Source: a bacterium
GTDB taxonomy: Bacteria > Armatimonadota > Zipacnadia > Zipacnadales > UBA11051
Length of the DNA: 64,000 nucleotides
Direction: 5' to 3'
Assembly (NCBI GenBank): GCA_021372615.1
Contig: JAJFUB010000092.1
Coordinates: 62,001-126,000 of the forward strand
Shown: in pieces, positions 1 to 64,000 of the stretch
How the letters are laid out: each line of letters opens with the position of its first letter
How positions within the stretch are numbered: the stretch's first letter is position 1
Translations under genes and position numbers: made by a program
The notes under the pieces: model-generated
The model's input: the letters and a program-made list of their open reading frames with translations, nothing else
Told to the model about the DNA's origin: nothing
Databases searched by the model: none

Positions 1-2
1 CC

Positions 3-752
3 GGCGCGGCGGACTATGGCAGCGAGATCGCCCGGCTGCGCTGGAGCCTGTTGCCGCCCGAGGTCGAGCGCTTCCGGGCGCTTGGCCAGGACGTCTCGCG
101 CTGCCTGACCGAGACAGCCCGCGAGGTGCAGGTCGGCCAGAGCGAGATCGAGGTCGGCGCGCTGCTGACCGCGAAGCTGAAGGCCCTCGACATCGCCCCC
201 AATGTCATCCTGATCGCCAGCGACGAGCGCATCGAGAAGTACCGTCACCCGCTGCCCAAGGCGAAGCAAGTGGAGCGCTATGCCATGCTCGTCGCCTCGG
301 TGCGGCGCTTCGGGCTGCAGGCCTCGGCGACGCGGCTGGTGCACTTCGGGGAGCTGCCGGCGGAGTTGCGCCGCAAGCACGACGCCTGCACGCTGGTGGA
401 TGCCTGCTTCAACCTGGAGACCAGGCCCGGCGCTCGCGTGTCCACGGTCTTCGACCGGGCGGTGCGCACGTATGCCGAGACCGGCTTCGCCGACGAATGG
501 CGGCTGCACCACCAGGGCGGCGCCTGCGGCTATGCCGGACGCGACTACAAGGCCACACCCGACATGGACGAGGTTGTGCTGGAGAACCAGGCCTTTGCGT
601 GGAACCCGTCAATCACCGGGACGAAGTCCGAGGACACGGTCCTGGTGACGGCGGCCGGGCCGGAGGTGCTGACGGCGGCGGTGGACTGGCCGATGCTGCA
701 GGTGGAGTACAAGGGGCAGACGCTGGCGCGGCCGGACATACTCGTAAGGTAG
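3..752 (+). CDS. M24-family metallopeptidase (Xaa-Pro aminopeptidase-like), C-terminal part
   Basis: The reading frame is open from the window edge, so the N-terminus lies outside; only about 249 residues are present. The visible part looks like the C-terminal half of a pita-bread M24 fold: a His-rich turn (HHQGGACGYAGRD), then a strand with FAWNPSITGTKSEDTVLV whose Glu corresponds to the last metal ligand of M24 enzymes. Family members are dinuclear-metal peptidases that remove or split N-terminal residues next to proline, usually in the cytosol; related members are creatinases. Substrate cannot be read here. A TTG at 51 could be taken as a start, but the frame continues upstream with protein-like sequence (GADYGSEIARLRWSL), so truncation by the window is the better reading. 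The gene ends with TAG and is followed by a palindromic repeat. Confidence 0.75.
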   Translation, partial: GAADYGSEIARLRWSLLPPEVERFRALGQDVSRCLTETAREVQVGQSEIEVGALLTAKLKALDIAPNVILIASDERIEKYRHPLPKAKQVERYAMLVASVRRFGLQASATRLVHFGELPAELRRKHDACTLVDACFNLETRPGARVSTVFDRAVRTYAETGFADEWRLHHQGGACGYAGRDYKATPDMDEVVLENQAFAWNPSITGTKSEDTVLVTAAGPEVLTAAVDWPMLQVEYKGQTLARPDILVR

Positions 753-757
753 CAACC

Positions 758-900
758 AGGGGTCTGTCCCCGCAGGGGGCTGACCCCGACGGGTTCTGAT
801 CAGCGGGGTCGGTCTCTGCGCGAGGCTGACCGCCACGGATACTGCACAACGGGGTCAGCCCCCTGCGCTGTGCTGCGCACAGCTTCGGGGACAGACCCCT
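758..900. repeat. Intergenic inverted repeat, converging gene ends
   Basis: The left arm at 758-788 is complementary to the right side in two perfect blocks: 758-771 pairs with 887-900 and 772-788 pairs with 850-866. Between the two right-hand blocks sits a further small hairpin (GCTGTGC TGC GCACAGC, 867-883). The element fills nearly the whole space between the peptidase stop and the holB stop. It could serve as a terminator for both genes, although there is no T-run. It resembles the other palindromic elements in this window in layout but not in sequence. Confidence 0.8.
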
Positions 901-910
901 ATCCCTTCTG

Positions 911-2080
911 CTACGTGGCTGAGATAAGGCGCAGGGCCATGATCTCTGTGGCCAGGCGCAGGTTGGCGTTCTGGCGGAGCTGGGCCTTCATGTCCTCGAG
1001 GTACGCGCAGACCCGCCGGCACTTCTCCACCTGGTAGCCGGGGGCCAGGCGCCGCAGATCGTCCCGCCGGTCGCGGTTGATGAGGTGCGGCGAGTCCGGG
1101 TCTCCGTGCGCCACGATCAGGTCCCGGAACCACGAGACCAGCACATCCAGAACCTCGCGCATCCGCGTGCGCAAGACCCGGTCGCGCCGCGCCTTGAGCG
1201 CTCTCTCCCCCACCTCCCCCTCCACCGTCGCCACCCACCAGCGCTCCGCCGCGTCCATGAGCTGCTCGCCGCGGCGCAGGCACTCCAGCATCGATGTCTG
1301 CGGCAGCGCCACGCAGAGGTCGAGCAGGTCGCCGCGGATCTGCAGCACCTCGGGGTGCTGGAGCATCGAGATCGCCCACCCCACGCGCCCGCCCGACAGC
1401 GCCACCAGCGAATGGAGTTGCTCGGGCGCCATGTCGGGGCGGCGCTCCTGCAGGCGCGCCTCGCCCTCGGCGGACGGCACGCCCTCGAAGTTGACGACAC
1501 TGCAGCGGGAGATGGTGGTGGGCAGGAGCGCCCCGAGGTTGGCGCTGGTCAGGATCAGCAGCGTGTTGGGCGGGGGTTCCTCCAGCGTCTTGAGCAGCCG
1601 GTTCTGGGCCGCCTCGTTCATCGTCTCGGCGGAGATGACCAGGTAGATCTTGTGGCGGGCCTGCACGCGCTTGAGGTAGGTGTGCTCGATCAGGGCCTCG
1701 ATCTGCCCCGTGCGGATCATCGCACCCTCGATCTCGATGAAGTCCGGCGCCTGCTCGCCCTCCCCGTTCTCCTCCGCCTCCTGCATCAGGTCATCGTCGC
1801 CCTTGAGCGACAGCGTGGGCCGCACCACCATCAGGTCGGGGTGCCGCTCGCGATCGAAGGCGCGGCAGTTGTCACACTCGTCGCAACAGTCCAGTTCGTC
1901 CGCACTGGCGAACTGCGTCCGGCGCTCGCAGTTGAGCGCCTTGGCGAGCTGCAGGGCGACCGTCCGCCGCCCGACGTGCGGCTGGCCGACGAACAGGTAG
2001 GCGTTCGGGACGCGCCCACTGAACGCAGCGCGCTTGAGTATGCGTATGGGGCCTTCGTGGCCGATGATGTCTGCAAACAT
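911..2080 (-). CDS. holB: DNA polymerase III delta-prime subunit (clamp-loader ATPase family)
   Basis: Encodes about 389 residues of the DnaX/HolB clamp-loader family, which helps load the sliding clamp at the replication fork. Seen in order: an N-terminal IIGHEGP box; a P-loop at residues 32-40 (GQPHVGRRT) in which the usual Lys is Arg; a four-Cys zinc module (C51, C65/66, C69, C72); an acidic insertion at about 93-115; LLKTLEEPPPNTLLIL; and the SRC motif near 191-193. The zinc module and SRC motif fit delta-prime or gamma; the short length and lack of a long C-terminal tail favour delta-prime. ATG at 2080 begins the conserved MFADIIGHE block, although the frame is open further upstream. The missing P-loop Lys suggests it does not hydrolyse ATP, as is known for delta-prime in other bacteria. 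Confidence 0.88.
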   Translation of the reverse strand: MFADIIGHEGPIRILKRAAFSGRVPNAYLFVGQPHVGRRTVALQLAKALNCERRTQFASADELDCCDECDNCRAFDRERHPDLMVVRPTLSLKGDDDLMQEAEENGEGEQAPDFIEIEGAMIRTGQIEALIEHTYLKRVQARHKIYLVISAETMNEAAQNRLLKTLEEPPPNTLLILTSANLGALLPTTISRCSVVNFEGVPSAEGEARLQERRPDMAPEQLHSLVALSGGRVGWAISMLQHPEVLQIRGDLLDLCVALPQTSMLECLRRGEQLMDAAERWWVATVEGEVGERALKARRDRVLRTRMREVLDVLVSWFRDLIVAHGDPDSPHLINRDRRDDLRRLAPGYQVEKCRRVCAYLEDMKAQLRQNANLRLATEIMALRLISAT

Positions 2081-2110
2081 GGCGTTACCAATGGTCAAGG
2101 CGATGGGTGC

Positions 2111-2163
2111 CGCGTCGTGTGCGGCGGGCCCCATCGCCGGCGGGGCCCGGCGCACACGACGCG
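2111..2163. terminator. Strong GC hairpin between the glycyl radical enzyme gene and holB
   Basis: A 22-bp stem with one mismatch (2111-2132 against 2142-2163) closes a 9-nt loop. It starts 12 nt after the stop of the upstream minus-strand gene and ends 30 nt before holB. There is no U-tract, so it may be a factor-dependent terminator, an mRNA 3'-end stabiliser or a relic of a mobile repeat. It separates the radical enzyme transcript from holB. Confidence 0.65.
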
Positions 2164-2175
2164 CCCCCCGCCGGC

Positions 2176-4383
2176 TTACAGGCGATGTTCGGCGCGCGCG
2201 ATGACCTCCTGCTGCATCTTGTCGCACAGGTGGACGAAGTAGTCCGAGTAACCGGCGACCCGCACCAGTAGGTCCTCATACTGCTCGGGGTGCTCGCGCG
2301 CGGCGAGAAGTGTCTCCTGGCCTACGACGTTGACCTGCATCTCGAAGCCACCGCGCCGTAGGTAGGTCTCGATGATGGCCCGCAGCGCCTGGCGGTCCTC
2401 GGCGGTGCGGAATATGGTGCTCGGGAACTTCGCATTGTGGACGAGGCCGCCCAGCACGCGCCGATGGGGCCAGCAGGTGGTGGACAGCACCGCGGCTGTC
2501 GGTCCGGAGACTTCGCGCCCCTGTGCCCCGCCGGCGCCGTCCGCCAGCGGCCAGCCCGCATGTCGCCCGTCCGGCGTCGCCCCCGTCTCCGACCCCATCC
2601 GCTCGTGCATGACCCAGCAGAAGAACCCCGGCACGTAGCGATGGGGGCCGACCGTGTTGGCCTCCGTCGTGTCCATCAGGAAGCAGGCCCACTCGGCGGC
2701 CAGGGCGTCGGCCTCCTCCAGGTTGTTGCCGTAGTGCGGCAGGCGGTGTTGGAGGCGCTGGCGGAGGTCCTCATAGCCCGCGAAGTCGGCCTGCAGGGCG
2801 GCCCACAGGTCGGTGAGGGTCAGCTCTCCGCTCCCGTACACCAACTCGCGCACGGTGATAAGGCTGTCCACAAGGTTCGCCAGGCCGACGAAGGAGTTCT
2901 CTACCCAGTTGTAGCGCGCGCCACCGCGGTCGAAGTCCTGGCCCTTCTCCAGGCAGTCGGAGATCAGGCAACTGGCCAGCGGGAAGCAGGCGTGGACGGC
3001 TCGGCGCTGCCAGACGGCATCCAGGTTGGCCGCCGCCTGAGCGACCTTCGCCGCCAGATTCGCGCGCACGCCCTCCTGCAGTTCGTCGAACGTCCCCGGC
3101 GCGGGAACGCGCCCGGCGGCAATGTCGCCCAGCACGTCCAGCAGGCCCTGCGGACAGTTGAAGTACGGCGCCGTCACCCACATGTTCGAGGCGCCGCAGA
3201 CCTTGATCTCCACGCACGTGGAGTTCATGTAGTTGAAGCTGTCCGGCTCGCTCACGCCGTGGTCGCGCAAGCCCAGCGGAATCAGCTCGTCATTGAAGAA
3301 CGCCGGGTCGCCGACGCCAGTAGCGAGCATTTCCACCGCGAAGTCGGTCAGTTCGCCGGGGGTGCCCTCATGCCAGGCCAGGCCGACGGTCGGGTACACC
3401 AGCCGCGTGGCCATGCGCGCCGCGAGCGTGAGGTAGGTCAGCTCGTTCGTGACATTGCGGCCCTCGCGGTCGCGCCCGCCGACCATCGCCGCGACGGCCG
3501 ATCCGGGCCACAGGATGCGGTTCATCTGGATGAACAGGCAGGAGAGCAACTCCAGGGCACGCTGGGGCGTGAGGCGCCCGGCGGCGCGGTCCGCCTGGTA
3601 GAAGGGCCATAGCGTCTGATCCAGCCGCCCCGGGCTCGTCAGGCCGTGATCCTCGGCGAACCACAGCGCGATCTCGGCCAGGAACATGAGCTGGATGGCT
3701 TCGCGGAACGTCCGCGGGGGTTCGGTGGCGATGTGACGACAGGCCTCGGCGACCTCGCGCCAGTCCTCGGCCCCCTCGGGGTCGGTGTCGGCCATCGCGG
3801 CGCACTCGTCGCCGCACCGGGCGATGAACTCCGACAGCGCCTGCATGACGATGCGGCAGGCCGCGTAGAAGTGGCCCTGCTCCTCGGTCAGGTCGGGGCG
3901 GCGGCTGCGCTCGCCGATCTCGTGCAACAGCCCCCGTACGCCCACCCGCAGCAGCTTCTCATAGTCGGGGTGGAAGTGTCCCGAGTCGCCCCCGGGGTAC
4001 GGCGGTATCGTCGCCAGCACCTCCCGGGCGGCCCCCAGCGCTCCCTGCTCGTCGCCGGGGGACTGGCGGAAGGACGGCTTCCCGGGCAGCAACTCACCCG
4101 GCTCCAGGTCAAAGGGCATCGCCGCCAGTCGTCCGGCGCACCGGCGCGCTCGCCAGATCAGCCAGTCCTCCTCGTCGGTGTGCGCCGCCCACGCGCGCGC
4201 ATCGGCAAGCTCATACGCAACCTGCAGGCGGCTGATGACGGAGGTCTCCGGCGCCGGCGGCTGGGGCATCCGTTGTGCCGCGAGGGCTCGCCCGCGCAGG
4301 GCCTGCAGGCGCGGGGGCAACTTCAGTGAGACCGTCTCGCCGGTCAGGGGGATGGTGATGGTGTCCAGTGTCGTCGTGGCCAT
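2176..4383 (-). CDS. Glycyl radical enzyme (pyruvate formate-lyase-like), substrate unknown
   Basis: A full-length member (735 aa) of the glycyl radical enzyme superfamily, oxygen-sensitive cytosolic enzymes that use a backbone glycyl radical and an active-site thiyl radical. The C-terminal radical loop RVAGYSDYF puts the glycyl radical at G711. The active-site loop NSTCVEIKV puts the catalytic Cys at C390, followed by VE as in the dehydratase/lyase branch rather than the Cys-Cys pair of true pyruvate formate-lyase. The N-terminal domain has the WLIWRARR and FRQSPGDE type segments of PFL-like proteins. No radical SAM activating enzyme lies beside it; the only radical SAM protein in the window (57107-58342) is of another family. 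Its place between tmk and holB is odd. The product could be a dehydratase, a C-C lyase or a C-N lyase; sequence alone does not decide. Confidence 0.85.
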   Translation of the reverse strand: MATTTLDTITIPLTGETVSLKLPPRLQALRGRALAAQRMPQPPAPETSVISRLQVAYELADARAWAAHTDEEDWLIWRARRCAGRLAAMPFDLEPGELLPGKPSFRQSPGDEQGALGAAREVLATIPPYPGGDSGHFHPDYEKLLRVGVRGLLHEIGERSRRPDLTEEQGHFYAACRIVMQALSEFIARCGDECAAMADTDPEGAEDWREVAEACRHIATEPPRTFREAIQLMFLAEIALWFAEDHGLTSPGRLDQTLWPFYQADRAAGRLTPQRALELLSCLFIQMNRILWPGSAVAAMVGGRDREGRNVTNELTYLTLAARMATRLVYPTVGLAWHEGTPGELTDFAVEMLATGVGDPAFFNDELIPLGLRDHGVSEPDSFNYMNSTCVEIKVCGASNMWVTAPYFNCPQGLLDVLGDIAAGRVPAPGTFDELQEGVRANLAAKVAQAAANLDAVWQRRAVHACFPLASCLISDCLEKGQDFDRGGARYNWVENSFVGLANLVDSLITVRELVYGSGELTLTDLWAALQADFAGYEDLRQRLQHRLPHYGNNLEEADALAAEWACFLMDTTEANTVGPHRYVPGFFCWVMHERMGSETGATPDGRHAGWPLADGAGGAQGREVSGPTAAVLSTTCWPHRRVLGGLVHNAKFPSTIFRTAEDRQALRAIIETYLRRGGFEMQVNVVGQETLLAAREHPEQYEDLLVRVAGYSDYFVHLCDKMQQEVIARAEHRL

Positions 4384-4418
4384 GGCTGTGACTGTGGGAA
4401 GCCTCCCAACTGTGTCCG

Positions 4419-5048
4419 CTACTCCGATGGTGACTGCAGCACCAATGCCAGCACGTCCTGCGCCACGGCCACCGGGTCCCGATCGGCGTCCAGGACGACG
4501 GCGCGCGGCCCGAGCGACTGGGCATACTCCACAAACCCCTCGCGTACCCGCCGGTGGAAGTCCACCGACTTGCGCTCGATCCGGTCGGCGAGGTCCCCGC
4601 GCTTGCGGCGCAGCCCCACCAGCGGGTCGAGGTCGAGCACGATCAGCAGGTCAGGCTGCAGGCCCCGCGTGGCGTACCAGTTCAGCACCTCGATGGCCTC
4701 AGCCCCCACCCCGCCGGCGTAGCCCTGGTAGACCATGGTCGAGGAGGCGTAGCGGTCGCTGATGACGACCTTCCCCGCCTCCAGCGCCGGGCGAATGACC
4801 TCCAGCACATGCTGGGCGCGGTCGGCGCAGAACAGGAAGGCCTCGGTCAGCTCGTGCATCTCCTCGAAGGCGGGGTTGAGCAGGCAGTGGCGGACGGCTT
4901 CGCCCACGGCCGTCCCGCCGGGCTCGAGCGTCAACACCGTCTGATACCCCTCCGCTTCGAGGGCCTCGGCCAGCAGACGCGCCTGGGTGCTCTTCCCGCA
5001 ACCCTCGACGCCATCGAACACGATGAAACGGCGGTGGATGTCGGACAT
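4419..5048 (-). CDS. tmk: Thymidylate kinase
   Basis: About 209 residues, the usual length for dTMP kinase, which makes dTDP from dTMP and ATP in the cytosol. Seen: P-loop GVEGCGKST (13-21), an EPGGT box whose usual preceding TR is replaced by TL, the DRY motif followed by SSTMVYQGYAGG for dTMP binding, and an Arg/Lys-rich LID around RRKRGDLADR. ATG at 5048 places the P-loop at the normal distance; a TTG 27 nt upstream in frame is less likely. It lies 59 nt downstream of the R3H-ATPase gene. In many bacteria tmk is followed directly by holB; here the glycyl radical enzyme gene separates them. Confidence 0.92.
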   Translation of the reverse strand: MSDIHRRFIVFDGVEGCGKSTQARLLAEALEAEGYQTVLTLEPGGTAVGEAVRHCLLNPAFEEMHELTEAFLFCADRAQHVLEVIRPALEAGKVVISDRYASSTMVYQGYAGGVGAEAIEVLNWYATRGLQPDLLIVLDLDPLVGLRRKRGDLADRIERKSVDFHRRVREGFVEYAQSLGPRAVVLDADRDPVAVAQDVLALVLQSPSE

Positions 5049-5107
5049 GGAACCCCTGGTCCCCCTTGATGGCAAGCCCGCCGGCAGGACGCCGGCGCAC
5101 CGACGCT

Positions 5108-6640
5108 TCAGCTCGGAAGGATCATCACGCGGCGGCGCGGCTCCTTGCCCACACTGGTGGAGCGCAGGTTGTGCCGCGCCACGAGTTCGTGCTGCAGGCG
5201 CCGGATGTACGAGTTCTGCGGCAACAGTTCCACCGAGCGATTGCCCTCGGCGACCCGCTGCAACGCCTCCTCGACCTCGCGCAACGCGAACTCCTCACGC
5301 GCGGAGTCGGCCGTGGTGAAGAGCTTGCGAGCCGCCTCGAAGATCTGGGCGTACGTGTTGCCATGGACGATTTCGACGGGGACGCCCGGCGCCCCTTCGT
5401 CGCTGATGCCACGCGCGTTCGGCTCCAGTGCCAGGATCGCGTCGGCCTGCGCGGGCTCCTTGACGATGGCCGCCGGCACGCGCAGCTCCTGCAGAGCCTT
5501 CTCGACCTTGCGGCGCGTGAGGCCGCGGATGTGCAGGCGCGAGACGGAGCGCCGCACCTGGCGGTCGGAGATCTCGCGCTGCAGGCGCTCGAAGTCGTCG
5601 GCCTCGCTGAGCGCCGGCGCGTGCTCGACGATCTCCTCCTGCACCACCTCGAAGCCGCCCTTCGGGCGCCGCTCGCGGACTTCGGACTGAACCATACGCC
5701 CCAGCAGGAGCGCGTCCACCGTGTCGGCCACGTCGTGATGTATGGCCAGCACGTCCAGGTCGCGGATCTCGATCACGGTGTCGAAGGTCGGCGGGGCCTT
5801 GCGCTCCAGCACGGTCTTCTGCGTGCCGCGCTTGCGGGCTTCCTCGTCGCTGAGCGTCACCGGCTGGATGCCGCCCACCAGGTCCGCCAGCGTGGGGTTG
5901 GACATGAGGTTGTCGAGGTTATTCCCGTGCGCCGTGCCGATGAGCTGCACGCCGCGCTCGGCGATGGTCCGCGCGGCGAAGGCGTCGTCGGCCGTCCCGA
6001 TCTCATCGATGACAATGACCTCGGGCATGTGATTCTCGACGGCCTCGATCATCACATCGTGCTGCTCTTCGGTGTTGGGCACCTGCATCCGCCGGGCGCG
6101 GCCGATGGCCGGGTGCGGCACGTCCCCATCGCCGGCGATCTCGTTGTTGGTGTCCACGACGATCACGCGCTTGCCGAAGTCATCGGCCAGCACGCGCGCG
6201 GTCTCGCGCAGCTTCGTCGTTTTGCCGACACCCGGCCGCCCCAGCAGCAGGATGTTGGCACCGGTCTCGATGACATCGCTGATGATGTCAATGGTGCCAA
6301 ACACGGCGCGACCCACCCGCGCGGTCAGGCCTACGACGTCCCCCAGGCGGTTGCGCATGGCGCTGATGCGGTGCAGCGTGCGCTCGATCCCCGCGCGGTT
6401 GTCGCGATCGAACTGTCCGATGCGTGACACGACGAAGTCAATGTCGGTCATGTCGGCAAGCTGGTCGCTCAGAAACTCATAGTGCGAGGCAAAGCGCGCC
6501 TCGATGGGCCGGCCGAGGTCAATCACGACCTCGATCAGGTCCCCGAGGCTGGGGTGGTCGCGCAGGCGTTCCTGGATGCGTGGGGGCAGGATCGGCAGGA
6601 GCAGGTCCAGGTTGTCGGTAATGAGCGGTTCGGACGACAT
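5108..6640 (-). CDS. R3H-domain AAA ATPase (SpoIIIAA/Ycf45-like)
   Basis: About 510 residues. A RecA/AAA-type ATPase core carries Walker A GRPGVGKTT (134-142) and Walker B EVIVIDEIGT near 190-200, resembling the secretion-ATPase-like SpoIIIAA and plastid Ycf45 families. The C-terminal segment QHELVARHNLRSTSVG with following Arg residues is an R3H single-stranded nucleic-acid-binding domain. Proteins with this architecture are found in Cyanobacteria, Deinococci and relatives; their function is not settled, though RNA or ssDNA binding coupled to ATP is expected. ATG at 6640 has GGAGGA about 11 nt upstream; a GTG four codons earlier sits directly on that Shine-Dalgarno and is rejected. First gene of the R3H-tmk-radical enzyme-holB run. 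Confidence 0.85.
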   Translation of the reverse strand: MSSEPLITDNLDLLLPILPPRIQERLRDHPSLGDLIEVVIDLGRPIEARFASHYEFLSDQLADMTDIDFVVSRIGQFDRDNRAGIERTLHRISAMRNRLGDVVGLTARVGRAVFGTIDIISDVIETGANILLLGRPGVGKTTKLRETARVLADDFGKRVIVVDTNNEIAGDGDVPHPAIGRARRMQVPNTEEQHDVMIEAVENHMPEVIVIDEIGTADDAFAARTIAERGVQLIGTAHGNNLDNLMSNPTLADLVGGIQPVTLSDEEARKRGTQKTVLERKAPPTFDTVIEIRDLDVLAIHHDVADTVDALLLGRMVQSEVRERRPKGGFEVVQEEIVEHAPALSEADDFERLQREISDRQVRRSVSRLHIRGLTRRKVEKALQELRVPAAIVKEPAQADAILALEPNARGISDEGAPGVPVEIVHGNTYAQIFEAARKLFTTADSAREEFALREVEEALQRVAEGNRSVELLPQNSYIRRLQHELVARHNLRSTSVGKEPRRRVMILPS

Positions 6641-6721
6641 GGTTGTGTTCACTCCTCCACCCCGGCGCGTTCCCCTCCCCCGCCTCAGCGGCCGCGGGCC
6701 CGTCGCAGGACAGGTGCGCCC

Positions 6722-7834
6722 CTATACATTCTTCCCCCGCGCGGCGATGCGCCACACGTCGCGCACGATTCCGTCCTGGACGATCACCATCTCATCGTAC
6801 AGGTTCAGGCACGTGCAGATGCGCGGCGGGATGATGCGCACCTTGTCGCCGATGTGCAGGTCCCCGGCCGCGCGGTCGAGATAGCCGTGCTCGTCGTTGA
6901 TCTTCACCACCCGCGCGCCCGGCGGGTCGAGCAGCACCCCGTAGCCCTCGGTGAGCTGCGAGACCTGTTGGTCCAGCGACTTCGTGCCCGCGTCAATGAT
7001 GAAGCGATCGGGCGCGGGATGGCTCACGACCGTCGCCAGGACCGTCGCAGCCACGTCCCCCACGGCGCAGGTCCCGAGGTCCATCTGGTTGTGGTCGTTG
7101 AGGCAATACGTGCCGGACCGAATCTCCGTCAGGCCGCAGTGGGCCGGGTAGCGCCCGGCCGTCGGCGTCGAGCCGCCACTGATCCGCTCGATGTCGAAGC
7201 CCGCCTGCCGCAGCTCCTCAGCGATGGCGGCCAGGCCCGCGCCCTCTTCGGCGCAGTAGGCGCGGCGCTCCTGCTCGGTGCGGCACGAGTACGACCGGGC
7301 GGCATACGCCATGAGGCCGACGATGTTCAGCGCGGGCAGGGCGGTAATCTCACCCGCGAAGGCCACGGCACGCTCCGGCAGCACGCCACAGCGCCCCGCA
7401 CCCGCGTCAATCTCGATCATCACGTCCAGCGCCATGCCGGCCGCGCCGAAGGCCTCCGACAGTTGCCGCGCCCCCTCGACGCTGTCCACGGCCACCGACA
7501 GCTTCGGCACGCGCCGCGCCAGCGCCACCAGCCGGCGCATCTTCGCCGCGCCGATGAGGATGTTGGCGATGAAGATGTCCTCGATGCCGGCGTCGGCCAT
7601 GACCTCGGCCTCGCCGATCTTCGCGGCCGTTACGCCCACGGCCCCGGCGCGCACCTGCATCTGCGCGATCTGCGGCGTCTTGTGGGCCTTGATGTGTGGC
7701 CGGACCTCTAGCCCCGCCGCTTCCGAGGCCCTCTGTAGACTGAGGATGTTGCGTGTCAAGATATCCGCATCCACGATGAGCGCGGGGGTGTCCACGGCGG
7801 CGAGTGGCTGTCCGATGAGTTCACACTTGGGCAT
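6722..7834 (-). CDS. DSD1-family PLP enzyme (D-serine dehydratase / D-threonine aldolase-like)
   Basis: A 370-residue fold-type III PLP enzyme, related to alanine racemase. The PLP lysine is expected at K49 in RPHIKAHK. The C-terminal block normally reads PNHxCxTxNL(Y/H)D in D-serine dehydratases and D-threonine aldolases, where His and Cys (or Asp) bind the metal. Here it reads PPRICTCLNLYD, so the His is Arg338, the Cys is kept (C340) and an extra Cys (C342) follows. The metal site is therefore changed, and the reaction (dehydration, aldol cleavage or racemisation) should not be assumed. The rest of the fold, including the final VWRIAARGK, is intact, so this is not a decayed gene. It lies 12 nt downstream of the GT-C gene and is probably co-transcribed. 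Confidence 0.82.
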   Translation of the reverse strand: MPKCELIGQPLAAVDTPALIVDADILTRNILSLQRASEAAGLEVRPHIKAHKTPQIAQMQVRAGAVGVTAAKIGEAEVMADAGIEDIFIANILIGAAKMRRLVALARRVPKLSVAVDSVEGARQLSEAFGAAGMALDVMIEIDAGAGRCGVLPERAVAFAGEITALPALNIVGLMAYAARSYSCRTEQERRAYCAEEGAGLAAIAEELRQAGFDIERISGGSTPTAGRYPAHCGLTEIRSGTYCLNDHNQMDLGTCAVGDVAATVLATVVSHPAPDRFIIDAGTKSLDQQVSQLTEGYGVLLDPPGARVVKINDEHGYLDRAAGDLHIGDKVRIIPPRICTCLNLYDEMVIVQDGIVRDVWRIAARGKNV

Positions 7835-7846
7835 GTCGAGTTCCTG

Positions 7847-9451
7847 TTACGGCGATGGATGGTCGGTCGCGCCGGCTGGTCCGGCCGGTCGCGGCGTGAA
7901 GAGGTATAGCTTCACGTACGCATCCCACGCGGGACGGCGGAGCACCAGCGACAACATGCGCTGCTCCTGCACGCTACGTGGCATGATGTTCCACACCTGC
8001 TCGGCCGCCCCCTGCGCGAGCAGCTTGCCGCGCAGCTCCAGCCCGTAGCCCATCATCTCCTGCGAGCCCCGGTCGCGCGTGATCAGCCAGGTGCGCCGGT
8101 CGAAGGTCAGGCTGCCGGCGATCATCTCGTGGACCTGCGGCTCCCGGCCGGTGAGGGCGTGGCCATCATAGTACCGCCAGAAGGCATCCTCGATGGCCAG
8201 CACACGGTCGCCCGGCTGCTCGTGCTGCTGGAGGATCGTGTTGACCTGCCGCCACGGCGGGGCGAAGCCGGGGTTCAGGAGCTGCTCGCGGGCGAAGTAG
8301 TTGTGTAGGCCGTAGCCGTAGACGGCCACCAGGACGACTGCCGGCAGGATGCCGGCGCTCCTACGACACAGGCCCCGCGCCAGCGTGAGGTAGGCCAGCG
8401 GCGCTGTGAACATCGCGAAGCTGACGATGCGGTTCGGGGGGACGTTCGCCGCGACCGTGGACATCATGGCAGCGCCGATGGCGATGTTGAGGGGCCACGC
8501 CAGGGCGATGAGCCACTCCGGCACGCCAGGCTCGGCCGTCGCCTCGCAGGGCGGGGTGTCCGCCATAGCCGCAGGCGGACAGGGACCCCGCCGCCCGATC
8601 ATCCGCCATAGCCCCACGATCAACCCGCCAACCGTCACCAGCAGCGCCGGCCCTGTCAGCCACCAGCGCCACGGGTCTACGCACTCCCCCGTCGCCAGCG
8701 CGAACACCGGCAGCGCCAGCTTCACCGCGAGGCCCCATAGCGACCCGGCCAGCGGGTCGGGGTTGATGAGCCCCACCATCCCGGCGCGCTGCAACGTCAT
8801 GCTGATGATCGGCACGATCAGGCAGAGCGCCACCACCGCTGCCACCGCACACTGCCCGGCCAGCCGCCCGTCCCGCCGCACCAGCGCCGCCAGCACAGTC
8901 AGCCCGACCAGCGCCATGACCACCAGGAAGGCGACGTAGTCCGTGTACGCTGTTGCTGCCGCCACGATCCCCAGCGTCAGGGCCATGGCCCAACCGCGCC
9001 GCTGCCACAGGCGCACCAGCACGTAGATCGCCAGCATCGTGACTGCGGCCGTGAACGAGAAGTACCGCCCCATACGGAAGTACGTGAGCACCAGCGGCGA
9101 CAGCGCCATGAGCCACGCGGCGAGAAGCCCCTCGCGCTTGAGACCCAGCCGCACCGCGACCAGCCACCCGAGCCACCAGGCCAACAGCGCCCACGGGATC
9201 GAGAACGCTCGGAGCCACCCGTCCGAGGTGCCCCACTGCAGCCAGAAGTGCAGCAGCGCCGGGTACAGCGGCGGGTGCGAGGCGTCCCCGAAGGCGGCAT
9301 GATGCAGCGGGGCCTGTGCGGCGAGCGAGAACTCCTCATCCGTCCACAGCTCGCGCCCGCCCAGGTCCCAGCACAGCAGCGCCGTAAGCAGCAGTCCGGC
9401 TGCGAGCAGATGCAGCCGGACGGCGCGGTTCTCGATCGCGGCGTGTTCCAT
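7847..9451 (-). CDS. GT-C membrane glycosyltransferase (GT39/ArnT/PMT-like)
   Basis: 534 residues with a short cytosolic start and roughly ten or more hydrophobic segments. The first periplasmic loop holds LWTDEEFS, the acidic motif expected for GT-C catalysis, followed by SHPPLYPALLHFW, a conserved sugar-lipid region of the PMT/ArnT type. Such enzymes move a sugar from a polyprenyl-phosphate donor to protein, lipid or glycan on the outer face of the inner membrane. Donor and acceptor are unknown. A Pro/Cys-rich loop between two membrane segments (RRGPCPPAAMADTPPCEA) is encoded by an inverted repeat at 8550-8592, so it looks inserted. No neighbouring gene names the pathway. Confidence 0.82.
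   Translation of the reverse strand: MEHAAIENRAVRLHLLAAGLLLTALLCWDLGGRELWTDEEFSLAAQAPLHHAAFGDASHPPLYPALLHFWLQWGTSDGWLRAFSIPWALLAWWLGWLVAVRLGLKREGLLAAWLMALSPLVLTYFRMGRYFSFTAAVTMLAIYVLVRLWQRRGWAMALTLGIVAAATAYTDYVAFLVVMALVGLTVLAALVRRDGRLAGQCAVAAVVALCLIVPIISMTLQRAGMVGLINPDPLAGSLWGLAVKLALPVFALATGECVDPWRWWLTGPALLVTVGGLIVGLWRMIGRRGPCPPAAMADTPPCEATAEPGVPEWLIALAWPLNIAIGAAMMSTVAANVPPNRIVSFAMFTAPLAYLTLARGLCRRSAGILPAVVLVAVYGYGLHNYFAREQLLNPGFAPPWRQVNTILQQHEQPGDRVLAIEDAFWRYYDGHALTGREPQVHEMIAGSLTFDRRTWLITRDRGSQEMMGYGLELRGKLLAQGAAEQVWNIMPRSVQEQRMLSLVLRRPAWDAYVKLYLFTPRPAGPAGATDHPSP
8550..8592. repeat. Inverted repeat inside the GT-C coding sequence
   Basis: 8550-8564 (GGCGGGGTGTCCGCC) pairs with 8574-8592 apart from a 4-nt bulge, leaving a loop of about 9 nt. 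It encodes an extramembrane loop in frame. The layout matches the intergenic palindromic elements and the one in ligA. Confidence 0.6.
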
Positions 9452-9503
9452 GGTGGTCCCTCGCGTGGGGCGGCCCCCCCCTGCCCACTGGCCGGTCCAG
9501 GAT

Positions 9504-9549
9504 GTCCCGGCCCACGCGGCAGTCGCCGTCCCGGCCCACGCGGCAGTCG
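9504..9549. repeat. Two-copy 24-bp-period tandem repeat
   Basis: A 22-bp unit beginning GTCCCGGCCCACGCGG occurs exactly at 9504-9525 and again at 9528-9549, in the short space between the dehydrogenase stop and the GT-C start. It lies about 50 nt upstream of the GT-C ATG and could affect its expression; no operator is recognised. Confidence 0.8.
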
Positions 9550-9552
9550 GAG

Positions 9553-10578
9553 CTAGACCTCCCGGTACACCTTCCCGCCCAGCAGCCCGTCAATCTCCTT
9601 GTTGACGGTGTTGCGCGGGGCCCGGCCGGCCATGCAGGCCTTGACGTCGTCCATGATCTTGTAGCGGATGTCCCAGCCGGCTTCCACAGACATCCAGCCG
9701 ATGTGCGCCGACAGCGTGGCGTTCGGGGCGGTGAACAGCGGCATGTCCGGCGGCGGGGGCTCCTTCTCGTAGACGTCAATCCCCGCCCCGGCGATCCAGC
9801 CCTCGTGCAGCGCCTTGGCCAGTGCCTCGGTGTTCACCAGCCCGCCCCGCGCGGTGTTGATGAGGATGGCAGTCTGCTTCATCATCTTGAGCTGCGGCTC
9901 GTCAATCATGTGGCGCGTCTCGTCAGTTAGCGGCGTGTGCAGCGTGATGATGTCCGCTTCGCGCAGGACGGTCTCCACGTCGTAGATGTCATCGAGCCCC
10001 AGGGCGCCCTTCTGCCGCTCGTCAATGAACGGGTCGCAGACCATGACCTTCATGCCGAGGGCCTTCATGATGCGCACCACGCGCCCACCGATGCGGCCGC
10101 AGCCGACAACTCCCAGCGTCTGCCCGAACAACCGGTGCACGTCCCCCATCGGGGCGAAGTTCCATATCTGCGTCTCCGCGGCGTCCTTGAGCACCTCCAG
10201 GCTGGCGAACAGCTTGCGCGCACAGGCCATGATGAGCGCCACGGCCTGCTCGGCGACCTCGGTGGCGCAGTAGTCGGGCTGGTACGCAAAGCGGATCAGC
10301 TTCTCGGTGCAGGCGGGGACGTTGACATTGTCGTAGCCGATGCCGTGGCGGATGAGCAGTTGGCACTTATCCAGGCTGCCGATGACCTCCGGGTCGAAGG
10401 CGGCCATGTTCACGACCACGATGTCGGCATCCTTGACCTTGGCGATCAGGTCGGCCTTGGGCGCCTGCTTGAGCTGGTGGTGCTCAAATGTGACGTCGGG
10501 CATCTTCGCGAACTCTTGGACCTCCCAGTCCAGATCGTTCTCAATGTAGTCGGTGATGACGACTTTCCACTGTTTCAA
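9553..10578 (-). CDS. D-isomer-specific 2-hydroxyacid dehydrogenase
   Basis: 341 residues, typical of the D-2-hydroxyacid dehydrogenase family, which reduces 2-keto acids to D-2-hydroxyacids (or the reverse) with NAD(P). Seen: an N-terminal substrate-binding domain; a Rossmann GVVGCGRIGG near 160; the catalytic Arg in NTARGGLVNTEAL; a Glu in the following helix-strand region (DVYEKEPP); and the catalytic His in SAHIGWMS. The family includes phosphoglycerate, glyoxylate/hydroxypyruvate and formate dehydrogenases; there is no ACT domain, so it is not a long-form SerA. The substrate cannot be told. It lies downstream of the DUF4855 gene on the same strand, but with 63 nt between them. Confidence 0.85.
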   Translation of the reverse strand: MKQWKVVITDYIENDLDWEVQEFAKMPDVTFEHHQLKQAPKADLIAKVKDADIVVVNMAAFDPEVIGSLDKCQLLIRHGIGYDNVNVPACTEKLIRFAYQPDYCATEVAEQAVALIMACARKLFASLEVLKDAAETQIWNFAPMGDVHRLFGQTLGVVGCGRIGGRVVRIMKALGMKVMVCDPFIDERQKGALGLDDIYDVETVLREADIITLHTPLTDETRHMIDEPQLKMMKQTAILINTARGGLVNTEALAKALHEGWIAGAGIDVYEKEPPPPDMPLFTAPNATLSAHIGWMSVEAGWDIRYKIMDDVKACMAGRAPRNTVNKEIDGLLGGKVYREV

Positions 10579-10641
10579 GACGAACTCTCCTTCGGCGGGT
10601 CGATGGACAACAGTTCGGCGGGCAGGGCCCAGTCTCCTTCG

Positions 10642-13497
10642 CTACGGGCCATACACCTCCACCTCGTCCACCATGCAGAAGCCGTGGCGCTTGAAGTGCC
10701 ACCGGACATAGCGTGCGGTAGCCTGCAGCGGCGTCTCCATCAGGCCCACGGTCCGCTCACGCGACTCGGGCGAGGCGAACGGGATGCCCAGGAGCTGGGC
10801 CGGCTCCGCGGGGTGCTCCGTGGTCGTGACCGGCGCGGACCACGCCATGCCGTCGAGCGAGGTCTGTACGCTGACCTCCGCGGGATAGTGGACGTCGGCA
10901 TCACCACCCCCGGCGACGTGCGCCGCGGCCAGTGTGACCTCCTGCGGGCGCTCCAGATCTACGGTGACGATGGGGTCAGCCGCTGCCGAGCCGGCGACCT
11001 TCGTGCGGTCCCAGAAGCCCGACGAGACCTCGCCATCGGTCAGGCGACGGCTATCGTCGGGATACTGCCCCACCGGCGGGCGTGTCAGCGGGCCCTCCAC
11101 GCGGTAGAGCCGTCCCCGCGCCACGTTCACGCCACTGGCGATGATCTCGATCTCATCGAGCAGCAGGAACGAGTGGGGCACGAGGTCCAGCCGGAGGTAG
11201 CGAGTCCCCGGCGCGTTGAGAGTGGCTTCGAGCCACGCCTTCGCCACCGCCGTCGCCCCCGGAGGCTCCGCGGGCGGCGTGATGCGGCGCAGCAACGGCT
11301 GCCACTGCCTGCCGTCCGCCGAGACCCAGACCGTTATAGCCGACGGGAAGTAGGTATCGGCAACGCCCCCGCCCCACGCGTGGATGCGCACGCGCGAGAT
11401 TGTCTGGGGCCGCCCCAGGTCCAGGATGATGCGCGGCTGCGTCCCCAACCATCCCGCCAGCTTGTGATCCAGGAACACCGCCGCAAAGTCCCCATCGGTC
11501 AGCTTCTTGCCGTCGTCGGGGTAGTTCCAGGTCGTTGGGGCCGGGGGCGGCGCCGGCTCGAACGTGTAGGGCTTCCCCAGAGCCAGGCCGGCGGCCAGCT
11601 CCATCTCGACCTCGTCCAGGGCGATCGGTCGGTTGGCCTCCTCCCCGGTCAGCTTGAGTTCAAGGCGGCTCGACAGCGCCAGGGGCAGTGGCACCTGGAA
11701 GTAGGCCGCCCACTGCCCTTCGGGCGCCTCGAGGTCCACGGCGGACGTTCTGGCTCCGTACGTCACCTCCACGTGCGCCGGCCACTGCCCACCCGGGGGC
11801 TTCACGGCGTGCAGCCAGAGCGTGCCGGCATGGCGGTCATCGGGCATGCCGAGGGTCAGCGTGCCCCCCCCTGTCGCCCACGTGACCAGCTTCGCAGCCT
11901 CCTGGGACCCGCTGGCGTACTCGCGGTCGGTCAAAGCTTGTCCATCGCCCACCCCGTCGGTAGTGCAGGCGGCGTCCAGGCCCGGCTCAGCCACGGGAAT
12001 CGCGCGCACTTGATCCACCCGCAGCCGCCCGCCCTGCGGCCCGGAGAGCTGCACGGTCAGTGACTGGCCCACCTGCGGGGCGCCGATGATCCGCCACCAG
12101 TGCCAGCCGCCATCGCCGGCCGTCGCGGGGCTGGCGATCGAGCCGATCAGCCGGGGCGGGTCGCCGCTGTCGTCGGCCATGCTCGCGGTCGCGAACGCAA
12201 TGGCGTCGGCACCAGCACCCTCGCAGCGTACATGCACCAACACCTTGCGGACGCGCCGGGAGGTCGGGAAGGTCACAGTCAGAAGGCCGCCGCTGCCGGG
12301 GATGGTGACCGCCTGGGCCTCCGCCGCCGGCAGCTCTCCCGTCAGGGCCAGTGTAGCCTCGGGCATCAGGCCCGGCAGGCGCAGCACACAGGGCGCGCCC
12401 TGTGACACGCACGCCGGGTGCTCCCGGTAGGTCCGCTTGTGGAAGGCGTAGAGCGCGTCGTAGAGACGGTTGTCGGCGGGCACGTCGCTGCTGTACATGC
12501 GGCCGATGTCCACGATGGTCTGGTAGTACCCGTGCACGGCGCTCATGTAGCCCTCGTAGGCGGGCAGGCCGTGGTTGAGGTAGTCGTACAGACCCTCGCG
12601 ATCCCCACTGCCATAGATGGTGCGGTACGGCACCTCGATCTCGATGCCCAGCCCGCTCTGCCACGCTCGCGCGGCCGTATCGGTGAACATCTGCTCGTCG
12701 CGGCGGCGATAGTGGTCCTCGGCGCAGGCGTAGTTGGGCTGCAGGATGGCGAAGTCCAGGCCCAACTCGCGCCACTTCTCCACGCCCGGCGCCCGCGCGT
12801 AGGGGATCCAGTGCAGCCCCAGGTGGTGCTCGTGGATGACGCGCGCGGCGGCCTTGACCCGCTCCTCATCCGCCGGAGGAATGCCCTCCTTCATCCAGTA
12901 GAGGCCCCACAGCGAGAGGTGCTTGAAGTGCCCCTCGGCGAAGCGCCGCACCACGTCCCCGGCAAACCACTCGGTGCAGCGCACGGCGTCCTCGGTCTTG
13001 CTCAGGTCGAGGCTGCGCCCGTTGCCATCCACTGCGCCGAAGTCACGCTGCTCGGGGGACATGTACGGCATCATCAATATCACCGGGGTGGGACGCGGCG
13101 GCGGCCCGAGCGTCTGCGCCACTTGCCCGATGGCGTCGTCGAGGGCGTGCAGGTTCAGCTCCGGGTCGAAGAGCACGTCGAGGTAGTAGCGCCAGTCCGC
13201 CAGGTTCGTGGGGCCGTCGTCGTACTTGGCCTTCGACGGGGCCCCGAAGATGGTCAGGAACAGGTAGGAGTCGTAGAACCAGTCGCGGGGCCGCCCGCCG
13301 GCCCGCTTGTCCAGATAGGCCACATAGGGCAGCAGGTCGGCCGTCCTGTAGTGGAACCGCGTGCAGAAGCTGTCGCCGATGTACAACAGCATCAGATCGC
13401 GCGTCCCCCCGCTGCGTGCATCGTCCTGGGGCCAGTACTCAGCGTGGGCCGAACCCACGAGACATGACACAGCGGCGATCGCAAGGAGACATCGCAT
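10642..13497 (-). CDS. Secreted DUF4855 protein with two discoidin-like C-terminal domains
   Basis: About 951 residues starting with a clear signal peptide (MRCLLAIAAVSCLVGSAHA). The next 330 residues match the DUF4855 pattern: LLYIGDSFCTRFHYRTADLL, WFYDSYLFL, then TIM-barrel-like segments such as HLSLWGLYWMKEG and LDFAILQPNY. This family is thought to resemble glycoside hydrolases but has no assigned reaction. The C-terminal part holds two similar modules (each with YPDD..(K/R)LTDG, DL.RPQ, HYP/YFP and VW/QTS.DG.W), typical of F5/8 type C carbohydrate-binding domains. An extracellular or periplasmic polysaccharide-acting role is inferred. ATG at 13497 is chosen because it begins the signal peptide; a longer in-frame extension lacks one. 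Confidence 0.8.
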   Translation of the reverse strand: MRCLLAIAAVSCLVGSAHAEYWPQDDARSGGTRDLMLLYIGDSFCTRFHYRTADLLPYVAYLDKRAGGRPRDWFYDSYLFLTIFGAPSKAKYDDGPTNLADWRYYLDVLFDPELNLHALDDAIGQVAQTLGPPPRPTPVILMMPYMSPEQRDFGAVDGNGRSLDLSKTEDAVRCTEWFAGDVVRRFAEGHFKHLSLWGLYWMKEGIPPADEERVKAAARVIHEHHLGLHWIPYARAPGVEKWRELGLDFAILQPNYACAEDHYRRRDEQMFTDTAARAWQSGLGIEIEVPYRTIYGSGDREGLYDYLNHGLPAYEGYMSAVHGYYQTIVDIGRMYSSDVPADNRLYDALYAFHKRTYREHPACVSQGAPCVLRLPGLMPEATLALTGELPAAEAQAVTIPGSGGLLTVTFPTSRRVRKVLVHVRCEGAGADAIAFATASMADDSGDPPRLIGSIASPATAGDGGWHWWRIIGAPQVGQSLTVQLSGPQGGRLRVDQVRAIPVAEPGLDAACTTDGVGDGQALTDREYASGSQEAAKLVTWATGGGTLTLGMPDDRHAGTLWLHAVKPPGGQWPAHVEVTYGARTSAVDLEAPEGQWAAYFQVPLPLALSSRLELKLTGEEANRPIALDEVEMELAAGLALGKPYTFEPAPPPAPTTWNYPDDGKKLTDGDFAAVFLDHKLAGWLGTQPRIILDLGRPQTISRVRIHAWGGGVADTYFPSAITVWVSADGRQWQPLLRRITPPAEPPGATAVAKAWLEATLNAPGTRYLRLDLVPHSFLLLDEIEIIASGVNVARGRLYRVEGPLTRPPVGQYPDDSRRLTDGEVSSGFWDRTKVAGSAAADPIVTVDLERPQEVTLAAAHVAGGGDADVHYPAEVSVQTSLDGMAWSAPVTTTEHPAEPAQLLGIPFASPESRERTVGLMETPLQATARYVRWHFKRHGFCMVDEVEVYGP

Positions 13498-13580
13498 GGT
13501 GTAACCCCCAACAGGTGTTGGGTATACGTTCCTCGTGTGCAGGCGGGCTCCTGCTGCCGCCGCCCGGCGTCGCCGTATGG

Positions 13581-13609
13581 TTGACGGCGGTGGTAACACC
13601 GGCTACAAT
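13581..13609 (+). promoter_or_regulatory. Sigma-70-type promoter for the SLBB/fucose genes
   Basis: TTGACG at 13581-13586 and TACAAT at 13604-13609 are separated by exactly 17 bp, one mismatch each from consensus. Transcription would start near 13616, leaving a leader of about 190 nt before the SLBB gene. It is one of the best promoter matches in this GC-rich window. Confidence 0.7.
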
Positions 13610-13615
13610 CTTGTG

Positions 13616-13802
13616 TGACAGAGGTATCACCAGGAGTCCTCCGTGGGGGCGCGCAAGTTGCCCTAGACAGGGAAAGACCCGGGGAGCATCGTCGGTGCTG
13701 TTGGCGCGTCTTGTTCCGGGCGAACAAGGTCCTTCCAGGCCCGACGGTGAATAGGTTGCAAGCTGGTGTGTTGGCCCCCCGCACTCGCGCCGGGGAGGAT
13801 CT
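13616..13802 (+). promoter_or_regulatory. Long 5' leader upstream of the SLBB export gene
   Basis: About 187 nt with no open reading frame that looks real. Short stems can be drawn, for example CGGGC (13718 region) with GCCCG after the AAGGTCCTT segment, and AGCATCG with CGGTGCT near 13687-13701. It ends with GGGGAGGAT, a strong Shine-Dalgarno, 2 nt before ATG. I compared it with the c-di-GMP-I (GEMM) core and the cobalamin B12 box and do not recognise either. It may be a structured regulatory leader; no class is assigned. Confidence 0.4.
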
Positions 13803-16800
13803 ATGGCCAGGACCGCCGCAGAAAGCGAAGTGGTGTCAGTGCCCGTGAGTGGCTCGTCTACCCGTTTGATCGCCCTTGTGCTGCTTCTGGTCGCGGTCGT
13901 GGCCATGGCGTCCGCCCAGACGACGGGCACTGCCGCCGCGAAGCCTGCGCCCACCACCGGCCCCGACGCCGAGCGCACCCCCCCCGCCCGGGTTTCCCCG
14001 GGCTCAAGCACACCGGCAACGGGTCGCGCCAACGGTACGGCCACCGTCGTTGAAACCCAGGTAGCTGAGCCGCCGCCTGTGACCTATCTCCCGCCCCACG
14101 GCCTCGCGCCGGTCCGCGAGCACGTTGACGCGGGACGTCTGTTCACATCCCTGGCCCGTTTCGGCGCTGCGGTGTTCTCGCGGCAACCCGCTGATACCCA
14201 GGTGCAAGCGGCGGACCGACAGGTCGGCGCGCCCACGGACACGCTTGCGCCTGCCCCTGGGCCCTGGGGTCCGGCGCCCGGAGGCGTGCCCCAGGGGCTC
14301 GCCGGGAGCGCGCCCGGTCGTTACTGGGCGCCCACAGGACCCGCACCCACGTACCCGGCCCCAGCAGGCCCCACTCCCGCCCCAGCGACGCCGCAGCCCG
14401 GGCCCTACGCTACGACTGCCACAGCGTCGACTGCCCCGGGTACTGCCGGCATGCCGACAGACGGGATGGGCGGCGCTGCGATGGGCGGAACGTGGGGGGT
14501 GCAGAACGCACCCGCAGGCTCCGCTGCACGCTTCCCGGTCACAGCCGGACCGACGTATGCCCCACCCGGCACGCCCATCTTCGGCGGGCCTGTCCCCCCC
14601 AACTACATCCTGGGTGGCGGCGACATGCTGGAGCTGCGCGTCTGGAGCCGCAACCGGGAGCAAGCATCCACCACCGTGACGGTCAGCCCTGAGGGCTTTG
14701 TGTTCCTGCCGACGGCCGGCAAGCTCAGCGTGGCGGGCCAGACAGTCCAGCAGGCCCGTGAACTCGTCGCGGCCGCGTACGCACGCATCTATGACCGTCC
14801 CGAAGTGACCCTCCTCGTGGCCACCCAGCGCGCCGTGGACGTGTACGTGCTGGGTGACGTGTCCCAGCCGGGGAAGTACACGCTCTCGGGCATGGCGACC
14901 GTGTTCTCTGCCCTGTACGCAGCGTGTGGCCCCTCCGAGAGCGGCTCATACCGACAAGTCCGTCTTGAGCGCCTGGGCGAGAAGCCACAGCTCATTGACC
15001 TGTACGACTACCTCCTCCGCGGCGAACGCAGGGGCGATGTTCTGCTGCAGAACGGCGACATGCTGTTCGTGACACCGGCCAAGCTGGAGATCGGGGTCGC
15101 AGGGGAGGTGCGGCGGCCGGCGCGGTACGAGCTGACCGAGCCCATTACCCTCGCTGATGCCCTCGAGATGGCTGGCGGGATCGGGCCACAGGGCTATGCC
15201 CCGGCCATCGAGGTGTGGCGCACCGGCGATCACCGCGGTTGGCAACTGGTCAACCTCGATGCCACTGACAAGACCCGCCTGTCCGTGCAGGACGGCGACC
15301 TCATCGTGGTCAAGCCGCTGCTCCCGATCACCCAGCAGACCGTGACCATTCGCGGTGCGGTGAACCGTCCTGACAGCTACGCGTTCTCCGCCGGCCTGAC
15401 TGTCAGTGGGCTCCTCAAGCTGGCCGAGGGACCCGCCGACGGTGCCAACCTCCGGCAGGCCCTGCTGTGGCGCCTGGACTCCGACATGGCCTACAACGTT
15501 GAGCGCGTCTCGCTGACGGACGCGCTCAAGGGCAAGGCTGGGGCCGACATTCCCCTGCAGCCGCGCGACGTGGTCTATCTCATGTACCAGGAGGAGGCGA
15601 TGGTCACGGTCCAGGGCGAGGTACTCCGCCCGGGATCGTACCCCTTCGGCCAGGGCATGCGCGTGCGTGACCTGATCAGCCTGGCCGGTGGCCTGACGTC
15701 CCAGGCGTTCGCCAGGCGGGCGAACCTGATGCGCTGGCTGGACACGACCCAGGAACTGACAGTCGTGGCGGTGGACCTGCAGGCGGCGCTGGCGGGCAAC
15801 GACCAGGCCAACACCCCGCTGCAGCGTCTGGATGTTCTGGAGGTCAAGGCGCGCGACGTGGCGGTGGCCGTCGCCAAGGTCCACATTGATGGCTGCGTCC
15901 AGACGCCCGGCTCTTACCCCTACTACCCAGGCATGAAGGTCAGTGACCTGATCTATGCGGCCGGCTGCCCCCTGCCGCAGGCGAGCAGCATCGAGTACGT
16001 CCGCGGCCGCACCACCGACAGCATCGAGCCGCAGCGTCTGACCCTCACCGGTCCCCCGGAGGCGTTCCGCGTTGAGCCCGACCTGGTGCTGGAGCCGGAT
16101 GTCCGGGTGAGCGTGCAAGGCCACGGCCGGTTCGTCAGCGCTCCCAGCGTCGTGCTGGTCAGAGGCCAGGTGACCACCCAGGGGGCGTATGCCCTGCTCC
16201 ACCAACAGTCCGACGAGGGCGATACCGTCTGGTCCGTGCTCCAGCGCGCCGGCGGACCCCTTCCTGACGCCGACCCGAGCGGCATCGTCGTCTACCGTGG
16301 TCTGGGTGAGATCTTCAGCCAGACGCGCGAGTTGGGCCAGATGATGCGCAACTACAACCGGGAGACCGTGGCCGCCGCCGAGCAACTGGAGAACGCCGCA
16401 GCCGCCATTGAGCAAGCCATGAGCAAGCAGGTCAACACCCAGTTGGCGCAGATATTCTCCAGCGATGCCGCGGTCTCGGTGGTGATCCCGCCGCGCGCCC
16501 TGCAAGTGGAACAGTCCCTCCAGGCGATCCCGGTTGACGGAAAGCGTCTGCTGGAGAGCCACGGCAAGGAGGGCGACGTACAGCTCAGCACTGGCGACGT
16601 GATCATGGTGCCGCGACGGCGCGACACCGTGGCAGTGGTCGGGGCGGTTGTCCGCCCCGGTGCCGTGCCGTATGAGGCTCATCTCCGCATCCGTGACTAC
16701 GTGGCGAGGGCCGGCGGTCTCGCGAACGACGCCGCCGACAAGCGGCTCCTCGTGCTGGCGCCCAATGGCAGCGTGCGCCCCACCACGAAGAAGACGATCA

Positions 16801-16925
16801 TCCAGCCCGGTGATGTGATACTGGTTCCTTCGCAGTACATCGTGCAGACTCGTAGGACGCAGAGCACGTGGGAGAGCGTGTTGCGCGGCCTCGCTACAGC
16901 CGCCGCTTTGGCTTTGACTCTGTGA
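13803..16925 (+). CDS. SLBB-domain polysaccharide export protein (Wza-like, multi-SLBB)
   Basis: 1040 residues, much longer than ordinary Wza-type exporters (about 350-400). An N-terminal signal or membrane segment (LIALVLLLVAVVAMASA, about 21-37) is followed by a Pro/Ala/Gly/Thr-rich low-complexity stretch to about residue 260. The polysaccharide export domain follows (NYILGGGDMLELRVW, then VSPEGFVFLPTAGKLSVAGQ). At least six SLBB-like repeats come next, each with V.G.V..PG.Y and a (V/L)..(L/I)..AGG motif; the last begins AVVGAVVRPGAVPYEA. Such proteins form outer-membrane or periplasmic channels for capsule or exopolysaccharide. It is followed after 63 nt by the GDP-fucose synthesis gene, suggesting a fucose-containing polymer. 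No Wzc-type kinase or Wzx/Wzy gene is in view. Confidence 0.88.
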   Translation: MARTAAESEVVSVPVSGSSTRLIALVLLLVAVVAMASAQTTGTAAAKPAPTTGPDAERTPPARVSPGSSTPATGRANGTATVVETQVAEPPPVTYLPPHGLAPVREHVDAGRLFTSLARFGAAVFSRQPADTQVQAADRQVGAPTDTLAPAPGPWGPAPGGVPQGLAGSAPGRYWAPTGPAPTYPAPAGPTPAPATPQPGPYATTATASTAPGTAGMPTDGMGGAAMGGTWGVQNAPAGSAARFPVTAGPTYAPPGTPIFGGPVPPNYILGGGDMLELRVWSRNREQASTTVTVSPEGFVFLPTAGKLSVAGQTVQQARELVAAAYARIYDRPEVTLLVATQRAVDVYVLGDVSQPGKYTLSGMATVFSALYAACGPSESGSYRQVRLERLGEKPQLIDLYDYLLRGERRGDVLLQNGDMLFVTPAKLEIGVAGEVRRPARYELTEPITLADALEMAGGIGPQGYAPAIEVWRTGDHRGWQLVNLDATDKTRLSVQDGDLIVVKPLLPITQQTVTIRGAVNRPDSYAFSAGLTVSGLLKLAEGPADGANLRQALLWRLDSDMAYNVERVSLTDALKGKAGADIPLQPRDVVYLMYQEEAMVTVQGEVLRPGSYPFGQGMRVRDLISLAGGLTSQAFARRANLMRWLDTTQELTVVAVDLQAALAGNDQANTPLQRLDVLEVKARDVAVAVAKVHIDGCVQTPGSYPYYPGMKVSDLIYAAGCPLPQASSIEYVRGRTTDSIEPQRLTLTGPPEAFRVEPDLVLEPDVRVSVQGHGRFVSAPSVVLVRGQVTTQGAYALLHQQSDEGDTVWSVLQRAGGPLPDADPSGIVVYRGLGEIFSQTRELGQMMRNYNRETVAAAEQLENAAAAIEQAMSKQVNTQLAQIFSSDAAVSVVIPPRALQVEQSLQAIPVDGKRLLESHGKEGDVQLSTGDVIMVPRRRDTVAVVGAVVRPGAVPYEAHLRIRDYVARAGGLANDAADKRLLVLAPNGSVRPTTKKTIIQPGDVILVPSQYIVQTRRTQSTWESVLRGLATAAALALTL

Positions 16926-16988
16926 TGCGGCCGTAGTGCGGGGGCAGACAGCGTAGCATGCCGTGCAGCTTTGGTGGGAGGATTCACC

Positions 16989-19900
16989 ATGGGCGAAGCA
17001 GGTCGCCTCAGTGTTCGACGTGAGTTAGCGCCCGTCGCCACGCGTTCTCGGTCCGACTATGCGCGACGAGTCAACGGTGAAGGGCAGAGCCGCCCGTGGT
17101 GGACGGCTGTGATCATCACGGCCGGTTCGGCCCGTCAGGCTGAGCGCTACGAGGCCGAGGTGCAGCGACGTCTCGAGAGCGGGCGGGTGCCCGAGGGCGT
17201 GCACTACCTGACCGTGCCCGACCCCGGCGGCGTCCGCATCGGCAGCGGCGGCGCCACTCTGAACGCCCTGACCGCCATGGCTCAGAGCGGGTTCATGCCC
17301 ACCGACCCGGCGGCCCTCCAGGATTGGTGGCGCACCCAGCGCATTCTCATCGTCCACTCCGGGGGCGACTCTCGACGCCTCCCGGAGTACTCCCTGTCGG
17401 GCAAGCTCTTCAGCGCCCTGCCGGTACGGACCCCCTGGGGCGATGTCAGCACCGTCTTCGATGAGATGCTTGCCTTCTCGACGGCCTGGGCCTCACGACT
17501 GTCTTCCGGGTTGCTGGTGGCCTCCGGCGACGTCGTACTGTCCTTCGACCCCACTCAGCTTGACTGGAGCCGACCGGGCGTCTGCGGCGTGGCCATGCGC
17601 GAGACGGTGGCCCGCGGCAGCGCCCACGGCGTCTTCGTGACCGACGACACGCACCGCGTCTACAGCTTCCTGCAGAAGCCGACCGCCGACCAGGTCCAGG
17701 CTGCGGGCGGCCTCTTGGCGGGGGACCGTGTCGCCCTCGACACCGGCCTGTTCCGCTTCGACGCGGCGACTGCGTCGTGCCTGTCCACGCTGTCGGAGGC
17801 GTGGCGCAGGGACCAGCCGGCCGCGGGGGATGCCCCGCCCGCCGCGCCCCCGTCGCGCTGGGAGATTGACATCTACCAGCACTTCGCGGGCGCCCTGACC
17901 GGGGAATGGGTCCCCCCTGCCCACGCGCCCCGTATTCTGCACCAATTGGCTGAGACGCTCACCGATGTGCCCTTCTGGTGTGACATCGTGGATGGTGAGT
18001 TCACCCACATCGGCACGACCGAACTGTTCCGGCGCCTGATGACCGAGGAGAGCGGGCTGTCGCAGCTCTACGACACCAAGCAGCGGCTTGGGGCCGTGGC
18101 TCCCGCGGGTGTCCGCTCGGCCGGGGTGATCGTGGACTCCGTGCTCGCCCCTGAGACCGATCTGGGCCCGCGCTCGCTGGCCATCGAGTGCGAGTTGGAC
18201 CGTCCCCTGCGCGTCGGCCCCGGGGCTATCCTGCACGGGGTCACAGCCGACATCGGCCTGGTCGAGGTGCCCGAGGACAGCGTGGTGCACCAGGTGCCCG
18301 TCATCGGTTCCGACGGCGCCAAGGGTACCGTGGTCCGCGTCTACGGCGTCCCGGACGACCCGAAGGTCAGTCTGGTCAGCGGCCGCGCCACCTGGTTCGG
18401 CCGCCCCCTTCTCGAGTCTCTCGCCACACTCGGCATGGACCCCGAAATGGTCTGGCCGGGCGTTCCCCTGCCCGAGCGTTCGCTGTGGAATGCCCGCCTC
18501 TTCCCGGTGGGGACGCCGGCCGAAGCGGGGCTGTGCGCTGCCTGGATGCTCGGACAGACCGATGACGAACCGGCGGCGCTGTGGGCGGGCCTGGAGCGCA
18601 TGTCCCTGGCTTCGAGCACCGCCCATGCGGATGATTCCGAGCTGTCCGCCCTGCTGGCGCGCCGTCGCCAACTGCAGTGGCAGTACAGCACGCTGGCTCT
18701 GGTGGAGTCAGGCAACGACCTGCGCCCGCTGATCGTCAGCGCCCCGAGCCCGGCGGCCCTGGCCGCCGTTGGCCGGCTGCTGCTGGAGCGCGGGGAGGCG
18801 ATCGGCGCGGAGGCGCCCACCGGCGCCGCGAGCACGATCTACCAGGCCAGTTGCTTCCTCGCCGGTGCCGGCCTCGCCACCGAGGCCGAACAGGCGCGTA
18901 CGGACGCCTTCGCGTACGTGCAGCGGGCCGTGGCTGCCGGTGTGAGCACGACGCTTTGCGTACAGGGGGACGCCTGCTGGCAGCACGACCGGGTGGAGGT
19001 CTCCGCCCCGGCCCGCATAGACCTGGGTGGCGGCTGGTCCGATACACCTCCGTTCTGCATTGACTGGGGCGGGACGGTTCTCAACGTCGCGCTGGCCCTC
19101 AATGACGCCTACCCGATCGTCACCTCCGTCGAGCGTCTCGAGGACCCGATCATCCGCTGCGTCGCGGCGGAAGACAGCCGAGTGGCAGTGTTTGACTCGA
19201 CCGAGGAAGTCCTTGCTCCCCTGGGGCCCGGCTGCCCGTTCAGCATCCCCCGGGCCGTCCTACAGATGCTCGGCGTCGCTTCGGCCGACGAAGCCCTCGA
19301 GGACACACTCACCCGTCTGGGCGGAGGCCTGGAGATCCGCACGAACGTGTGCCTCCCCATGGGCTCGGGCCTGGGCACGAGTAGCATCCTGGGCGCCACC
19401 GCCCTCCGCGCCATGACCGAGATGCTGGGCATGCCGCTGTCGGACCACGATCTGAGCGACCAGGTGATGTGCCTGGAGCAGCAGATGACGACCGGTGGTG
19501 GCTGGCAAGACCAGGCTGGCGGCATCTTCCCGGGAGCCAAACTCGTCCGGACCGGCCCCGGCGTGCGCCAGCGCCTCCGCGTCGAACCCCTGGCATGGAC
19601 CCCCGAGCGCGAAGAGGAGTTCTCGCAGCGCCTCGTGCTGTACTACACCGGCTTCCAGCGGGTCGCCAAGGATCTGCTGGCCCAGGTCGTTGGCAGCTAC
19701 CTGGCCCGCGAGACCCACACCGTGCAGGTTCTGCACAGCATCAAGACGCTGGCTGAGGAGATGCGCTTCGCCATGCAGGAGGGGGACTGGAGGCACCTGG
19801 GGGACCTGCTCGACCGGCACTGGCAGCTCAACGTGCAGATGGGCCGGCGCATGGCCAACGCCCCGGTCAACGCCATCCTGCACGCCACCCGGCCCTTCCT

Positions 19901-20069
19901 GCTGGGCGCCAAGCCCGCCGGCGCTGGCGGCGGCGGCTTCCTCATCATGCTGACCGAGGATCCTGACGCTGCCGAGGCCCTTCGCCAGCACCTGGCCCAC
20001 GCCGACCTGCCCGGCCAGGTCTACGCCCACACCGTCGCCAAGGAGGGGCTGCGCGTCGCGGTCTCCTGA
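16989..20069 (+). CDS. fkp: Bifunctional L-fucokinase / GDP-L-fucose pyrophosphorylase
   Basis: About 1026 residues, near the size of Bacteroides Fkp. The N-terminal half has the fucose-1-phosphate guanylyltransferase signature: GGVRIGSGGAT (80-90), then LIVHSGGDSRRLPEYSLSGK and FLQKPTADQ, with a left-handed helix region up to about 500. The C-terminal half is a GHMP kinase: APARIDLGGGWSDTPP at about 670 and the ATP loop PMGSGLGTSS near 790. Together these turn free L-fucose into GDP-L-fucose by salvage in the cytosol, feeding fucosyltransferases. ATG at 16989 has GGGAGGA 6 nt upstream; an in-frame GTG at 16971 is weaker. Probably co-transcribed with the SLBB gene. Confidence 0.9.
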   Translation: MGEAGRLSVRRELAPVATRSRSDYARRVNGEGQSRPWWTAVIITAGSARQAERYEAEVQRRLESGRVPEGVHYLTVPDPGGVRIGSGGATLNALTAMAQSGFMPTDPAALQDWWRTQRILIVHSGGDSRRLPEYSLSGKLFSALPVRTPWGDVSTVFDEMLAFSTAWASRLSSGLLVASGDVVLSFDPTQLDWSRPGVCGVAMRETVARGSAHGVFVTDDTHRVYSFLQKPTADQVQAAGGLLAGDRVALDTGLFRFDAATASCLSTLSEAWRRDQPAAGDAPPAAPPSRWEIDIYQHFAGALTGEWVPPAHAPRILHQLAETLTDVPFWCDIVDGEFTHIGTTELFRRLMTEESGLSQLYDTKQRLGAVAPAGVRSAGVIVDSVLAPETDLGPRSLAIECELDRPLRVGPGAILHGVTADIGLVEVPEDSVVHQVPVIGSDGAKGTVVRVYGVPDDPKVSLVSGRATWFGRPLLESLATLGMDPEMVWPGVPLPERSLWNARLFPVGTPAEAGLCAAWMLGQTDDEPAALWAGLERMSLASSTAHADDSELSALLARRRQLQWQYSTLALVESGNDLRPLIVSAPSPAALAAVGRLLLERGEAIGAEAPTGAASTIYQASCFLAGAGLATEAEQARTDAFAYVQRAVAAGVSTTLCVQGDACWQHDRVEVSAPARIDLGGGWSDTPPFCIDWGGTVLNVALALNDAYPIVTSVERLEDPIIRCVAAEDSRVAVFDSTEEVLAPLGPGCPFSIPRAVLQMLGVASADEALEDTLTRLGGGLEIRTNVCLPMGSGLGTSSILGATALRAMTEMLGMPLSDHDLSDQVMCLEQQMTTGGGWQDQAGGIFPGAKLVRTGPGVRQRLRVEPLAWTPEREEEFSQRLVLYYTGFQRVAKDLLAQVVGSYLARETHTVQVLHSIKTLAEEMRFAMQEGDWRHLGDLLDRHWQLNVQMGRRMANAPVNAILHATRPFLLGAKPAGAGGGGFLIMLTEDPDAAEALRQHLAHADLPGQVYAHTVAKEGLRVAVS

Positions 20070-20074
20070 GGAAG

Positions 20075-23733
<3,659 letters not shown>

Positions 23734-23790
23734 GGTGGTCTCCTCTAGCCAGACCGTAGTGCCAGCTTCCAGCCGTCGCACCCGCGGCAG

Positions 23791-23849
23791 GTAGTGCGGG
23801 CTTCCAGCCCGCCCCAAGCGTCCTCCGGCGGGCTGGAAGCCCGCACTAC
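23791..23849. repeat. Palindromic element, family shared with 62242-62264
   Basis: A perfect 23-bp inverted repeat: 23791-23813 and 23827-23849, each arm containing the hairpin GCGGGCTTCCAGCCCGC. The right arm is identical, all 23 bases, to 62242-62264. Related hairpins occur at 30954 and 61080. Confidence 0.88.
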
Positions 23850-23885
23850 GGCACACGAAGGCTGCCCGTTTGGACTCGCCGCAGC

Positions 23886-26800
23886 CTACTGCACCTTCCA
23901 GGTCGCTTCGGCACTCATGCGGCTGAAGGGCTCGGTGGCCTTCAGGCGCCACTGGCCGGCCGCGTCGTTGTAGGCCACCGGCACCTGCACCTGCGCCCGA
24001 CCGTTCTTGAGCACCGCGACGCTGCGTCCCCACAGCGGCTGGTCGCCCGCCGGCGTGAAGACTTGCACGTACACGGTCTGCTTCTCCTTGGCCTGCGCCG
24101 GCAGCGGCAGGCTCACCGTGGCCGTGATCGTCTGGCCGCGCTTGGGGGTGGACGAATTCAGCGCCACCTTCATCCCCTTCAGCGGGTATGGCGAGGCCAG
24201 GAAGAAGCTGGCCCGGCCCCAGCGCAGCTTCGTGTCGAACGAGCGCGGGGTGCCCAGGTACTTGCCGTTGCGCAGGTCGTAGACGTGGTACTGCCCGGGC
24301 AGCGTCACACGCGCCGCCACCGGCTCGCCGGCGGTCGTGCCGGCCTTGGGCGAGAACCAGGCGTTGCGCATCTGCCGCCACATCCCGAACACCAGCGCCT
24401 CGCCATCACGCCAGACCCGCGTCTCGGTGGCCGGGAGGGGCGCGCCGTCGGGCGAGGCCACGCCCACCGGCGGCTGCGTCCTCCCGAAGCGATAGAGCGC
24501 GGCCAGCAACTGGCGCATGTCGGCGGCCTGCTGGTCATCTTCCTTGGCCGTGACCAACTGGAAGTTCAGCAGCACGGCCTGGCCCTTGCCGAACTGGTTG
24601 ACGAGGCCGACCGGCACGTCGCCCACGGTACCCAGGGCCTTGGCCCCGTTGGCGCGGATGTCCGGGTCAATCCGCGTCTGCAGCTTCATGTCCAACGGGG
24701 TGGCACCCACGACGCCCTTGAGCGCCACTTCGGTCTGCTGTGCCTTGCCGCGGCCCTGGCGCTTGATGCCGAAGACATCATCGAGCAGCCCCGCCGGGAC
24801 GGCCCTCAGGTGCCCGTCGAAGATCCCCGGCCGCACATCGGCGATCACCGTGCCGCCGCTCTGGACAAACTGCCGGATGATCTGTGCTTCCTCGGGGCTC
24901 ATGGCCTGTGTCATCGGCAGGCAGAGCACCTTGAACTCACTGTTGGTCAGCACGCCCTTGGCCAGCATCCCGCTGGTGACATAGCGCGCGTCCTGGCCCA
25001 GGTCGTAGGTCATCTGCAGCCAGGTCTCGTGGTCCTGCTGCGGCTGCAGGTACGTGCCGCCGTCCTCGATGCCGCCCCCAATGGCCGAGGGCAGCGAGTA
25101 GAAGATGCCGATGCCGCTGTGTGCCCACTCGGAGTTGAGCAGCAGGTCGCCCAGCCCCTCGCGCACCGGCTTCATCTCGTTGAGGAAGTCCGCCGTGCAC
25201 TCGAAGTAGTCAATGGTCGGCGACAGCACGCCCTTCCATGAGCCGATCCCGTCCCACATCCAGTACCAGCAGCTATCGAGGCCCTTCATCACCATGCGCC
25301 ACGCCGCGTCCGACAGCGCGTCGCCGGTCTTGGAGTAGCCCATCCAGTTCGAGCGGATCTGATCGCGCCGGGCCGCCGACCGCACGAGGTCGTCCCCGAT
25401 GCTCGGATACGGGCCGTAGAAGCCGTTGTAGGCCAGGATCTGGTCGTAGTCATCCCCGAAGCCGCCGGTCCCCTCAAACCCCGTGATGCCCTGCGGGTCC
25501 AGCACCTTGTAGCGCTCGCCGAACCGGCCGGAGAACTGCGCGAGGTTGTGCCGCGCGAACGCCTCACGGTCAAACCAGCGCGGCGGGGAGGTCTTGCGGG
25601 CCTGCAGCTCCATGTTGTCCTTGTCCGACAGCAGGTTGACCTGGTCGAAGGAGGTGTACTTCTCGTTCCACGAGGCGTTCAGCTTGTCGATCGTGCCATA
25701 CTGGCTCTGCAGCCACTTGCGGTATGCGGCGATGCAGGACGGGTGCACACAGCACCCCTTCGTGACGCCCTCATCGCCCAGTGAGTAGACGAACACTCCC
25801 TGCTTGCGCAGGTTGATCTGGTTGTCCACGATCTTCTGGACATATTCGCTGACGGCCGGCTCGTGGTTCCAGCACACCGGCTTCATGCTGCCATCAGCGT
25901 TCTTGTCGTCGAGGATGCGCGTGCTGTAGGGCACCAGCGAGGCGTCACAGGCCCGCATCACCGACGGCTGCTTGCTCAGGCCGAAGCTGCCCAGCAGGCA
26001 GGTGTTGTACCCCACGTCCTGCAGGTGCCGCCAGGCGTAGTAGCCCAGCACGTCCTGCGGGCCGTCCCACATGACGAAGTTGAACTGGCCCTGCCGTCGC
26101 TTGGGCACCGTGAACTCCGCGCACCTGCTCTCCACTTCCCCGGCCCCGTCCAGCACGACAGCCTCAGCGCGCATGACGATCGTGTCGAACGCGCCGGCGG
26201 TGGTGCTGAAGGGGTAGTCGCTCTGGTTCGGCTGGGGCATGATCTCCTGCTGGCTCAGGATGCGGTTGTACGAGTCGCGGAAGCGCACCACGAGGCGCGC
26301 GCTCTTGGGCAGGACGCCGCGAACGCTGACCAGCCCGCTGATCTTGTCTCCGCGCTCAACGTATGGGGTCGGGTCCTTCAGCCGCTCGATCTCCGCGTTC
26401 TCGGTAACGGGCGTCGCCGTGCCCTGCAGGCTGACGCCGCTCACGCCAAAGGGGCTCTCGATGGTCAGCAGCTTGGCCCCGGCGGCTTCCACGCCTTGCT
26501 TGCTCTTCACGATGGCGGACAGGTAGTAGTCGCCGGCCCGTAGCCGCGGCAGGATGACCGGCACGACGGCCGTGCCGTTGGCCTTCAGCTCGACGGGCTG
26601 CTTGCCCAGGTCCACGTCCAGGCCGTCATCGGCGCGGCGTAGGCTCAGCAGCACCGTACCCGACATCGCCTGCGTGCCAGAGATCACGACATCACCGGGC
26701 AGCGCCTTGTCCTCGCGGCCGATCAGCACCGGCTCGTCGGACAGGATCGTCTTGACCGCCACTGCCCCGTCCTTGCCGGCCGCCCACAGGGCCGCCCGGC

Positions 26801-27524
26801 CGATCGGCAGCATGCGGTAGTCATATTCGGCCAGGTGTCGCCACGTGAACGGACGTGACGGAGACAGCGCGTGGGCCGGGTAGTTGAGCCACACGGCGCG
26901 CCCCTCGCGCAGCTTGTAGGCGGCGATGTAGTCCTCCGGCTTCATCCACTTGCCGGGCTCAGCGCCGGGCAGGACGGGCACGGTCTGGGTCAGGAACTCG
27001 GGGGTCGGCTTGATCTGGCGCTTGGCGACCATGAACTCGTTGCCCTCGCCGATGCAGACGATCCCGGTCCCGTTGGCGACCTGCTGCAGGATCTCGTACT
27101 GCATCTTCGCCGGCAGCTTGCCCAGGCTGAAGCCCGCGATGACAATGAGGTCATGGGGCTTGGCCAGCAGCTTCTCGGCGCGGTCCTCGCCGAACTTCCC
27201 GCCATGGAAGCACCACTTGCCGCCGCCGCTGTCTACGAGGGCCCCTTCAGCCTCGATGTCGAAGCGCTGGCACAGCTCGACGACTTCGCGGTACCGTGTG
27301 CCGCACTCGGTCCAGTCGGGGCCGTAGCCGCCGCCGTACACGAAGAAGAGCCCGCGCAGCTTCCCGGTGCTGCCCGGCTGCCCCCAGTCCACATGGGGCG
27401 TCACGAACTTGCTTTGCAACGAGAGGTCCTCGTCGACCTCCTCGGCGGTGGTTGAGGCGTACGTCACGGCGGGCATGAGGAGGACGGCCAGGAGCATGAC
27501 GGCGACAGGCAGTGTGGTGCGCAT
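23886..27524 (-). CDS. Large secreted GH42-like (beta-galactosidase-type) glycoside hydrolase homologue
   Basis: 1212 residues with a signal peptide (MRTTLPVAVMLLAVLLMPAVTYA). Residues of about 100-250 hold a Rossmann-like glutamine-amidotransferase-type fold (DLIVIAGFSLGKLPAKMQ, VANGTGIVCIGEG). About 350-480 is beta-sandwich. A TIM-barrel region follows with FNFVMWDGPQDVLGYYAWRHL, VFVYSLGDEG and WYWMWDGIGSWKG. A GH42-type trimerisation domain comes next (VLCLPMTQAMSPEEAQIIRQ, then FVQSGGTVIADVRPG), and a beta-rich C-terminus ends the protein. Glu in SLGDEG is a candidate acid/base, but the usual NE motif is absent, so specificity is unknown. ATG at 27524 has GGAGGG 7 nt upstream. It likely acts on extracellular or periplasmic glycans. 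Confidence 0.78.
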   Translation of the reverse strand: MRTTLPVAVMLLAVLLMPAVTYASTTAEEVDEDLSLQSKFVTPHVDWGQPGSTGKLRGLFFVYGGGYGPDWTECGTRYREVVELCQRFDIEAEGALVDSGGGKWCFHGGKFGEDRAEKLLAKPHDLIVIAGFSLGKLPAKMQYEILQQVANGTGIVCIGEGNEFMVAKRQIKPTPEFLTQTVPVLPGAEPGKWMKPEDYIAAYKLREGRAVWLNYPAHALSPSRPFTWRHLAEYDYRMLPIGRAALWAAGKDGAVAVKTILSDEPVLIGREDKALPGDVVISGTQAMSGTVLLSLRRADDGLDVDLGKQPVELKANGTAVVPVILPRLRAGDYYLSAIVKSKQGVEAAGAKLLTIESPFGVSGVSLQGTATPVTENAEIERLKDPTPYVERGDKISGLVSVRGVLPKSARLVVRFRDSYNRILSQQEIMPQPNQSDYPFSTTAGAFDTIVMRAEAVVLDGAGEVESRCAEFTVPKRRQGQFNFVMWDGPQDVLGYYAWRHLQDVGYNTCLLGSFGLSKQPSVMRACDASLVPYSTRILDDKNADGSMKPVCWNHEPAVSEYVQKIVDNQINLRKQGVFVYSLGDEGVTKGCCVHPSCIAAYRKWLQSQYGTIDKLNASWNEKYTSFDQVNLLSDKDNMELQARKTSPPRWFDREAFARHNLAQFSGRFGERYKVLDPQGITGFEGTGGFGDDYDQILAYNGFYGPYPSIGDDLVRSAARRDQIRSNWMGYSKTGDALSDAAWRMVMKGLDSCWYWMWDGIGSWKGVLSPTIDYFECTADFLNEMKPVREGLGDLLLNSEWAHSGIGIFYSLPSAIGGGIEDGGTYLQPQQDHETWLQMTYDLGQDARYVTSGMLAKGVLTNSEFKVLCLPMTQAMSPEEAQIIRQFVQSGGTVIADVRPGIFDGHLRAVPAGLLDDVFGIKRQGRGKAQQTEVALKGVVGATPLDMKLQTRIDPDIRANGAKALGTVGDVPVGLVNQFGKGQAVLLNFQLVTAKEDDQQAADMRQLLAALYRFGRTQPPVGVASPDGAPLPATETRVWRDGEALVFGMWRQMRNAWFSPKAGTTAGEPVAARVTLPGQYHVYDLRNGKYLGTPRSFDTKLRWGRASFFLASPYPLKGMKVALNSSTPKRGQTITATVSLPLPAQAKEKQTVYVQVFTPAGDQPLWGRSVAVLKNGRAQVQVPVAYNDAAGQWRLKATEPFSRMSAEATWKVQ

Positions 27525-27627
27525 TTCATCCCTCCGACGCTGGTGAGGCAGTTGCCCAGCCTTTCGACGCGACCGGACAGCGTTCCTCCACGCCATCATC
27601 TTTTTCGAGGGTTGCTGCCTGGCGTAG

Positions 27628-27633
27628 TATAAT
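27628..27633 (+). promoter_or_regulatory. Perfect -10 box upstream of the DUF362 gene
   Basis: TATAAT lies 27 nt upstream of the DUF362 ATG in the divergent spacer. No good -35 hexamer is seen at 16-18 bp (the best is TTCGAG), so activation by a regulator or an extended -10 is possible. Confidence 0.5.
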
Positions 27634-27660
27634 GACTGCACTTCGTTGCGGAGGCCGGGC

Positions 27661-28629
27661 ATGGACCGACGCGATTTCCTGTTGGCATCTCTGCTGGCCA
27701 GTCTGGGGCCGGGGGTCACCGGCTGCCGCTCCAACGCGACGCCGGCAGCCTCGGCCGACGGCGCCGTGCCCGGCAAGGTCGGCCGCAATCGCTGGCGCCC
27801 AGGGCCTGTCAACGGCGTGGACCTGGCCGTCGCCCGCGGCACATCGGCGCAGGAAACGCTGAAGGCCGCCCTGGGCGTCTTCGGCGGCATGAAGGCCTTC
27901 ATCCAGCCCGGCGACCGGGTTGTCATCAAGCCCAACCTGGCCTGGAGCCGGACCCCCGAGCAGGCGGCCTGCACCAGCCCTGAGGTGCTCGCGGCCGTCA
28001 TCGCCGCCTGTCGCGACGCCGGGGCACGCGACCTCATCGTCGGGGAACATGCCTGCGACGTTGCGGCCGTGGTCTTCGACCTGTCCGGGGCCAGGGCCGT
28101 CTGCGCGCAGGCCGGGATCGAGTTGGTAGACTGGTCCAGTCCCCAGCTCTACCGCGAGCAGGCCCTGGCGCAGGGACAGACGCTCAAGGCAGACCAGATC
28201 GCCACCGACCTCCTCGACTGTGATGTCTACATCAACCTGCCCACACTCAAGCACCACAGCGCCAGCACGGTGACCCTCGCGCTGAAGAACCAGATGGGCT
28301 GCGTCCAGGACCGGGGGAGGTATCACTCGGAGAGGGGGGCGGCGGGGGCGAACAACCTGCACCGTAACGTGGTGGACCTGGCCACTGCCCTGCGGCCCAC
28401 GCTCAACATCCTCGACGCCACCCGGGCCCTGAAGACCGGCGGCCCCAAGGGGCCGGGCGTGGTGGAGCAACTGGACACGATCTGTGTCAGTCCGAACATC
28501 GTGGCGGTGGACGCCTATGGGGCCAGGCTGCTGGGGCACGACCCGCTGAGCATCCCCCACCTCGCGATGGCAGCCGCGGCGGGCCTGGGCGAGGCGGAAC
28601 TGAACAAGATCCAGATGCGGGAAGTGTAG
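27661..28629 (+). CDS. DUF362 protein, probable exported lipoprotein
   Basis: 322 residues. The N-terminus MDRRDFLLASLLASLGPGVTGC combines a twin-arginine-like RRDF with a lipobox ending in Cys22, suggesting export (possibly by Tat) and lipid attachment. The DUF362 core follows: GDRVVIKPNLAW, TSPEVLAAVIAACRDAGA, DVYINLPTLKHHSASTVTLALKNQMG and VDAYGARLLG. Members with ferredoxin domains exist; this one has no CxxC cluster. Function is unknown; some family members bind metals or cofactors. ATG at 27661 has GGAGG 6 nt upstream. It diverges from the GH42-like gene. Confidence 0.82.
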   Translation: MDRRDFLLASLLASLGPGVTGCRSNATPAASADGAVPGKVGRNRWRPGPVNGVDLAVARGTSAQETLKAALGVFGGMKAFIQPGDRVVIKPNLAWSRTPEQAACTSPEVLAAVIAACRDAGARDLIVGEHACDVAAVVFDLSGARAVCAQAGIELVDWSSPQLYREQALAQGQTLKADQIATDLLDCDVYINLPTLKHHSASTVTLALKNQMGCVQDRGRYHSERGAAGANNLHRNVVDLATALRPTLNILDATRALKTGGPKGPGVVEQLDTICVSPNIVAVDAYGARLLGHDPLSIPHLAMAAAAGLGEAELNKIQMREV

Positions 28630-28639
28630 GCGGGGTCCG

Positions 28640-29770
28640 TCACACCGGCACGCTGCGGATCAGCTCGATGAGCTTGCCCGCGACCGCGTCCACCGAGTAG
28701 AGCTCGAGCACCCGTTGCCGCCCGCGTTCCCCCAGTTCCCGGCACAGGTTGGCATCATCGGCCAGCCGCCCAATGGCCCGCGCCAGGGCCCCCACATCGC
28801 CCTCCGGGAACAGCAGCCCCCCCGCCGTGCTCTCAATCATCTCCCGGATGAACCCCGAGTCCGAGCCGATGACCGGCTTCCCGCAGGCCATCGCCTCGCC
28901 CAGCGCGCGCCCGAACTGCTCCTTCCAACGTGGAGTCGTGTGCGAAGGCAGGACGAGAGCATCGAGGGACTGGTACCATGGGGCCATCTTGTCATGCGGC
29001 GTCTGCGTCCAGTGGACGCGATCGGCCAGCCCCGGCTGCTCGGCCGCCAGGGCCCGCAGGTGCCTCTCCTCCGGCCCAGTGCCGGTAATGTGCAACTCGA
29101 CCGGATGGCGCGCCTGCGCCTGCCCCACCGCACGGATCAGATCGGCGACGCCCTTCTCGGGCACCAGACGCCCCGCGTATCCGATGCGGAAGGGCCGGTC
29201 AGCACCCGATGGCTCGGGCTCGGCCGGGCGGAAGGTCCGGGTGTCTATCGGGTAATGGACGACCATGCCCGGCTGGTGGTACTTCTTCTGCCGGGCCACA
29301 GCCAGGCACTCCTCCGAGGTAGCCGCGGCAGCCGAGGTCGAGCGGAACAGGGCGCGCTCGATCAGCGAGAAGGGGAACGGGTAGCGCTTGGGCACGTTCT
29401 GCTTGAGCGTGATGATCGTCTGGAAGCTCATGATGGCCTGGATGCCCAGGATCTGCCAGCCCACCAGGCTGTGTGGGTCCTCATCGAGGAAGAGAATGTC
29501 CGGCACTTCCTGCGTCAGCGCCGGCCCCAGGTCGCTGTAGGTGTGCAGGTGCAGGTTGCCGGACCAGTACACGCGGATGCCGGTCGCCTGGCCGGCCAGC
29601 GCAGGCAGCGGCGCGAACTGCAGCGGCCCGTGCAGCGACGACTTCCACCGCAGCGGCGCAATCAGCCGCAGGCTGATCCCCGGGTCCAGGGCAATCACCT
29701 TCGCCCAGACCCTCTGGTTGGCCGGTAGCACGCAGGAGTGGCTGATGACAGTCAGGTTCAGGGGTCTCAT
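28640..29770 (-). CDS. GT4-family glycosyltransferase
   Basis: 376 residues of the GT-B fold. The C-terminal half shows IGYAGRLVPEKGVADLI, ELHITGTGPEE and EQFGRALGEAMACGKPVIGSDSG, the EX7E motif that holds the nucleotide-sugar donor in GT4 enzymes. The N-terminal domain (ISHSCVLPANQRVWAKV) is the acceptor side. It probably adds a sugar in cell-surface glycan assembly on the cytosolic face of the membrane. Its ATG overlaps the stop of the upstream GT4 gene by 4 nt (ATGA), so the pair is translationally coupled. Sugar specificity is unknown. Confidence 0.88.
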   Translation of the reverse strand: MRPLNLTVISHSCVLPANQRVWAKVIALDPGISLRLIAPLRWKSSLHGPLQFAPLPALAGQATGIRVYWSGNLHLHTYSDLGPALTQEVPDILFLDEDPHSLVGWQILGIQAIMSFQTIITLKQNVPKRYPFPFSLIERALFRSTSAAAATSEECLAVARQKKYHQPGMVVHYPIDTRTFRPAEPEPSGADRPFRIGYAGRLVPEKGVADLIRAVGQAQARHPVELHITGTGPEERHLRALAAEQPGLADRVHWTQTPHDKMAPWYQSLDALVLPSHTTPRWKEQFGRALGEAMACGKPVIGSDSGFIREMIESTAGGLLFPEGDVGALARAIGRLADDANLCRELGERGRQRVLELYSVDAVAGKLIELIRSVPV

Positions 29771-30909
29771 GAGTTCCGCACCACAGGCGTCGCGAGCGCC
29801 TGCTCGACCTCCGTCGCCTGACGGTCCCAGGAGAACTGCAGCGACGCCGCGTAGGCTCCCTCGCCCATGCGGCGCCGCTGTTCAGGTCTGCACACCAGTG
29901 TGTTCAGACGCCCGGCTATCTCATCGGATTCCTGCGATATCAGGTACCCCGACACACCGTCCTGAACGAGCCGCTCCCCCACGCCCACGGGGGTCATCAG
30001 CACCGGCAGCCCGCATGCCGCCGCCTCCGCGGCCACCAGCCCGAAGCCCTCGGCGTGGCCCGGGAACAGCAGCAGGTCGGCCGCGCGGAAGTACTCCCAG
30101 GGCCGGTCCGTGCCCGGCAGGAAGTGCAGCCGCTGCGCCACCCCGAGCTGTTCGGCCAGCTTGCGGAAGGGCTCAGGATCGTCGCGCCCGGCCAGGCACA
30201 GGTGCAGCCTGGCGTCTGTCCGCGCCAGGGCCTCCAGGGAGTACGTCGCCCCCTTCTCCAGCCACAATCCGCCCAGGAAGATCGCCAGCACGTCGTCCTC
30301 GGCCAGCCCCATCTCGGCCCGCAGGCGCGGACGGGCGGGGTCGGCTGGATCGGGGAAGAACACCTCGTGGTCCACGCCGTTCTCGCACACCGTGATCTCC
30401 TCGCGCGGGACGCCGTGGTAGTGGCTGAGTAGGTCAGCCAGCTCATGCGACACGGCCAGTGTCCGCCCCTGGCGGCATCGCCGCACGGCCCGCCGCTCGA
30501 GCCGCACCACTGTCGTGTACCAGAACGTGCGAACCAGCCGCTCGACCAACGACGGCCGGCGGAGCTTCCAGTAGACCTGCCGCGTCAGCTCCCATCGCCG
30601 GGCCAGGCAGTTGTGCACCAGTGTGTGAGTCTGGTTCAGCGCATTGCCGCCCTGCGACAGCACGGCATCATACCGGCGGACTCTCACCACGAACCAGGAG
30701 GCCAGCACGATCCACAGGGCTCGCACCATGAATGACCGCACGCGCGGCTGGCGGAGTCGGTGGACAATGGTCCCCTCGGGGATGTCACTCGCCTCGTAGC
30801 AGAACAGGTGGATCTCATGGCGCGGCGACAGGCGATGGAGCAGTTCGGCCACGACCCGCTCCTGACCGGCCACGCGATTGACATCCTCGATGATGATGGC
30901 GATCTTCAT
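29767..30909 (-). CDS. GT4-family glycosyltransferase
   Basis: 380 residues. The N-terminus KIAIIIEDVNRVAGQERVVAEL resembles heptosyl/glucosyl transferases of the RfaG type. The C-terminal domain has AIFLGGLWLEKGATYSLEAL, then FPGHAEGFGLVAAEAAACGLPVL, with an EX7E motif. It likely acts on a lipid-linked surface glycan. ATG at 30909 begins the conserved block; longer frames upstream read Arg-rich sequence from the repeat region and are rejected. It is the first gene of a coupled GT4 pair, with a GT2 gene just upstream beyond a palindromic repeat. Confidence 0.87.
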   Translation of the reverse strand: MKIAIIIEDVNRVAGQERVVAELLHRLSPRHEIHLFCYEASDIPEGTIVHRLRQPRVRSFMVRALWIVLASWFVVRVRRYDAVLSQGGNALNQTHTLVHNCLARRWELTRQVYWKLRRPSLVERLVRTFWYTTVVRLERRAVRRCRQGRTLAVSHELADLLSHYHGVPREEITVCENGVDHEVFFPDPADPARPRLRAEMGLAEDDVLAIFLGGLWLEKGATYSLEALARTDARLHLCLAGRDDPEPFRKLAEQLGVAQRLHFLPGTDRPWEYFRAADLLLFPGHAEGFGLVAAEAAACGLPVLMTPVGVGERLVQDGVSGYLISQESDEIAGRLNTLVCRPEQRRRMGEGAYAASLQFSWDRQATEVEQALATPVVRNS

Positions 30910-30953
30910 GTGGGGCGTGGCTCTCCGAAGCCGCATGCCGTTGCCGTAGGACC

Positions 30954-31006
30954 GCCGGCTTCCAGCCGGCGAGCCGTTACTGGGACCGCGGGCATCCCGC
31001 CCGCAG
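30954..31006. repeat. Two adjacent palindromes at the GT2 gene end, shared with 61064
   Basis: GCCGGCTTCCAGCCGGC (30954-30970) is followed by a 21-bp segment at 30973-30993 identical to 61064-61084, then GCGGGCATCCCGCCCGC (30988-31004). The TTA within the shared segment is the TAA stop of the GT2 gene on the minus strand. Confidence 0.85.
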
Positions 31007-31885
31007 TGCCGTCCCGATCCCCGCCAGCCCTCCCGCCACACACGCCCCCACGACCCGCCAGCGCCCCACCGCCAACGCCGTGAGCACCCCCGGCTGCACC
31101 CTCGTGCCCAGCAGTAACTGATACGCCACCACCAGCGGCTTGCGCAGCGCCGACGTGTGCTTCAGCAGCACGTACATCCTGTCATGGGCATCGAGGTAGG
31201 CAAGCTGCGGGTCCAGCAGGTCCCGGCCGCCGGGCGTATCCGGACGGACTGCCGGATAGTGGTCCACCTTCGCATCGGGGTCGAAGATCAGCCGGTAGCC
31301 CCGGCGGCGCACCCCGAGCGAGATGTCGGTATCGTTCAGGTGCGGTCCACGAATGCGCCCGTCGAACGCAGGGAGGAGCACCCGGCGAAAGGACATGTTG
31401 ACCCCCTTGAGGTGGTCCACGGGGCGTGGCTCGGGCGTGGTGCGGCAGTGGTGGCTGCCGATGATCCGCCCATACCAGGTGACGACGCCCACGCGACCCA
31501 CGAGCGGCGGCTCCGGGCCCTCCGGCCCGCCCACGACATCCCGCCCGCCCACGCCGCCCACCTGCGGGTCGTCATAGTGCGCCATCAGTCGCCGCAGCCA
31601 ATCCGTCCGTGGCACGCAGTCATCGTCCGGGAAGCAGACGATCTCCCCCGTCGCCACCGCCAGCCCGGCGTTCATGGCCGCGATCTGTCCCGGCTCAGTC
31701 ACCGTCGCGATCCGGACTGTCGGATAGGCCTCTGCGGCCTCACGCGTGGCTGCATCGGTCTCACGGACGACCACGACGACCTCATCCGGCAGGCGCTCAC
31801 CGTGGAGCAAACCGTCCAGGCACCGCGCGAGGCTGTCCGGGCGACCGTAGCTGGGAATGATGGCAGTAACGGTGAGATCGGTCAT
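30977..31885 (-). CDS. GT2-family glycosyltransferase
   Basis: 302 residues of the GT-A fold: VTAIIPSYGRPDSLARCLDGLL at the start, EPGQIAAMNAGLAVATGE, then the DXD motif as FPDDDCVP near 95, and a later DTDISLGVRRRGYRLIF that matches the acceptor/base region of rhamnosyl- and related transferases. The C-terminus ends in a hydrophobic segment (VVGACVAGGLAGIGTAL), possibly membrane-attached. The last dozen codons and the stop are supplied by the palindromic repeat at 30973-31004, so the original end may have been replaced. No clear Shine-Dalgarno precedes ATG 31885. It likely belongs with the two GT4 genes in surface glycan synthesis. Confidence 0.85.
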   Translation of the reverse strand: MTDLTVTAIIPSYGRPDSLARCLDGLLHGERLPDEVVVVVRETDAATREAAEAYPTVRIATVTEPGQIAAMNAGLAVATGEIVCFPDDDCVPRTDWLRRLMAHYDDPQVGGVGGRDVVGGPEGPEPPLVGRVGVVTWYGRIIGSHHCRTTPEPRPVDHLKGVNMSFRRVLLPAFDGRIRGPHLNDTDISLGVRRRGYRLIFDPDAKVDHYPAVRPDTPGGRDLLDPQLAYLDAHDRMYVLLKHTSALRKPLVVAYQLLLGTRVQPGVLTALAVGRWRVVGACVAGGLAGIGTALRAGCPRSQ

Positions 31886-31897
31886 GATGTGTGTCGG

Positions 31898-31963
31898 CTG
31901 TGGGAGCGGTCACCGACCGCGACTTGCGCGCACTCCGGTCGCGGTCGGTGACCGCTCCCACAG
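31898..31963. repeat. Perfect 26-bp inverted repeat between uvrA and GT2
   Basis: 31898-31923 and 31938-31963 are perfectly complementary around a 14-nt loop. It lies 11 nt past the uvrA stop and just upstream of the GT2 ATG. One arm recurs at 48447-48473, so it is a dispersed element. It could also end the GT2-distal transcript or affect the GT2 leader. Confidence 0.9.
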
Positions 31964-31974
31964 TTGCACGCCGG

Positions 31975-34791
31975 TTACCCAAGCACGTCCCGCAGGTATC
32001 TCCCCGTATGCGACGCCTCGATCTTCGCCACCTGCTCCGGAGAGCCCTGGGCGATGATCAGGCCCCCCTCTGCCCCACCTTCGGGCCCCAGGTCAATCAC
32101 GTGGTCGGCCGCCTTGATGACATCGAGGTTGTGCTCGATGACCACGACGGTGTTGCCGGCGTCCACCAGGCGCTCCAGCACCTGCAGCAGCCGCTCCACA
32201 TCGGCGAAGTGCAGCCCGGTCGTAGGCTCATCGAGCACATAGAGCGTGTTGCCCGTGCCGATCTTGGCCAACTCGCGGGCGAGCTTGAGGCGCTGGGCTT
32301 CTCCACCTGACAGCGTCGTGCCCGACTGGCCGAGCCGCACGTAGTCCAGGCCCACGTCGTTGAGCATCCGCAGGATGCGGGCGATCTGCGGCACGCTCTC
32401 GAAGTGCTCGAGGGCCTCGGCCACGGTCATGTCGAGCACTTCGGCGATGTTCTTGCCCTTGTAGCGCACTTGGAGCGTCTCGCGGTTGTAGCGGCTGCCG
32501 CCGCACTGCTCGCACGGCACGTAGACCGGGGGCAGGAAGTGCATCTCGACCCGGGTGGTGCCGTCGCCCTGGCACAGCTCGCAGCGCCCGCCGCGCACGT
32601 TGAAGCTGAAGCGCCCGGACTTGTAGCCCCGCACCTGGGCCTCGGGCGTGGCGGCGAACAGGTCGCGCAGGGGACCGAAGACATGCGCATAGGTGGCCGG
32701 GTTCGAGCGCGGTGTCCGACCAATGGGCCCCTGGTCAATGTTGATGATCTTGTCCAGGTGCTCCAGCCCGCTGATCCCCTCACACTTGGCCGGCGGATCC
32801 TGGCTCCGGTGCAGGCGGCGCCGCAGCGCGCGGTAGATGACATCGTGGACCAGCGTGCTCTTGCCGCTACCCGACACCCCGGTTACGCACACGAGCAGCC
32901 CCAGCGGGATCACGACATCGAGGTGCTGCAGATTGTGCTCGTGCGCGCCCTTGAGGCGCAGGTAATTCCCGTTGGGCTTGCGCCGGTACTGCGGCACAGG
33001 AATGCGGCGCGTGCCGCTGAGGTACTTGCCGGTCAGGCAGTCCGGGGCCGTCAGCATCCCGGCGACATCGCCGGCATAGGTCACATGCCCCCCACGTACA
33101 CCGGCGCCGGGGCCGAACTCGACGACATGGTCCGCGCGCCGGATCGTCGTCTCGTCATGCTCCACGACAATGAGCGTGTTGCCCAGGTCCCGCAGGCGGA
33201 AGAGCGTCTGCAGCAGCTTCTCCTGGTCGCGCGGATGCAGCCCGATGCTGGGCTCGTCCAGGATATACATGACCCCCGCCAGGCCCGAGCCGATCTGTGT
33301 CGCGAGGCGGATGCGCTGGGCCTCTCCGCCCGACAGGGTCGGCGCCGCCCGGTCGAGCCCCAGGTAGCCGACACCCACATCGCGCATGAACTGCAGCCGC
33401 GCCGTGATCTCCTTGAGCACTTCCCGGGCGATAATGCCCTGGCGTGGCGAAAGCGTGACGTCGTCGAAGAACCGGAGCGCCTCGATGACGTCGAGATGCG
33501 CCAGTTCGGCGATGTTGCGTCCGGCGAAGGTCACGGCCAGCGCCTCGGGCCGCAGTCGTGCGCCGTGGCACTCCGGGCACGGCAGCTCGGCCACGTAGCG
33601 CTCCAGGTACTGCCGCTCGCCATTGGACTCGCTGTTCTCATACCGCCGCTTGCTGGAGGTCACCAAGCCGTGGAAGGGCTTCTTGTACGTGATCTTGCGC
33701 CCCTTGACGGTCTCGTACGTGAAGGTGATGTCCTCGCCCTCGGACCCGTACAGGATGACCTCGCGCACCTGCCGCGGCAGCTCCCGCCAGGGGGCGTTCA
33801 GGTCGAAGTCGTAGTGCCGTGCCAGGTCGGTAAGCGTCTGCAGCAGATGGCCGCTCTTGACGTCCCCGAATGGCTGCAGGGCCCCACCGAGGACCGAGCG
33901 GGTCGGGTCGGCCACGAACAGGTTCGGGTCAATGTCGCGGATGAAGCCCAGGCCGTCACAGCCGGGGCACATGCCCTGCGGGCTGTTGAAGGAGAAGAGC
34001 TGAGGCGTGAGGTCGCCCACGGGGGTCCCGCACTCGTGGCAGGCGTAACTAGTGGAGAAGCGCAGCTCTTCGCCGTCTACAATGGACGCCAACACGGTGC
34101 CATTGCTGAAGGCCAGAGCGGTCTCGACCGAGTCGGCCAGGCGGGCCAGGCTGCGCTCGTGGATCGTCAGCCGGTCCACGATGACATCCAGCCGGTGGTC
34201 GTCGTCCCCCAGGTCTATGGGCTGGTCCAGCGGGATGATCTCGCCGTCCAGGAGGATGCGGGCGAAGCCCCCCCGGCGAATCTCGCGCAGCGCCTGCACC
34301 CACGTCTCCCCCGGCTCGCGCTGCGCCGGGGCCATGATGAGTACGCGGGTCCCCTCGCCCAGCGCCGCAATCTGGTCCACGATCATCTGCGGCGTCGAGG
34401 CCGTGATGGGCCGGCCGCACCGGTAGCAGTGCGGCTCCCCCGCCCGGGCGAACAGCACGCGCAGGTAGTCATAGATCTCGGTGATGGTCGCAACCGTCGA
34501 GCGGGGGTTGCCGCTGGCGCTCTTCTGGTCAATCGCGATGGCCGGGGACAGGCCCTCGATGTGGTCCACGGCGGGGCGCGTCATCGTGCCGAGGAACTGC
34601 CGGGCATGGGCCGACAGCGACTCGACGTAGCGGCGCTGCCCCTCGGCGTAGATCGTGTCGAAGGCCAGCGACGACTTCCCCGAGCCGCTGACGCCACAGA
34701 ACACCACGAGCTTGTCGCGGGGCAACTCGAGGCTCAGGTCGCACAGGTTGTGCTCCCGTGCGCCGTAGATGCGGATTAGATCGTCAGACAT
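31975..34791 (-). CDS. uvrA: Excinuclease ABC subunit A
   Basis: 938 residues, normal for UvrA, the damage-recognition ATPase of nucleotide excision repair. Two ABC modules are complete: Walker [10 protein letters not shown] at about 35 and GVSGSGKST at about 640, each with its signature ([16 protein letters not shown] and [16 protein letters not shown]) and DEP(S/T) Walker B. Zinc modules are seen: [17 protein letters not shown].. with CPGCDGLG, and [17 protein letters not shown] in the second half. ATG at 34791 gives the conserved [15 protein letters not shown] start. A promoter is visible upstream; I found no LexA-type box. Confidence 0.96.
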
Positions 34792-34825
34792 GAAGACAAC
34801 AACCGCCTTGCCAAATGGGCACACC

Positions 34826-34855
34826 ATTATAGCAGGGCGGCGCAGGTGGTGGCAA
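34826..34855 (-). promoter_or_regulatory. Sigma-70-type promoter of uvrA
   Basis: On the minus strand TTGCCA (34855-34850) and TATAAT (34831-34826) are 18 bp apart, placing the start near 34819 and giving a leader of about 28 nt before the uvrA ATG. No palindromic operator overlaps it. Confidence 0.68.
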
Positions 34856-34873
34856 TGCGGAGGGCACGATTGC

Positions 34874-34946
34874 CGTCGGAGCACGGCTCTCCAGAGCCGC
34901 ATCGTGGGCCGCAACGGCTGCGGCTCTGGAGAGCCGCGCTCCAACG
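34874..34946. repeat. Inverted repeat upstream of uvrA
   Basis: 34874-34901 pairs with 34919-34946 at 26 of 28 positions; each arm holds the inner hairpin GGCTCTCCAGAGCC. Same layout as the other palindromic elements. It lies between the divergent uvrA and small-gene promoters. Confidence 0.85.
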
Positions 34947-34983
34947 GCGACCTGCTAGAGCTGGGGTATGGAGCAGAGCGAAC

Positions 34984-35017
34984 ATACTATTGACAATAGT
35001 ATTTCAGGACATATACT
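34984..35017 (+). promoter_or_regulatory. Promoter with overlapping 19-bp palindromic operator
   Basis: A consensus -35 TTGACA (34990-34995) and a -10 TATACT (35012-35017) are 16 bp apart. The perfect palindrome ATACTATTGACAATAGTAT (34984-35002) covers the -35 box. In this GC-rich sequence the AT-rich palindrome stands out and is best read as a repressor site; the regulator is not known and no regulator gene is adjacent. Confidence 0.65.
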
Positions 35018-35054
35018 ACCGCAGATGGCCGAACTCTCGGGGAGGTCGTGAGAC

Positions 35055-35303
35055 ATGAAGATGTCAGCGCAGGGGCTTCTGATCGCGGCGGTGGTGCTGC
35101 TGGCCGCCAATCTCGTGGTGATGCTCGGCGTGTACGGCGCGGCGCCGGCCCAGGCGCAGCCCGGCCGGACATGCGTAGGGGTCGCGGCAACCTGCACGGC
35201 TGATGGCACCAACTGGGTGGTCTACCGGGCGTGGAGCGACGGCACCGTCGAGGCCCGGAGCAACATTGTCAACACCGGAAGCCTCGGCCTAACGTCCTTC
35301 TAG
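35055..35303 (+). CDS. Small exported protein of unknown function
   Basis: 82 residues. The N-terminus (GLLIAAVVLLAANLVVMLGVYGAAPAQAQ) is either a membrane anchor or a signal peptide ending at AQA. The exported part has two Cys (TCVGVAATCT) and a beta-like tail (TNWVVYRAWSDGTVEAR). GGGAGG stands 9 nt before ATG 35055; an ATG two codons later is a possible alternative. No family recognised. It stands alone behind a strong, apparently repressed promoter, suggesting a conditional, perhaps abundant, envelope protein. Confidence 0.65.
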   Translation: MKMSAQGLLIAAVVLLAANLVVMLGVYGAAPAQAQPGRTCVGVAATCTADGTNWVVYRAWSDGTVEARSNIVNTGSLGLTSF

Positions 35304-35319
35304 CCCCCCACGTACCCGT

Positions 35320-36636
35320 CTACGGAGCCGCCGGGGCCTCGGCGAAGGTCGCCTGCAGGCGCGGCCACAGATCCTGGCCAATCACGCCCTGCCCGCGGTC
35401 CTCGAACATGCACTCATAGCGGAAGAACACGAACCCCGGTAGCCCGGCCTGGCGCACCGACTGGACGGCCCGCACCATCTCCTCGGAGGTCGGCGTGCGA
35501 GCTTCCACGATGCCCTTCACCCGCTCGTACTCCTCCGGGGTGATCTTCCCCGCCGTGTGCAGCCACTCCACGCTCTCGAGGCCCTGCCGGCACGAAAGGT
35601 ACTTCATGTGCTCGCGCTGCTCGTCGGCGGTGATGGTGCCTGCAGCCACCAGCTTCTGGTACAGGTCGCGGATCGGCTCGCGCCAACCGCCGTCAGCTCC
35701 GTAGGCCGAGATGCCCCCATACACCTGGCACTTCGGGTTGCCGCGGTGGATCCATTCGGCCAGCGCCCGGCAGGTCTCGCCGGTCCACTCCGGCCGCCCC
35801 TTGCTCATGCCAGCGTACTCGGTGTAGTAGCTCATCGGCACCATGAAGTCAAACACCTTGCCCAACTCCGCCAGGTCCTCGCCGTAGAAGGCCTCATCCG
35901 CGCTCAGCTCGGGCATCACGGCATACGACACCGGCATGGGCCGCACCGAGCGCGCGGCGTCACACAAGCGGCGCAGATACAGCGCCAGCCGCTTGCAGCG
36001 CCACTGGATGAAGCCCTGCACGTTCGGCCCTCCCCAGGCGGCGGTGTTCAGCATGTTGTCGCGCGTGATCTTGCTGAGGCGGAAGACGTCATTGGGCCAG
36101 TCGGCCGCGGCGAGGCCGGTGTCGGCCACGAACTGGCGCCGGCACCGGTCGCACAGGCTCTGCCAGGGCCGCGAGAAGCCCACCTCGTCAAAGTGGATGC
36201 CGTCCACGTCATACTCGCGGACGATCTGCCGGACCTTCTCCTCGCAGGCGGCCAGGTACTCCTCCTCACACAGGCACGCCTGGCCCGGCACCATCTCCTG
36301 CTTCGCCTCGGCGTAGGAGAGACAGCGCCAGGCCTCCTTCGTCTCGACCGGCGGGCGGAACAGCCACACATGGACCTGCAGGTGGTGCCGATGGCAGGCG
36401 GCGATCAGGTTGCGCAGGGCCTCGCTATTCGCCTCGTAGCGCGGCAGCACCATGGTGAACCCACAGTTCGCCAGCCGCTCAGCGGTCTGTTCGGCCGTCT
36501 CACCGGTCTTCGCCGTCTGCGACGCGCTCATCCACACCCCGCGCGCCTCCCCGGCCACCCCCGCCGAGGGGGCGGCCCCGACCGCCACTGTCACGACTGC
36601 CATCACACAGAACCGCCAGACATTCCCCACCGGCAA
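35320..36636 (-). CDS. GHL10-family glycoside hydrolase-like secreted protein
   Basis: Up to 438 residues. Seen: EARGVWMSAS, typical of the start of the GHL10 (DUF187-like) TIM barrel; ANCGFTMVLPRYE; LQVHVWLFR; DVDGIHFDEVGF with acidic residues at a strand end; and FDFMVPMSYYTEYAG. These proteins resemble GH10/GH13-type barrels; substrates are largely unknown. A hydrophobic signal segment covers about residues 9-29. The start is uncertain: TTG at 36636, or GTG at 36630 with AAGGTG 8 nt upstream; ATG at 36603 would lose the charged n-region. It is the last gene of the long minus-strand run from sat. Confidence 0.78.
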   Translation of the reverse strand: MPVGNVWRFCVMAVVTVAVGAAPSAGVAGEARGVWMSASQTAKTGETAEQTAERLANCGFTMVLPRYEANSEALRNLIAACHRHHLQVHVWLFRPPVETKEAWRCLSYAEAKQEMVPGQACLCEEEYLAACEEKVRQIVREYDVDGIHFDEVGFSRPWQSLCDRCRRQFVADTGLAAADWPNDVFRLSKITRDNMLNTAAWGGPNVQGFIQWRCKRLALYLRRLCDAARSVRPMPVSYAVMPELSADEAFYGEDLAELGKVFDFMVPMSYYTEYAGMSKGRPEWTGETCRALAEWIHRGNPKCQVYGGISAYGADGGWREPIRDLYQKLVAAGTITADEQREHMKYLSCRQGLESVEWLHTAGKITPEEYERVKGIVEARTPTSEEMVRAVQSVRQAGLPGFVFFRYECMFEDRGQGVIGQDLWPRLQATFAEAPAAP

Positions 36637-36703
36637 GCACCTTCATTCCATACCGTGATACAGAGCATGACGCCGACCTGTCCGGCGCGGGACCGCTCCG
36701 CAC

Positions 36704-37684
36704 CTACAGCGGCAGGACCACCGGGGCGTTCCGGTCCGACGACCGGTACGCCGCCTCGAAGACCGCCTGCGCGTCGCGACCGGCTTCACCGGGGATGCGA
36801 TTGGGCTCCCCGCTGCGCACGCAGTCGAAGAAGTGCCGCAACTCCAGCGTCAGGGCGGGCTCGCCGACGGGCACCTCGACGGTCTCGCTGTGGCCCGTGT
36901 GGTCGGCGAAGAAGAGCGTGTTGCCCTCGATCTTCAGGGCGCCCCGAGTGCCGCCTACGCCGTAGGCGCTGCCGCCGACCGGGTACAACTGGCTGCTGTG
37001 CAGCGAGCCGATGGCGCCATTCGTGTGACGCCACGAGATAATGATGCTGTCTTCGGTATCGGTGTCGGAGAAGGTGCCCCAGTTGCACAGCCCCTCCACC
37101 ATCTCCACCGGACCGCCCATCCACAGCAGCAGGTCCATCTGGTGGATCGCGGCGGAATACAGCCCGCCCACCTTGCTGGCTTCACGGCGCCATTCGCCGA
37201 TCCCGGCCGGCGGGCGCCCGCCCATGCGCACGGTCCAGGTCAGGCGGACATCCCCGATGTCCCCGGCGTCTATGCGACGCTTCATCTCGACATAGGCCGG
37301 GTAGAAGCGCATCACAAAGCCGATCATGAGCTGCACCTTGGTCGCCTGCGCCGCCTCGATCATCTCCTGGCAGTCCGCGACGGACGTCGCCATGGGCTTT
37401 TCGCAGAAGATGTTCACCCCGGCGCGCGCGGCGTCGAGACAGATGTCCTTGTGGGTGAAGGTGGGTGTCACGACGAGCACGCCGTCCAGGCCCAGCTCCA
37501 GCAGCTTCCGGTGGTCATCCACGGCCACGGGGACGTGATGCTCGGCGGCCACTTCCTGGGCGCTCTGCAGGTTCACATCAGACACGGCGGCCAACTCCAC
37601 GCCCGGCTCCGAGGCCGCGATCTTGGCCTGAGCCCGCCCGAGACCGCCACAGCCGATGAGCCCGATCTTCAGCGTATCAGACAT
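36704..37684 (-). CDS. Gfo/Idh/MocA-family oxidoreductase
   Basis: 326 residues. Rossmann motif IGLIGCGGLGRAQAK at 7-21; EKPMA motif (FCEKPMATS) near 95 whose Lys is the family catalytic residue; and a C-terminal alpha/beta domain with GGGL-like VGGLYSAAIHQMDLLLWMGG containing the HxxD pair. Family members oxidise or reduce sugars, sugar acids or inositols with NAD(P). It sits between the BNR protein and GHL10 genes, so a carbohydrate substrate is likely. One of three family members in this window. Confidence 0.9.
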   Translation of the reverse strand: MSDTLKIGLIGCGGLGRAQAKIAASEPGVELAAVSDVNLQSAQEVAAEHHVPVAVDDHRKLLELGLDGVLVVTPTFTHKDICLDAARAGVNIFCEKPMATSVADCQEMIEAAQATKVQLMIGFVMRFYPAYVEMKRRIDAGDIGDVRLTWTVRMGGRPPAGIGEWRREASKVGGLYSAAIHQMDLLLWMGGPVEMVEGLCNWGTFSDTDTEDSIIISWRHTNGAIGSLHSSQLYPVGGSAYGVGGTRGALKIEGNTLFFADHTGHSETVEVPVGEPALTLELRHFFDCVRSGEPNRIPGEAGRDAQAVFEAAYRSSDRNAPVVLPL

Positions 37685-37725
37685 TGCCTCACATCTCCCT
37701 TGTGCGCGATGAGTGACAGGTGCTC

Positions 37726-38766
37726 CTATGGCACGTCTACACCGACATAGACCGCCCGGTGGCGGTTGTCGTCGAACACGAAGTGCAACCTGCGGCCATC
37801 GCCGCTGACGAAGCCGTCGGGATACGACAGCCCCGGCCCCGGTACCGGCCCATCCAGCGACTCGGGCACCAGCACCTGCTGATGGCCCCAGCTCGCCATG
37901 TCGTCATCGCTGATCCACAGTGCCAGCGGGCGTCGGCCCTGCACGCTGGGATTGTGCAGCAGCGCGATCCGGTGGTCCGGGAAGGCCAGGAGCGTCGCCT
38001 TCGAGCCGGGGTTCGGGATGTCCGTCGGAGCCGCAAACTCCGGCCATGTGACCCCGCCGTCCACTGAGTCGGCCCGGTACAGGCAGCCCTTCCCGTCGGC
38101 GCGGATCAGCATCGCGATGCGGCCGTCGCTCAGCCCGACGATGGTCGGCTCAGCCCAGGCGTGGTACTCGGGATCGTCGCTGAGGCGGACGCCGCCGTGG
38201 AGAGCCCAAGTTCTCCCGCCGTCGTCGCTGACGAGCACGCCATTGCGCGAATCGCGCACGACGTGGAAGAAACGACCATCCCGCAGGTCCGTGGACTGCA
38301 CGTCCCACCGCAGGTAGTGCTGCCAGGGCAGCAGGATACGCCCCTCGCCTACCGCGATATGCGGCCGGATGAAGGTGCGTTCAGCCAGGAAGCCGGGCAT
38401 CGGCTCCGGCTCCGCCCATGTGTGGCACAGGTCGTCACTGCGGATCATCCACGACCGCCACTGCCCGAAGCCGCCGTTGTGGCTCTGCACGAACAGCGTG
38501 CAGCGTCCGTCCACGACCATCAGGTGCGAGACAGTCTGGGCTGCCTCACCCAGGCCGAAGTCGAGCCGCTCGAACTCCGCCCAGGTCTCGCCCCGGTCGA
38601 GGCTGCGGGTCAGGAAGACGCGGTTGTCGGGGTGCGGTTCGGTAGGCCCCCCGCCCAGCATGACCATGGCCCACGAGCCGTCCGGCAACTCCCGCAGTGT
38701 CGTGTCGCACACCAACTGGTTCGGCACCGGCGGCTCGCAGATGGTCCGGATGGTGACGTTAGTCAA
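37726..38766 (-). CDS. BNR/Asp-box beta-propeller (sialidase-superfamily) protein
   Basis: 346 residues. Asp-box motifs are visible: SLDRGETW, SDDGGRTW and SVDGGVTW, spaced as in six-bladed sialidase propellers. FIRPHIAV contains an Arg that could belong to the Arg triad, but the full catalytic set is not certain and there is no signal peptide, so it may act on internal oligosaccharides or not be a sialidase. The start is TTG at 38766, with GGAGGG 6 nt upstream; it overlaps the stop of the upstream dehydrogenase gene by 8 nt, a sign of coupling. No in-frame ATG fits. Confidence 0.8.
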   Translation of the reverse strand: MTNVTIRTICEPPVPNQLVCDTTLRELPDGSWAMVMLGGGPTEPHPDNRVFLTRSLDRGETWAEFERLDFGLGEAAQTVSHLMVVDGRCTLFVQSHNGGFGQWRSWMIRSDDLCHTWAEPEPMPGFLAERTFIRPHIAVGEGRILLPWQHYLRWDVQSTDLRDGRFFHVVRDSRNGVLVSDDGGRTWALHGGVRLSDDPEYHAWAEPTIVGLSDGRIAMLIRADGKGCLYRADSVDGGVTWPEFAAPTDIPNPGSKATLLAFPDHRIALLHNPSVQGRRPLALWISDDDMASWGHQQVLVPESLDGPVPGPGLSYPDGFVSGDGRRLHFVFDDNRHRAVYVGVDVP

Positions 38767-39982
38767 GCACGGCCCTCCCGTCAGCCTGCGCCTGTCGGAT
38801 GCGCTTTTCCGCCGCGGTGATGAGCGCCCTCGCCTGCGCGTCCAGCGGCTCCGCTGCGTCCAGTCCACACACGTGGCTCAGCACCCATTCCACACCGCGC
38901 GGGGCCATCGTGTCGAGGAACTCCCGGTCCGCCGGGAACAGCTCGCCCTGCTCGTCCGGGGCCCGGAAGTGCATCCCGGCCGCGGCGCACAATGCCGTGT
39001 ATTCCGGCTCGACGCCCTCACGCAGGTCCATCAGCAGCGGCCCGATCACGCGATCCTCGCGCGACAGCTTCCGCTGCAGGTCCCGCCCGACGCGGTGCAG
39101 CGTGTCGCCCAGCGCCCTATTGGCAAAGCGTGAGATCAGGTCCTCGATGTGCGCGCCCTGGTTCTGCTCGTTGAACTCCTCCGGGTACACCTCCATGAGC
39201 GCGCGGCCGGACTCCCACATCCCTGCCCGCACCGCTGGCCCCACCACCGGATGCTCGACCGCCTGCCAGGTGGTCGTCAGGCTCGGGTCCTGGAGATAGC
39301 CCAGATACGCGCACAGGGCATGGCCGAAGTTATGGATGAAGGACTTGCGGTCCACATAGGCCTTCATGTTCTGCTTGGGGTCCAGACCGCGCACGTCGGG
39401 CACGGGGTTCTTGAAGGCGGCCGCATCGCAGATGAGCGTGTTGTAGGCCTCGGCGAACACGAGCAGCGGGTCGGCGGCGCGATCCTCGGCGCTCATGATC
39501 GGCACCATCTTGCCGATGCTGGTCTCGACCAGGCCCACCACGTCGTCCAGCGGGAAGCCGGGCGGAAGATGCTGCACGAGCCCCGCGCGCACCGCGGCCG
39601 CAGCCTCGCGCATGTTCTCACAGATGATGACATCCAGCGGGGGCTTCCCCTCGGCGTGGCGGAGCCGCAGCCCCTCAGCCAGGGTCGGGATGACGAAGGG
39701 CAGGGCCTTGGGCCCCACGGCCGTGCCGCAGCAGCGGCAATCCGCCAGCGCCCGCGCTGCCGCGGCCACGTCCCTGCTGTTGACACCCCGCACGTGCTCG
39801 ACCCAGATGGTCTCGGGCACACGGTCCTTGATCTCGACGCGGTAGCGCCGCTCCCGGTTCAGGGCGGCGATGACGTCCTCGACCACATCGAGGAAGATGA
39901 CCTCAAAGCCGGCCCGGGAGAAGAGCTGGCCGATGAACGAGCGCCCGATGTTCCCGGCGCCGATCTGCACAAACGTTTCCAT
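38759..39982 (-). CDS. Mannitol-1-phosphate 5-dehydrogenase-like polyol/sugar-phosphate dehydrogenase
   Basis: 407 residues of the long-chain mannitol dehydrogenase family. The N-terminal Rossmann motif is VQIGAGNIGRSFIGQL; the active-site stretch is YVDRKSFIHNFGHALCAYLGY, where K, N and H match the family's catalytic Lys-Asn-His set. Mannitol-1-phosphate dehydrogenases interconvert mannitol-1-phosphate and fructose-6-phosphate with NAD. No PTS gene is near, and the N-terminal part (MREAAAAVRAGL) differs from classic MtlD, so the polyol is uncertain. ATG at 39982 has GAGGT 5 nt upstream. It lies in the run starting with sat and cysC. Confidence 0.83.
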   Translation of the reverse strand: METFVQIGAGNIGRSFIGQLFSRAGFEVIFLDVVEDVIAALNRERRYRVEIKDRVPETIWVEHVRGVNSRDVAAAARALADCRCCGTAVGPKALPFVIPTLAEGLRLRHAEGKPPLDVIICENMREAAAAVRAGLVQHLPPGFPLDDVVGLVETSIGKMVPIMSAEDRAADPLLVFAEAYNTLICDAAAFKNPVPDVRGLDPKQNMKAYVDRKSFIHNFGHALCAYLGYLQDPSLTTTWQAVEHPVVGPAVRAGMWESGRALMEVYPEEFNEQNQGAHIEDLISRFANRALGDTLHRVGRDLQRKLSREDRVIGPLLMDLREGVEPEYTALCAAAGMHFRAPDEQGELFPADREFLDTMAPRGVEWVLSHVCGLDAAEPLDAQARALITAAEKRIRQAQADGRAVLD

Positions 39983-40090
39983 GCCGTACCTCACAGGCAA
40001 AACGGGGACTGCCACCGCGTTCGGCATTGCCGACCGCCGGGCCTGTCCCCGTCTTTTGGACAACCTCGCCCCCCATTCCTGCCCCGGCGC

Positions 40091-40618
40091 CTAGATGTAC
40101 CCCAACTCCGCCAGCTTCGCCACCACGGCCTGCGCGCAGGCTTCCACGTCGGTGGTGCTGGTGTCAATGACCACTTCGGGGTTCAGCGCTTCCTCGTAGG
40201 GGATGTCAATGCCGTCCACGTCGTTGATCTCCCCGCGCGCCCGGCGGGCATACAGGCCCTTGGCGTCGCGCTCCTGGCAGACCTCCAACGGGCACCTGAC
40301 GTACACCTCGACGAAGTGCGGGCACATCTCCCGCGCGCGGTCGCGGAACCGGCGCAGCGTCGCCACCGCGGCAATGACGACATTCACGCCGTGCTTGGAC
40401 AGCATCTTGCCCATCCACGCCAGACGCTTGGTGTTCTCGTCGCGCGCTTCCAGGCTGAAGCCGAGGTTCGGCGACAGGTTCTGGCGCACCTCATCGGCGT
40501 CCAGGTTCTCTACGGGCAGGCCACGCTCGGCCAGCATCGCCGCGACTACGCTGGCGATGGTGGACTTGCCCGACCCGGCCAGACCGGTGAACCAGATAAC
40601 GGCGCCTGTCTTCTCCAT
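40091..40618 (-). CDS. cysC: Adenylylsulfate (APS) kinase
   Basis: 175 residues, a stand-alone APS kinase that makes PAPS from APS and ATP. P-loop GLAGSGKST at 12-20; NLDADEVRQNLSPNLGFSLEARDEN, matching the APS-binding DGD/LR.GL segment with DAD in place of DGD; VEVYVRCPLEVCQERDAKGLY and the lid around RARRGEIND. ATG at 40618 follows AAGGAGA by about 8 nt. Together with sat (42392-43552) it supplies PAPS; no APS or PAPS reductase is in the window, so sulfation of a glycan or metabolite is at least as likely as assimilation. Confidence 0.93.
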   Translation of the reverse strand: MEKTGAVIWFTGLAGSGKSTIASVVAAMLAERGLPVENLDADEVRQNLSPNLGFSLEARDENTKRLAWMGKMLSKHGVNVVIAAVATLRRFRDRAREMCPHFVEVYVRCPLEVCQERDAKGLYARRARGEINDVDGIDIPYEEALNPEVVIDTSTTDVEACAQAVVAKLAELGYI

Positions 40619-40656
40619 GGTGTGTCTCCTTCTTCGGTGGAACGACGGGAGCAGAA

Positions 40657-40776
40657 CGGCGGGAACGGTGGGGCGGGAACCGAACGGCGGCAACGACGGC
40701 AGTACTCACGGCGCCAGCGGCGATGTTGCCGCCTCACCGTTGCCGCTGTACCGTTTCCGCCTCTCCGTTCCCGCCG
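40657..40776. repeat. Inverted repeat in the spacer between cysC and the phosphatase-like gene
   Basis: CGGCGGGAACGG (40657-40668) is complementary to CCGTTCCCGCCG (40765-40776); further shorter matching pieces lie between. The right arm ends exactly at the stop codon of the alkaline-phosphatase-superfamily gene. I see no gene in this spacer. Confidence 0.6.
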
Positions 40777-42204
40777 CTACAGGATCGCCGTCCCTTCCAT
40801 CTTCGGCGGCACTGGCAGGCCCATGAGCTTGAGCACCGTCGGGCCGACATCCAGGAGGTCCAGATCAGCGGCTTCCTGGCCCTCGCGCCCCGGCGCCGGG
40901 CTCATCACGAACATGCCATAGTAGTCATGGACCGAGTCATCCGGCCCGATCTCGGTGTCGAAGCTCCACAGCGTCCCGTGGCCGATGTCCTGGCTCGAGC
41001 GCCAGTGCAGATCGTCGAAGTAGACGAACAGGTCCGGCGCGTCCGCCATGTCGCCGCACGGGTACAGCTCTTCGGGGCGTAGCGCCCGGGTCGCCATGGT
41101 CCGCCCCTGGTCGTCGGGGATGGCCTCCAGCCTGCGGGCCAGGACCTCGCGCTCGCGCTCGTAGTCCTCCGGCGCGATGGTCCCCTGGGGCTCGCGCCCC
41201 TGCACGTTCATGAACACGCGCGCATAGTACCCGCCCCAGCCCCAGGCCTTCGTCCGCGACCAGTCCACCAAGTCTTCGGTGAAGCGAGTGACCCCGTTCA
41301 CCGGCTCCTTGAGCACCAGGTAGCCCTCGTTCATCAGCCACTCGTTGAGATTGAGCGAGCCCCGCATGGCCTTCCCGCCATGGTCGGACACCACCAGCAC
41401 GGTCACGTCATCCCCGCCGAGGGCCACTAACTCGCCCAACTGGGCATCCAGGTGCTTGTAGTAATCGAGCATGGCGGTCTCGAAGCAGTTGCCGGCCTCG
41501 TACTTCGGATGGGCGGGGTCGCAGTACTTCCAGAACCCGTGGCCGAGGCGGTCGGGGCCCATCGTCACCTGCATGAAGAAGTCCCACCGCTCCTGCTGCA
41601 GGAAGTGCCGGGCCACCGCGAACTGCTTGTCGGTCATGCGGTAGATCTCATTCAGCAGCCACTGCTTGTCTTCGGTGCGGAAGTTGTCTATGTCAATCAT
41701 GTAGCCGTCCGCCACCCGCTGTACCTGCTCCTTCAGCTCGGGTGGGTAGACGAAGGCGCTGTCGGTGCTCGGGGTCAGGAAGCAGGAGACGCAGACACCG
41801 TTGACGGGCTTGATGGGGTACGTCTGCGGCACACCGAGGACACACACGCGCTTGCCGGCCGCCGAGGCGATCTCCCAGGCGCGCGGGACCTTGACGGCCC
41901 CGGCCGTGGCGATCCACTTGCCGTCATAGGTGCCTGTCCTGCGGTTGCGGAAGCCGTAGAAGCCCAGCACGCCGGGGTTACGCGAGGACATCATCGCGGT
42001 CCACGCAGGCACCGTGATGGGCGGGTCGGTGCTGCGCAGTGGCCCGGACAGGCCGGTCGCCATCAGGCGGCTGATGTTGGGCAACTGGTCGCGCCACTGG
42101 CGGAGCACATGCTCCGGTGAGGCGCAGTCCCAGCCGATGACCATGACACGGCGGGAACCGGGGTCCGGGGTCCGGGGTCCGTGTGGGGCAGCTTCGTTAG
42201 TCAT
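40777..42204 (-). CDS. Alkaline-phosphatase-superfamily enzyme (type I phosphodiesterase/nucleotide pyrophosphatase-like)
   Basis: 475 residues. Family pattern: VMVIGWDCASPEHVL with the first metal Asp; PPITVPAWTAMMSSRNPG, where the Thr after Ile is the expected nucleophile; DFFMQVTMGPDRLGHGFW with the D..xxH pair; VTVLVVSDHGGKAM with DH; and a late IGHGTLWS that may give the last His. Such enzymes cleave phosphodiesters, phosphate or sulfate esters. Lying between sat and cysC, it may act on PAP, PAPS or a sulfated product; this is inference. There is no signal peptide. ATG 42204 overlaps a stop (TAATG); ATG at 42144 is the alternative, because the 20 residues between come from a GGGGTCC-type repeat. 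Confidence 0.82.
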   Translation of the reverse strand: MTNEAAPHGPRTPDPGSRRVMVIGWDCASPEHVLRQWRDQLPNISRLMATGLSGPLRSTDPPITVPAWTAMMSSRNPGVLGFYGFRNRRTGTYDGKWIATAGAVKVPRAWEIASAAGKRVCVLGVPQTYPIKPVNGVCVSCFLTPSTDSAFVYPPELKEQVQRVADGYMIDIDNFRTEDKQWLLNEIYRMTDKQFAVARHFLQQERWDFFMQVTMGPDRLGHGFWKYCDPAHPKYEAGNCFETAMLDYYKHLDAQLGELVALGGDDVTVLVVSDHGGKAMRGSLNLNEWLMNEGYLVLKEPVNGVTRFTEDLVDWSRTKAWGWGGYYARVFMNVQGREPQGTIAPEDYEREREVLARRLEAIPDDQGRTMATRALRPEELYPCGDMADAPDLFVYFDDLHWRSSQDIGHGTLWSFDTEIGPDDSVHDYYGMFVMSPAPGREGQEAADLDLLDVGPTVLKLMGLPVPPKMEGTAIL

Positions 42205-42364
42205 TACTCAGAGCTCTTATCAACCCATTCAGCAGTTGGTGACACCGGGAGACCAGCCTCGGCGGGTTCCATCCCCACCCTCCAGACGTCCAATTCCCTG
42301 AAGTCCAGCATCGCGCTCCCCCAACTGGATCGGCCGTCACGCCGCTGCCGTTCACGGACCCCGG
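42172..42364. repeat. 12-bp inverted repeat flanking the four-helix-bundle remnant
   Basis: CCGGGGTCCGTG (42172-42183) is the reverse complement of 42353-42364. The left copy follows two more GGGGTCC units (42160-42177). The pair brackets the small remnant gene and may mark the borders of an inserted piece. Confidence 0.6.
42204..42311 (-). pseudogene. Remnant of a four-helix-bundle (S23/IVP-type) protein gene
   Basis: Only 35 residues. The first 14 (MLDFRELDVWRVGM) match the typical start of four-helix-bundle proteins of the 23S rRNA-intervening-sequence type, which are normally about 115-130 residues. The rest (PAEAGLPVSPTAEWVDKSSE) does not match, so the middle and end appear deleted. GGGGGAG stands 5 nt before the ATG, so it may still be translated. 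Its stop overlaps the ATG of the phosphatase-like gene (TAATG), so any translation could feed that gene by reinitiation. Family identity rests on the short motif only. Confidence 0.5.
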
Positions 42365-42391
42365 AACCGCGAGCCCGGATCCCGCTGCAGG

Positions 42392-43552
42392 CTACTCCAC
42401 GAAGGGCTGCTCGAACCGCCGGATGACCTCCAGCACTTCCGGCCGCATGACTTCCTCGGGCACCGGAGCGCCGTCGAGAATGCCCTTGCGGATGATGGTG
42501 CCCGAGAACTGTATCTGCAGATCCTCGCCGTGCGGACAGTTGCGGTTGCTCGCGACCCGACCGCACTTCTTGCACCACCAGAAGTCCCCGCGGATCATGA
42601 TCGGCTGGATGCCCAGGTCGTCGAAGCTCGCGAAAAACTCGATGGCCTCTTCCTCGCCGTAGTACGGGGTCTTGTCCTTGCGCGACACGCCGGCGTGGTC
42701 ACGCCCGATGACGATGTGCGTGCAGCCGTAGTTCTTGCGCATGATGGCATGCAGGATGGCTTCCTTGGGGCCACCGTAGCGCATCTCGGTCGGCAGGATG
42801 TTCAGGAAGACGTGGTCGGGCGAGAAGTACTCGTGAATGAGCGCCTTGTACGCTTCGAGGATGACCTCATCCCTGAAGTCGCCCGGCTTCTTCTTGCCGA
42901 TGAGCGGCTGGATCAGCAGCCCGTCGCACAGCCCCAGCACCGTCTTCTGCAGGTCCTCATGGCCGACGTGGGGCACGTTCCGGGTCTGGAAGGCCACGGT
43001 CGTCCGCCACCCCTTGTCACCAAAGACCTGACGAGTCTCGGCAGGAAAGAGGTTCCATGCCGCATAGGGCCCCCGGTCGTTGTCGAGCAGGTCGAGCGTC
43101 CCGCCGACGAGGTAGTCGCCGCGCTCGAACAGCCCGCGCACGCCCGGGTGCTCGGTCTCGGTGGTGCCGAACACGACCTGCGCCGTCTTCTCCTTGTCCC
43201 ACGGGTACACTTCGGTCACGTGGTAGATCGCCAGGGGCTCGTCGTGCCCGTCCTGAACGAGCGCCACATCGCCCACGGGGACGCGGTCGGCGGCCGAGAC
43301 GTCAAGCATGATGGGAATCGTCCACGGCACGCCGTTGCTCAGACGGAAGCCGTCGAGGATGCTGTCTAGATCGTCCTTGCCAATGAACCCTTCACAGGGG
43401 GAAAAGACGCCACGGGCGATGTTCTGGGCATCGCGCGCGGTGTCGTAGCTCACAACCAACTTCGGCAGCGAGGCCGCGCGAGCCTGCGCATCTGCCAGCG
43501 CCTCGCCCTCCAGAACTCGGTTGACCAGCTTGCCGCCATGGGGCTCGATCAT
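42392..43552 (-). CDS. sat: Sulfate adenylyltransferase (ATP sulfurylase)
   Basis: 386 residues of the homo-oligomeric ATP sulfurylase family, which makes APS from ATP and sulfate. Seen: FQTRNVPHVGHE (the QxRNxxHxxHE motif), GRDHAGV, and a C-terminal zinc-type cluster CKKCGRVASNRNCPHG. The sulfate-binding and HxxH residues are intact. ATG at 43552 follows GGAGG by 9 nt. It is the first gene of the run containing cysC, so the two enzymes would supply PAPS. No CysD/CysN, sulfite reductase or sulfate transporter is in view. Confidence 0.94.
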   Translation of the reverse strand: MIEPHGGKLVNRVLEGEALADAQARAASLPKLVVSYDTARDAQNIARGVFSPCEGFIGKDDLDSILDGFRLSNGVPWTIPIMLDVSAADRVPVGDVALVQDGHDEPLAIYHVTEVYPWDKEKTAQVVFGTTETEHPGVRGLFERGDYLVGGTLDLLDNDRGPYAAWNLFPAETRQVFGDKGWRTTVAFQTRNVPHVGHEDLQKTVLGLCDGLLIQPLIGKKKPGDFRDEVILEAYKALIHEYFSPDHVFLNILPTEMRYGGPKEAILHAIMRKNYGCTHIVIGRDHAGVSRKDKTPYYGEEEAIEFFASFDDLGIQPIMIRGDFWWCKKCGRVASNRNCPHGEDLQIQFSGTIIRKGILDGAPVPEEVMRPEVLEVIRRFEQPFVE

Positions 43553-43589
43553 CAGAACTGCCTCCGCAAAGTGCCTAACCGGCACAGCA

Positions 43590-43615
43590 AACTGCACTCA
43601 CAGGTGAGTGCAGTT
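43590..43615. repeat. Perfect 12-bp-arm palindrome upstream of sat
   Basis: AACTGCACTCAC (43590-43601) and GTGAGTGCAGTT (43604-43615) are perfectly complementary with 2 bases between. It lies about 40-60 nt upstream of the sat ATG and past the M14 stop, placed where an operator, attenuator or terminator of the upstream gene could be. A 2-nt centre suits a dimeric DNA-binding protein better than an RNA hairpin. Confidence 0.7.
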
Positions 43616-43669
43616 CCCCTCCGAACTAGGAGGATACCGGAGATGGCGAGGGGTGTCAAGCCGGGGTCG

Positions 43670-45181
43670 TCAGGTACGCAACTCCAGTTTCCCCGCCAGC
43701 CCCTCCGCCCGGAAGATCAGCCGGTACGCCGCCTGGCTGTGCGGTACCGAGGCCGTCTGCCACGTGCGCGACGGCGTCAGCGGCACGACAACGCGGTCGT
43801 GGGTCCCCGCAGCCAGCCCCGACGCGCTGTCGAAGCCCTTGGCGACCACCGCGAGTTCCCTGAGGGTCCCCTCCAGGCGGTACGCGAACGTCGTTTGGGG
43901 CCCCTCCTGGCGCAACGGGCGGGCCATCACCGCGGCGGCCGTGCTCTCCCCCGCCCCGGTCAGGGCCAGCGAGCGCGCCTGCTCCTGCAGCTCGATACCC
44001 TCCGGCACAAACAGGCACCACCACTTCGCCAGGCGCGGGACTGTGGACTCGGGCAGCTCAATGCCTGACACCTCCGGGGCGGGCAGCAGGCCCTCCCGGA
44101 CGGCGATGGCCTCCAGCAGCGCCCGCCCGAGGCCCTGCCAGGCGCCTGGTGTCACCAGACGGCCGTTCCACGAGCGATGATAGGTCGTCTCCAGGGTCAT
44201 CGAGAGGCCGCCGAAGCGGTGGTAGAAGTAGTTCGTCGAGACCTGGCGCATCAGGTCGCCATACCAGCGGAGCGAGTGCCGGCTGATGTCGGCCACGCGA
44301 CAGGGACAGCCGGCCGGCGCCAGCGCTTCCACCAGGCGGGCCAACTCCCACGCGGCCTGCCAGTGATCCAGCCCCGCCAGGGGTTCCTCGACGGGGATGA
44401 AGAAACTGCGATCGCCCGGGGCCGGGGCGTGCAGGTCCACAAAGATGTGCGCCTCCCCGACCGCCTCGGCGGCCCGCATTAGCGCCGCCACCTCGGGGCG
44501 ACAGGGCTGGGCCACGTAGTCACGGTTGTAGTCCCGTGGCGTCCGGTCCTTGCCATACATGCCCCCGGCCACGCCGTCCACGTCCATGGCCGGGGCCGCA
44601 TGGATCGTGAGGCGGTCCAACAACTCCGGCCAGCGCACAGCCCGGCGCAGCAGCCCCTCGAGCACATACGCGCCCGACACCTCCCCCGCATGATGCCGCG
44701 CCGTGAGCCAGACGTGACGCGGGCCGTGCCCCACCTCCAGCAGTGGGAAGGGACGGCCCTGCTCGGACTGGCCGATGGTCCGCACGCGCCCCTCGCGCGT
44801 CTGCGCCAGCCGCGCGAGCAGGTCGGCGACGCGGTCGGGGCCGTACGGATAGCAGTACGCGACCTCGACGCGACCGCCGGCGGTAGGCACGCGGAAGTGC
44901 AACTCGTGGCGCTCAGCATCGAAGTGACACCCGCGTACCGGCACGCGCCGCCAGGGCCCGTCCTGCCGGTAGACAGGCACGGCAGCCCCCAGACTGCCCC
45001 CGCCCAGCACCTCCTCCGTGTGTTCCCACACGCAATCCACGTGCGGACCGGCTGTGTCGTCCAGCGCGAACTGCCACCACATGGACTGCGGCGAATCATG
45101 CTTCGGGGCGGCGAAGTGAACGCGGCCCTGGCGGATGCGCAGGGCCTGAACCGACGTTCCGGCGAGCTTCACGGCTTGCAT
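43670..45181 (-). CDS. M14-family zinc carboxypeptidase
   Basis: 503 residues, no signal peptide, so cytosolic. An N-terminal beta domain of about 110 residues (WWQFALDD, HELHFRVPTAGGRVEVAYCYPYGPD) is like that of cytosolic carboxypeptidases (Nna1/AGBL type). The peptidase domain has ARHHAGEVSG giving Zn ligands H164 and E167, then AMDVDGVAGG, FVDLHAPA with the third Zn His near 250, and MTLETTYHRSW with the catalytic Glu. Members trim C-terminal residues or glutamate chains. A C-terminal beta domain of about 100 residues follows. ATG 45181 has AGGAGG 5 nt upstream. It diverges from the amidohydrolase pair. Confidence 0.88.
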   Translation of the reverse strand: MQAVKLAGTSVQALRIRQGRVHFAAPKHDSPQSMWWQFALDDTAGPHVDCVWEHTEEVLGGGSLGAAVPVYRQDGPWRRVPVRGCHFDAERHELHFRVPTAGGRVEVAYCYPYGPDRVADLLARLAQTREGRVRTIGQSEQGRPFPLLEVGHGPRHVWLTARHHAGEVSGAYVLEGLLRRAVRWPELLDRLTIHAAPAMDVDGVAGGMYGKDRTPRDYNRDYVAQPCRPEVAALMRAAEAVGEAHIFVDLHAPAPGDRSFFIPVEEPLAGLDHWQAAWELARLVEALAPAGCPCRVADISRHSLRWYGDLMRQVSTNYFYHRFGGLSMTLETTYHRSWNGRLVTPGAWQGLGRALLEAIAVREGLLPAPEVSGIELPESTVPRLAKWWCLFVPEGIELQEQARSLALTGAGESTAAAVMARPLRQEGPQTTFAYRLEGTLRELAVVAKGFDSASGLAAGTHDRVVVPLTPSRTWQTASVPHSQAAYRLIFRAEGLAGKLELRT

Positions 45182-45224
45182 GGGCGCCTCCTGTCGCGGC
45201 CGTGTTCGCCATGCTGCTGCGCCT

Positions 45225-45243
45225 GGCCTGCCCAAGGCAGGCC
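45225..45243. repeat. Short hairpin in the M14 / amidohydrolase divergent spacer
   Basis: GGCCTGCC CAA GGCAGGCC forms a perfect 8-bp stem with a 3-nt loop, about 45 nt upstream of the M14 ATG on the minus strand. No clear promoter is visible in the remaining 117-nt spacer. Confidence 0.5.
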
Positions 45244-45298
45244 TAACCCTCCCCGGTGACGAAGTGGCGCCCCATCATGCACACCGAGGTGACCGCCC

Positions 45299-46051
45299 TT
45301 GGTCATTGACTGTCATGTCCACCTGATGTGCCGGCCTGGCGAGACCCAGACCGAGGCCGTGGCGCGTACGCTGCGCTGCATGGATCGCCTCGGCATACAC
45401 CAGGCCTGCATCTGCCTGGGAGACTGCCTGGTCGTCCAGCCCGACGCCGACGAGCTGCGCCGGCAGAACGAGTGGGCCGCCAGCACCGTGGCCCTGGCCC
45501 CCGACCGCTTCATCGGCTTCGTCTACGCCAGCCCCAACTACCCCGACCTGTCGCTGGAGCTGATCCGCGAGTACCGCGAGCGGGGCTTCCGGGGGATCAA
45601 GCTGTGGGTCTGCCAGCTCTGCGACCACGCCGGCAATGACCCGATCTGCGAGTTGGCGGCCGAGCTCGGCCTGCCGGTGCTGCAGCACACCTGGTTCAAG
45701 GCCACCGGCAACATGCCGACCGAGTCCGAGCCGAGGCACCTGCTGGCCCTCGCGCGGCGCCACCCGCGCGTCAACTTCATCATGGCTCACGCCGGCGGCG
45801 ACTGGGAGCGCGGCCTGCGCCTGGTGCAGGGCCAGCCCAACATCATTCCCGACACTTGCGGCAACGACCCCGAGGCGGGCTTCACCGAGCTTGCGGTGAG
45901 GCTCTTGGGGGCCGAGCGGCTCGTGTTCGGCTCCGATGCCACCGGGCGCAGCTTCGCCTCACAACTGGGCAAGGTCGTCGGCGCCGACATCCCGGAGGCC
46001 GACAAGCGCCTCATTCTCGGGGGGAACCTGTTGGGACTGATGCCATCATGA
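45299..46051 (+). CDS. Amidohydrolase-2-type TIM-barrel metal hydrolase
   Basis: 250 residues. The N-terminal metal motif DCHVHL, IKLWVCQL (strand 4), LPVLQHTWF with a metal His, VNFIMAHAGGDW with the second metal His, and LVFGSDATG with the conserved Asp place it in the amidohydrolase-2 (decarboxylase/lactonase) branch. The start is TTG at 45299 after GAGGTGA; a TGA three codons upstream leaves no ATG option. It overlaps the next gene by 4 nt (ATGA). Substrate unknown. Confidence 0.85.
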   Translation: MVIDCHVHLMCRPGETQTEAVARTLRCMDRLGIHQACICLGDCLVVQPDADELRRQNEWAASTVALAPDRFIGFVYASPNYPDLSLELIREYRERGFRGIKLWVCQLCDHAGNDPICELAAELGLPVLQHTWFKATGNMPTESEPRHLLALARRHPRVNFIMAHAGGDWERGLRLVQGQPNIIPDTCGNDPEAGFTELAVRLLGAERLVFGSDATGRSFASQLGKVVGADIPEADKRLILGGNLLGLMPS

Positions 46052-46827
46052 CCATTGACACCAACTGCCACCTGGGCCACTGGCCCTTCCGCAAACTCGA
46101 GCACGCCGACGCTGAGGGACTGCTGCGGCTCATGGACCGCCACGGCGTGGACCAGGCCTGGGTCGGCGCCTTCGAGGGCGTCTTCTACCGCGACTGCGGG
46201 CAGGCCAATCGCGACCTCCTGGCGGGCCTAGCCGGCCACGAGGACCGCCTGCGCCCGTGGGCCACGATCAACCCCGCCTTCCCGGCGTGGGAGAGTGACC
46301 TGCAGGAGGCGCTGGCCGCGGGAATGGCAGGGGTGCGGCTGTATCCGAACTACCACGGGTATGCGCTCGATGACGCGTGTGTCCCGGAGCTACTGACGGC
46401 GCTGGGGCCGTCCGGGACGTCCGGCCCCACGCAGCCGGTGCCGGTCGCCATCTACCACAAGTTCGTGGATGAACGGCTGCACCACTGGACGTGCCTCGTG
46501 CCTCCGGTGGCGATGACGATGAAGCCGCTCCTGCAGGCGTTCCCGCAGCAGGCGTTCTTGCTTTGCGGCTGCGGAATGCCCCACGCGCAGGCGCTGGCGG
46601 GGACCATCCGCCAGGGGCGCGTGTGGCTGGACATCTCGCGACTGGAGGGGGTGGAAGCGGTGCGGCTACTCATCGAGACGGTGGGGCTAGAGCACGTCGT
46701 GCTGGGCAGCCACGCGCCCTACTTCTACATGGGCGCGGCGCACCTGAAGCTGGTGGAGGCGGGGCTGACGGAGGAGGAACTGGAGGCGGTGCGCCACAAC
46801 AACGCTTCACGGCCACTGTCGCTGTAG
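46048..46827 (+). CDS. Amidohydrolase-2-type protein, partner of the preceding gene
   Basis: 259 residues, related to the upstream protein. The first metal motif is altered: DTNCHLGHWPF instead of DxHxH. VRLYPNYHGYALDD, PVAIYHKFVDERLHHW, AFLLCGCGMPHAQ and HVVLGSHAPYFYMGAA follow the barrel order, and GSHAP replaces the GSDxP of active members. Both the first HxH and the last Asp are thus changed, so it may be a low-activity or regulatory partner of the coupled upstream enzyme. A Gly/Pro/Ser insertion (GPSGTSGPTQP) near 122-132 is encoded by a small GC palindrome (46409-46433). Confidence 0.82.
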   Translation: MTIDTNCHLGHWPFRKLEHADAEGLLRLMDRHGVDQAWVGAFEGVFYRDCGQANRDLLAGLAGHEDRLRPWATINPAFPAWESDLQEALAAGMAGVRLYPNYHGYALDDACVPELLTALGPSGTSGPTQPVPVAIYHKFVDERLHHWTCLVPPVAMTMKPLLQAFPQQAFLLCGCGMPHAQALAGTIRQGRVWLDISRLEGVEAVRLLIETVGLEHVVLGSHAPYFYMGAAHLKLVEAGLTEEELEAVRHNNASRPLSL

Positions 46828-46852
46828 TCGAGAGCCAAAGCGCAGGATAGCC

Positions 46853-46877
46853 AGGGCCCGCCAGGTTGGCGGGCCCT
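46853..46877. terminator. Bidirectional terminator hairpin
   Basis: AGGGCCCGCCA (46853-46863) and TGGCGGGCCCT (46867-46877) form a perfect 11-bp stem with a GGT loop, lying between the converging stops of the amidohydrolase and pseudopilin genes. CTCCTTT follows on the plus side. Confidence 0.8.
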
Positions 46878-46901
46878 GCCGCTCCTTTGGGGGGACGGCG
46901 T

Positions 46902-47540
46902 CTACATGATGTCGTCAGTCGGATCAATGCTCAAGTCGCTGGCCTTGATCCACTTCACCCACTTCACATGACCGTCCACAAAACAGACGTTCATGCCCTG
47001 ATTGTGACGCCATGCCGCGACACCCGTCTGGTTGGTGAGAAACCAACCCACAGAATACCTGGTGGCAATGGGGTTGGCCGAGTACTCGCAGTAGCAGTCG
47101 AACACCCACATGGTGGTCGCCGCCGCCTGTATCTCGGACTCGCGGGGCCCGTTTGCCATGGAGCGCAGGCTCCCCTCGCAAGCCATGTCGTACGAGCGCG
47201 TGCTGTTCGGGCGACACGGGTCGCAGCTCGTGCACCAGCCGCCATTCCACGGGTAGCTCGGGCACAGGTTGAGCTGGGTGTTCTTCACGTAGGGCTGGAT
47301 GACGTTGTACCAGAACATGCTGGTGGGAGCCGTGCTGCTGACCCGGCGCTTCAAGTTCGTCTCGTCGTAGTCATTGTTGTACATGATCAGAGCAACGCCC
47401 ATCTGCTTGAGGTTGCTCTGGCAGCTTGCCGCCCTGGCCTTCTCTCTGGCCTTGGCGAAGACGGGGAAGAGAATCGCGGCAAGGATCGCGATGATCGCGA
47501 TCACGACCAGCAACTCAATGAGCGTGAAACCGCGTCGCAT
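46902..47540 (-). CDS. Type II/IV pseudopilin-like protein with prepilin leader
   Basis: 212 residues. A short basic leader (MRRG) is cut by prepilin peptidase before [20 protein letters not shown], which forms the hydrophobic stalk. [36 protein letters not shown] follows in a form I associate with Armatimonadota and related phyla. The globular part has many Cys ([17 protein letters not shown]) and a C-terminal [14 protein letters not shown], as in DUF1559-type pseudopilins. It is exported across the inner membrane and may form part of a pilus-like structure. ATG at 47540 gives the short leader; a longer GTG start would spoil it. Such proteins occur as large families in single genomes. Confidence 0.9.
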
Positions 47541-47616
47541 GGGAGGGGCACCTCGCGCTGAGTTGTAGTTGCTCACTTGCGCGTATTGTGCTCTTTTTGT
47601 GCGGTTTTCGCAAGAC

Positions 47617-48411
47617 CTAGGGACCCCGCAGCCCCAGCACGAACTCCTCCACGGCCGCCGTCAGCCCCGCCTGCCCCACATGCTCGGCGATGACTTTCAC
47701 CAGTGCGCTGCCCACGATGGCGCCGTCCGCGAGCTCCCACACCTGCCGCACGTGCTCGGGCTTGCTGATCCCGAAGCCCACCGCCACCGGCAGGTCGGTC
47801 TGCGCGCGGATGTTGGCGATGAGCTGCGCCAGATCGGCCGGCAGCTCATCGCGTGTCCCCGTCACGCCCGCCCGTGCCACGGCATACACGAAGGCCGTGG
47901 CGCGCTCCGTAGCCAGATATACCCGCTCCGGTGGGGTCGTCGGCGCGACCAGGAAGACCGTCCCCAGCCTGTTCTCCCCCGCGAGGCGCACCCACTCCTC
48001 GCTCTCCGCGGGCGGCAGGTCGGTGATCAGCACGCCATCGCCCCCGGCCGCTGCCAGGTCCGCCGCAAAGCGCTCCGGCCCGTACTGCAGGATCGGGTTG
48101 TAGCAGGTCATGATGACCAGCGGCAGTTCGTGGCCGTCGGCGCGGAAGCCACGGACCAGCTCCAGCACCCCCGCCAGTGTCGCGCCCGACTTGAGCGCAC
48201 GCTGGGCCGCGGCCTGGATGACAGGCCCGTCGGCCAGCGGGTCGGAGTACGGAATGCCGAACTCGACCAGGTCGGCGCCGGCGCGCTCGATGGCCTCCAG
48301 AATGGCCCGTGAGGCTGTCAGGTCGGGGTCGCCGGCCGTGACATAGGGCATGAGGGCCCCGCGCTGCTCAGCTTTGGCGGCGGCAAAGGCCTTGTGGATG
48401 CGGTCTATCAT
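47617..48411 (-). CDS. trpA: Tryptophan synthase alpha chain
   Basis: 264 residues, the usual length. The catalytic Glu50 ([11 protein letters not shown]) and Asp61 (PLADGP) are present, as are the GDP and phosphate-binding GFGIS segments. It splits indole-3-glycerol phosphate to indole and glyceraldehyde-3-phosphate, with TrpB completing tryptophan synthesis. No trpB or other trp gene is beside it, unlike the usual operon. ATG 48411 has AGGA 5 nt upstream. Confidence 0.95.
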
Positions 48412-48446
48412 GGCTTCCTGTCTTTCCGGTAGGCATGTCACTGCGA

Positions 48447-48473
48447 CCGGTCGCGGTCGGTGACCGCTCCCAC
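48447..48473. repeat. Solo arm of the 31898-31963 repeat family
   Basis: 27 bases match 31937-31963 with the neighbouring CC and no mismatch over the shared 26-bp arm. Only one arm is present here, in the spacer between trpA and the oxidoreductase gene. Confidence 0.85.
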
Positions 48474-48490
48474 GACGGCGGAACGTCCCG

Positions 48491-49540
48491 CTACTCGCGC
48501 GCGGCCATGAAGTCCGGCACGCTCACGATCCGGCCCGTGCGCTCTGCTTCCATGGAAGCAGAGATCACCTGCATCGCCTTGATCCCCTCGCGCCCGTGGG
48601 TCATGGGCTGTTTGCCCTCGATGATACACTCGACGAAATGGCTGATCTGCCCGTGCATGTCCTTGGCGCCGCCGAAGACATCCATCATCTCCTGGTTGCT
48701 CGGGTCGAACTCCCAGACGCGCTGCCAGCCGTCGGCGTTGTGCAGGTCGACGATGCGGTGGCCGTCGCGCAGGTACTCCACACGCGCCGAGCCCGCCTTG
48801 CCATAGATGTCTATCTTCAGCGGGGTCATCGGGTATGGCGTGGCCCAGCTCTCGACGTAGGCGCTGACGGCGCCGTTCTCGTGCTTGAAGACCGCGCAGG
48901 TGGTGTCATCGCCCCCGGGGATCCAGTCGCCGAAGGTGAAGGCATTGCCCACCGAGGCGGTCTCGACGATCTCCCCGACATGCCAGATGAGTTGGTCCAC
49001 GTAGTGGCAGCCGTGGGACATGAAACAGCCGAAGGGGTGGGTCTGCACGCTGCGGCGCCATTCCTTGGGCGGCACGCCGAGCTGCATCGAGGTCTGGGCA
49101 TAGGCCTGGTGTATCTGCCCGAGCTTGCCGCTGCGGCATAGCTCGTTGAGGATCATGAACTCGCGCCGGTAGCGCAGCACAAAGCCAACCATGAACACGA
49201 TGCCGGCTTCGTCCACCGCGGCGACCATCGCCTCGGCCTGGTCGAGGCTGATAGCCATGATCTTCTCGCATAGCACGTGCTTGCCAGCGCGCGCCGCGGT
49301 GATGGTCATCTCGGCGTGCAGGTGCGGCGGGGTGCAGATGTCCACCGCGTCCACGTCGTCGAGAACGCTCAGCCAGTCGGTCGCATACTTGCAGCCGGCC
49401 TTCTCCGCCTTGGCCTGCGCCAGGGCCTCGTCCACGTCCACGCAGTAGACCAGTTCCGCGCGCGGCTCGGCCAGGATGCCGTTGATGTGGGCGGCGCTGA
49501 TGCCGCCGCAGCCGATGACGGCGATGCGTACCCTATCCAT
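48491..49540 (-). CDS. Gfo/Idh/MocA-family oxidoreductase
   Basis: 349 residues. Rossmann IAVIGCGGISAAHINGI, catalytic-type CEKIMA (usual EKP changed to EKI) and the HxxD pair in CHYVDQLIWHVG near the substrate. The family acts on sugars, sugar acids or inositols with NAD(P). Lying between trpA and neuB in a run with glycogen genes, it probably handles a sugar or sugar acid. GGAGG stands 6 nt upstream of ATG 49540. Confidence 0.9.
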   Translation of the reverse strand: MDRVRIAVIGCGGISAAHINGILAEPRAELVYCVDVDEALAQAKAEKAGCKYATDWLSVLDDVDAVDICTPPHLHAEMTITAARAGKHVLCEKIMAISLDQAEAMVAAVDEAGIVFMVGFVLRYRREFMILNELCRSGKLGQIHQAYAQTSMQLGVPPKEWRRSVQTHPFGCFMSHGCHYVDQLIWHVGEIVETASVGNAFTFGDWIPGGDDTTCAVFKHENGAVSAYVESWATPYPMTPLKIDIYGKAGSARVEYLRDGHRIVDLHNADGWQRVWEFDPSNQEMMDVFGGAKDMHGQISHFVECIIEGKQPMTHGREGIKAMQVISASMEAERTGRIVSVPDFMAARE

Positions 49541-49605
49541 GGAAGCCTCCGGTGATGTACTCCGAGGGGTCCCTCGTCCGCAGAGTGCCCGTTCCCTGCG
49601 GGTGG

Positions 49606-50709
49606 TCAGCCCTGTACGTCGTCCCACTGCAGGCCGGTCCAGGCGGGAAGGTCCCGGGCGGCGACGCCCCCGGCGACCAGCTCGGCGTAGTGTCGCGGAT
49701 GCAGCCCCTGCGGCAGCTCGCCCGGGCGCAGGACCCGCAGGTTCCGGGGGCTGAAGCGCTCGCCCGGCTCGATGTCCGCGATGCTGAAGACACCACGGGT
49801 CGCGAAACCGCGCAGGCCGCCCTCGACCGGCTCCACGCGCTTGACGCCGTCACCGGCGAGGAGGGGATCCACGGCGACTTCCGGCTCTGGAGAACCGCGT
49901 TCCAGGCGGGCCTCGGCCTCGCGTACGGCGGCGACCAGGTTGCGCATGTCCTCCGGCTCCACGGCGAAGCTGTGGTCGGCGCCGGGGAGGTTACGGTCGA
50001 GTGTGAAGTGCTTCTCTATCACCCGCGCCCCGTGGACGACCGCCTGCACGGGGGCCTTGAGCGGGTCGCGTGAATGGTCCGAGAAGCCCGGGATCGCGTT
50101 GGGGAAGGTCTGCGCGAAAGTCCGCATGACCGCCAGATTGAGGCTCTCTTCGGGCGCGGGGTACTTCGCGGTGCACTGGAACAGGCCGATGGGCCGCGTC
50201 CCGTCGGGAGACAACACGGCCATGGCTTCCTCCACCTCGGCCATCGTGGCCGCGCCGGTGGACAGGAAGATCGGCTTGCCGCGCCGCGCGATCTCGGCCA
50301 GCATCGGCACGTGCTCGATCTCGTACGAGGCGATCTTGTAGACGTCGAAGTCCACCTCATCCATCTGTGCGACACACCACTCGTCGCAGATGGTCATGAT
50401 GAAGTCCACGCCGTGGTCGCGGCAGGCCCGCGACAGGTGCGGCAGCCAGTCCAGCGGCAGCTCCACCTCCCGCATCAGCTCGTAGATGGGCACGAGATCG
50501 CCCGTGGCCGTGGGGTACATGCCGGCACGCGGCGTGTACATCCCCTCGGCGCGGAAGAGCTGGAACTTCATCGCCCCGGCCCCGGCCGCCGACGCCGCCT
50601 CGATCATCCGCAGCGCCATGTCCAGGGAGCCGTTGTGGTTGATGCCGCACTCGGCGACGATCAGGATGGGGGCGTCTCCGCCTACCGCGTGGTGGTGTAG
50701 TTGGATCAA
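49606..50709 (-). CDS. neuB: NeuB-family nonulosonic acid synthase
   Basis: About 367 residues. LIVAECGINHNGSLDMAL, MKFQLFRAEGMY, YKIASYEIEHVPML, FLSTGAATMAEVEEAM and the C-terminal SAF/antifreeze-like domain (FATRGVFSIADIEPGERFS) match sialic acid synthases. They condense phosphoenolpyruvate with ManNAc or a related aldose to give sialic, legionaminic or pseudaminic-type acids. Which is made cannot be read. No NeuA cytidylyltransferase is near. The start is uncertain: TTG at 50709, just before the conserved block, has AAGGA 13 nt upstream; no ATG fits between the glgA stop and the conserved region. Confidence 0.87.
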   Translation of the reverse strand: MIQLHHHAVGGDAPILIVAECGINHNGSLDMALRMIEAASAAGAGAMKFQLFRAEGMYTPRAGMYPTATGDLVPIYELMREVELPLDWLPHLSRACRDHGVDFIMTICDEWCVAQMDEVDFDVYKIASYEIEHVPMLAEIARRGKPIFLSTGAATMAEVEEAMAVLSPDGTRPIGLFQCTAKYPAPEESLNLAVMRTFAQTFPNAIPGFSDHSRDPLKAPVQAVVHGARVIEKHFTLDRNLPGADHSFAVEPEDMRNLVAAVREAEARLERGSPEPEVAVDPLLAGDGVKRVEPVEGGLRGFATRGVFSIADIEPGERFSPRNLRVLRPGELPQGLHPRHYAELVAGGVAARDLPAWTGLQWDDVQG

Positions 50710-50758
50710 GGGTGGATGCGGTTCCTTATGTTGGTGAGTGCGACTGCGCAACCGACAT

Positions 50759-52189
50759 CTACCGCGCTGTCGCACGCGCGGCGGCTTGCTTGTACAGCGA
50801 CAGGTACTGCTTCGCCGAAGCATCCCACGAGAAGTCCGAGGCGAAGGCGTTCTGCACCAGCCCGCTCCAGCGCTCCCGATCGCGATACGCCTCCAGGGCC
50901 CGCCCGATAGCTGCCATCATCTGCGCGGCATCGTACTCCTCGAACCGGAAGCCGTTCGGCGCACGGCCCTTCTCCTTGATGGTGTCGGCCAGGCCCCCGG
51001 TCACCCTGACAATCGGGAGGTTGCCGTACGCCAGCGCGATCATCTGCCCGAGGCCGCACGGCTCGTACCGCGAGGGCATCAGGAACATGTCACCCCCGGC
51101 GTACAGCAGCTTGGCGAGCTGGGCCGAGAACATCAGCTTGACGCCCACATTGCTGTTCCGGGCAGCCAGATCGCTGAAGAACTGCTCATAGTGCGGATCA
51201 CCGGTGCCCAGGATCGCCAACTGGACACCCTCCAGCCCGGAAGCGACGTTCTCCAGCAGGTCGAGGCCCTTCTGGGCGTCCAGGCGCGTCACCATCGTGA
51301 TCAACGGCACGTCGGGATTCACGGGCAAGCCGAACTCCTGCTGCGCCGCGGCCTTGCACACGGCCTTGCCGGCGAGGTCCGCGGCCGAGAAGTTCGCCGG
51401 CAGCGAGGCGTCGCCCGCCGGGTTCCATACGTCGTAGTCAATCCCGTTGACGATGCCCTTGAGGTCCTCGACCCGCGCCCGGGCCAGATCATCCACCCCG
51501 GCCCCGAACTCGGGGGTCCGGATCTCCCTGGCGTAACCCTTGCTGACAGCGTTGATGAGGTCGCAGTAGATGAAGCCCAGACGCGCCAGGTTGATCTGGC
51601 CGTCGTACAGCGCTCTCTCGACGCGCTTGTCGCCCAGATCGAGCCCGGCCTTGCTGATCTGGTCCCACGGGAAGGCGCCCTGGTAGCCGGGACCGAGGTT
51701 GTGGCCCGTGAACAGTGTGCCATAGGGCAGGTCCCACAGGCGCGTGTAGGCTGCCGCGAGGGTCGTGTGGTAGTCGTTGAGGTGTAGCACGTCCGGCTGC
51801 CACTCCAGGCCCTCCAGCGCCGCCAGCGAGGCCCGCGAGAAGAACGCCAGGCGCTCGAACTGGTCGCCGTAGCCCCCGCCGGTGCCGTAGATGGACTGCC
51901 GATCGAAATACAGGTTGTGCTCCACGAAGTACACGGGGACTTCCGTGCCGGGGATGAAGGCCTGCTCGATGGCGCAGCCGCTGGTGTAGGTCGGCATGGG
52001 TACATGCACGGGCTCGAGAACGCGCGTCAGCTCGAAGTCGCCCTGCAGCACCGAGCGGTGCTTGGGGGTGATGACGCGGATGTCCACCCCGCGCTGGGCG
52101 AGGGCCTTGGGCAGGCTCCCGGCGACATCCGCCAGCCCCCCCACCTTCGAGAACGGCGCCACTTCAAACGATATCATCAGTACTTTCAT
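50759..52189 (-). CDS. glgA: Glycogen synthase (ADP-glucose type, GT5)
   Basis: 476 residues. KVGGLADV near 16 binds ADP-glucose; HLNDYHTTLA, GTGDPHYEQ and the C-terminal EPCGLGQMIALAYG complete the GT5 pattern. It extends alpha-1,4-glucan chains. AAGGGA stands 8 nt before ATG 52189. It is 42 nt downstream of glgC, so the pair forms a compact glycogen-synthesis unit. No branching enzyme (glgB) is in the window. Confidence 0.95.
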   Translation of the reverse strand: MKVLMISFEVAPFSKVGGLADVAGSLPKALAQRGVDIRVITPKHRSVLQGDFELTRVLEPVHVPMPTYTSGCAIEQAFIPGTEVPVYFVEHNLYFDRQSIYGTGGGYGDQFERLAFFSRASLAALEGLEWQPDVLHLNDYHTTLAAAYTRLWDLPYGTLFTGHNLGPGYQGAFPWDQISKAGLDLGDKRVERALYDGQINLARLGFIYCDLINAVSKGYAREIRTPEFGAGVDDLARARVEDLKGIVNGIDYDVWNPAGDASLPANFSAADLAGKAVCKAAAQQEFGLPVNPDVPLITMVTRLDAQKGLDLLENVASGLEGVQLAILGTGDPHYEQFFSDLAARNSNVGVKLMFSAQLAKLLYAGGDMFLMPSRYEPCGLGQMIALAYGNLPIVRVTGGLADTIKEKGRAPNGFRFEEYDAAQMMAAIGRALEAYRDRERWSGLVQNAFASDFSWDASAKQYLSLYKQAAARATAR

Positions 52190-52231
52190 GGTGGAATCCC
52201 TTCGTAGACTCGCCCGGCGGAGTGCGGTTAC

Positions 52232-53464
52232 CTACCCCAACACCACGCGCCGGGGCACGACCGTGATGCCCGAGGTCACCACGAAGCGGCGCGCATCCAC
52301 TTCGGGGTCGTGGCCGATACGGAACCCGGGCGGGATGTGCACGCCCTCATCCACGATGACGCGGCTGAGCGAAGCGCCCTCGCCTACCGTCACGTCGTCC
52401 ATGAGGACGGACTCGGTCACCTCGGCGCCCGCATCCACGCGTACGCCGGGTGACAGCACGGAGCGGTTGACCGTGGCGCCGCTGATGATGCAGCCCCCGG
52501 TGAGCAGGCAGTCGCTCACGCTGGCCGGCCGCGAGCCCGCGCCGCAGACGACCTTGGCCGGCGGCAGCGGCGGCTTGTAGGTGTAGATCGGCCAGCGGTC
52601 GTCGTACAGGTCCAGCTCGGGCACGGGCGCTACGAGATCCATGTGCGCCTGCCAGTAGCTCTCCAAGGTCCCGATGTCCCGCCAGTAGGGGTTGGCGCTG
52701 CGAGCGGGATCGGCAAACTCGTACATGTACACCGCCCGCCCCTGCTGCACCGCCGTGGGGATGACGTCCCGACCGAAATCGTGGGTGTTCTTGGTGCGGG
52801 CGTCGGCAGACACAGCCTCGACGAGTGCCGGCGTCCGCCAGATGTAGACCCCCATGTTCGCCAGCGCCACCTCGGGACGGCCCGGCATCCCCGGCGGCTC
52901 CGCCGGTTTCTCCAGGAAGCCTACGACCCGCCCGGAGTCGTCTACATCCAGCACGCCCAACTGCCGCGCGCTCTCCCGCGGGACGGTCAGGGCGGCAATG
53001 GTCAGGTCCGCCCCCTGCTCCTCGTGATAGGCCAGCATGCCGCTGTAGTCCATCCGGTAAGCATGGTCGCCCGACAGCAGGACCACGACGGCGGGTCGCT
53101 CCTCCTGCAGGACGAACAGGTTCTGAAAGATGGCGTCGGCCGTCCCGGCGTACCAGCGATCCGCACCCAGACGCTGGGGCGGGACGAAGTCCACGAACTC
53201 GTCCAGGTCATCCGACAGGCGCGCCGACCAGGTGCGTCGCACATGGCGGGTCAGCGAGGTCGAGGCGTACTGGGTCAGCAGGTGGATGCGGCGCAGACCC
53301 GAGTTGATGCAGTTGCTGAGGGTGAAGTCAATCATCCGGTAGGTGCCGCCGAAGCGCACTCCCGGTTTGGCCCGCTGGCTGGTCAGTGGGTGCAGACGCT
53401 GGCCCTGGCCTCCGGCCAGCACCATCACTGTCACGCCCTGCGCGGCGCGGCCGCCGGCGGCCAC
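52232..53464 (-). CDS. glgC: Glucose-1-phosphate adenylyltransferase
   Basis: 410 residues. LAGGQGQRLHPLTSQRAKPGVRFGG is the nucleotide loop; SGDHAYRMDY is the metal/product region; FLEKPAEP is the sugar-phosphate-binding loop. A left-handed beta helix of hexapeptide repeats occupies the C-terminus. It makes ADP-glucose, the donor for GlgA, and is usually allosteric. Start GTG 53464, 3 nt after the response regulator stop, with GGAG 9 nt upstream; ATG 53425 is possible but would cut close to the nucleotide loop. Confidence 0.94.
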   Translation of the reverse strand: MAAGGRAAQGVTVMVLAGGQGQRLHPLTSQRAKPGVRFGGTYRMIDFTLSNCINSGLRRIHLLTQYASTSLTRHVRRTWSARLSDDLDEFVDFVPPQRLGADRWYAGTADAIFQNLFVLQEERPAVVVLLSGDHAYRMDYSGMLAYHEEQGADLTIAALTVPRESARQLGVLDVDDSGRVVGFLEKPAEPPGMPGRPEVALANMGVYIWRTPALVEAVSADARTKNTHDFGRDVIPTAVQQGRAVYMYEFADPARSANPYWRDIGTLESYWQAHMDLVAPVPELDLYDDRWPIYTYKPPLPPAKVVCGAGSRPASVSDCLLTGGCIISGATVNRSVLSPGVRVDAGAEVTESVLMDDVTVGEGASLSRVIVDEGVHIPPGFRIGHDPEVDARRFVVTSGITVVPRRVVLG

Positions 53465-53467
53465 CGG

Positions 53468-53869
53468 TCAGCGCTCCATTTCCGGAGGCGGAGCCGGCGC
53501 CTCGATGCCGCGCTTGGCCAGCACGCCCGCGATCGTCTCGTGTAGCTCGGCCAGGTCGTGCGACTTGATGACATAGGCCTCGGCCGCCCAGGTCATGAAG
53601 TCATCCTTGTAGCTCGAATAGGCCGTGTTGAGGATGACGGGCAGTTGGTTGTCGTAGTCCAGTATCTTGCCCAGGGCCTCGATGCCGTCCATGCCCGGCA
53701 TGGCGATGTCGAGGAGCACGGCGTCCACCTCGTGCTTCTGCAGCAGGTCGAGCCCCTCCTGGCCGCTCTTGGCCGCCACCACGTTGTAACCCATCCAGGA
53801 CAGATCGTCCTCGTAGAGCAGGCGCTGATTGTCGTCGTCCTCAATGACCAGCAGTGTCGGCTTCCCCAT
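53468..53869 (-). CDS. Single-domain (CheY-like) response regulator
   Basis: 133 residues, a receiver domain only. Acid pocket D11/D12, phospho-acceptor D54 (VLLDIAMPGMDG), switch Thr82 and Lys102 (YVIKSHD) are all present. Without an output domain, it must act by binding another protein or as a phosphorelay step. Its start overlaps the end of the kinase gene by 29 nt, so they are a cognate pair; glgC follows after 3 nt. ATG 53869 has AAGGGG 8 nt upstream. Confidence 0.92.
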   Translation of the reverse strand: MGKPTLLVIEDDDNQRLLYEDDLSWMGYNVVAAKSGQEGLDLLQKHEVDAVLLDIAMPGMDGIEALGKILDYDNQLPVILNTAYSSYKDDFMTWAAEAYVIKSHDLAELHETIAGVLAKRGIEAPAPPPEMER

Positions 53870-55787
53870 GCACACGACCCCTTTCGTGTAGCTTCGGCCG
53901 GACGGCTTCCGGCTCCAGCGGCGGCGGTACGACCTGATCGAGGTGGAACACGATCGTGAACGTGGTCCCCTCGCCCTCAGTGCTGGCGACCTCCACGGTG
54001 GCGCCGTGGTCCTCGATCACCTTGCGGGCCAGCGCCAGCCCCAGCCCGGTGCCGGTCGTCTTGGTGGTGAAGAAGGTGTCGAAGATCTGATCCTGGTGGG
54101 CGACGGGTATGCCCTGGCCTGTGTCGGCCACGGCGAGCTTGACGACGTTCCCCTCGCGCCAGGCGTGCAGGCTCAGCAGCCCGCCCTCCGGCATCGCGTC
54201 AAGGGCGTTGAGGGCCAGGTTGGTGACAACCTGCTGCATCTGGCGGCAGTCCAGGGGCAGGAGCGGGAGGTCAGGCGCGACCCTCACCGCGATCCGCACG
54301 CCCTGCTTCTCCGCCCGTGGCTGCACCATCTGCACGCTCGGCCCCAGCACGGCCTCCAAGGAGCACTGGGCGAACTGCGGCCGCGAGGGCTTGCTGAAGT
54401 CCAGCAGAGAGCCCAGGATGTCCTCCAGCTTCGCGACTTCCTCCACGATGATACGCGCGTTGCGCTCCACGATCTGGACATCGCCCGCCCGGCGCAGGAG
54501 CATCTTGGCGAACCCGCCGATGGTAGACAGCGGGTTGCGGATTTCGTGCGCAACGATCGCCGTCAACTCGCCGATAGCCGCCAGGGCCTGAGAGCGTACC
54601 AGGCGCTCCGTGGCCTCTTCCAGCTTGCGGTAAGCTTCCTCCAGCTCGTTGGCGCGGCGCAGTTCGGCGGCGTACAGCCGGGCGCTGTCAATGGCCAGCG
54701 CCGCGTGGTTGGCCAGACCGGTCAGCAGTTGCACATCGGTCTGGTTGATGCGCTGCCCGGTGACGCTGTTGTCGGCGATGGCGACGCCGATGACCTTGTC
54801 CTGCACCACCAGCGGCGCCACCACAAACTCTTCGGCCGCCAGTGCGCCCAACAACTCCGGCGGGACGCGCGGGTCATTGGGGGCATCGAGCACGTGCACC
54901 GTCTCGCGCGTCGCCGCGGCCAGCATCGGTAGCGCTGCGGTATCGCTCAGCGGGAACGACAGCTGCTGGACGAGGTCCCGGAGCGGACGCTCCTCGGGCG
55001 GGGGCAGGCGGTCGAACGCGCTCAGGAAGTCCGCCAGCGTACGCCCCCCCGACAGCTCCGACCAGATCTGGTTGGCCTGAGCCGGGTTCTCGGGCCCCAC
55101 CGCCATCTCCGCCTTCAGCACCCCGTCCTCCTCATCGGCCAGCAGCAGGATGGCGCGGTTGAACCCCAGGCCGATGGCGCCACCGGCCGTGATGCCGGTC
55201 AGGATGGCGTGGAGCAGCCGGGGCAGATCGTGCATCCCCAGCATCGCCTGCACGATCTGGTGCAGGATCGAGCGCTCGTAGAGCTGCCGGTGGCGTTCGG
55301 TGACGTCCTCAATGGTGATGAGCAGGTTCCGTTCACCGCGGGCCCCGACGCAAGGGTCCAGACCGATATTGAGGATGCGTTCGGAGTGGTCCTCCGTCGC
55401 CTGTCGGAAGCCGGCCCAGCGCACCCGATCGCCCGTGGCCAGCGTGTTCTGCATGGCCTGCCGCAGCCCGGCCTCCTCCAGCAGGCTGTGGGGGAACACT
55501 TCGGAGATGTGCTGCCCCTCGGCCTGCTCCCGCGACAAGCGGCGCTGGCGCAGGTAGGCGCTGTTGGCGTGCAGGACGATCAGGTTCTCGTCGAGCACAA
55601 GCAGGCGCGTCTGCAGGGCATTGATGACGTTCGCCAGGAACGCCTGCAGATTCTCGACCTCGTCCAGGCGCGCGGTCAGCTGCACCTGCAGTTGGTCGGC
55701 GCGACGCCCATCGCGAGTGTCTGCCGCCACGCAGCCGCCGTTCACCTGTTCCGTGGTGGCGTCCTGGGTGTGTTCGTCAGGGTCCAT
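53841..55787 (-). CDS. Soluble PAS-GAF sensor histidine kinase
   Basis: 648 residues, no transmembrane segment, so cytosolic. A helical N-terminus (about 30-60) precedes a PAS domain (LVLDENLIVLHANSAYL with a PAC-like LLITIEDVTERH), a GAF domain (LGFNRAILLLADEEDG to GVAIADNSVTGQRINQTDVQLL), a helical linker, HisKA with the phospho-His in IVAHEIRNPLSTIGG near 416, and HATPase_c with NLALNALDAM (N box), DTGQGIP (G1) and TTGTGLGLAL. The signal is likely small, redox or metabolic. It sits between galT (25 nt upstream) and its response regulator. ATG 55787 is preferred to a TTG 9 nt upstream. Confidence 0.92.
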   Translation of the reverse strand: MDPDEHTQDATTEQVNGGCVAADTRDGRRADQLQVQLTARLDEVENLQAFLANVINALQTRLLVLDENLIVLHANSAYLRQRRLSREQAEGQHISEVFPHSLLEEAGLRQAMQNTLATGDRVRWAGFRQATEDHSERILNIGLDPCVGARGERNLLITIEDVTERHRQLYERSILHQIVQAMLGMHDLPRLLHAILTGITAGGAIGLGFNRAILLLADEEDGVLKAEMAVGPENPAQANQIWSELSGGRTLADFLSAFDRLPPPEERPLRDLVQQLSFPLSDTAALPMLAAATRETVHVLDAPNDPRVPPELLGALAAEEFVVAPLVVQDKVIGVAIADNSVTGQRINQTDVQLLTGLANHAALAIDSARLYAAELRRANELEEAYRKLEEATERLVRSQALAAIGELTAIVAHEIRNPLSTIGGFAKMLLRRAGDVQIVERNARIIVEEVAKLEDILGSLLDFSKPSRPQFAQCSLEAVLGPSVQMVQPRAEKQGVRIAVRVAPDLPLLPLDCRQMQQVVTNLALNALDAMPEGGLLSLHAWREGNVVKLAVADTGQGIPVAHQDQIFDTFFTTKTTGTGLGLALARKVIEDHGATVEVASTEGEGTTFTIVFHLDQVVPPPLEPEAVRPKLHERGRVHGEADTAGH

Positions 55788-55812
55788 GGGCCACAATCCC
55801 GGGCGGGTCGTC

Positions 55813-56886
55813 CTACGCCGACGCCGCCTTGCTTTCTTCCTCGACCTCGCCCCGCAGGAACATCGTCGCCCGCTCCGGTGACACGGGGTTGATGTAGAAG
55901 CCCGTGCCCCATTCGAAGCCCGCGGTCTTGGTCAGCCGTGGCATCAACTCGACATGCCAGTGGTAGTGCAGGTCAACCATACCCCAGTACTCCGGATGCC
56001 CGGGGCAGGCCGAGACACTGGGCGCGGTCTGTAGCATCATGTTGTACGCCGGGTCCTGTAGCACGTTGCGATAGCGCATCAGGGCGTCCTTCATGATGCA
56101 CGCGAAGTTGTACTGCTCGGACTCCGTCATCATCGCGTAGTCGTGCATGTGGCGCCGGGGTAGCACGAGTAGCTCAAACGGCGACCGCGAGGCGAAGGGC
56201 GACACCACGACGAAGTCCTCGTTCTCGGACACGAGCCGGTCCGGGATCGTCGTCTCCTGCTCCACCAGGTCGCAGAAGATGCAGCGTTGCTTGTGCTCGT
56301 AGTGGCGCTGGGCCGCGCTCAGCTTCTCCTTGACCAGCAGGGGCACGATCGGCAGGGCGATGAGCTGCGTGTGCGGGTGGGCCAGCGAGGCCCCCGCCGC
56401 CGAGCCGTAGTTGCGGAAGACGATCAGATGATGAAAGCGCTTGTCCTGGCGCAAGTCCACCAGCCGCTCACGGTACACGCCGAAGACACTGTTGATGTGA
56501 TCTACCGAAGCCAGCGCCAGGTCTTCCTCATGGTGCGGGGTCTCGATGATGACCTCGTGGGCGCCGAAGCCCCCCATCCGGTCCAGCAAGCCGATGCCCG
56601 AGCGCCGCAGGCTGGCCTCGATGGTCAGGGCCGGGAACTTGTTCTGCACGACGCGCACTTCCCACCCGGGCGCGTTGGCCCCGGTGCCGCAGTCGCGGAC
56701 GGCATAGATCTCCGGTGGGGTCTTGGCCTCATTCCCCCCGCAGAACGGGCAGCCGGCCGACTTGTTCGGCTCGGGAGCGGAGGTGAAATCCGTGGGGCGC
56801 TTGCCCCGCGAGGCGGCAATGATCACCCAGCGGTCCAGCACCGGGTCTTTACGGAGTTCAGAAGCGTCATCCAGGGGGTTGCTCAT
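55813..56886 (-). CDS. galT: Galactose-1-phosphate uridylyltransferase
   Basis: 357 residues. CPFCGGNE holds two zinc Cys; GASLAHPHTQ is a family segment; HWHVELMPRL supplies the HxH nucleophile region with catalytic His near 311. It swaps UMP between UDP-glucose and galactose-1-phosphate in the Leloir pathway, or acts on related sugar-1-phosphates. ATG at 56886 gives the natural MSNPLDDASELRKDPV start. The Shine-Dalgarno (AAAGGAGGT) is 27 nt away, with a hairpin between. It is the first gene of the run that leads to the sensor kinase and glycogen genes. Confidence 0.93.
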   Translation of the reverse strand: MSNPLDDASELRKDPVLDRWVIIAASRGKRPTDFTSAPEPNKSAGCPFCGGNEAKTPPEIYAVRDCGTGANAPGWEVRVVQNKFPALTIEASLRRSGIGLLDRMGGFGAHEVIIETPHHEEDLALASVDHINSVFGVYRERLVDLRQDKRFHHLIVFRNYGSAAGASLAHPHTQLIALPIVPLLVKEKLSAAQRHYEHKQRCIFCDLVEQETTIPDRLVSENEDFVVVSPFASRSPFELLVLPRRHMHDYAMMTESEQYNFACIMKDALMRYRNVLQDPAYNMMLQTAPSVSACPGHPEYWGMVDLHYHWHVELMPRLTKTAGFEWGTGFYINPVSPERATMFLRGEVEEESKAASA

Positions 56887-56922
56887 GGGATGTGGCCCGG
56901 CAGGGCCACACACCTCCTTTCA
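56887..56922 (-). promoter_or_regulatory. Shine-Dalgarno separated from the galT start by a hairpin
   Basis: On the minus strand AAAGGAGGT (56922-56914) is followed by GT, then a perfect 7-bp hairpin (GTGGCCC TGCC GGGCCAC, 56911-56894), ATCCC and the ATG. With the hairpin folded, the spacing is about 7 nt; unfolded it is 27 nt. A GTG at 56913 in frame sits directly on the Shine-Dalgarno and is unlikely as start. Confidence 0.65.
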
Positions 56923-56987
56923 GCCGACAGGCCGCCCGTCCCGCAGCGTGACGGATGGCTGCGGCCGACGGCCTCGTCCCCATGGTT

Positions 56988-57017
56988 AGTTTAGCAGACC
57001 GCCGGAGGCGTCGGCAA
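56988..57017 (-). promoter_or_regulatory. Probable galT promoter
   Basis: On the minus strand TTGCCG (57017-57012) and TAAACT (56993-56988) are 18 bp apart. A start near 56981 would give a leader of about 95 nt containing the hairpin-bridged ribosome site. Confidence 0.45.
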
Positions 57018-57106
57018 GGTGAATGGCGGGAGTCACCCAGTCCTGTGCCAGCGACGGCCTCCCCGGCGCACAAGGTCTCGCTGTCGGGCCGCGCGAAATG
57101 GCGGGC

Positions 57107-58342
57107 ATGTACCGGGTATATCCTCCCCATGTCTATGTCACCGAATGGGCGCTGCGCGACGAGCGCGCTCAGCCCCGCCTGCGTCGCCTTGCGGCCGCCT
57201 TCGGGCAGCCTGACCCGCCGATCCTGACGGCCGCCGAGCTGGCCGAGACCTGTCGGGAGCGCGGCTGGCTCGACGAGCGACGCAACCGCACCGGGGCCGT
57301 CCGCACGCCGGCCGACCCGGATATCGTGCTCAACGCCTTCACACTCGACGACGCCGAGCTGCAGGACCGCCTGGCCCGTTACCCGGACCTGCGCCAGTGG
57401 TTCCTGGGCGGAGGGGGCATCATCGGGACGCGCGACAGCCGCAACCACCTGCGCGGGATGAATGGTGTCTGCCAGACCGCGCTGGAGCTGCACTGCGCCT
57501 ACGGCTGCCTCCACGCCTGCGACTACTGCCACGTCGGCAGTTGCCTGAACATCATGACCAACCTGGAGAGCATGGCCGAGCGTTTCCAAGCGGCCATTGC
57601 CGAGAACCGTTGGTGCCGGCTGTGGAAGTTCGACAACACGACTGACACCATCGCCCTGGAGCCCGAGTACGGCGCTTCGGAGACCATGGTCAGCCTCTTT
57701 GCCCAGCAGCGCGACGCGTTCTTGCTGCTGTACACCAAGAGCAACAACGTGGACCATCTGCTGGACCTCGACCACCGGGGGCAGACCCTCGTAAGCTGGT
57801 CCCTGGCCAGCGACACGCCCAGCCGGCTGATCGAGAGGAAGACGCCGCCCATGCGGGCGCGCATCGGGGCGATGCACAAGTGCCAGGAGGCGGGCTACGG
57901 GGTGCGGGTCCGCCTCTCCCCCATCTGCCCGGTAGTGAACTGGCGCGGCGAGGTCACGGAGATGCTCGAGGCGCTCTTCGCGCAGGTCTGCCCGCAGGTC
58001 ATCTCGATGGACGTGCTGGGGTGGATGAACGCCCGGCAGATGCGTGAGGCGCTCGACATTGAGCTGCTGGACCCCCTCTACTGCGACTTCGTCATCCAGC
58101 AGTCCGAGCTTTCGCCGGGCGTCCACACCAAGCACTTGTTCAGCCACGACATGCGGCTGACGATCTTCCGCCACGTCCTGGGCGAGATCCGCCGCCTGCA
58201 GCCGGAGACGCCGGTGTCGCTATGCATGGAGACTAGGGAGATGTGGCGGGAGCTGGGCCCGGACCTCGGTATGACCCCGGGGAACTACGTCTGCTGCTGC
58301 GGCCCGACCAGCGTGCCGGGGCACAGGCTGCTGCAGGTGTAG
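57107..58342 (+). CDS. Radical SAM protein, spore photoproduct lyase-like
   Basis: About 411 residues. The radical SAM motif CLHACDYC (C134, C138, C141, CX3CX2C) lies in HCAYGCLHACDYCHVG, as in spore photoproduct lyase homologues; WKFDNTTDTIAL, SWSLASDTPSRLIERKTPPM and LSPICPVVNWRGE match the barrel strands. The C-terminus has three consecutive Cys (C396-398 in NYVCCCGP). True SPL repairs spore photoproduct in DNA; the lineage here shows no sporulation gene in this window, so repair in dormant cells or another substrate is possible. The start is uncertain between ATG 57107, chosen because it begins the conserved part, and ATG 57098; neither has a strong Shine-Dalgarno. Confidence 0.78.
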   Translation: MYRVYPPHVYVTEWALRDERAQPRLRRLAAAFGQPDPPILTAAELAETCRERGWLDERRNRTGAVRTPADPDIVLNAFTLDDAELQDRLARYPDLRQWFLGGGGIIGTRDSRNHLRGMNGVCQTALELHCAYGCLHACDYCHVGSCLNIMTNLESMAERFQAAIAENRWCRLWKFDNTTDTIALEPEYGASETMVSLFAQQRDAFLLLYTKSNNVDHLLDLDHRGQTLVSWSLASDTPSRLIERKTPPMRARIGAMHKCQEAGYGVRVRLSPICPVVNWRGEVTEMLEALFAQVCPQVISMDVLGWMNARQMREALDIELLDPLYCDFVIQQSELSPGVHTKHLFSHDMRLTIFRHVLGEIRRLQPETPVSLCMETREMWRELGPDLGMTPGNYVCCCGPTSVPGHRLLQV

Positions 58343-58355
58343 AGCTGGCGCTGCA

Positions 58356-58424
58356 GGGCGGGGGCTTGTACCCCGCCCCGCATGGCACGAACCGAACGTC
58401 TCGGCGGGGTACAAGCCCCCGCCC
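58356..58424. terminator. Perfect 22-bp inverted repeat at converging gene ends
   Basis: 58356-58377 and 58403-58424 are perfectly complementary with a 25-nt loop; each arm holds GGCTTGTACCCC-type sequence. It lies 14 nt past the radical SAM stop and 36 nt from the DUF2993 stop. It may act as a terminator but has the design of the mobile-looking palindromes. Confidence 0.75.
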
Positions 58425-58459
58425 TACACTCTCCGCCTCGGCTACACCCGTGGATGCGC

Positions 58460-59167
58460 CTAGCCCTGCACCGACAGGTACCCGGGCTGGACGATCAGGC
58501 GGTCCACCTTCGGCGACATGGGGATCTTCTGCAGGTCCAACAGCGGGTTGATCTTCTTCAGGAGGGTGCGCAGCGGCGCGGTGGGCAGCGGTAGGCCGCC
58601 GACCGAGGCCTTGGTCGGGATGAAGCTGATCCGGTAGCCGTCGGGGCACTCCAACCGTCCCTGCGCCATGAAGTTCGTGGCCAGGCCGAAGCGGTACTTC
58701 CCGGTGATGACCAGGTTGCCATGGCCCAGCTTGATGCGCATGTTCTCGATCCGGTTCTTCTTGAAGGTCAGGGCGCGGTTCAGGTCGGCCTCTGAGACCT
58801 TCGCGTGGATCCTGTCCGACCCGCGCCGCAGCACCTTCACATCATTGCGCGTCCGCAGTCTCGGCAGGTCGAGGACCAGATCCTGTGCCTGCATCAGCAC
58901 CTGCGTCATCTTTACTCCGTCCACCGTGACGGAGTCCGCCGTGACCTTGATCTGCTTGAAGGCGCCCTTGTCCATGCCGGCGTTGCCCGGATGGGGCGTC
59001 ACGGCGATACGCAGGTTCTGCACCTTCCACAGGTGCGTCATGCGGGAACGGATACGGGCGGCCACTTGGTCGGGCGTCATCGCCGGCCACGCAGCCGTCG
59101 CAACCATGGCCATCCCCACCACGGCTGTCAGACATCGTGTGCGAAAGCTCACAATCCTCAACTCCAT
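58460..59167 (-). CDS. DUF2993 (LmeA-like) exported protein
   Basis: About 235 residues from ATG 59167 (GGAG 4 nt upstream); an ATG at 59194 would add nine residues. The signal or anchor segment is CLTAVVGMAMVATAAWPAM. The body is beta-rich with KVTADSVTVDGVKMTQVLMQAQDLVLDL, KVSEADLNRALTF and GHGNLVITGKYRFGL, typical of DUF2993, whose mycobacterial member LmeA binds phospholipid in the cell envelope. An envelope lipid-related role is inferred. Divergent from the DUF4091 gene. Confidence 0.75.
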   Translation of the reverse strand: MELRIVSFRTRCLTAVVGMAMVATAAWPAMTPDQVAARIRSRMTHLWKVQNLRIAVTPHPGNAGMDKGAFKQIKVTADSVTVDGVKMTQVLMQAQDLVLDLPRLRTRNDVKVLRRGSDRIHAKVSEADLNRALTFKKNRIENMRIKLGHGNLVITGKYRFGLATNFMAQGRLECPDGYRISFIPTKASVGGLPLPTAPLRTLLKKINPLLDLQKIPMSPKVDRLIVQPGYLSVQG

Positions 59168-59345
59168 GTGCTCCGGGGCCACAGCCCCATTCATTACTAC
59201 GGTGCGTAGGACATTGCGTTAGAGTCGCTACGCCGCCCAAAAGTTTCGCCCGCCTTGCCGCGCGGGGCCTGCAGCCGCATCGTGTGCCCTCGCGCAGGAG
59301 GGAACACGGCTCCCGGCGGCGCAATACCCGGGACACGGAGGAATC

Positions 59346-61064
59346 ATGACCATGACCCCACCCCTGCCCGTCTGGCTCATCCTGATGCTCATCCTGCTGG
59401 CGGCCCTGCCCGCCCAGGCCAAGTACCCCGACGACCTGCCCCCGGCCGAGAAGGCCATCGCCGGCACCGTGGACCCCTGGGGGCTGCCCTTCAGCGACTC
59501 CCTGCGCGCTTTCGACGAGCGCTTCGGCCCTGACAGCCGCTTCGCCCTCGGCGTGACCCACGACCTGGTCAAGGTCTGGCCGCTCAAGTACTGGTTCCGC
59601 GGTCAGAGCGTCGCCACCCGTGGCGACCAACCGGGCCTGCTGCAGACCGAGCCGCGATGGGCGGCCGCCGGTGACACCGTCGCCTTCCAGGTCGTCGTAT
59701 TGCCCCGGATGGGCGCGGCCGACGCCACCTACACCGTCCAGGCCGGCGTGGATGGCTGCCCCGGAGCCCAGATCGAGACCTTTCGTGAGGTCTTCGTCAA
59801 GACCGCCCAGCCCGGCTACCCCCGCTACCCCGTTGACCGCTGGCCCGATCCGCTCGTGCCAGCCTCGGAGGTGGCGCTCTCCGGGACGGACTGCGGCGCG
59901 TTCTGGGTGGATGTCAAGCTGCCAGCCGGCGCGCCGGCTGGCCTCGTGACTGCCCGCGTCAAGGTCACTGACGGAACCCAGACCAACACCCTAGAGGAAC
60001 GCTTCCGGATCGTCCCGGGCCTCCCGCTGCGCCCGCGGGACTTCCCGCTCGTGGCCTGGTTCCGCCCGCGGTACGGCAAGAAGAGCCTCAGCCAGGACCA
60101 GATGCTCGGGATGGCCAAGCTGGCCCTGGACCACAACATGCAGGCCATGGACATCCTCAAGGGCACCTTCAAGCCCGACGATCCCGCGGAGTTCGACCGG
60201 ATCCACGATGGGTTGGCCGCCGCGGGCCAGAACGTGTTCGAGCTTGACGCTCCCGGCAAGAAGTACGACTACAAGCTGCTGTATGACCACATCAAGGCCA
60301 AAGGCTGGCTCGATCAGGCGCTCGTGTACAGCAACAACGACGAGCCCCTCACCGAGACCTTCGAGCAGTCCAACGTGCCGTGGTGCCAGGACATGAAGCA
60401 GAAGTACCCGGGCCTGCGGGTGTTCCTGGCCTCGGCGTACCACCAGGGCATGGAGCGCGGCTGCGACATCTGGATGACCGACCTGTCCACCGAGGGCTAT
60501 GACCCCGAGGGCATGCGCCATCTCAAGGCCCCGACGCTGTGGCACTACTACTGCCACCTGCCGATCCACATCCAGTTCCGGGCGCCGCTGACGATGGCCC
60601 CGAACATGGAGGTGGACTGCGACGCCCTACAGCACCGGCTGGCGCTGTGGATGTCGGACTACTACGGGGCCAAGGGCGTGTTCATCTGGGCCGGCTTCTC
60701 GGCCGGGGGCATCAAGGACGACTTCTGGCAGACGCTCGAGCTGGAGCAGACGCCCGGCGGCTACCCGTACGGCGGCATCCACAATGGCAATAACTACCTC
60801 GTCTACCCGCCCCAGAGCGACGGGGGGCCCGTCCTGCCCTCCGTGCGCCTGAAGGTGCTGCGGGCCGGGATGCAGGACCTGGCCCTGCTGCGCGTGGCGC
60901 GGCAGATGCTTGCCGACGGCAAGGTGAAGGGCGCCAAGGCGCGCAAGCTGAAGGAGTTGCTGAACCCGACGCCAGGCCTCTTCGTGCACCCGCAGTACTG
61001 GGATCGCCTGCCCGAGACGCTCCTGGCCCGCGAGCAGGCCATCCTGCAGGCCTTGGCGCAGTAG
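59346..61064 (+). CDS. Secreted DUF4091-type glycoside hydrolase-like protein
   Basis: 572 residues with a signal peptide (MTMTPPLPVWLILMLILLAALPAQA). Beta-sandwich-like sequence (about 95-235) precedes a TIM-barrel-like region with YSNNDEPLTETF, WMTDLSTEGY and HYYCHLPIHI. The C-terminal block NYLVYPPQSDGGPVLPSVRLKVLRAGMQDLALL matches DUF4091, found in proteins thought to act on glycans. GGAGG stands 6 nt before ATG 59346. Its stop codon's last base starts the repeat shared with 30973. Confidence 0.82.
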   Translation: MTMTPPLPVWLILMLILLAALPAQAKYPDDLPPAEKAIAGTVDPWGLPFSDSLRAFDERFGPDSRFALGVTHDLVKVWPLKYWFRGQSVATRGDQPGLLQTEPRWAAAGDTVAFQVVVLPRMGAADATYTVQAGVDGCPGAQIETFREVFVKTAQPGYPRYPVDRWPDPLVPASEVALSGTDCGAFWVDVKLPAGAPAGLVTARVKVTDGTQTNTLEERFRIVPGLPLRPRDFPLVAWFRPRYGKKSLSQDQMLGMAKLALDHNMQAMDILKGTFKPDDPAEFDRIHDGLAAAGQNVFELDAPGKKYDYKLLYDHIKAKGWLDQALVYSNNDEPLTETFEQSNVPWCQDMKQKYPGLRVFLASAYHQGMERGCDIWMTDLSTEGYDPEGMRHLKAPTLWHYYCHLPIHIQFRAPLTMAPNMEVDCDALQHRLALWMSDYYGAKGVFIWAGFSAGGIKDDFWQTLELEQTPGGYPYGGIHNGNNYLVYPPQSDGGPVLPSVRLKVLRAGMQDLALLRVARQMLADGKVKGAKARKLKELLNPTPGLFVHPQYWDRLPETLLAREQAILQALAQ

Positions 61065-61161
61065 CCGTTACTGGGACCGCGGGCTTCCAGCCCGCGCCGT
61101 CGTCGTGGTGCGGGCTTCCAGCCCACGCCGTTAGCAGACCGGGCAGGCAAGGCCGCCTGCC
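61064..61161. repeat. Cluster of palindromic repeats
   Basis: 61064-61084 is identical over 21 bp to 30973-30993. It runs into GCGGGCTTCCAGCCCGC (61080-61096) and a second, imperfect copy starting TGCGGGCTTCCAGCCCA (61109 region). A separate hairpin GGCAGGC/GCCTGCC (61142-61148, 61155-61161) ends just before the Shine-Dalgarno of the next gene. Confidence 0.82.
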
Positions 61162-61178
61162 TTACCGGAGGACACACC

Positions 61179-62168
61179 ATGCGTATCGCCATTCTCGGCG
61201 CCAGCCACTGGCATGTGCGCCTGATGTACGTCGAAGCCCTGCAGAAGCTGGGCGAGGAGATCGTGGCCCTCGGCGAGTGCCTGCCGGGCAAGCTCGCGCT
61301 GACCGACGGGCTCGTGGACTGCCCGTCGTACACCGACTACGACAAGCTCATCGCCGAGCAGAAGCCTGACTTCGTGTTCGCCCATGCGCCGCATGCGGAC
61401 ATGACCGCCCTGGCCGACTGGCTGGTTGAGCGCCGCCTACCCTTTCACATGGAGAAGCCCATGGGCGTGGATTGGCGCAAGCTGGAGCCGGTGGCGACCA
61501 TGGCCCGGACCGAAGGCGTCTTCGCCAGCGTCGCGCTGGTCTCCCGCTACTATGCCGTTGTGCAGTGGCTCCGCGAGCGGCGGGAGCAGATCGGACGCGT
61601 GAACCACTACTACTACCGGCTCTTCGCGGGCGACCCGGGCCGGTACCGCGAGTGGGGCGTGGAGTGGATGCTCGACCCCGCGCGCGCCGGGGCCGGCCCG
61701 CTCTTCAACTTCGGCCCGCATGTGGTGGACCTGTTCTTCTACCTGTGCGTCCAAGAGGTCACCCAGGTCTCCGCCCACTGGACCCGCGGCCTGCACGGAG
61801 AGCCGATTGAGGACCTCTGCAGTCTCACCATGGTCGGCGCCGAGGGGGAGATCGGCGTGGGTGAAGTCAGCTACTCGATGCCGGAGGGTTACGAGCGCTA
61901 CTTCTCGCTCGACTCGGCGAACCTGCACTGCGGCGGGCCCGAGATGGGTGACATGACGGTCTACTGGCGCGACGGCCGCAGCGAACGCGTCGTCGGCAAC
62001 ACCGCCGATGACGTGTACTTCTCATACACGAAGGACACGCTGGAGCGCTTCCGCGCCGGACAGCCGCCCGTGGCGGGGATGGACGACATGGTCAAGACGC
62101 TGCGGGTGCTCAATGCGGCCAGGGAGTCGGCGCAGACCGGCCAGCCGGTGCGCATCGGCGGCCACTAG
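61179..62168 (+). CDS. Gfo/Idh/MocA-family oxidoreductase
   Basis: 329 residues. The Rossmann start is IAILGASHWHVRLMYVEAL (the usual GxGxxG replaced by GASHWH), EKPMG carries the family Lys (FHMEKPMGVDWR), and HVVDLFFYLC gives the HxxD-like pair. The changed glycine loop suggests a sub-family with altered cofactor binding. GGAGG stands 9 nt before ATG 61179. It lies between the DUF4091 and BNR genes, so a glycan-derived sugar is the likely substrate. Confidence 0.86.
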   Translation: MRIAILGASHWHVRLMYVEALQKLGEEIVALGECLPGKLALTDGLVDCPSYTDYDKLIAEQKPDFVFAHAPHADMTALADWLVERRLPFHMEKPMGVDWRKLEPVATMARTEGVFASVALVSRYYAVVQWLRERREQIGRVNHYYYRLFAGDPGRYREWGVEWMLDPARAGAGPLFNFGPHVVDLFFYLCVQEVTQVSAHWTRGLHGEPIEDLCSLTMVGAEGEIGVGEVSYSMPEGYERYFSLDSANLHCGGPEMGDMTVYWRDGRSERVVGNTADDVYFSYTKDTLERFRAGQPPVAGMDDMVKTLRVLNAARESAQTGQPVRIGGH

Positions 62169-62187
62169 CCGCGTGGCTATGCCGTGA

Positions 62188-62264
62188 GCCGCGTGGGCGC
62201 GCGTGTCCCCACGCGCGCAGGTCCACCGCTAGCCACGCAGAGGCGGGCTGGAAGCCCGCACTAC
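62188..62264. repeat. Inverted-repeat copy and palindrome upstream of the second BNR gene
   Basis: 62188-62218 is the reverse complement, with one mismatch in 31, of 63417-63447, which lies just past the BNR gene. It contains the hairpin GCGCGCGTG-TCCC-CACGCGCGC. 62242-62264 is an exact 23-bp copy of 23827-23849. Confidence 0.85.
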
Positions 62265-62320
62265 CAGTCTGTTGGCACTACCCGTCCATTGACACTACCC
62301 AAGCATAGGGGGACCAGACC

Positions 62321-63412
62321 ATGGCCCTACGGAAGCTCGAAGACATCGTCATCTACGGCAACGACGCGTGGTACTCCACGTTCCCCTCGATCGTTCGTCT
62401 GGCTAGCGGTAAGCTCATCTGCGGCTTCCGCCGGGCCCCGGAGCGGCGCCTGCAGCCGGGCGGGGTCGTCACGCATGCCGACCCCAACAGCCAGGCCGTC
62501 TGCGTCACCTCCGCCGACGAGGGGCGGACGTGGGACCCCGAGCCGCAGCTCATCTACGCTCATCCCGCCGCCGGCTGCCAGGACCCGTGCCTCAGCCTCC
62601 TGGCCGACGGCGCCATCCTGTGCACACTGTTCGCCTGGCAGATCTACCCGGCGCAGTCCCAGAAGTTGGTGCCCGACGCGCCCTTCCTGGTGGACGGCAA
62701 CGGTTGGACGATGAGCAACCTGGGAGTGCACACGTTGCGCTCCACCGACGGTGGGGTCTCCTGGGGGCCGGCCACCGTCGTCGAGCCCGCGCCCGGAGCC
62801 ATGGACCGGCTGCCGGGTGTGCCCGCCCGCGGCGCCGTCAGGGGCCGGAGCGTCAGCTTGCCGGACGGCTCCGTCCTCATGCCCGTCTATGGCGGCAGCC
62901 GCCCGTCCCCGTCAGTGGCCTACCGCTCCACCGACGGCGGGCAGAGCTGGCGCTTCCTGTCGGTCATCGCCCACGACGCGACGGTGGACATGCACGAGCC
63001 GCACTTGCACCTGTGTCCCAGCGGCAAGGTCGTAGCCTTCATCCGCACCGCTGGCCTGGACGGCTATCTGGCCATGTGCCATTCCACCGACGGCGGCGCA
63101 ACGTGGAGCGAGTGGGCGAAGACAGAAGTCTGGGGGCACCCCTTCACCACCGCCGTCGCCCCGGACGGGCGCGTCCTGCTGGCCTACGGCTACCGCCGCG
63201 AGCCGTTCGGCGTCCGCTGCCTGTTGCTGGACCCCGAGTGCGAGACGATTGACATGGCCGGTGAGCTGGTCCTGCGCGACGATCTGTACAACTTCGACAT
63301 CGGCTATCCCTGGGCCGTGACACTCGGCGACGGCACCATCCTGGTGGCCTACTATGCCAACATTGCCGACGGCACCCGCCACATCGCGGGAACGTTCGTG
63401 GAGGTCCCATGA
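62321..63412 (+). CDS. BNR/Asp-box beta-propeller (sialidase-superfamily) protein
   Basis: 363 residues. Four Asp boxes are seen: SADEGRTW, STDGGVSW, STDGGQSW and STDGGATW, the pattern of a six-bladed sialidase propeller. No signal peptide; the Arg triad and Tyr/Glu of true sialidases cannot be confirmed. Similar in layout to the 37726-38766 protein, but not a close copy by eye. It is flanked by 31-bp inverted repeats (62188-62218 and 63417-63447), so it could have moved as a unit. Confidence 0.82.
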   Translation: MALRKLEDIVIYGNDAWYSTFPSIVRLASGKLICGFRRAPERRLQPGGVVTHADPNSQAVCVTSADEGRTWDPEPQLIYAHPAAGCQDPCLSLLADGAILCTLFAWQIYPAQSQKLVPDAPFLVDGNGWTMSNLGVHTLRSTDGGVSWGPATVVEPAPGAMDRLPGVPARGAVRGRSVSLPDGSVLMPVYGGSRPSPSVAYRSTDGGQSWRFLSVIAHDATVDMHEPHLHLCPSGKVVAFIRTAGLDGYLAMCHSTDGGATWSEWAKTEVWGHPFTTAVAPDGRVLLAYGYRREPFGVRCLLLDPECETIDMAGELVLRDDLYNFDIGYPWAVTLGDGTILVAYYANIADGTRHIAGTFVEVP

Positions 63413-63416
63413 GGTT

Positions 63417-63500
63417 GCGCGCGTGCGGACACGCGCGCCCACGCGGCCCCGTCGGCTACGCCCGGTTCCCGAATCCCGAATCCCGCCTCCCGGACCCCGC
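63417..63500. repeat. Inverted-repeat copy and short GAATCCC tandem after the BNR gene
   Basis: 63417-63447 pairs with 62188-62218 (30 of 31). It is followed by a run with CGGTTCCCGAATCCCGAATC, CCGGACCCC and similar units, resembling the GGGGTCC/CCGGAACC repeats near 42160 and 42353. I see no gene here. Confidence 0.75.
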
Positions 63501-63502
63501 CC

Positions 63503-64000
63503 ATGACTTCACGACAACGCATGCTCATCGCCATGGCGAACGGCCAGCCGGATATGGTGCCGGTCGCGCCGGACACGTCGAACATGATCCCCTGCCGGCT
63601 CACCGGCAAGCCCTTCTGGGACATCTACCTGTACCAGGACCCGCCCTTGTGGGAAGCGTACATCCGCTGCTGCCAGCACTTCGGCTTCGACGGCTGGCTG
63701 CCCTCGGTGCCTCTGCAACTGGACTACGAGCTGGAGGCGGCCGCCGCCGGCCCGCAGTGGACCGAGGCCATCGTCCACCGGACCGCCGAACGCATCTACA
63801 CGCGGCGCCGGGCGACCACTGACGGAGAGGACAAGTGGACGGACACCTGCACCGTCTACTACATCGCTGACCCACCCACAGGGAACGTCCCGCTGCGCAA
63901 GGTCGGGCTGCCTGAGGGCCCACCGGAGACGTGGGAGGACGTGACGGCTCGAACGAACTACCGTGGCCGGGAAGCCTTCGACCGGGCGCGGGAGCTGATG
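63503..64000 (+). CDS. Uroporphyrinogen-decarboxylase-family protein, N-terminal part
   Basis: Open from ATG 63503 to the window end (166 codons, no stop), so the C-terminus is missing. MTSRQRMLIAMANGQPDMVPVAPDTSNM matches the start of URO-D-like proteins, including corrinoid methyltransferases. PCRLTGKPFWDIYLYQDPPLWEAY and HFGFDGWLP match the non-HemE branch. A role in methyl transfer or an unknown reaction is more likely than haem synthesis, but the metal-binding C-terminus is needed to decide. It follows the sialidase-like gene after a repeat-rich spacer. Confidence 0.72.
   Translation, partial: MTSRQRMLIAMANGQPDMVPVAPDTSNMIPCRLTGKPFWDIYLYQDPPLWEAYIRCCQHFGFDGWLPSVPLQLDYELEAAAAGPQWTEAIVHRTAERIYTRRRATTDGEDKWTDTCTVYYIADPPTGNVPLRKVGLPEGPPETWEDVTARTNYRGREAFDRARELM

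Follow-up and report, generated by a model that had tools for sequence, protein, structure and literature searches.

A candidate hairpin-bridged ribosome binding site ahead of galT in an Armatimonadota genome

Introduction

The best documented natural cases that we found of a hairpin lying between a Shine-Dalgarno (SD) sequence and its start codon are two genes of phage T4, according to the available portion of PMC3014915. RNA structure is described there as shortening the SD-to-AUG distance from 22 to 5 nt in gene 38 and from 27 to 11 nt in gene 25, with mutational support for both genes, to which gene 25 adds reporter assays and DMS probing. The gene 25 arrangement is given in the same portion as confined to close T-even phages, more distant relatives being without it. 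In Escherichia coli, the thrS leader carries a long hairpin that is accommodated by the ribosome and not unfolded, as the accessible text of PMC3936740 has it. The optimal SD distance in E. coli is stated to be 4 to 9 nt and can be quite longer (PMC4611024, in the part available), which counts against a need for bridging. When 58 mispredicted E. coli genes were folded, many of them without a canonical site, no convincing site created by a fold was reported in the available section of PMC1805508. A further paper citing the T4 work (PMC6099782) concerns, in the text available, a promoter hairpin and was set aside. In the open-licence literature we recognised no bacterial chromosomal gene described as having a hairpin-bridged SD, and found nothing on SD-dependent or leaderless initiation in Armatimonadetes.

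Here we describe the galT leader in a 64,000-nt stretch of an Armatimonadota genome (the window; coordinates are window positions unless another locus is named). As in T4 genes 25 and 38, so far as the available text describes them, the galT SD lies far from the AUG (22 to 27 nt in T4), and an intervening RNA structure is predicted to restore the spacing. Unlike those phage genes, galT is a bacterial chromosomal gene known from sequence alone, and its sister-genus counterpart has a much shorter stem. From what the thrS source gives, thrS resembles our model of galT in having an accommodated hairpin at a split ribosome binding site, but its hairpin (domain 2, removed in the deletion of -14 to -48) is situated further upstream, by an essential single-stranded region, whereas that of galT falls between SD and AUG. 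We consider hairpin-bridged initiation at a split ('accommodated') ribosome binding site of the T4 25/38 type to be the likeliest reading of the galT leader, with about an even chance of being correct.

Results

The galT gene (galactose-1-phosphate uridylyltransferase; Pfam PF01087 and PF02744) occupies 55813 to 56886 on the minus strand, with its ATG at 56886-56884. A first-pass annotation of the window had put galT at the head of a run with kinase and glycogen genes, in agreement with the order galT, histidine kinase, response regulator, glgC-like and glgA-like, all on the minus strand (the last four at 50759 to 55796; the response regulator and the glgA-like gene were named by reading translations and not by family search). 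Each of the five genes has a match in the sister genus, with order and orientation kept. Comparisons between the genera rest on one genome each (G000, this genome; G001, the sister-genus genome, 69% identical). This genome also encodes a second, distant galT-like gene (L014; G000:C109:45305-46294) with 28% identity. No intrinsic terminator or consensus sigma-70 promoter was found in 56860 to 57200, and an Rfam search of 56700 to 57150 returned no known leader or riboswitch at the gathering score. A sub-threshold match to RF01521 (CC1840 sRNA) at 56887-56976 on the minus strand (25.2 bits vs a gathering score of 50; E 0.24) is probably due to chance.

The galT SD, AAAGGAGGT, lies at 56912 to 56920 on the minus strand, with an in-frame TGA (56922-56920) ahead of it. 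It had been placed 27 nt from the ATG; the long gap is real, but it measures 25 nt from the last T of AAAGGAGGT and 26 nt from GGAGG, and 27 nt is instead the distance between two in-frame candidate starts, GTG 56913 and ATG 56886. We rejected the former (56911 to 56913, minus strand), which overlaps the SD and is without a counterpart in the sister genus. There, the galT ATG is the first possible start, preceded at a distance of 23 nt by the SD AGGAGAGGAG. Because the sister genus has no in-frame ATG, GTG or TTG between this ATG and the upstream stop, ATG 56886 is very probably the galT start in our genome too, as the first-pass annotation had assumed. On reading the sequences, no near-cognate in-frame starts were found inside the insert between SD and ATG in either genus. 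At 25 nt, the galT SD spacing exceeds the usual range, with no alternative start on offer.

The 25-nt insert (56911-56887, minus strand) contains a predicted hairpin, GTGTGGCCC-TGCC-GGGCCACAT (56890 to 56911), followed by a CCC spacer (56887 to 56889) that runs up to the ATG. The stem comprises a 7-bp core, 8 bp with a U-A pair (56910-56891) or 9 bp with a terminal G-U, and its folding would leave a residual SD-to-ATG gap of 7, 5 or 3 nt, respectively. The 18-nt, 7-bp hairpin of the first-pass annotation is therefore present, with a stem one to two pairs longer than claimed, and the proposed shortening of the gap to about 7 nt is what the 7-bp form predicts (3-5 nt with the longer stem). The hairpin is predicted to be folded in all five sequence contexts used, with a mean pair probability of 0.92-0.96, and the predicted structure of 7-9 bp between SD and AUG would restore a usable spacing.

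Both the SD and the hairpin seen at galT are rare. The insert folds at -16.5 kcal/mol, a value reached by 4 of 2000 dinucleotide shuffles (0 of 200 in a smaller run), and 1 of 2000 mononucleotide shuffles folds as well; the 46-nt piece including SD and start is less exceptional, being equalled by 7 of 200 shuffles. We called 1234 genes in 1.86 Mb of the 6.41-Mb genome with a simple in-house caller, and the 25 nt before the ATG fold as strongly in two of the 1158 called ATG-start genes, galT and one in L213, which has no clear SD ahead and may have a mispredicted start. Exact AAAGGAGGT occurs twice in the 1.86 Mb, the other copy being at ordinary spacing before a start. GGAGG and AGGAG peak sharply 4-11 nt before the ATG (64 and 47 genes per position vs a background of about 5), indicating that the SD is normally used in this genome. 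Two patterns for the 16S 3' end, as a source of the anti-SD, had no match in the assembly.

With the hairpin left free to form, exposing the galT SD and start region is predicted to cost 7.7 kcal/mol, as opposed to 26.4 kcal/mol if the insert is melted too (ViennaRNA), which suggests that either the hairpin is accommodated by the ribosome or translation of galT is poor. That the SD is retained at a long gap favours accommodation. The fold could also be inhibitory or regulatory, since the galT SD is predicted to be unpaired with a probability of only 0.30-0.60 (0.25-0.41 for the methyltransferase gene of this genome described below). The stem, together with pairing between SD and UCC, would then hide the SD and lower galT translation unless opened by temperature, a protein or translation itself. 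In line with this, the lowest-energy fold of the 46-nt piece pairs GGA of the SD with UCC downstream of the hairpin, where the CCC spacer and the U preceding it can pair weakly with the SD, and the motif CATCCC is common to the galT leaders of both genera. However, these additional SD pairs are few and weak, the centroid structure leaves the SD open, opening it costs 3.8 kcal/mol, and inhibition by itself offers no explanation for an SD kept at 23-28 nt and not beside the start; we regard it as unlikely.

Conservation in the one close relative available is mixed: its galT also has a strong SD at a long gap, and the stem is down to 4 bp. Between SD and ATG the two galT leaders can be aligned well, the sister sequence being without four letters of the 3' arm, which leaves UGGC/GCCA as its stem. 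This hairpin does not exceed chance (it is equalled by 184 of 2000 shuffles), its pair probability ranges from 0.01 to 0.80 by context, and another fold wins in two of five contexts. The first-pass annotation had looked to relatives for a stem kept by compensatory changes; in this one relative the long galT stem is not kept and no such change is seen, which is the main result against its mechanism.

To place the arrangement within the order, galT matches were obtained in 38 of 41 genomes and loci were cut for the best 30 of the 38, one per genome; one (L065) was dropped for want of the anchor motif, leaving 29, in which the nearest in-frame start codon was taken. An SD-like word (GGAG, AGGA or GAGG) ends 3-13 nt before the start in 25 of these 29 loci. 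The four exceptions are this genome, the sister genus, L070 and L071. Five-letter SD words end 26-27 nt before the galT start in this genome and 23-28 nt before it in the sister genus, and a strong displaced SD (23-28 nt) is found only in these two among the 29 loci, so the split galT site looks like a derived state common to the two genera and retained by them. The start lies three codons before a conserved LR in 26 of the 27 other loci, seven codons earlier than in those 26 in both this genome and the sister genus, and twelve earlier in L071. This seven-codon extension of galT (window 56857-56886, minus strand) may have displaced the start from its SD.

A different account is an SD-independent start at the ATG, in which an insertion would have moved the start away from an old SD, now vestigial or helpful only as a docking (standby) site, and the hairpin would be incidental. 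Many genes here do without an SD at normal gap (322 of 553 have one; the fraction among members of ortholog pairs is 0.43 in this genome and 0.50 in the sister genus), as do L070 and L071, which have no SD-like word at 3-13 nt. We nonetheless find this account distinctly unlikely, as both genera keep strong SDs that differ in their letters (AAAGGAGGT vs AGGAGAGGAG), and a -16.5 kcal/mol hairpin within the ribosome footprint would be expected to hinder an ordinary start.

Two further readings concern the insert itself. The SD might serve a short leader ORF, with galT translated by coupling: an 8-codon frame, GTG GCC CTG CCG GGC CAC ATC CCA TGA, spans 56883 to 56909 on the minus strand, the sister leader has one of 9 codons (TTG...TAA), and the first bases of the two stop codons fall at +1 and +5 of the respective galT ATG, the former stop overlapping it. 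This is very unlikely given that the GTG and TTG lie only 2 and 1 nt from the SD end, that the peptides (VALPGHIP and LAKQPSRYE) are unlike and the frames differ, and that neither insert of the methyltransferase pair contains an ATG, GTG or TTG. Alternatively, the galT palindrome, whose perfect 8-bp arms form a 20-bp inverted repeat within a short leader, might be a DNA operator for a transcription regulator, a most improbable reading in that the sister genus does not retain the repeat and the sole other exact GTGGCCCNNNNGGGCCAC in the genome sits inside open reading frames. With that single additional copy genome-wide, we also rejected the palindrome as a dispersed repeat.

Scanning the called genes for the order SD, hairpin, start returned 23 of 1234 genes in this genome and 5 of 515 in the sister genus. 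In 11 of the 23, more than 60 nt separate the candidate codon from the coding-potential boundary; close inspection covered three of the 23 (galT, the gene in L096 and an ATP-sulfurylase gene). Hits in this genome numbered 18 for GGAGG and 10 for AGGAG, while 13 further G/A five-mers gave 1-10 and five additional control words 14-34; in the sister genus the corresponding figures were 3 and 2 vs 0-5 and 1-9. There is accordingly no clear enrichment over control words in either genome, and SDs at a long gap (16-35 nt) are likewise not enriched in this genome, at about 4-6 per position, which equals background. The arrangement is therefore not a genome-wide habit. Among ortholog pairs in which the gene of this genome has only a long-gap SD close to the aligned start, the two with strong hairpins keep the gap in the sister genus, whereas four with weak folds (-0.8 to -6.5 kcal/mol) lose the long-gap SD, in both cases on small numbers; one further long-gap pair was set aside as its codon lies 60 nt inside.

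The ATP-sulfurylase gene (PF01747) was rejected as a split site on account of its own normal SD, a GGAGG 8 nt upstream of the probable ATG 43552. Its leader contains an inverted repeat whose 11-bp arms match perfectly, AACTGCACTCA-CCTG-TGAGTGCAGTT (43615-43590, minus strand), 37 nt before that ATG, possibly an operator or attenuator.

The gene in L096 encodes an RsmC-like methyltransferase (family hit PF05175; 'RsmC-like' is our own reading) and appears to be built like galT. At L096:18737-18775, GGAGGT is followed by an 8-bp hairpin and ATG 18773, with a gap of 30 nt. Its sister-genus ortholog (L141, minus strand, ATG 2847; 61% identity) has GGAGGT 20 nt from the ATG, which is the first start because an in-frame TAG follows the SD. 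A long-gap SD with no normal SD occurs in both genomes in 3 of 120 reciprocal-best pairs, at the aligned ATG for galT and the methyltransferase and, for the third, at a GTG lying 60 nt into the alignment. Given a GGAGGT frequency of about 4 per 10,000 upstream positions, the chance of any such pair among the 120 is, by our own arithmetic, roughly 0.01.

In an ungapped alignment of the two methyltransferase leaders, three of the eight stem pairs are changed on both sides, three are unchanged and two are broken; this degree of pairing is matched by 29 of 500 shuffles and this degree of covariation by 57 of 500. Shuffles also equal the individual hairpins often (226 of 2000 in this genome, 369 of 2000 in the sister genus), the stem is rarely formed in context in the sister genus (0.05-0.24), and in this genome its pairing extends in part into the end of the SD. 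The methyltransferase gene supports a shared architecture to a moderate degree and is just as compatible with the inhibitory reading.

Discussion

In the model that we favour for galT, the 30S subunit would pair with AAAGGAGGT without unfolding the hairpin, and the effective SD-to-ATG spacing would thereby fall from 25 nt to about 3-7 nt. The hairpin would have to form in the cell and be accommodated by the ribosome, and translation of galT, perhaps also of the run behind it, would then depend on the fold. The history of the split site in the two sister genera resembles that of T4 gene 25, as far as the latter is recounted in the available part of its description (PMC3014915).

More tentatively, and with doubt outweighing confidence, hairpin-bridged SDs may be a recurring, lineage-specific mode of initiation for chromosomal genes in this Armatimonadota family, in which at least galT and the RsmC-like gene would have acquired the arrangement before the genera split, their stems drifting thereafter while the gap was kept. 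Gene finders and SD models presuppose a short, linear gap between SD and start. If the model is true, galT would be a chromosomal case of the split site already known from T4. Such a case, joined by another candidate gene and traceable to a point of origin on the tree, would provide an outside test of whether the ribosome tolerates structure between SD and start.
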